Assembly (NCBI GenBank): GCA_015655225.1
Contig: JAATFK010000400.1
Location: 1 to 15,580, forward strand
Direction of reading: 5' to 3'
DNA from: Solirubrobacterales bacterium
GTDB taxonomy: Bacteria; Actinomycetota; Thermoleophilia; Solirubrobacterales; Solirubrobacteraceae
Length of the DNA: 15,580 nt
The notes beneath the pieces are model-generated. The model searched no databases. It saw only the letters and a program-made list of their open reading frames with translations, and was not told where the DNA came from. The number at the start of each line of letters is the position of its first letter. Within the stretch, counting starts at the first letter, position 1. This document shows, piece by piece, positions 1 to 15,580 of this stretch. Both the position numbers and the translations under genes were made by a program.

Positions 1-255
1 CGCTCTCCCGCCCCGGGATGCGACGGCCGGCGCGGTCGCCGAGCGCGCCCCTCGTGCGAACGCGAACGCCCCCGCGCCTCGTGAGGGGGCGAGCTCGCGG
101 TGTCAGAAGGGAGCTGAGCTCGATGCGTCCCTCTCCAATCTCGACGCTCCGGGGAGATGCGACGAGATCGCACGCCTGCGTGAAGCGCAGCCGAGCCAGC
201 CAGTCGCGGGCCGCGGTCGATGCCGAGCGTCCGAATGCGTTCGTCTGCTGGACGA
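1..255. other. Upstream stretch without a convincing gene
   Basis: No reading frame here has both a start codon and recognisable protein content. Frame 2 of the plus strand is stop-free from base 2 into the oxidoreductase gene, but it contains no ATG, GTG or TTG and its translation does not look like an extension of that family. One minus-strand frame is also stop-free, with no start codon near its upstream end. Stop-free frames are expected by chance at this GC content. The stretch probably holds the promoter region of the oxidoreductase gene and perhaps the end of a transcription unit lying to the left. Confidence 0.5.
67..91. repeat. GC-rich inverted repeat (possible hairpin)
   Basis: CGCCCCC (67-73) and GGGGGCG (85-91) form a perfect 7-bp stem with an 11-base loop. 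No T-run follows on either strand, so it is not a canonical intrinsic terminator. It could end a transcript from a gene left of the window, or be a chance pairing in GC-rich DNA. Confidence 0.3.
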
Positions 256-274
256 GTACAATATCACGTTGTAC
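256..274 (+). promoter_or_regulatory. Palindromic putative GntR operator with embedded -10 box
   Basis: GTACAA (256-261) and TTGTAC (269-274) are perfect 6-bp inverted arms around a 7-base spacer, ending directly against the ATG at 275. The left half reads GTACAATATCAC, nearly identical to GTACAATGTCAC at 11638-11649 in front of the transporter operon. TACAAT (257-262) also fits a -10 hexamer, so a bound repressor would cover the promoter and start site. It is inferred to be a site for the GntR/FCD regulators of this locus, because the GTACMAT core is shared with their own promoters. Confidence 0.5.
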
Positions 275-1102
275 ATGACTCATTTACGCGGTCTCTTCCT
301 TCCTCCCTTCGACGAACTTGCCGACGCCCGCGTGCTGGCGGGGCTGGCCCGCGATGCCGAGCGTGCCGGCTGGAATGGGATCTTTCTCTGGGATCATGTG
401 CAGTACGCCGAGCCTGTCGGACCGATCGCCGACCCCTGGACGTGCCTCGCGGCGATCGCGCTGGCGACGTCGACGATCCGCCTCGGCGCGCTCGTCACCC
501 CGCTACCTCGCCGGCGACCGTGGGTCCTTGCGCGTCAGGCCGTGACGCTCGACCACCTCTCGGGCGGGCGCCTCGTGCTCGGGCTCGGCGTCGGCGGCGG
601 CAGCCTCGGCGAGTGGGCCGAGTTCGGCGAGGAGATCGAGCTGCGCGCTCGCGCGGAGCTGCTCGACGAGGGCCTCGACCTGCTGGGGGAGCTGGGGTCG
701 GGACAGCCGATCGCGCACGCGGGACGCCACTTCGACGTTCGCAGCCGCCCCTTCCTCCCGGTGCCGGTGCAGCGCCCGCGGATCCCGGTCTGGATCGGCG
801 GCCGCTGGCCGGCCGCCGGTCCGCTCCGGCGCGCCGCTCGCTGGGACGGGGCCTTCCCGATCGGGCTCGAGCCCGAGGACGTCCCCGAGCTGCGCCGGCA
901 CATCGACGAGGCGCGGGGAGACCGCGACGAGTCCTTCGACGTCGTCGCGCGCGCCACGGCCGGCAGCGACCTGGCGCCGTGGCTGGAGGCGGACCTGACC
1001 TGGCTGCTCACCGACCTCGGGCCGAGGCCACTGCCGGGCGGCGGCTACGTCCCCACCATCGGGCTCGCCGAGGCCCGCGCGATCGTCGCGGCGGGCCCGT
1101 AG
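275..1102 (+). CDS. LLM-class flavin-dependent oxidoreductase (luciferase-like)
   Basis: This 275-residue protein belongs to the bacterial luciferase-like monooxygenase superfamily, cytoplasmic TIM-barrel enzymes that use reduced FMN or F420. Typical elements are the N-terminal strand ending in GLFLPPF (residues 6-12), WNGIFLWDHV (33-42), the segment around TSTIRLGALVTP (65-76), the LDHLSGGRLVLGLGVG block (about 92-107) and the later PVWIGG. Family members usually run 280-330 residues, so this is slightly short but looks complete. ATG 275 matches the usual family N-terminus. An in-frame TTG at 269 would add two residues and sits 6 bases after a TACAAT box. No Shine-Dalgarno sequence is visible for either start, so translation may be leaderless or nearly so. 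GntR-A begins 38 bases downstream on the same strand. The cofactor (FMN or F420) and substrate cannot be assigned. It is probably an oxidation step of the locus, since it shares the operator motif. Confidence 0.85.
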   Translation: MTHLRGLFLPPFDELADARVLAGLARDAERAGWNGIFLWDHVQYAEPVGPIADPWTCLAAIALATSTIRLGALVTPLPRRRPWVLARQAVTLDHLSGGRLVLGLGVGGGSLGEWAEFGEEIELRARAELLDEGLDLLGELGSGQPIAHAGRHFDVRSRPFLPVPVQRPRIPVWIGGRWPAAGPLRRAARWDGAFPIGLEPEDVPELRRHIDEARGDRDESFDVVARATAGSDLAPWLEADLTWLLTDLGPRPLPGGGYVPTIGLAEARAIVAAGP

Positions 1103-1122
1103 CGCTCCCGCGCCACCATGGT

Positions 1123-1137
1123 CAATGGTACGTTCCG
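1123..1137 (+). promoter_or_regulatory. Putative promoter/operator of GntR-A
   Basis: The 15-mer CAATGGTACGTTCCG recurs with one change in front of GntR-B (11712-11726). It contains ATGGTAC (1125-1131), the reverse complement of the GTACCAT form of the locus motif, and TACGTT (1129-1134), a TANNNT -10 box ending 6 bases before the GTG at 1141. That spacing fits a leaderless transcript. An 8-bp palindrome, ACCATGGT (1115-1122), lies just upstream and may be part of the site. No clear -35 is seen. Autoregulation is inferred. Confidence 0.5.
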
Positions 1138-1140
1138 AGC

Positions 1141-1812
1141 GTGTCAGCCAGATCTCCCATGTCCGTCGACCGCCTCGGCGACGTCCCGAGCCGACGGAGC
1201 CAGGTGACCGAGACGCTGCGGGCCGCGATCATCTCGGGGCAGCTCGAACCGGGCACGCTCTATTCGGCGCCGGAGCTCGCGAGCCAGCTGGGCGTCTCGC
1301 CGACCCCCGTCCGCGAGGCGATGATGCATCTCGCCAACGAGGGCCTGATCGAGGTTGCGCGCCACAAGGGCTTCCGCGTCACCGAGCCGAGCGAACGGGA
1401 CCTCGACGAGCAGCTCGAGCTGCGGCTGCTGATCGAGGTGCCGACCGTCGTGGCAGTCGCGCGCAAGGGCATCACGCCGGCGCAGGCCGCGACGTTGCGC
1501 ACGCTCGCGAGCGCAACGCTGACGACCGTCGAGGCGGGCGACTTCACCCGTCACGTCGGCGCCGACATCGAGTTCCACCTCACGCTGCTGGAGCTGCACG
1601 GCAACCAGCAGCTCGTCGACATGATGCGCGTCCTGCGCTACCGCTCGCGACTCTACGGCCTCGATGCTCCCGAGAAGGCCGACTACCTGCTCCAGGCCGC
1701 GCACGAGCACGAGGAGCTCGTCGCACTGCTCGAAGGCCGCGACACCGCGAGCGTCAAGCGCCTGCTGAGAGCCCACATCGCCCAGGTGCGCGGCGAGTGG
1801 AAGCGCGCGTAG
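1141..1812 (+). CDS. GntR family (FadR/FCD subfamily) transcriptional regulator, GntR-A
   Basis: This 223-residue regulator has an N-terminal winged helix-turn-helix (about residues 18-85, core LASQLGVSPTPVREA at 46-60, wing RHKGFRV at 74-80) and a C-terminal helical FCD ligand domain (about 88-215). FCD metal or ligand positions visible are D142, H146, H188/H190 and H212. Such proteins usually repress catabolic operons and are released by a pathway metabolite. GTG 1141 is preferred over ATG 1159, because from the GTG it aligns with GntR-B residue for residue over the whole length (about 130 of 223 identical) and because a -10 box ends 6 bases upstream. No Shine-Dalgarno sequence is visible, consistent with leaderless translation. 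Its TAG stop (1810-1812) directly abuts the stop of the epoxide hydrolase gene on the other strand. The effector is unknown; GntR-B likely shares its operators. Confidence 0.9.
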   Translation: MSARSPMSVDRLGDVPSRRSQVTETLRAAIISGQLEPGTLYSAPELASQLGVSPTPVREAMMHLANEGLIEVARHKGFRVTEPSERDLDEQLELRLLIEVPTVVAVARKGITPAQAATLRTLASATLTTVEAGDFTRHVGADIEFHLTLLELHGNQQLVDMMRVLRYRSRLYGLDAPEKADYLLQAAHEHEELVALLEGRDTASVKRLLRAHIAQVRGEWKRA

Positions 1813-2958
1813 TCAGCGCAGCTGGTTGAAGAACTCGGCGAGGTCGGCGGCGAGCAGCGCGGGCTCCTCGTAGGCGGCGAAGTGGCCGCCGCGCGGGAAG
1901 CGGTTGTAGCGCACCACGTCGTGGATCCGCTCGGCCCATGCCCGCGGCGGCAGGACGAGATCGTGCGGGAACACCGCCACAGCCGTCGGCACGTCGCCGG
2001 TCGTGCCCGGCGCGGCGGGACGGACAAAGTGGTCGTGGTAGGGACGAAACGACGACGCGATCGTGTTCGTCAGCCAGTACAGCGACGCCCAGGTCAGGAT
2101 CTCGTCCTCGTCGAAGCGCGTGAAGACGTCCCCGCCGCAGTCGCTCCAGCCGCGCAGCTTCTCGACCACCCAGGCGAGCCAGCCGACCGGCGAGTCGGCC
2201 AGCGCATAGGCCAGCGTGAGCGGCTTGGTCTGCTGCTCGTGCATGTAGCCGCCCTCGCTCCGCGTCCAGCTGGCGCGCTGCTGGACGAACGCGACCTCCT
2301 CCTCGCTGAGGGGCGGGTTCGTCATGTCGGGGGGCTCGCCGACCGCGAGCAGGTGGATCCCGATCAGCGCGTCGCCGTGGCGACGCGCGAGGCGAGCCGT
2401 GATCCCCGCCCCGAGGTCCCCGCCATGCGCCCCGTAGCGGGCGTAGCCGAGCACGTCGGTCATCAGCCGGTGCCACAGCTCAGGCGTCGACCAGTCGTCC
2501 GTCAGCTCGGACCGCTGCGCCGAGAAGCCGAAGCCCGGCAACGAGGGAACGACCACGTCGAACGACGCCCGGCCCGCCTCGCCGTGAAGCGACGGCTGCG
2601 CCAGCCGCTGCGCGAGCGCGGTCAGCTCCAGGAACGAGCCCGGCCAGCCGTGACTCAGCAGCAGCGGCGCCGCAGGGTCGCCCTCGCCGCGGAAGTGGAG
2701 GAAGTGCACCGGCGCGCCGTCGAGGTCGACGAGGAAGTGCGGCAGCTCGTTGATCGCCGCCTCCCGCGCCCGCCAGTCGTAGCCGCCGCTCCAGCGCTCG
2801 GCGAGGCGCCGCAGCACCGCCGTGTCGGTGCCGTTCGCCCAGCCGCCGTCGTCCGGTGTCGGCTCGGGCCAGCGGGTCGCGGCGACGCGCGCGCGCAGGT
2901 CGGCGAGCGCCGCGTCGGGGATCGCGGCGGTGAACGGCTGGGGCGTCGGGATGCTCAT
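1813..2958 (-). CDS. Epoxide hydrolase family protein (EHN domain, alpha/beta fold)
   Basis: A 381-residue protein of the microsomal-type epoxide hydrolase family, which opens an epoxide to a diol through an aspartyl ester intermediate. The EHN N-terminal domain covers roughly residues 5-115 and begins with the typical FTAAIPDAALADLRARVAATRW region. Catalytic features are the oxyanion motif HGWPGS (103-108), the nucleophile D181 in HGGDLG (normally HGGDWG), likely proton-donor Y307 in RPYHDHF, H359 in GGHFAAYEEP, and an acidic residue probably at D333. Length is normal for the family. ATG 2958 follows a GAGAGG ribosome site and overlaps the stop of the upstream hydrolase gene (ATGA), so it is translationally coupled. 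It is the last gene of the seven-gene operon; no terminator separates it from convergent GntR-A. The true substrate may be a carboxylic or other ester rather than an epoxide; the family is broad. Confidence 0.87.
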   Translation of the reverse strand: MSIPTPQPFTAAIPDAALADLRARVAATRWPEPTPDDGGWANGTDTAVLRRLAERWSGGYDWRAREAAINELPHFLVDLDGAPVHFLHFRGEGDPAAPLLLSHGWPGSFLELTALAQRLAQPSLHGEAGRASFDVVVPSLPGFGFSAQRSELTDDWSTPELWHRLMTDVLGYARYGAHGGDLGAGITARLARRHGDALIGIHLLAVGEPPDMTNPPLSEEEVAFVQQRASWTRSEGGYMHEQQTKPLTLAYALADSPVGWLAWVVEKLRGWSDCGGDVFTRFDEDEILTWASLYWLTNTIASSFRPYHDHFVRPAAPGTTGDVPTAVAVFPHDLVLPPRAWAERIHDVVRYNRFPRGGHFAAYEEPALLAADLAEFFNQLR

Positions 2959-4235
2959 CGGACCTCTCTCTCGCTGGTGTCTCGCAGCGAAAGCAGCCGG
3001 TCGAGGACCAGCCCCTTGCGCAGCGCGTCATGCTCGAGCTCGTCGCTGACCCAGGTTGCAGCACCGAGCGACTCGGCGGTCGCGAGCGACATCTCGGCGT
3101 CGACGAACAGATCGTGCCGATAGACGACCGCGCTCACGGGCACATCGTTGCGGCGCAGCACGTTGAGGTCGAACAGGCTCGGCCACTCCCTCCAGGCGGC
3201 CAGCTCGTGCGCGACCGCCGCGAACGGCACGAGCGTCGGGTCCTCCTCGAACATCCACGGGTAGATCATCTCGCCCGTGAAGAACGGCGGCCCCGTTACT
3301 CCCTCGGCCAGCGCGGGGAACTCGCCGCGAATGCGATGTGCCGACCAGGCCGTCGCCGCGTGGTCGGCGTACAGCGGCTCGTGCAGCAGCGCGAACAGCG
3401 GGCGGCCGGCGAGCGTGACGATCTGGTCCAGCCGCGTGGTGAACGCGTCGCCGGGATCCGGGTCCCGCGCGCCGGCCGGGAAGGCGAGCTCCAGCAGGAA
3501 GTGGAGGTCCTCCATGCCGGTCGTCAGCCCGAGCGCGATCCCGGCCGACTGCAGCCGGCGGACCGTGAGCCGCTCGCCGCGCGCCATCCTGACGTCGTGC
3601 GCTTCGAGGTGGGAAGCCAGCCGCCCGACGCGCTCGGCGTCCTGCGGGAAGGCGTCGAAGTACGCCTGTCCGCGGCGGGCCACCCGCGGGTAGGCGGCGC
3701 GGTAGACGGCGTCGGCGTCGGCGGTGAGCGACGGCAGCCCGCCGCTGATCAGCACCTCGCGCAGCCCGTGCGGAGCCAGCGACAGGTACGTCACGGCACA
3801 CCAGCCGCCGAAGCTCTGCCCGAGCACCGTCCACGGGACGTCGTCCTGGAGGGCCCGCCGCAGCAGCTCGGCGTCACGCACGATCGCGTCCGCACGGAAG
3901 CTCGTGAGGTACGCGGCCTGGTCGCGCGGCGTTCCCATCCCTGCGAGCGCGGCCGCCGTCACAGGTGAGCTGCGCCCGGTGCCGCGCGCGTCGAGGAGAA
4001 CGACCCGGAACTCCTCCAGTGCGCGCGGCAGCCAGCCGTGCCCGGCCGTCGGGCGGTCGGAGGGAAGGCCGGGGCCGCCCTGCAGGAACAGCAGGCGCGG
4101 GAGCTTCCGGTCGACGAGATCCGCGCGCACGACCTCGCGCGCGAACAGCTGCAACTGATCCCCGGCGGGCCGGTCGTAGCGCAGCGGGACCGTCAGCTCG
4201 TGGTCGGCCCAGGACAGCCCCGCGAGCGTCGTCAC
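2955..4235 (-). CDS. Alpha/beta hydrolase of peptidase family S33 (proline iminopeptidase-like)
   Basis: A 426-residue cytoplasmic serine hydrolase. It shows the S33 hallmarks: oxyanion-hole motif QGGPG (52-56, usually HGGPG), DARGTGRS (82-89, compare DQRGTGRS), nucleophile S141 in GQSFGGW, a late acid at D375 or D379 (YRHDLFVDAE), and H402 in LEHDALRKG. Between the nucleophile and the acid is the long helical cap typical of prolyl and tripeptidyl aminopeptidases. Family members remove N-terminal proline or act on other small amides and esters. No signal peptide is seen. The GTG start at 4235 overlaps the hyuB stop by four bases (GTGA), and the gene's own stop overlaps the epoxide hydrolase start. 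Placed after the ring-opening HyuAB genes, it may hydrolyse an amide or ester of the opened product; that role is inference. Confidence 0.85.
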   Translation of the reverse strand: MTTLAGLSWADHELTVPLRYDRPAGDQLQLFAREVVRADLVDRKLPRLLFLQGGPGLPSDRPTAGHGWLPRALEEFRVVLLDARGTGRSSPVTAAALAGMGTPRDQAAYLTSFRADAIVRDAELLRRALQDDVPWTVLGQSFGGWCAVTYLSLAPHGLREVLISGGLPSLTADADAVYRAAYPRVARRGQAYFDAFPQDAERVGRLASHLEAHDVRMARGERLTVRRLQSAGIALGLTTGMEDLHFLLELAFPAGARDPDPGDAFTTRLDQIVTLAGRPLFALLHEPLYADHAATAWSAHRIRGEFPALAEGVTGPPFFTGEMIYPWMFEEDPTLVPFAAVAHELAAWREWPSLFDLNVLRRNDVPVSAVVYRHDLFVDAEMSLATAESLGAATWVSDELEHDALRKGLVLDRLLSLRDTSEREVR

Positions 4236-5968
4236 CTCTCTACCTCGCGCAGCGCCCGCCGTGCCCGCGTCGCGTCGGCGTCCGCCGCGAGCGATCGCGG
4301 ATCGACGACGACCCCGTAGCGCGCCGCCGCCGCCGGGACGGTGACGAACCCGAGGCGGACGTCGTTGGCGACCTCTGCCTCAGGCCGCTCGAGCGGGTCG
4401 CCGAAGCCCCCGCCGCCACCGGTGCGCACCGTCACGAGCGTCTCGGCCGGGAGCGGCAGCTGGTTGACCTTGAGCCCGCGCCACTCGCCGTCGGGACCGA
4501 CGGCCTCGCACGCCGGGCCGTCTCCGGACTCGCCTCCGAGCAGCCCCCACGCCGGCGTGTGCGAGCGCTCGAACCAGAGCGAGACCTTCATGTCCTCGCG
4601 CAGCCGGTAGCCGCGGACGACGCCGCAGCCCCCGCGGTGGCGACCGGGCCCGCCGCTGTCGGGCCGCAGCGCGAACCGCTCGATGCGAACGGGGAACTTG
4701 GTCTCGAACACCTCGACGGGCACGTTCTTGAAGGATCCGTTGTTGATGCTGATGAGCGCGCTCTCGCCGTCGCCGTGCGGGTGGCCGCCCCAGCCGCCGG
4801 CCGTCGGCTCCGAGGAGACCCACACCTGCCCGTGGTCGCGCTCGCCCGTCAGCGCGATCACCATCGAGTCGCCGAAGTCCGGGGCGACGGCCGCGTCGCC
4901 GAGCGCCGGCGCGAGCGCCGAGATCATCAGCGTCGCGACCAACCCGAGCGAGGTGAAGTACCACTCGCACGGGCTCGGCTCGCGCGCGTTGAGGAAGCAC
5001 TCGTCGGGGACGACCACCTCCAGCGGAGCGAACGCCCCGCCAGTGATCGACAGGTTCGGCTTGATCAGCGACTTGTAGGCGAGCTGGATCGCCGAGACCG
5101 TCTGCGCATAGCCGCAGTTGACGGGGCCGCGCTGCGGGCCGGCGGTCCCGGTGAGGTCGACCGTCATGGTGTCGCCCGCGATCGTGACGGCGACCTCGAC
5201 GGGGATCGGCTGGTCACCGACGCCGTCGTCGTCGAGCGCGCCGCTCGCCGTGTAGCGGCCGTCCGGAAGGTCCGTCACCGCTTGTCGGTGGATCTCCTCC
5301 GCCTGGGCGAAGATGTTGGCCACCGCCGCGTCGAAGACATCCGTCCCGACGCGCGCGAGCAGCGACTGCATCCGCTTCTCGCCAGTCCGGCAGGCCGCGA
5401 CCTGGGCGTAGAAGTCGCCGATCAGCTCGTAGCCGAGCCGGCTGTTGCGGCGCAGGAAGTCGATCCACTCCTCGACCGGCTCGTAGTTGCGGATCACGCG
5501 CGTCGGCGCCAGGCGAAAGCCCTCCTGGTAGACGTCGAAGGAGAGCATGGTCGTGCCCGGGTCCTTGCCGCCGACGTCCTGCCAGTGGGCGCGCGTCGCC
5601 GCGAAGCCGATCAGCTCGCCCTCGTGGAAGATCGGACCGAAGACCGTCACGTCGTGCTAGTGGCTGCCCTGCACGTAGGAGTCGTTCATGATCACGATGT
5701 CCCCGGGCTCGAACCACTCCGGTCCGTGGAGGTCGAGCGTGTGCTGGACGCAGACCTCGAGGTTGCAGAGGAACAGCGGCACGCCGGTCGACTGACCCAG
5801 CGGACGGGCGTGGCGGTCCATCAGCGCGACCGCACAGTCGCGCCCCTCGTAGATGATCGGCGTGTAGGCGGAGCGGAAGAGGGTCGCGTTCATGTCCTCG
5901 GCGCACGCCGACATGAAGTTCCGGATGACCTCGGTCGTAACGGGGTCAGCGAGCGATTGCATGGTCAT
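4232..5968 (-). pseudogene. hyuB: HyuB-type hydantoinase/oxoprolinase B subunit interrupted by an in-frame TAG
   Basis: HyuB partners HyuA in ATP-dependent hydrolysis or carboxylation of cyclic amides and ketones (N-methylhydantoinase, 5-oxoprolinase, acetophenone carboxylase families). ATG 5968 (alternative 5962) lies 2 bases after the hyuA stop with GGAG upstream. The frame encodes 103 residues ending NDSYVQGSH, then TAG at 5657-5659, then 474 codons beginning HDVTVFGPIF in the same frame. Read through, the protein would be 578 residues, the usual size, with RAHWQDVGG and the C-terminal GGGGGFGDP region intact. The amber falls in the conserved motif NDPYxxGTHLxDVT, at the position usually Leu. 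There is no frameshift or other decay. GTG 5650 could restart translation, but the product would lack conserved N-terminal sequence and has only a weak ribosome site. Possible explanations are a recent nonsense mutation, a sequencing error (TTG would give Leu) or readthrough. It is annotated as a possible pseudogene because the stop is what the sequence shows. Confidence 0.8.
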
Positions 5969-5970
5969 GG

Positions 5971-8007
5971 TCAGTCTCCGTTGCGGGTGAGCAGCAGGTG
6001 GCCGTCTTCGACGCGGCGGCCCGACCAGCCGGGCGGCAGCACCGTCGTCGCGGTCGTCTCCTCCACGATCGCGGGGCCGCGGACCTCGTCGTCGGGCCCG
6101 AGCGCGGTGCGCGAGACGATCGTGCTGTCGAGCCACTCGTCGCCGAAGCGGACGCGGCGCGTCGACCACGGCGTCGGCGCGGCGATCGGCGGCGCGGCCT
6201 CGCGCGGCCGGTCGAGGTCGCCGTGCAGCGTCACCTGCAGCCGCACGATCTCGATCGGCGCGCCCGGGTTCGAGTGGCCATAGCGCGCCTGGTAGGCCGC
6301 GTTGAACGCCTCCGTAACAGACGCCGCATGGAGCGTCCCGGCGGACAGCGGGACCGAGAGCGTGTACTCCTGGCCGGCGTAGCGCAGGTCGACCGAGCGC
6401 GAGCTGCGCCGCGCCTGCGGCGCGACGCCCTCGCGGTCGAGGAGGTCCATGCCCGTCGCCGTGAGCCGGGTATAGATCTCCTCGATCTGCGTCAGGTCGA
6501 CCTCGTCGAGGGGGACGAAGTGCGTCTCGACGAAGTCGTGGCGCACGTCGGTCTGAAGCATCCCCCACGCCGAGAACGTGCCGGGATGGGCCGGCACGAC
6601 GACCTCGTCGATCTCCAGCTCCTGGGCCAGCGCGGCGGCGTGCATCGGTCCCGCGCCGCCGTAGGCCACGAGGATGAAGTCGCGCGGATCGATCCCCCGC
6701 CGGACGGTCTGCGTGCGGATCGCGTCGGCCATCGCCGCGTTGATGATGTCGAGGATTCCCTGGGCCGTCTGGTCGGCCGACAGGCCGATCTCGGCGCCGA
6801 CCGCGGCGATCGCCGCGCGAGCCCCGTCGAGATCGAGGTCCATCCCACCTCCGGCGAACTGCCGCGAGTCGACGCGACCGAGCGCGAGGTTCGCGTCGGT
6901 CACCGTCGGCCGCGTGCCGCCCCGCCGGTAGCAGACCGGCCCCGGCGTCGAACCCGCGCTCTCGGGCCCGACCCGCAGCGCCGGCCCCTCCAGCCACGCG
7001 ATCGAGCCGCCGCCGGCGCCGATCCCCGTGATGTCGACGGCCGCCATCTGGATCGGCAAGCCGTCGAGCTCGGTCTCGCTGGAGACCGACGCCTCGCCGT
7101 CGACGATCAGGCTGACGTCGAACGACGTCCCACCCATGTCGACGCAGACGACGTTGTGGCGGCCGAGCCGCCGGCTGATCTCGCGGGCGCCGATCGCTCC
7201 CCCGACGGGGCCGGACAGGAGCGTCTGGATCGGCGCCGTTCGGGCGGTCGCGCCGGTCGTGACGCCGCCGTTGGACTGCATCACGTGCAACGGCGCGTCG
7301 TCACGCTCGAGCGCATTCATCAGCGTCGTCAGATAGCGCTCGACGACCGGCGCGATGTAGGCCGTCATCACGGTCGTCGACGCACGCGCGTACTCACGCC
7401 ACTCGGGCGAGATCCGGTGCGAGAGGACGACCGGGATCGCCAGCTGCTCACGTAGGATCGCCTCGACGGCGAGCTCGTGCTCCGGGCGCATGAAGCTGTA
7501 CAGCAGGCAGACGGCGACGGACTCGAGGCCGAGCCTACGGATCTGCTCGGCGATCGCCCGGACGCCGGCGACATCCAGCTCGCGATGGACGCTGCCGTCG
7601 GCGTCCATCCGCTCGGGGACGCCGAAGAGCCGGTCGGCCTCGATCAGGGGCGCGGCCTTGCGGTAGCGCAGGTCGAAGATGTCCTGCCGGTCGTTGCCGC
7701 CGATCAGGTAGGCCTGCTCGATCCCGTCGGTCATCAGCAGCGCGGTCTGTGCGCCGCGCCGCTCGAGCACCGCGTTGAGCCCGACCGTCGTGCCGTGGAC
7801 GAAGAACCGCATCGCGTCCTGGTCGGGCACGAAGCGGGCGAGCGCGTCGAGCACCGCCCGCGCGGGATCCTCACGCGTCGAGAGCACCTTCCCGGTGTCG
7901 ATGTGGCCGGTGATCGCGTCCTGGATCACGATGTCGGTGAACGTGCCGCCGATGTCGACGGAGACGCGGAAGCGCTGGCCAGCGGAGGCCATGGGTGAGG
8001 CGTGCAT
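5971..8007 (-). CDS. hyuA: HyuA-type hydantoinase/oxoprolinase A subunit (ATP-binding)
   Basis: A 678-residue subunit of the hydantoinase A/oxoprolinase family, which activates a cyclic amide or related carbonyl substrate with ATP. Visible motifs are the actin-like phosphate loops DIGGTFTD (18-25) and DMGGTSFD (290-297), HGTTVGLNAVL (71-81), MQSNGGV (243-249), SGPVGG (265-270) and GAGGGSIA (330-337), followed by a complete C-terminal domain. Length is normal. ATG 8007 is chosen because AGGAG lies 9 bases upstream; ATG 7992 is a second candidate. The gene begins 23 bases after the permease stop and is followed within 2 bases by hyuB, so the pair is co-translated. The exact reaction (hydantoin, oxoproline, caprolactam-like or ketone substrate) cannot be told from sequence. 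No N-carbamoyl hydrolase or allantoinase-type hydantoinase is nearby, so a classical hydantoin route is not supported. Confidence 0.9.
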   Translation of the reverse strand: MHASPMASAGQRFRVSVDIGGTFTDIVIQDAITGHIDTGKVLSTREDPARAVLDALARFVPDQDAMRFFVHGTTVGLNAVLERRGAQTALLMTDGIEQAYLIGGNDRQDIFDLRYRKAAPLIEADRLFGVPERMDADGSVHRELDVAGVRAIAEQIRRLGLESVAVCLLYSFMRPEHELAVEAILREQLAIPVVLSHRISPEWREYARASTTVMTAYIAPVVERYLTTLMNALERDDAPLHVMQSNGGVTTGATARTAPIQTLLSGPVGGAIGAREISRRLGRHNVVCVDMGGTSFDVSLIVDGEASVSSETELDGLPIQMAAVDITGIGAGGGSIAWLEGPALRVGPESAGSTPGPVCYRRGGTRPTVTDANLALGRVDSRQFAGGGMDLDLDGARAAIAAVGAEIGLSADQTAQGILDIINAAMADAIRTQTVRRGIDPRDFILVAYGGAGPMHAAALAQELEIDEVVVPAHPGTFSAWGMLQTDVRHDFVETHFVPLDEVDLTQIEEIYTRLTATGMDLLDREGVAPQARRSSRSVDLRYAGQEYTLSVPLSAGTLHAASVTEAFNAAYQARYGHSNPGAPIEIVRLQVTLHGDLDRPREAAPPIAAPTPWSTRRVRFGDEWLDSTIVSRTALGPDDEVRGPAIVEETTATTVLPPGWSGRRVEDGHLLLTRNGD

Positions 8008-8030
8008 GAAAATCGACTCCTGTTCCCGTG

Positions 8031-9005
8031 TCACCGGCGGCGGCCGGAGGCGGCGAGCGCCACCGCCGACACGATCACGATGCCGGTCACGAGGTTCTTG
8101 TAGAACTGATTGGCGCCGAGCAGATCGAAGCCGTTGCCGATCAGCGCGAGCAGGAAGACGCCGGTGAGCGTTCGCCACACGGCACCGGCGCCACCGTAGA
8201 TGCTGGTCCCGCCGAGGATCACGGCTGCGATCGCGTTCAGGGTGATGTCCGCGCCCTGCGTCGGCTGACCGCTGGAGACGCGCGAGACGAGGATCGCGCC
8301 GGCCACGCCGGCGGCCAGCCCGCTCGCGGCAAAGGTCATCACGTGGATCAAGTTGACGCGGATACCGGAGAGCGCGGCCGCCTCGGGGTTGCCGCCGACA
8401 GCGAACAGATGCCGGCCGGCAACCGTGCGGTTGAGCAGAAACATCATCAGCACGGCGAACACGCCGAGGACGATCGAGGCGACCGCGATCGGCCCGACGT
8501 CGTTCTGTCCCAGCGCGATGAAGGTCGAGTTGTCCACCGGGATCAGCGCCCCGTTCGTGAGCAGCAGCGCGAGGCCGCCATAGACGAGGCTCGTCGCGAG
8601 CGTGGCGAGGAACGAGTGCACTCGCAGCATCGTGATCACGAGGCCATTGATGACACCGAGCCCGAGGCCCGCGACGACGGCGGCGAGCAGCCCGACGATC
8701 GGCCCCTCGGCCCGGATCGCGAGCTGTGCGGCGATCACGTTCGTGACGGCTACGATCGCGCCGGTCGAGAGGTCGAAGCTGCCCGCGATGATGACGAGCG
8801 TCGCCGCACACGCGACGATCGCGGTGGGCGCCTGTTGACTGACGATGTTGAGCAGGTTCGCCGAGGTGAAGAACGCCGAGGAGGCGACGCTCAACACGAT
8901 GAAGAGCACGACCAGGAGGATCAGTGCCGCGTAGTCGCGCGCGAAGGCCGCGATCGCGATGCTCGGTCGGCGCGCGGTGGGGAGTGCAGCGGTGCCAGTG
9001 GTCAC
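8031..9005 (-). CDS. Sugar-type ABC transporter permease (RbsC-like)
   Basis: A 324-residue inner-membrane permease of the CUT2/BPD_transp_2 family, most probably a homodimer forming the channel. It has a short basic cytoplasmic N-terminus, then many hydrophobic segments (first at about residues 26-45), the family motif AGSFDLSTGAIVA (about 74-86) and AVGGNPEAAALSGI on the cytoplasmic loop that contacts the ATPase. Length is typical for RbsC homologues. The start is GTG 9005, whose bases overlap the ATPase stop (GTGA), with AAGGA 6 bases upstream. It lies between the ATPase and hyuA, so import and HyuAB chemistry are probably expressed together. CUT2 systems carry pentoses, hexoses, autoinducer-2, purine nucleosides or other polar small molecules; the cargo is not evident. 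Confidence 0.93.
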   Translation of the reverse strand: MTTGTAALPTARRPSIAIAAFARDYAALILLVVLFIVLSVASSAFFTSANLLNIVSQQAPTAIVACAATLVIIAGSFDLSTGAIVAVTNVIAAQLAIRAEGPIVGLLAAVVAGLGLGVINGLVITMLRVHSFLATLATSLVYGGLALLLTNGALIPVDNSTFIALGQNDVGPIAVASIVLGVFAVLMMFLLNRTVAGRHLFAVGGNPEAAALSGIRVNLIHVMTFAASGLAAGVAGAILVSRVSSGQPTQGADITLNAIAAVILGGTSIYGGAGAVWRTLTGVFLLALIGNGFDLLGANQFYKNLVTGIVIVSAVALAASGRRR

Positions 9006-10549
9006 AGTGGGTCCTTGTTCAGTGTGCGGTCCGTCGTGCGTGCGATGTCGAAGAGCGCGAACAGCACGTCGTCTGCGGTGGTGGTTGCCGGATCGACCTC
9101 GCCAACGGTCGCGCCGTCACGCATGAGATAGACGCGGTGAGATAGCCCAAGCACCTCTTCCAGCTCGCTGGAGATCAGCAGCACGGCCGCGCCTCTCGCC
9201 GCCAGTTGGGCGATCAGCCGGTAGATGTGCACGCGCGCGCCGACGTCGACGCCGCGGGTCGGCTCGTCGAGCAGCACGACCCGCGGGGAGATCGTCATCC
9301 ACTTGCCGAAGAGCACCTTCTGCTGGTTGCCGCCGGAGAGGTCGACGACCGCGTGGCCGGGTTCGTCGGGCGTGATCTGCAGCTCATCGATCATCTTGGC
9401 CGCGAGCGCGCGCTCGGCACGGTCGGAGACCGCGCCGCGTCGGCGCAGCCGCGACGCGGCCAGCAGGCCGACGTTCCGCTGCACGTCCTGGGTCATGACG
9501 AGCCCCTGCGACTTGCGGTCCTCCGGGATGAACGCGATCCCGCGGCGGATCGAGCGCAGCGGCGAGCGGGCCGGGAGCGGCTCGCCGTCGACCAGGATCT
9601 CGCCGCCCTCCAGGCGGTCCGCGCCGAAGACGACACGGGCAACCTCGGTGCGTCCGCTGCCGACGAGTCCGGCGAGCCCGACGATCTCGCCGGGACGGAC
9701 ACGAAGCGAGACGTCGCGGACGACCGTGCCCGCTGAGACATTGCGCAACTCAAGCCGCGGCGAGGCCTCCGCGGAGACGAGCGGCTCGGGCGCGACGAAC
9801 GAGACGTCGGTGGCGCGGCCGAGCATGCTTTGGACGATGCTCTCCGCGCTCTCGCCGTCGGTGGGGCCGGTGCGGACGAGCTCGCCGTCGCGGAGGATCG
9901 TGAGGCGGTCGCAGACGCCGAGCACGGCGCTGAGGAAATGCGTCACGTAGACGACCAACCGCCCCTCATCCCGCAGGCTCGCGATCACGGCGTGGAGCCG
10001 CTCGACCTCGTTCGCGGTCAGCGAGCTGGTCGGCTCGTCCATGACGATCACGCGCGCGTCGCGCGCGAGCGCTCGCATGATCTCGACCTTCTGCTGGTCG
10101 GCCAGCCGCAGATCCCCGACGCGAGCGGTCGGCGCGAGTCCCAGCCCCCAGCGCTGCTCGAGCGCCTCGAACCGCTGCTCGAGCCCGCCCGTGAGGACGC
10201 CGAGCCGCGCCGGCTCGATGCCGAGGAAGACGTTCTCGGCGACCGTCCGGTCGGGAACCAGCGACAGCTCCTGCTGGATCGTCGCGACACCGTGCCCGAG
10301 CGCCTGCCGCGTCGACCAGCCTCTGGTGACGTGACCGGCGACCTCGAGCGTGCCGGCGTCCGGCCGGTACACGCCGCCGATGATCTTCCCGAGGGTCGAC
10401 TTGCCCGCGCCATTCTGGCCGACGAGCGCGTGGACCTCTCCCGCGTGCAGGTCGAGCGAGACGTCCCGCAGCACGGTGTTGGGTCCGAACCGCTTCGTGA
10501 CCTTGGTCAGCCGCACGGCCGGACCCGACGTGGGCGTCAGCCCGACCAC
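9002..10549 (-). CDS. Sugar-type ABC transporter ATP-binding protein with two ABC domains (RbsA-like)
   Basis: A 515-residue ATPase with two ABC modules. Domain 1 has Walker A GQNGAGKST (44-52), the signature-region variant RLADQQKVEI (148-157) common in this family, and Walker B VIVMDEP (167-173). Domain 2 has the degenerate Walker A GLVGSGRTE (294-302), a canonical LSGGNQQKV signature (404-412) and Walker B VVLLDEPTRGVD (424-435). This pattern, with one degenerate site, is normal for RbsA/MglA/XylG proteins. GTG 10549 overlaps the end of the solute-binding protein gene by 13 bases; GTG 10516 would give 504 residues and is equally plausible, since neither has a clear ribosome site. The stop overlaps the permease start. 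It energises import of the substrate bound by the neighbouring lipoprotein. Confidence 0.92.
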   Translation of the reverse strand: MVGLTPTSGPAVRLTKVTKRFGPNTVLRDVSLDLHAGEVHALVGQNGAGKSTLGKIIGGVYRPDAGTLEVAGHVTRGWSTRQALGHGVATIQQELSLVPDRTVAENVFLGIEPARLGVLTGGLEQRFEALEQRWGLGLAPTARVGDLRLADQQKVEIMRALARDARVIVMDEPTSSLTANEVERLHAVIASLRDEGRLVVYVTHFLSAVLGVCDRLTILRDGELVRTGPTDGESAESIVQSMLGRATDVSFVAPEPLVSAEASPRLELRNVSAGTVVRDVSLRVRPGEIVGLAGLVGSGRTEVARVVFGADRLEGGEILVDGEPLPARSPLRSIRRGIAFIPEDRKSQGLVMTQDVQRNVGLLAASRLRRRGAVSDRAERALAAKMIDELQITPDEPGHAVVDLSGGNQQKVLFGKWMTISPRVVLLDEPTRGVDVGARVHIYRLIAQLAARGAAVLLISSELEEVLGLSHRVYLMRDGATVGEVDPATTTADDVLFALFDIARTTDRTLNKDPL

Positions 10550-11613
10550 TGGCCGGTGAAGCTCGGGTGCGCGCTGAGCACCTGCTTGGTCAGGACCAGC
10601 GGGACGGGCGCGACCTTGTCGAGGTTGATCGCGGTCTGGTAGGACTGGCCGCGCAGCTTGCGGACGACCTGGTCGAGCGCGATGCTCCCAGCGGTGCCCG
10701 GGAAGTTGCCGACCGTCAGATTCCAGTCGCCCGCGCGCACGGCCGCGACGCCCTGCTTCGTGGCGCCGAGGCTGTTGATCACGAGCGCCCCGCTCTTGAC
10801 CATCTGCGGCACGTTCCAGCCCGCCTTCGTCAGCGCGATCTGCGACGCGACCGTCGACTGCTCGGCGGCCGACAGCAGGACGTCGAACTTGGGATGCGCC
10901 TGCAGGATGTTCGACATCACCGTCAGCGACGTGTTGCGGTCGTAGTTGCCTTGCCCCGTCGCGACGATCTGGATGTTCGGGTGCGACTTGAAGACGTCTC
11001 TGTACGCCTGGTCGCGGATCTTGTCGAACGGGTACTGCAGGCCGCCGATGAACACGACGACGCGACAGGGGTTCTTGTTCGCGCATGCCGCGACGACCTG
11101 CTGGGCCTGGAGAGTCGTCTCGTAGGCGGGATCGGCGACGACGCTGATGACGCCGGGCACCTGAGGCGCGATCTGGCGCAGGCTCGGCCCAAGCGGGTTG
11201 AGGACGTTCGCGACCACCGTCCCCGACTTCACGAGCGTCTTCACGGCCGGTGCCATGCCGACGGTGTCGTTGGCCATCACGACGGCGCCGTTGTACTGCT
11301 TCGCGGATGCCGCCGTCTGCGCCTGGCTGAACTGGGTCGTCGCGTTGAAGTTGCCGTCGAGCTCGGTGAGCTGGACGTTGCCGAGTCTCTTCGCCTCCGT
11401 CTGCATCGACGTCCAGACGGCGTCCGCGAACCCGTTGGCGGAAGCCGATGCGAAGAAGGCGATCTTCAGCGTCTTGCCGGCCGCCGCTCCGGAGCCCGAG
11501 GCGGACGTCGACCCGCTGCTGGAGCTTCCACAGCCGGCTGTGCCGAGCCCGGCGGCAGCGAGCACCCCAAGCACGGCGGAGAGCTTCGTGAATCTCTTGC
11601 CTGTCACCGACAT
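10537..11613 (-). CDS. Sugar-type ABC transporter solute-binding lipoprotein (periplasmic-binding-protein-like)
   Basis: A 358-residue extracytoplasmic receptor. The N-terminus is a lipoprotein signal: basic KRFTK, a hydrophobic core (about 11-24) and lipobox TAGC with lipidated C28, then a Ser/Gly-rich tether. The mature part has the two-lobed Peripla_BP_4 (RbsB-like) pattern, beginning KTLKIAFFASASANGFADAV, with Gln/Asp/Asn positions consistent with a polar ligand. ATG 11613 is preceded by GGAGG with a 3-base spacer. It is the first gene of the seven-gene operon, as expected for the most abundantly needed component, and its promoter region is shared with divergent GntR-B. A CxxxxxC pair (CANKNPC, mid-protein) might form a disulfide. 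Ligand class is uncertain; the family binds monosaccharides, nucleosides and related compounds. Confidence 0.9.
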   Translation of the reverse strand: MSVTGKRFTKLSAVLGVLAAAGLGTAGCGSSSSGSTSASGSGAAAGKTLKIAFFASASANGFADAVWTSMQTEAKRLGNVQLTELDGNFNATTQFSQAQTAASAKQYNGAVVMANDTVGMAPAVKTLVKSGTVVANVLNPLGPSLRQIAPQVPGVISVVADPAYETTLQAQQVVAACANKNPCRVVVFIGGLQYPFDKIRDQAYRDVFKSHPNIQIVATGQGNYDRNTSLTVMSNILQAHPKFDVLLSAAEQSTVASQIALTKAGWNVPQMVKSGALVINSLGATKQGVAAVRAGDWNLTVGNFPGTAGSIALDQVVRKLRGQSYQTAINLDKVAPVPLVLTKQVLSAHPSFTGQWSG

Positions 11614-11635
11614 GATCCTCCGTCTCGGCTTTACC

Positions 11636-11649
11636 ATGTACAATGTCAC
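11636..11649. promoter_or_regulatory. Putative operator upstream of the transporter/HyuAB operon
   Basis: ATGTACAATGTCAC matches the oxidoreductase operator (GTACAATATCAC at 256-267) in 11 of 12 positions from GTAC onward. It ends 22 bases from the ATG of the solute-binding protein gene, between a weak candidate -10 and the GGAGG ribosome site, a location suited to repression. Assignment to the locus GntR proteins is inferred from the shared motif. Confidence 0.45.
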
Positions 11650-11700
11650 ACTACTCCACGCGTGAAGATCCCGCAACTGAAATCCCGCATTGGCAACGCG

Positions 11701-11726
11701 ATTGCAATGTCCAATGGTACGTTTCG
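11701..11726 (+). promoter_or_regulatory. Putative promoter/operator of GntR-B
   Basis: An 8-bp palindrome ATTGCAAT (11701-11708) is followed by CAATGGTACGTTTCG (11712-11726), which matches the GntR-A promoter element in 14 of 15 positions. TACGTT (11718-11723) is a TANNNT -10 box ending 7 bases before ATG 11731, so the transcript is probably leaderless. CAATG occurs twice, 7 bases apart (11705 and 11712), as possible half-sites. Confidence 0.5.
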
Positions 11727-11730
11727 GTCC

Positions 11731-12402
11731 ATGTCCGACTCCTCCGATGCGCACGTACGAGAGCTGGGGGCGCTGCCGAGCCGTCGAGCACAGGTAACGG
11801 ACGCCCTGCGGGGCGCGATCGTTGCCGGCGACCTCGATACGGGTGTCGTCTACTCGGCGCCCGCGCTGGCCTCCCAGCTCGGCGTCTCGCCCACCCCGGT
11901 GCGGGAGGCGATGATGTCCCTCGCCGGCGAGGGCCTGATCGAGATCGTCCGCAACAAGGGCTTCCGCGTCGTCGAGCCGACCGAGCGCGAGCTCGACGAG
12001 ATGCTCGAGCTGCGCTTCCTGCTGGAGGTGCCGGCCGTCGCGAAGGTGACCAGATCCGGGATCGGTCCGGAGGACGCGGCGCGGCTGCACGAACTCGCGG
12101 GCGTGACCGTCGAGGCGGCGCGCAACCAGGACTTCGCGGGGCACGTGGCGGCCGACATCGCGTTCCACGTCGCGCTGCTGGAGCTGGGCGGCAACGAGCA
12201 GCTCGTAGCGCTCGTGCGCAGCCTCCGCAGCCGCTCGCGGCTCTTCGGGCTCTCCTCGCCCGCCAAGACGCAGTTCCTGCTCGAGACCGCCGACGAGCAC
12301 GAGCGGATCGTCGAGCTCGTCGGCGCGGGCGACGTGGCGGTCGCCGAGCGGTTCTTGCGACACCACATCGCCCACGTGCGCACCAGGTGGGCGCGCTCCT
12401 AG
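11731..12402 (+). CDS. GntR family (FadR/FCD subfamily) transcriptional regulator, GntR-B
   Basis: A 223-residue paralogue of GntR-A with the same layout: winged helix-turn-helix (about 18-85, LASQLGVSPTPVREA at 46-60, wing RNKGFRV at 74-80) and FCD domain (about 88-215) with D142, H146, H190 and H211/H212 as metal or ligand residues. Between residues 41 and 70 the two proteins differ only at positions 45, 63 and 66, so DNA specificity should be the same, while the FCD domains diverge more, suggesting different effectors or different sensitivity. ATG 11731 has no Shine-Dalgarno sequence and follows a -10 box by 7 bases. It is divergent from the transporter operon, the usual place for its local regulator. 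Its TAG stop (12400-12402) overlaps the TAG of the convergent kinase gene by two bases. Confidence 0.92.
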   Translation: MSDSSDAHVRELGALPSRRAQVTDALRGAIVAGDLDTGVVYSAPALASQLGVSPTPVREAMMSLAGEGLIEIVRNKGFRVVEPTERELDEMLELRFLLEVPAVAKVTRSGIGPEDAARLHELAGVTVEAARNQDFAGHVAADIAFHVALLELGGNEQLVALVRSLRSRSRLFGLSSPAKTQFLLETADEHERIVELVGAGDVAVAERFLRHHIAHVRTRWARS

Positions 12403-13907
12403 GACGCCGCGTTCGCCGTCCGGTTGAACACCGGACGAAGCGCCTCGTAGGACGCGACGTACGCTCCGTAGTTGTCCTCGTAGACGCCGGCATTGGCGGA
12501 ATTGGGCTCGAACACCCGGTTTTCCCGCACCATCGTCCGCGCGGCCGAGGCGACGTCGGGCCACCAGCCGAGCCCAACGCCCGCGAGCATCGCGGCGCCG
12601 AGCGCGCCCGCGTCCGGGTGGGTCATGGTCACGACCGGCACGCCGAGGACGTCGGCCTCGATCTGCTTCCAGACCGCGCTGCGCGATCCGCCGCCGAGCG
12701 CGCGCACCGCATCGATCTCGACGCCGAGGCCGCGCAGCACGTCGAGGTTGCGCCGGACGATGAACGCGACCGACTCCATGATCGCCCGGGCGATGTGCCC
12801 GCGACCGTGCGCGAGCGTGAGGCCGATCAGCGCGCCGCGGGCGGCGTCGTCGTTCTCGGGTGCCATCGCGCCCTGCAGGTGCGGCAGCATGATGAGGCCG
12901 TCCGCACCCGCCGGCACCGCCGCAGCGCGCGTTCCCAGGTCGTCGTAGCTCTCCCCCGCCGCCGCCAGCTGGTCGCGGAACCATCTCAGGACGATCCCGC
13001 CGCCCGTGAACGTGTGGAACATGTATGTGTCCGGCATCGCGTGGTAGTGGCACGGCATCGCGCCCGCGGGGTCGAGGCGGGGGCCGTCGATCGTCGCGCA
13101 GAGCGCGATCGCGGCGCCGGTGTTCTCGCTGAACCCGCCGGGCGCGATGTTGCCCCCACCGATCGCGCCGCAGGCCTGATCGAGCGCGCCGGCGCAGACG
13201 AGCACGTCGTCCCCCAGCCCCAGCTCGCGGGCGGCGGCGCCGCGCAGCGGACCGATCGGCGCCCCCGGCTCGAGGACCGTCGGCAGCTGGTCGGCGCTGA
13301 CCTCGATCGCGTCGAGCATCTCCGGCCACCACCGCTTCGTGCGGAAGTCCCAGTAGCACGTCGATGTGGCCAGGGAGCCTTCGGTCACGTACTCGCCGGT
13401 GAGCCTAAACAGCAGCCAGTCCTCGATCAGCAGGTGCCGGGCGGTCGCCGCGGCGATCGCCGGCTCGTGGCGGGCGAGCCAGAGGAGCTTCGCCGCCGGC
13501 CAGGTCGCCAGCATCTCGGGCTGGCCCGTGACGGCGTAGATCGTCTCGGTGCCGAAGCGCGCGGTCAGCTCGTCGGCCTCGCTCTGGGCGCGCGCGTCGA
13601 GCCAGACGATCGCATCGCGCAGCTCGCGCCCGCTCGCATCGACGGGGACGAGTGTCTCCCCCTGCGCGGAGATCGCGATCGCCGCGACCTGCTCCGCGTC
13701 CGCCGCGCCGCCGCGCCAGAGGTCGGTGATCGCCGTCCGCAGCGCGTCCCAGTAGGTCGCGCACGGGACCTCGACCCATCCCGGCCGCGGCGTCTGCAGC
13801 ACATATTCGCGCGTCGCCTCCGAGACGCAGCGTCCGTCGCGGTCGTAGACGGCACACTTGAGCGCGGTCGTGCCGAGGTCGACCGCCAGGACGAGCGACT
13901 CAGGCAC
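12399..13907 (-). CDS. FGGY-family carbohydrate kinase (xylulokinase-like)
   Basis: A 502-residue kinase of the FGGY family, which phosphorylates sugars or polyols with ATP. Motifs seen are the phosphate loop DLGTTALK (10-17), the substrate-contact region ISAQGETLVPVD (79-90), the catalytic-base segment GALDQACG with D243, and the C-terminal ATP-site motif GGGSRSAVWKQIEAD (405-419). Length is standard and both FGGY_N and FGGY_C halves look complete. The GTG start at 13907 overlaps the end of the cupin gene by 8 bases. It is the last visible gene of the second operon, and its stop overlaps that of GntR-B. Xylulose, ribulose, erythritol or another polyol are all possible substrates; the substrate loop differs from textbook xylulokinase, so no gene symbol is given. 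Confidence 0.88.
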   Translation of the reverse strand: MPESLVLAVDLGTTALKCAVYDRDGRCVSEATREYVLQTPRPGWVEVPCATYWDALRTAITDLWRGGAADAEQVAAIAISAQGETLVPVDASGRELRDAIVWLDARAQSEADELTARFGTETIYAVTGQPEMLATWPAAKLLWLARHEPAIAAATARHLLIEDWLLFRLTGEYVTEGSLATSTCYWDFRTKRWWPEMLDAIEVSADQLPTVLEPGAPIGPLRGAAARELGLGDDVLVCAGALDQACGAIGGGNIAPGGFSENTGAAIALCATIDGPRLDPAGAMPCHYHAMPDTYMFHTFTGGGIVLRWFRDQLAAAGESYDDLGTRAAAVPAGADGLIMLPHLQGAMAPENDDAARGALIGLTLAHGRGHIARAIMESVAFIVRRNLDVLRGLGVEIDAVRALGGGSRSAVWKQIEADVLGVPVVTMTHPDAGALGAAMLAGVGLGWWPDVASAARTMVRENRVFEPNSANAGVYEDNYGAYVASYEALRPVFNRTANAAS

Positions 13908-14229
13908 CGGGCGCCCCCGCCCAGACGATCACGACGGGCGTGCTGCCGACGTTCGTGATCGTGTGCGGAACGCCCGGCGGGATCACGAGCGCGTCGCCCG
14001 CCTCGAGCTCGTGGTGCAACGTGCCGTCGGCGACGACGGCGTGCCCCTCAGCGCAGTAGAAGACCTCGACGGAGCCGGGGTGCCCCGAGTCCAGACCACC
14101 GGTCTGACCCGGCTGCAACGTCGAGCTGCCGAACCACATGCGCTGCTCGGAGAGGTACTCGCGGCACAGCTCCGGTCCGTCGAGGAACGCGCGGGCGTCG
14201 CGGCGGCGGACCACGGTCGGCGTCGCCAT
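13900..14229 (-). CDS. Small cupin-domain protein
   Basis: A 109-residue single-domain beta-barrel cupin (Cupin_2 type). The second cupin motif is perfect, with PPGVPH, H89 and the trailing N92. In the first motif (around SGHPGSVEVFY) H50 and E55 are kept, but the first histidine of the HxH pair is Ser48, so three of the usual four metal ligands remain. ATG 14229 lies 3 bases after the TIM-barrel stop, with a G-rich AGGGGGG ribosome site. Small cupins next to sugar kinases may act as sugar isomerases, epimerases or metabolite-binding proteins. The function here is unknown, but the tight operon suggests a step on the same substrate. Confidence 0.8.
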   Translation of the reverse strand: MATPTVVRRRDARAFLDGPELCREYLSEQRMWFGSSTLQPGQTGGLDSGHPGSVEVFYCAEGHAVVADGTLHHELEAGDALVIPPGVPHTITNVGSTPVVIVWAGAPGA

Positions 14230-14232
14230 CGC

Positions 14233-14913
14233 TCAGCCCCCCTGTCCCACGCCGGCCGCGGCGTCGAGGATCTCCTCCAGCTGGTCGCGCAGGCTCCCGC
14301 CCGGGACGAGCTTGCCCTCGAGTGCCGCCTGCCCGATCGTGAAGGCCCAGGCACCGGCTTCGCCGACAGCGCGGATTCGCTCCCGCGAGTTGACCGAGCC
14401 GGCGGCGATCAGCGGCAGGGCGAGGCCGTCGGTCACCTCCCGCACGAGCTCGGCCCCGTCGCGGCTCACGTGCCGGTAGGCGAGGAGGTTCACGCCGTCG
14501 ACGGAATCGCCCATCGCGTCGATGTCGGCGCGGATCTCCCGCGGCGTCCCGTCGAGCTTGCCGGGGTGGTCGAAGACCGTGCCGGCGTAGGGGAAGTAGG
14601 CGATCTCGGTCGATGCCAGCAGCGGTCTGACGTCCTGCCAGCGGGTCCCGCCGATCAGGTAGTCGACGCCGAGTTGGATGGCCGCACGCGCGGAGTCGAG
14701 CTCGGCCTCGGGAGAGAGCGAGACGACCTCGAGGTGGGCCGTTCGGCCGGCCGCCTGGATCGCCGCGGCGAGCGCCTGCATCTCCGGCGCCGGCAGGCCG
14801 ACATCCTTGAAGCCGATGTGCTTGACGTCGGTCTCGAGGGCCTCGTCGAGCAGCGTGCGCGCGTCGGGCACGGTGACGTCGTCGCGGGTGAGCATGAAGA
14901 TGAACTCCGACAT
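14233..14913 (-). CDS. Uncharacterised TIM-barrel protein (phosphate-binding, HisA/NanE-like fold)
   Basis: A 226-residue soluble protein that I do not recognise by name. Its pattern is that of a (beta/alpha)8 barrel: FIFMLTRDDVTV at the first strand, GFKDVGLP (34-41) with K36, HLEVVSL with E62, GVDYLIGGTR (82-91), and at the end AAGSVNS (170-176) and GAWAFTIGQAALEGK (187-201). The last two resemble the standard phosphate-binding site of HisA, NanE and ThiG-like barrels. K36, E62 and D84 are candidate active-site residues. ATG 14913 has AGGAG 9 bases upstream; the gene starts 19 bases after the oxidoreductase stop. A barrel with a phosphate site encoded two genes before a sugar kinase may act on the kinase product, as an isomerase, epimerase or aldolase. 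That is inference. Confidence 0.75.
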   Translation of the reverse strand: MSEFIFMLTRDDVTVPDARTLLDEALETDVKHIGFKDVGLPAPEMQALAAAIQAAGRTAHLEVVSLSPEAELDSARAAIQLGVDYLIGGTRWQDVRPLLASTEIAYFPYAGTVFDHPGKLDGTPREIRADIDAMGDSVDGVNLLAYRHVSRDGAELVREVTDGLALPLIAAGSVNSRERIRAVGEAGAWAFTIGQAALEGKLVPGGSLRDQLEEILDAAAGVGQGG

Positions 14914-14932
14914 GGTGCTTGGCTCCTGCGGG

Positions 14933-15580
14933 TTAGGGGAGGTACGGGGAGGCGTCGATGGGTGGGCGGCGACCATCGAGGTGGTCGGCGAGCAGCCGTG
15001 CTGAGCCGACCGCCGCGGTCCAGCCCAGATGACCGTGGCCGGCGTTGACCGCAAGGCCGGGGCGCAGAGGCCCGATCAGCGGCGTCCCGCTCGGTGTCGA
15101 GGGACTAAAGCCGGTCCCGGGGGTGGCGGCGTCGAGGTCCAGCGCGTCGCCGAACAGCGCGGTGGCGGCCGCTCGGATCGACGCGAAGTCGCTCGGGCGA
15201 GTCGCGGCGCTGAAGCCGGCGAACTCGGCGGTCGACGACATCCGCAGACGGCCGTCCATCGGCGAGAACGCGACGTGCGCGTCCTCGTCGACGCCGCCGA
15301 TCGTCGGGATGCGCGCGCCCACGCGCGGCGGGATCGTCAGGCAGTAGCCCTTGCTCGGGACGATCGGCAGCCGGGGCCCGGCGGTGCGTGCCAGCGCCGC
15401 ACTCCACGTCCCGGCGGCGACGACGGTCAGCTCCGCGCGCAGCGGGCCGGCGCTCGTCATCGCGCCGACGACCCGTGAGCGCTCGGTCAGCAGTCGCTCC
15501 GCGCCGGCTCCGAGCGTGAACGTGACGCCGAGCGCGCGGCAGCGCTCGGCGAGCGCGCGCGTGAACGCGCCGCAGTCACC
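14933..15580 (-). CDS. FAD-dependent D-amino acid dehydrogenase-like oxidoreductase (partial, 5' end outside window)
   Basis: The C-terminal 215 residues of a DAO/DadA-family flavoprotein; the N-terminal FAD-binding part lies beyond the right edge. Visible family features are GDCGAFTRALAERC at the edge, the second dinucleotide-domain strand VVAAGTWSAAL, PSKGYCLTIP, and the C-terminal FAD-contact run AGHGHLGWTAAVGSARLLADHL. Members oxidise D-amino acids, glycine-like amines or D-hydroxyproline. Codons are in frame to base 15580 with no upstream stop, so an internal ATG at 15460 is not the real start. The TAA stop is at 14933-14935, 19 bases before the TIM-barrel gene, so it is probably the same operon. 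A hydroxyproline route is possible, but no epimerase or deaminase is visible. Confidence 0.85.
   Translation of the reverse strand, partial: GDCGAFTRALAERCRALGVTFTLGAGAERLLTERSRVVGAMTSAGPLRAELTVVAAGTWSAALARTAGPRLPIVPSKGYCLTIPPRVGARIPTIGGVDEDAHVAFSPMDGRLRMSSTAEFAGFSAATRPSDFASIRAAATALFGDALDLDAATPGTGFSPSTPSGTPLIGPLRPGLAVNAGHGHLGWTAAVGSARLLADHLDGRRPPIDASPYLP

Follow-up and report, generated by a model that had tools for sequence, protein, structure and literature searches.

What does a lone in-frame amber codon in the core of an otherwise open gene stand for: a sequence error, a broken gene, or a codon that its owner reads through? The question is raised by a hyuB gene in a Solirubrobacterales bacterium. 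The window (by which we mean the whole stretch of 15,580 nucleotides that was analysed) is one whole contig of a draft assembly that totals 3,902,782 bases, is broken into 729 contigs and is 77% complete; this fragmentation and completeness suggest that the genome is a metagenome bin. Positions 4232-5968 of the minus strand form a single 578-codon hyuB frame with one internal TAG and a terminal TGA. The first-pass annotation held that the two halves of HyuB share one frame, that the TAG at codon 104 is the only defect, and that the genes downstream are intact; the translated frames bear out the first two points, the frame next downstream is open, and the relevant features are the following.

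2955..4235, minus strand: alpha/beta hydrolase downstream of hyuB, its start overlapping the hyuB stop; open frame (Pfam and open reading frame list)
4232..5656, minus strand: hyuB codons 105-578 and the final TGA, open all along (translation)
5657..5659, minus strand: in-frame TAG, hyuB codon 104, between the putative metal ligands His103 and Asp106 (translation; ligands by alignment to CapB and an excerpt of PMC8453981)
5660..5968, minus strand: hyuB codons 1-103, the 5' part before the stop (frame translation and Pfam)
5971..8016, minus strand: hyuA, the partner subunit; open frame (Pfam Hydant_A_N, Hydantoinase_A, Hydant_A_C)
8031..9005, minus strand: ABC permease (BPD_transp_2); open frame (Pfam)
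9002..10549, minus strand: ABC ATPase with two ABC_tran stretches; open frame (Pfam)
10537..11616, minus strand: substrate-binding protein (Peripla_BP_4); open frame (Pfam)

Judged by its sequence, hyuB is a predicted ordinary ATP-dependent hydantoinase/oxoprolinase beta subunit. As in the HyuB/CapB family, the Pfam match is full-length (Hydantoinase_B, PF02538, residues 8-525 on model positions 1-519, spanning the TAG with the stop read as X, 519.7 bits against a cut-off of 26.8), the metal tetrad is found by alignment, and the partner gene hyuA is adjacent. Unlike the family, this hyuB does not have an uninterrupted frame, owing to the TAG at codon 104. Its matches among solved structures include N-methylhydantoinase (7hk5) and CapB, and it can be aligned with 6yra_B; it stays under the NCBIfam cut-off for caprolactamase (234 vs 1000 bits). 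Third-position GC is 0.93 on the 5' side of the TAG and 0.95 on the 3' side, while GC rises somewhat after it at the first position (0.61 to 0.71) and the second (0.42 to 0.50). Directly upstream lies hyuA, preceded by the genes of the ABC binding protein, ATPase and permease. Two GntR/FCD regulators (1165-1812 and 11734-12402) flank this cassette, and beside them are an FGGY kinase, a cupin and hydrolases; the cassette and its flanking genes are probably one catabolic island.

Comparison with relatives is the most direct way to ask what codon 104 should be. A scan with HyuB as a single protein confirmed no relative; an alignment-based scan gave 180 named loci, and the best 80 of these 180 were read, in 82 rows (L049 to L130), two of which repeat two of the 80. 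Leucine occupies the position in 81 of the 82 rows, that is in 79 of the 80 distinct sequences among the best 80 of 180, the exception being a serine; the earlier statement that family members normally have Leu here is thus well founded. Every one of these 80 sequences has a sense codon at the site, and none has a stop. A single stop does occur in each of nine of the 82 alignments, always at positions 553-574, close to the end. In a looser set of 35 sequences that includes six paralogues from the same genome, Leu is found at codon 104 in 23, Gln in three, Ala, Met and Thr in two each, and Val, Pro and Ser in one each. The two nearest relatives among the best 80 of 180, both Acidimicrobiales metagenome-assembled genomes (MAGs) at 65-66% identity, have a sense codon at 104, and the histidine that comes next in our protein is also common to both, so the surroundings of the TAG are otherwise normal. 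The gene order ATPase-permease-hyuA-hyuB is shared by the window, L051 (Acidimicrobiales MAG JASHUY010000086, HyuB 66% identical to that of the window) and L054 (Candidatus Dormibacteraeota MAG CATPBP010000102); in these genomes hyuAB likewise adjoins an ABC transporter of the sugar type, and both have a Leu codon where the window has TAG.

The TAG of hyuB does not stand by itself in its assembly. Whole-genome family searches returned internal stops in one of 89 ABC_tran, two of 31 AMP-binding, none of 55 MFS_1 and none of 86 adh_short_C2 matches, and in one (hyuB itself) of nine Hydantoinase_B matches. We then scanned 819 kb, made up of 89 fetched contig stretches and the window, for stops with strongly coding codons on both sides; this sample is not random, every contig having been fetched for a family-search match. 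The scan recovers 284 of 300 simulated stops placed in strongly coding frames. It gave 39 candidates (20 TAG, 17 TGA, 2 TAA). In nine of them, all in unrelated genes, homology runs across the stop, which is TAG in eight cases and TGA in one. The eight besides hyuB are listed here.

L161:4421: ABC ATPase, in-frame TAG
L159:4943: AMP-binding protein, in-frame TAG
L160:4536: AMP-binding protein, in-frame TAG
L198:378: PhnB-like protein, in-frame TAG (Pfam and a solved relative)
L281:1454: cyclase or isatin-hydrolase-like protein, in-frame TAG
L282:7620: phytoene-dehydrogenase-like protein, in-frame TAG (weak solved-structure match)
L164:10797: monooxygenase, in-frame TAG (weak solved-structure match)
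L229:725: CHASE2 protein, in-frame TGA (Pfam)

In seven of the nine kept cases a Pfam domain spans the stop, and in six of the nine the match extends at least 6 residues beyond it. In L198 it reaches only 2 residues beyond, with a solved relative that aligns fully across; L282 and L164:10797 were kept on weak solved-structure matches alone; for L160 no solved-structure match was found at 1e-30. The remaining 30 of the 39 candidates were set aside, 21 because the Pfam match falls short of the stop and nine, unproven either way, because there is no Pfam match.

The same scan was applied to 400 kb each of two single-contig genomes, G002 of the same genus and G030 of another genus. Both controls are finished genomes, one from another species and the other from another genus, and the comparison therefore cannot tell an effect of species from one of assembly quality. 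Under the Pfam test alone, none of the 29 candidates in these 800 kb has a domain across the stop, a match below cut-off that begins one residue before a control stop (L261:4784) being left uncounted. Since the controls had the Pfam test only, the fair comparison is seven cases in 819 kb against none in 800 kb (P 0.008). However, four of the cases (hyuB, the ABC ATPase and the two AMP-binding genes) had come to light ahead of the scan, which is why their contigs were fetched; once these four contigs are left out, the figures become three in 773 kb against none in 800 kb (P 0.12). The contrast is weak without the cases known beforehand, and hence we regard an excess of stray stops relative to finished genomes as likely, not as proven. 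For AMP-binding genes, among the 150 of 203 matches listed, internal stops occur in 2 of 18 in our genome and in 0 of 132 in six other genomes of the genus (P 0.014), a comparison made after this family had already shown two cases.

Given these observations, we read the TAG as a probable stray substitution in the consensus of this much-fragmented draft. An error of assembly or base calling would be its likeliest source, and we place such an error somewhat above an even chance; failing that, it would be a nonsense mutation private to the strain that was sampled. Nonsense substitution errors do occur in draft metagenome-assembled genomes, and the present case resembles them: a lone in-frame stop, a frame that is otherwise open, and several unrelated genes affected. 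A literature search for stray stops in draft genomes found no paper. Genes in decay should carry indels besides stops. Frameshift-like places are not in excess here (two in 819 kb, against two in 400 kb of G002 and none in 400 kb of G030), although the detector recovers just 81 of 150 simulated cases and the places in our genome and in G002 are counted as flagged by the scan; stops without an excess of indels are a weak pointer to consensus errors. The error rate implied is about 4-5 per 10,000 bases if 90% of the sequence is coding, which is high for a consensus, and with thin coverage it would be conceivable.

The leucine codon itself complicates the picture. The first-pass annotation had suggested a change of TTG to TAG. 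This single step is possible, but codon usage disfavours it: of the six Leu codons a single one lies one step from TAG, it is rare in this genome (2.2 per 1000 codons), and TTG is found at codon 104 in one of the 82 rows of relatives. Leucine carries only 0.8-1.6% of the weight among one-step sources of TAG. This rarity counts against a simple one-step error.

The strongest competitor of the error is the mutation just mentioned, a genuine recent nonsense change that inactivates hyuB in the strain, with the rest of the cassette still open because too little time has elapsed. We consider it a serious possibility, short of an even chance. It accords with the TAG being the lone defect, with the open frames of hyuA and the transporter, and with the third-position GC that is maintained past the TAG; the eight further HyuB-family matches in the genome could also make one copy dispensable. 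The loss of one gene, however, leaves unexplained the stray stops in unrelated genes of the same assembly, and the frameshift-like places show no matching excess, weak as that test is. If the TAG is real, translation stops at residue 103, in the middle of the motif that binds the metal, and no active enzyme should result. Of the three options that had been offered at the outset, a base-call or assembly error and a recent inactivating mutation therefore both stand, whereas the third, readthrough of a regulated HyuB, has gained no support; taken over all its forms, a functional role of the TAG is in our opinion improbable.

A programmed readthrough site should be kept as a stop in relatives, and it is not kept in any of the 80 read. 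A more general proposal is that this lineage has a suppressor tRNA for UAG, that amber mutations accumulate unpunished, and that HyuB is made by readthrough. Indeed, TAG accounts for eight of the nine stray stops, and the control stretches lack any candidate that passes the Pfam test. However, with the codon usage of this genome, random stop-making substitutions are expected to give TAG in 67-70% of cases, and at least eight TAG of nine would then arise with a probability of 0.15-0.19; the mostly-TAG pattern fits random substitution. The first four cases seen were all TAG, and we had considered a TAG-only pattern as meaningful; it was given up in view of this expectation and of the stray TGA then found in the CHASE2 gene L229, which counts against amber suppression. 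Nor do the residues aligned to the stray stops point to one amino acid inserted for TAG: they vary from gene to gene (Leu, Gln, Lys, Glu, Val, two of the alignments being weak).

No CUA anticodon is present among the 27 tRNAs found in this 77% complete genome, so that no suppressor tRNA of the kind that the first-pass annotation recommended looking for turned up among these 27. We estimate that about a third of the usual tRNA set is missing, and a CUA tRNA could be absent from the assembly. One tRNA-like gene of low score (L157:1501-1577, minus strand; 39.1 bits) has the anticodon UAG, which reads the Leu codon CUA; by our reading its variable arm is short, which is odd for a bacterial leucine tRNA. 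Going by the anticodon, it is not a UAG suppressor. At a contig end (L280:1501-1833, plus strand) there is an N-terminal fragment of RF1, scoring 69.5 bits as RF1 against 26.9 as RF2; full-length RF1 was not found in a search of the 77% complete assembly. L279 holds a probable release factor 2, complete and with GGQ; it carries an SPF motif, which we take to mark release factor 2.

Terminal TAG is also in ordinary use. It closes 250 of 683 strongly coding frames (37%) in 747 kb of the genome, compared with 107 of 333 in G002 (P 0.18 against our genome) and 47 of 179 in G030, and in the window it ends four of the 14 frames checked, namely both GntR genes, the kinase and a luciferase-like gene; for the first three this had been correctly noted. 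Loss of RF1 and depletion of terminal TAG are traits of code reassignment, which suppression does without, and neither is seen. Reassignment, judged unlikely from the start, and suppression were both probed through the tRNA set, RF1, the choice of terminal stops and the residues aligned to stray stops; none of these lines spoke for either. We thus find no support for a change of code or for amber suppression at large, and we hold suppression to be very unlikely. The same very low probability goes to its most specific form, in which the incomplete assembly missed the suppressor, TAG both ends genes in the ordinary way and is tolerated inside frames, and partial readthrough yields HyuB together with as many as seven further proteins. 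If suppression were true, this would be a notable natural bacterial amber-suppressor lineage.

The least probable proposal, to which we give next to no credence, is a split HyuB, in which a 103-residue piece reassembles with a piece restarted at the in-frame GTG three codons past the TAG (codon 107, 5648-5650, the earliest possible restart); we rejected it on metal-ligand grounds, because the cut parts His103 from Asp106 and the restarted piece would lack residues 104-106, Asp106 included, and aligned relatives show no gap at the TAG site. The ligands in question (Asp, His, Asp, His) are D44, H103, D106 and H128, invariant in an alignment of eight sequences, and the retention of all four speaks for a stray substitution; by our reading of the alignment to CapB and an excerpt of PMC8453981, they are equivalent to Asp41, His99, Asp102 and His124 of CapB, whose metal-ligand alanine mutants are inactive according to the same excerpt. 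The TAG splits the HxxD metal-ligand motif, and neither fragment alone should be active.

We return to the stray substitution. To account for the TAG, an error in the sequence or a plainly defective copy of the gene is far more probable than any novelty in how codons are read. The case calls for caution: an isolated in-frame stop of a draft genome should be weighed against the stray stops of that very assembly. Where a genome is rich in GC, the stops made by random substitution are mostly TAG, a pattern that mimics amber recoding.
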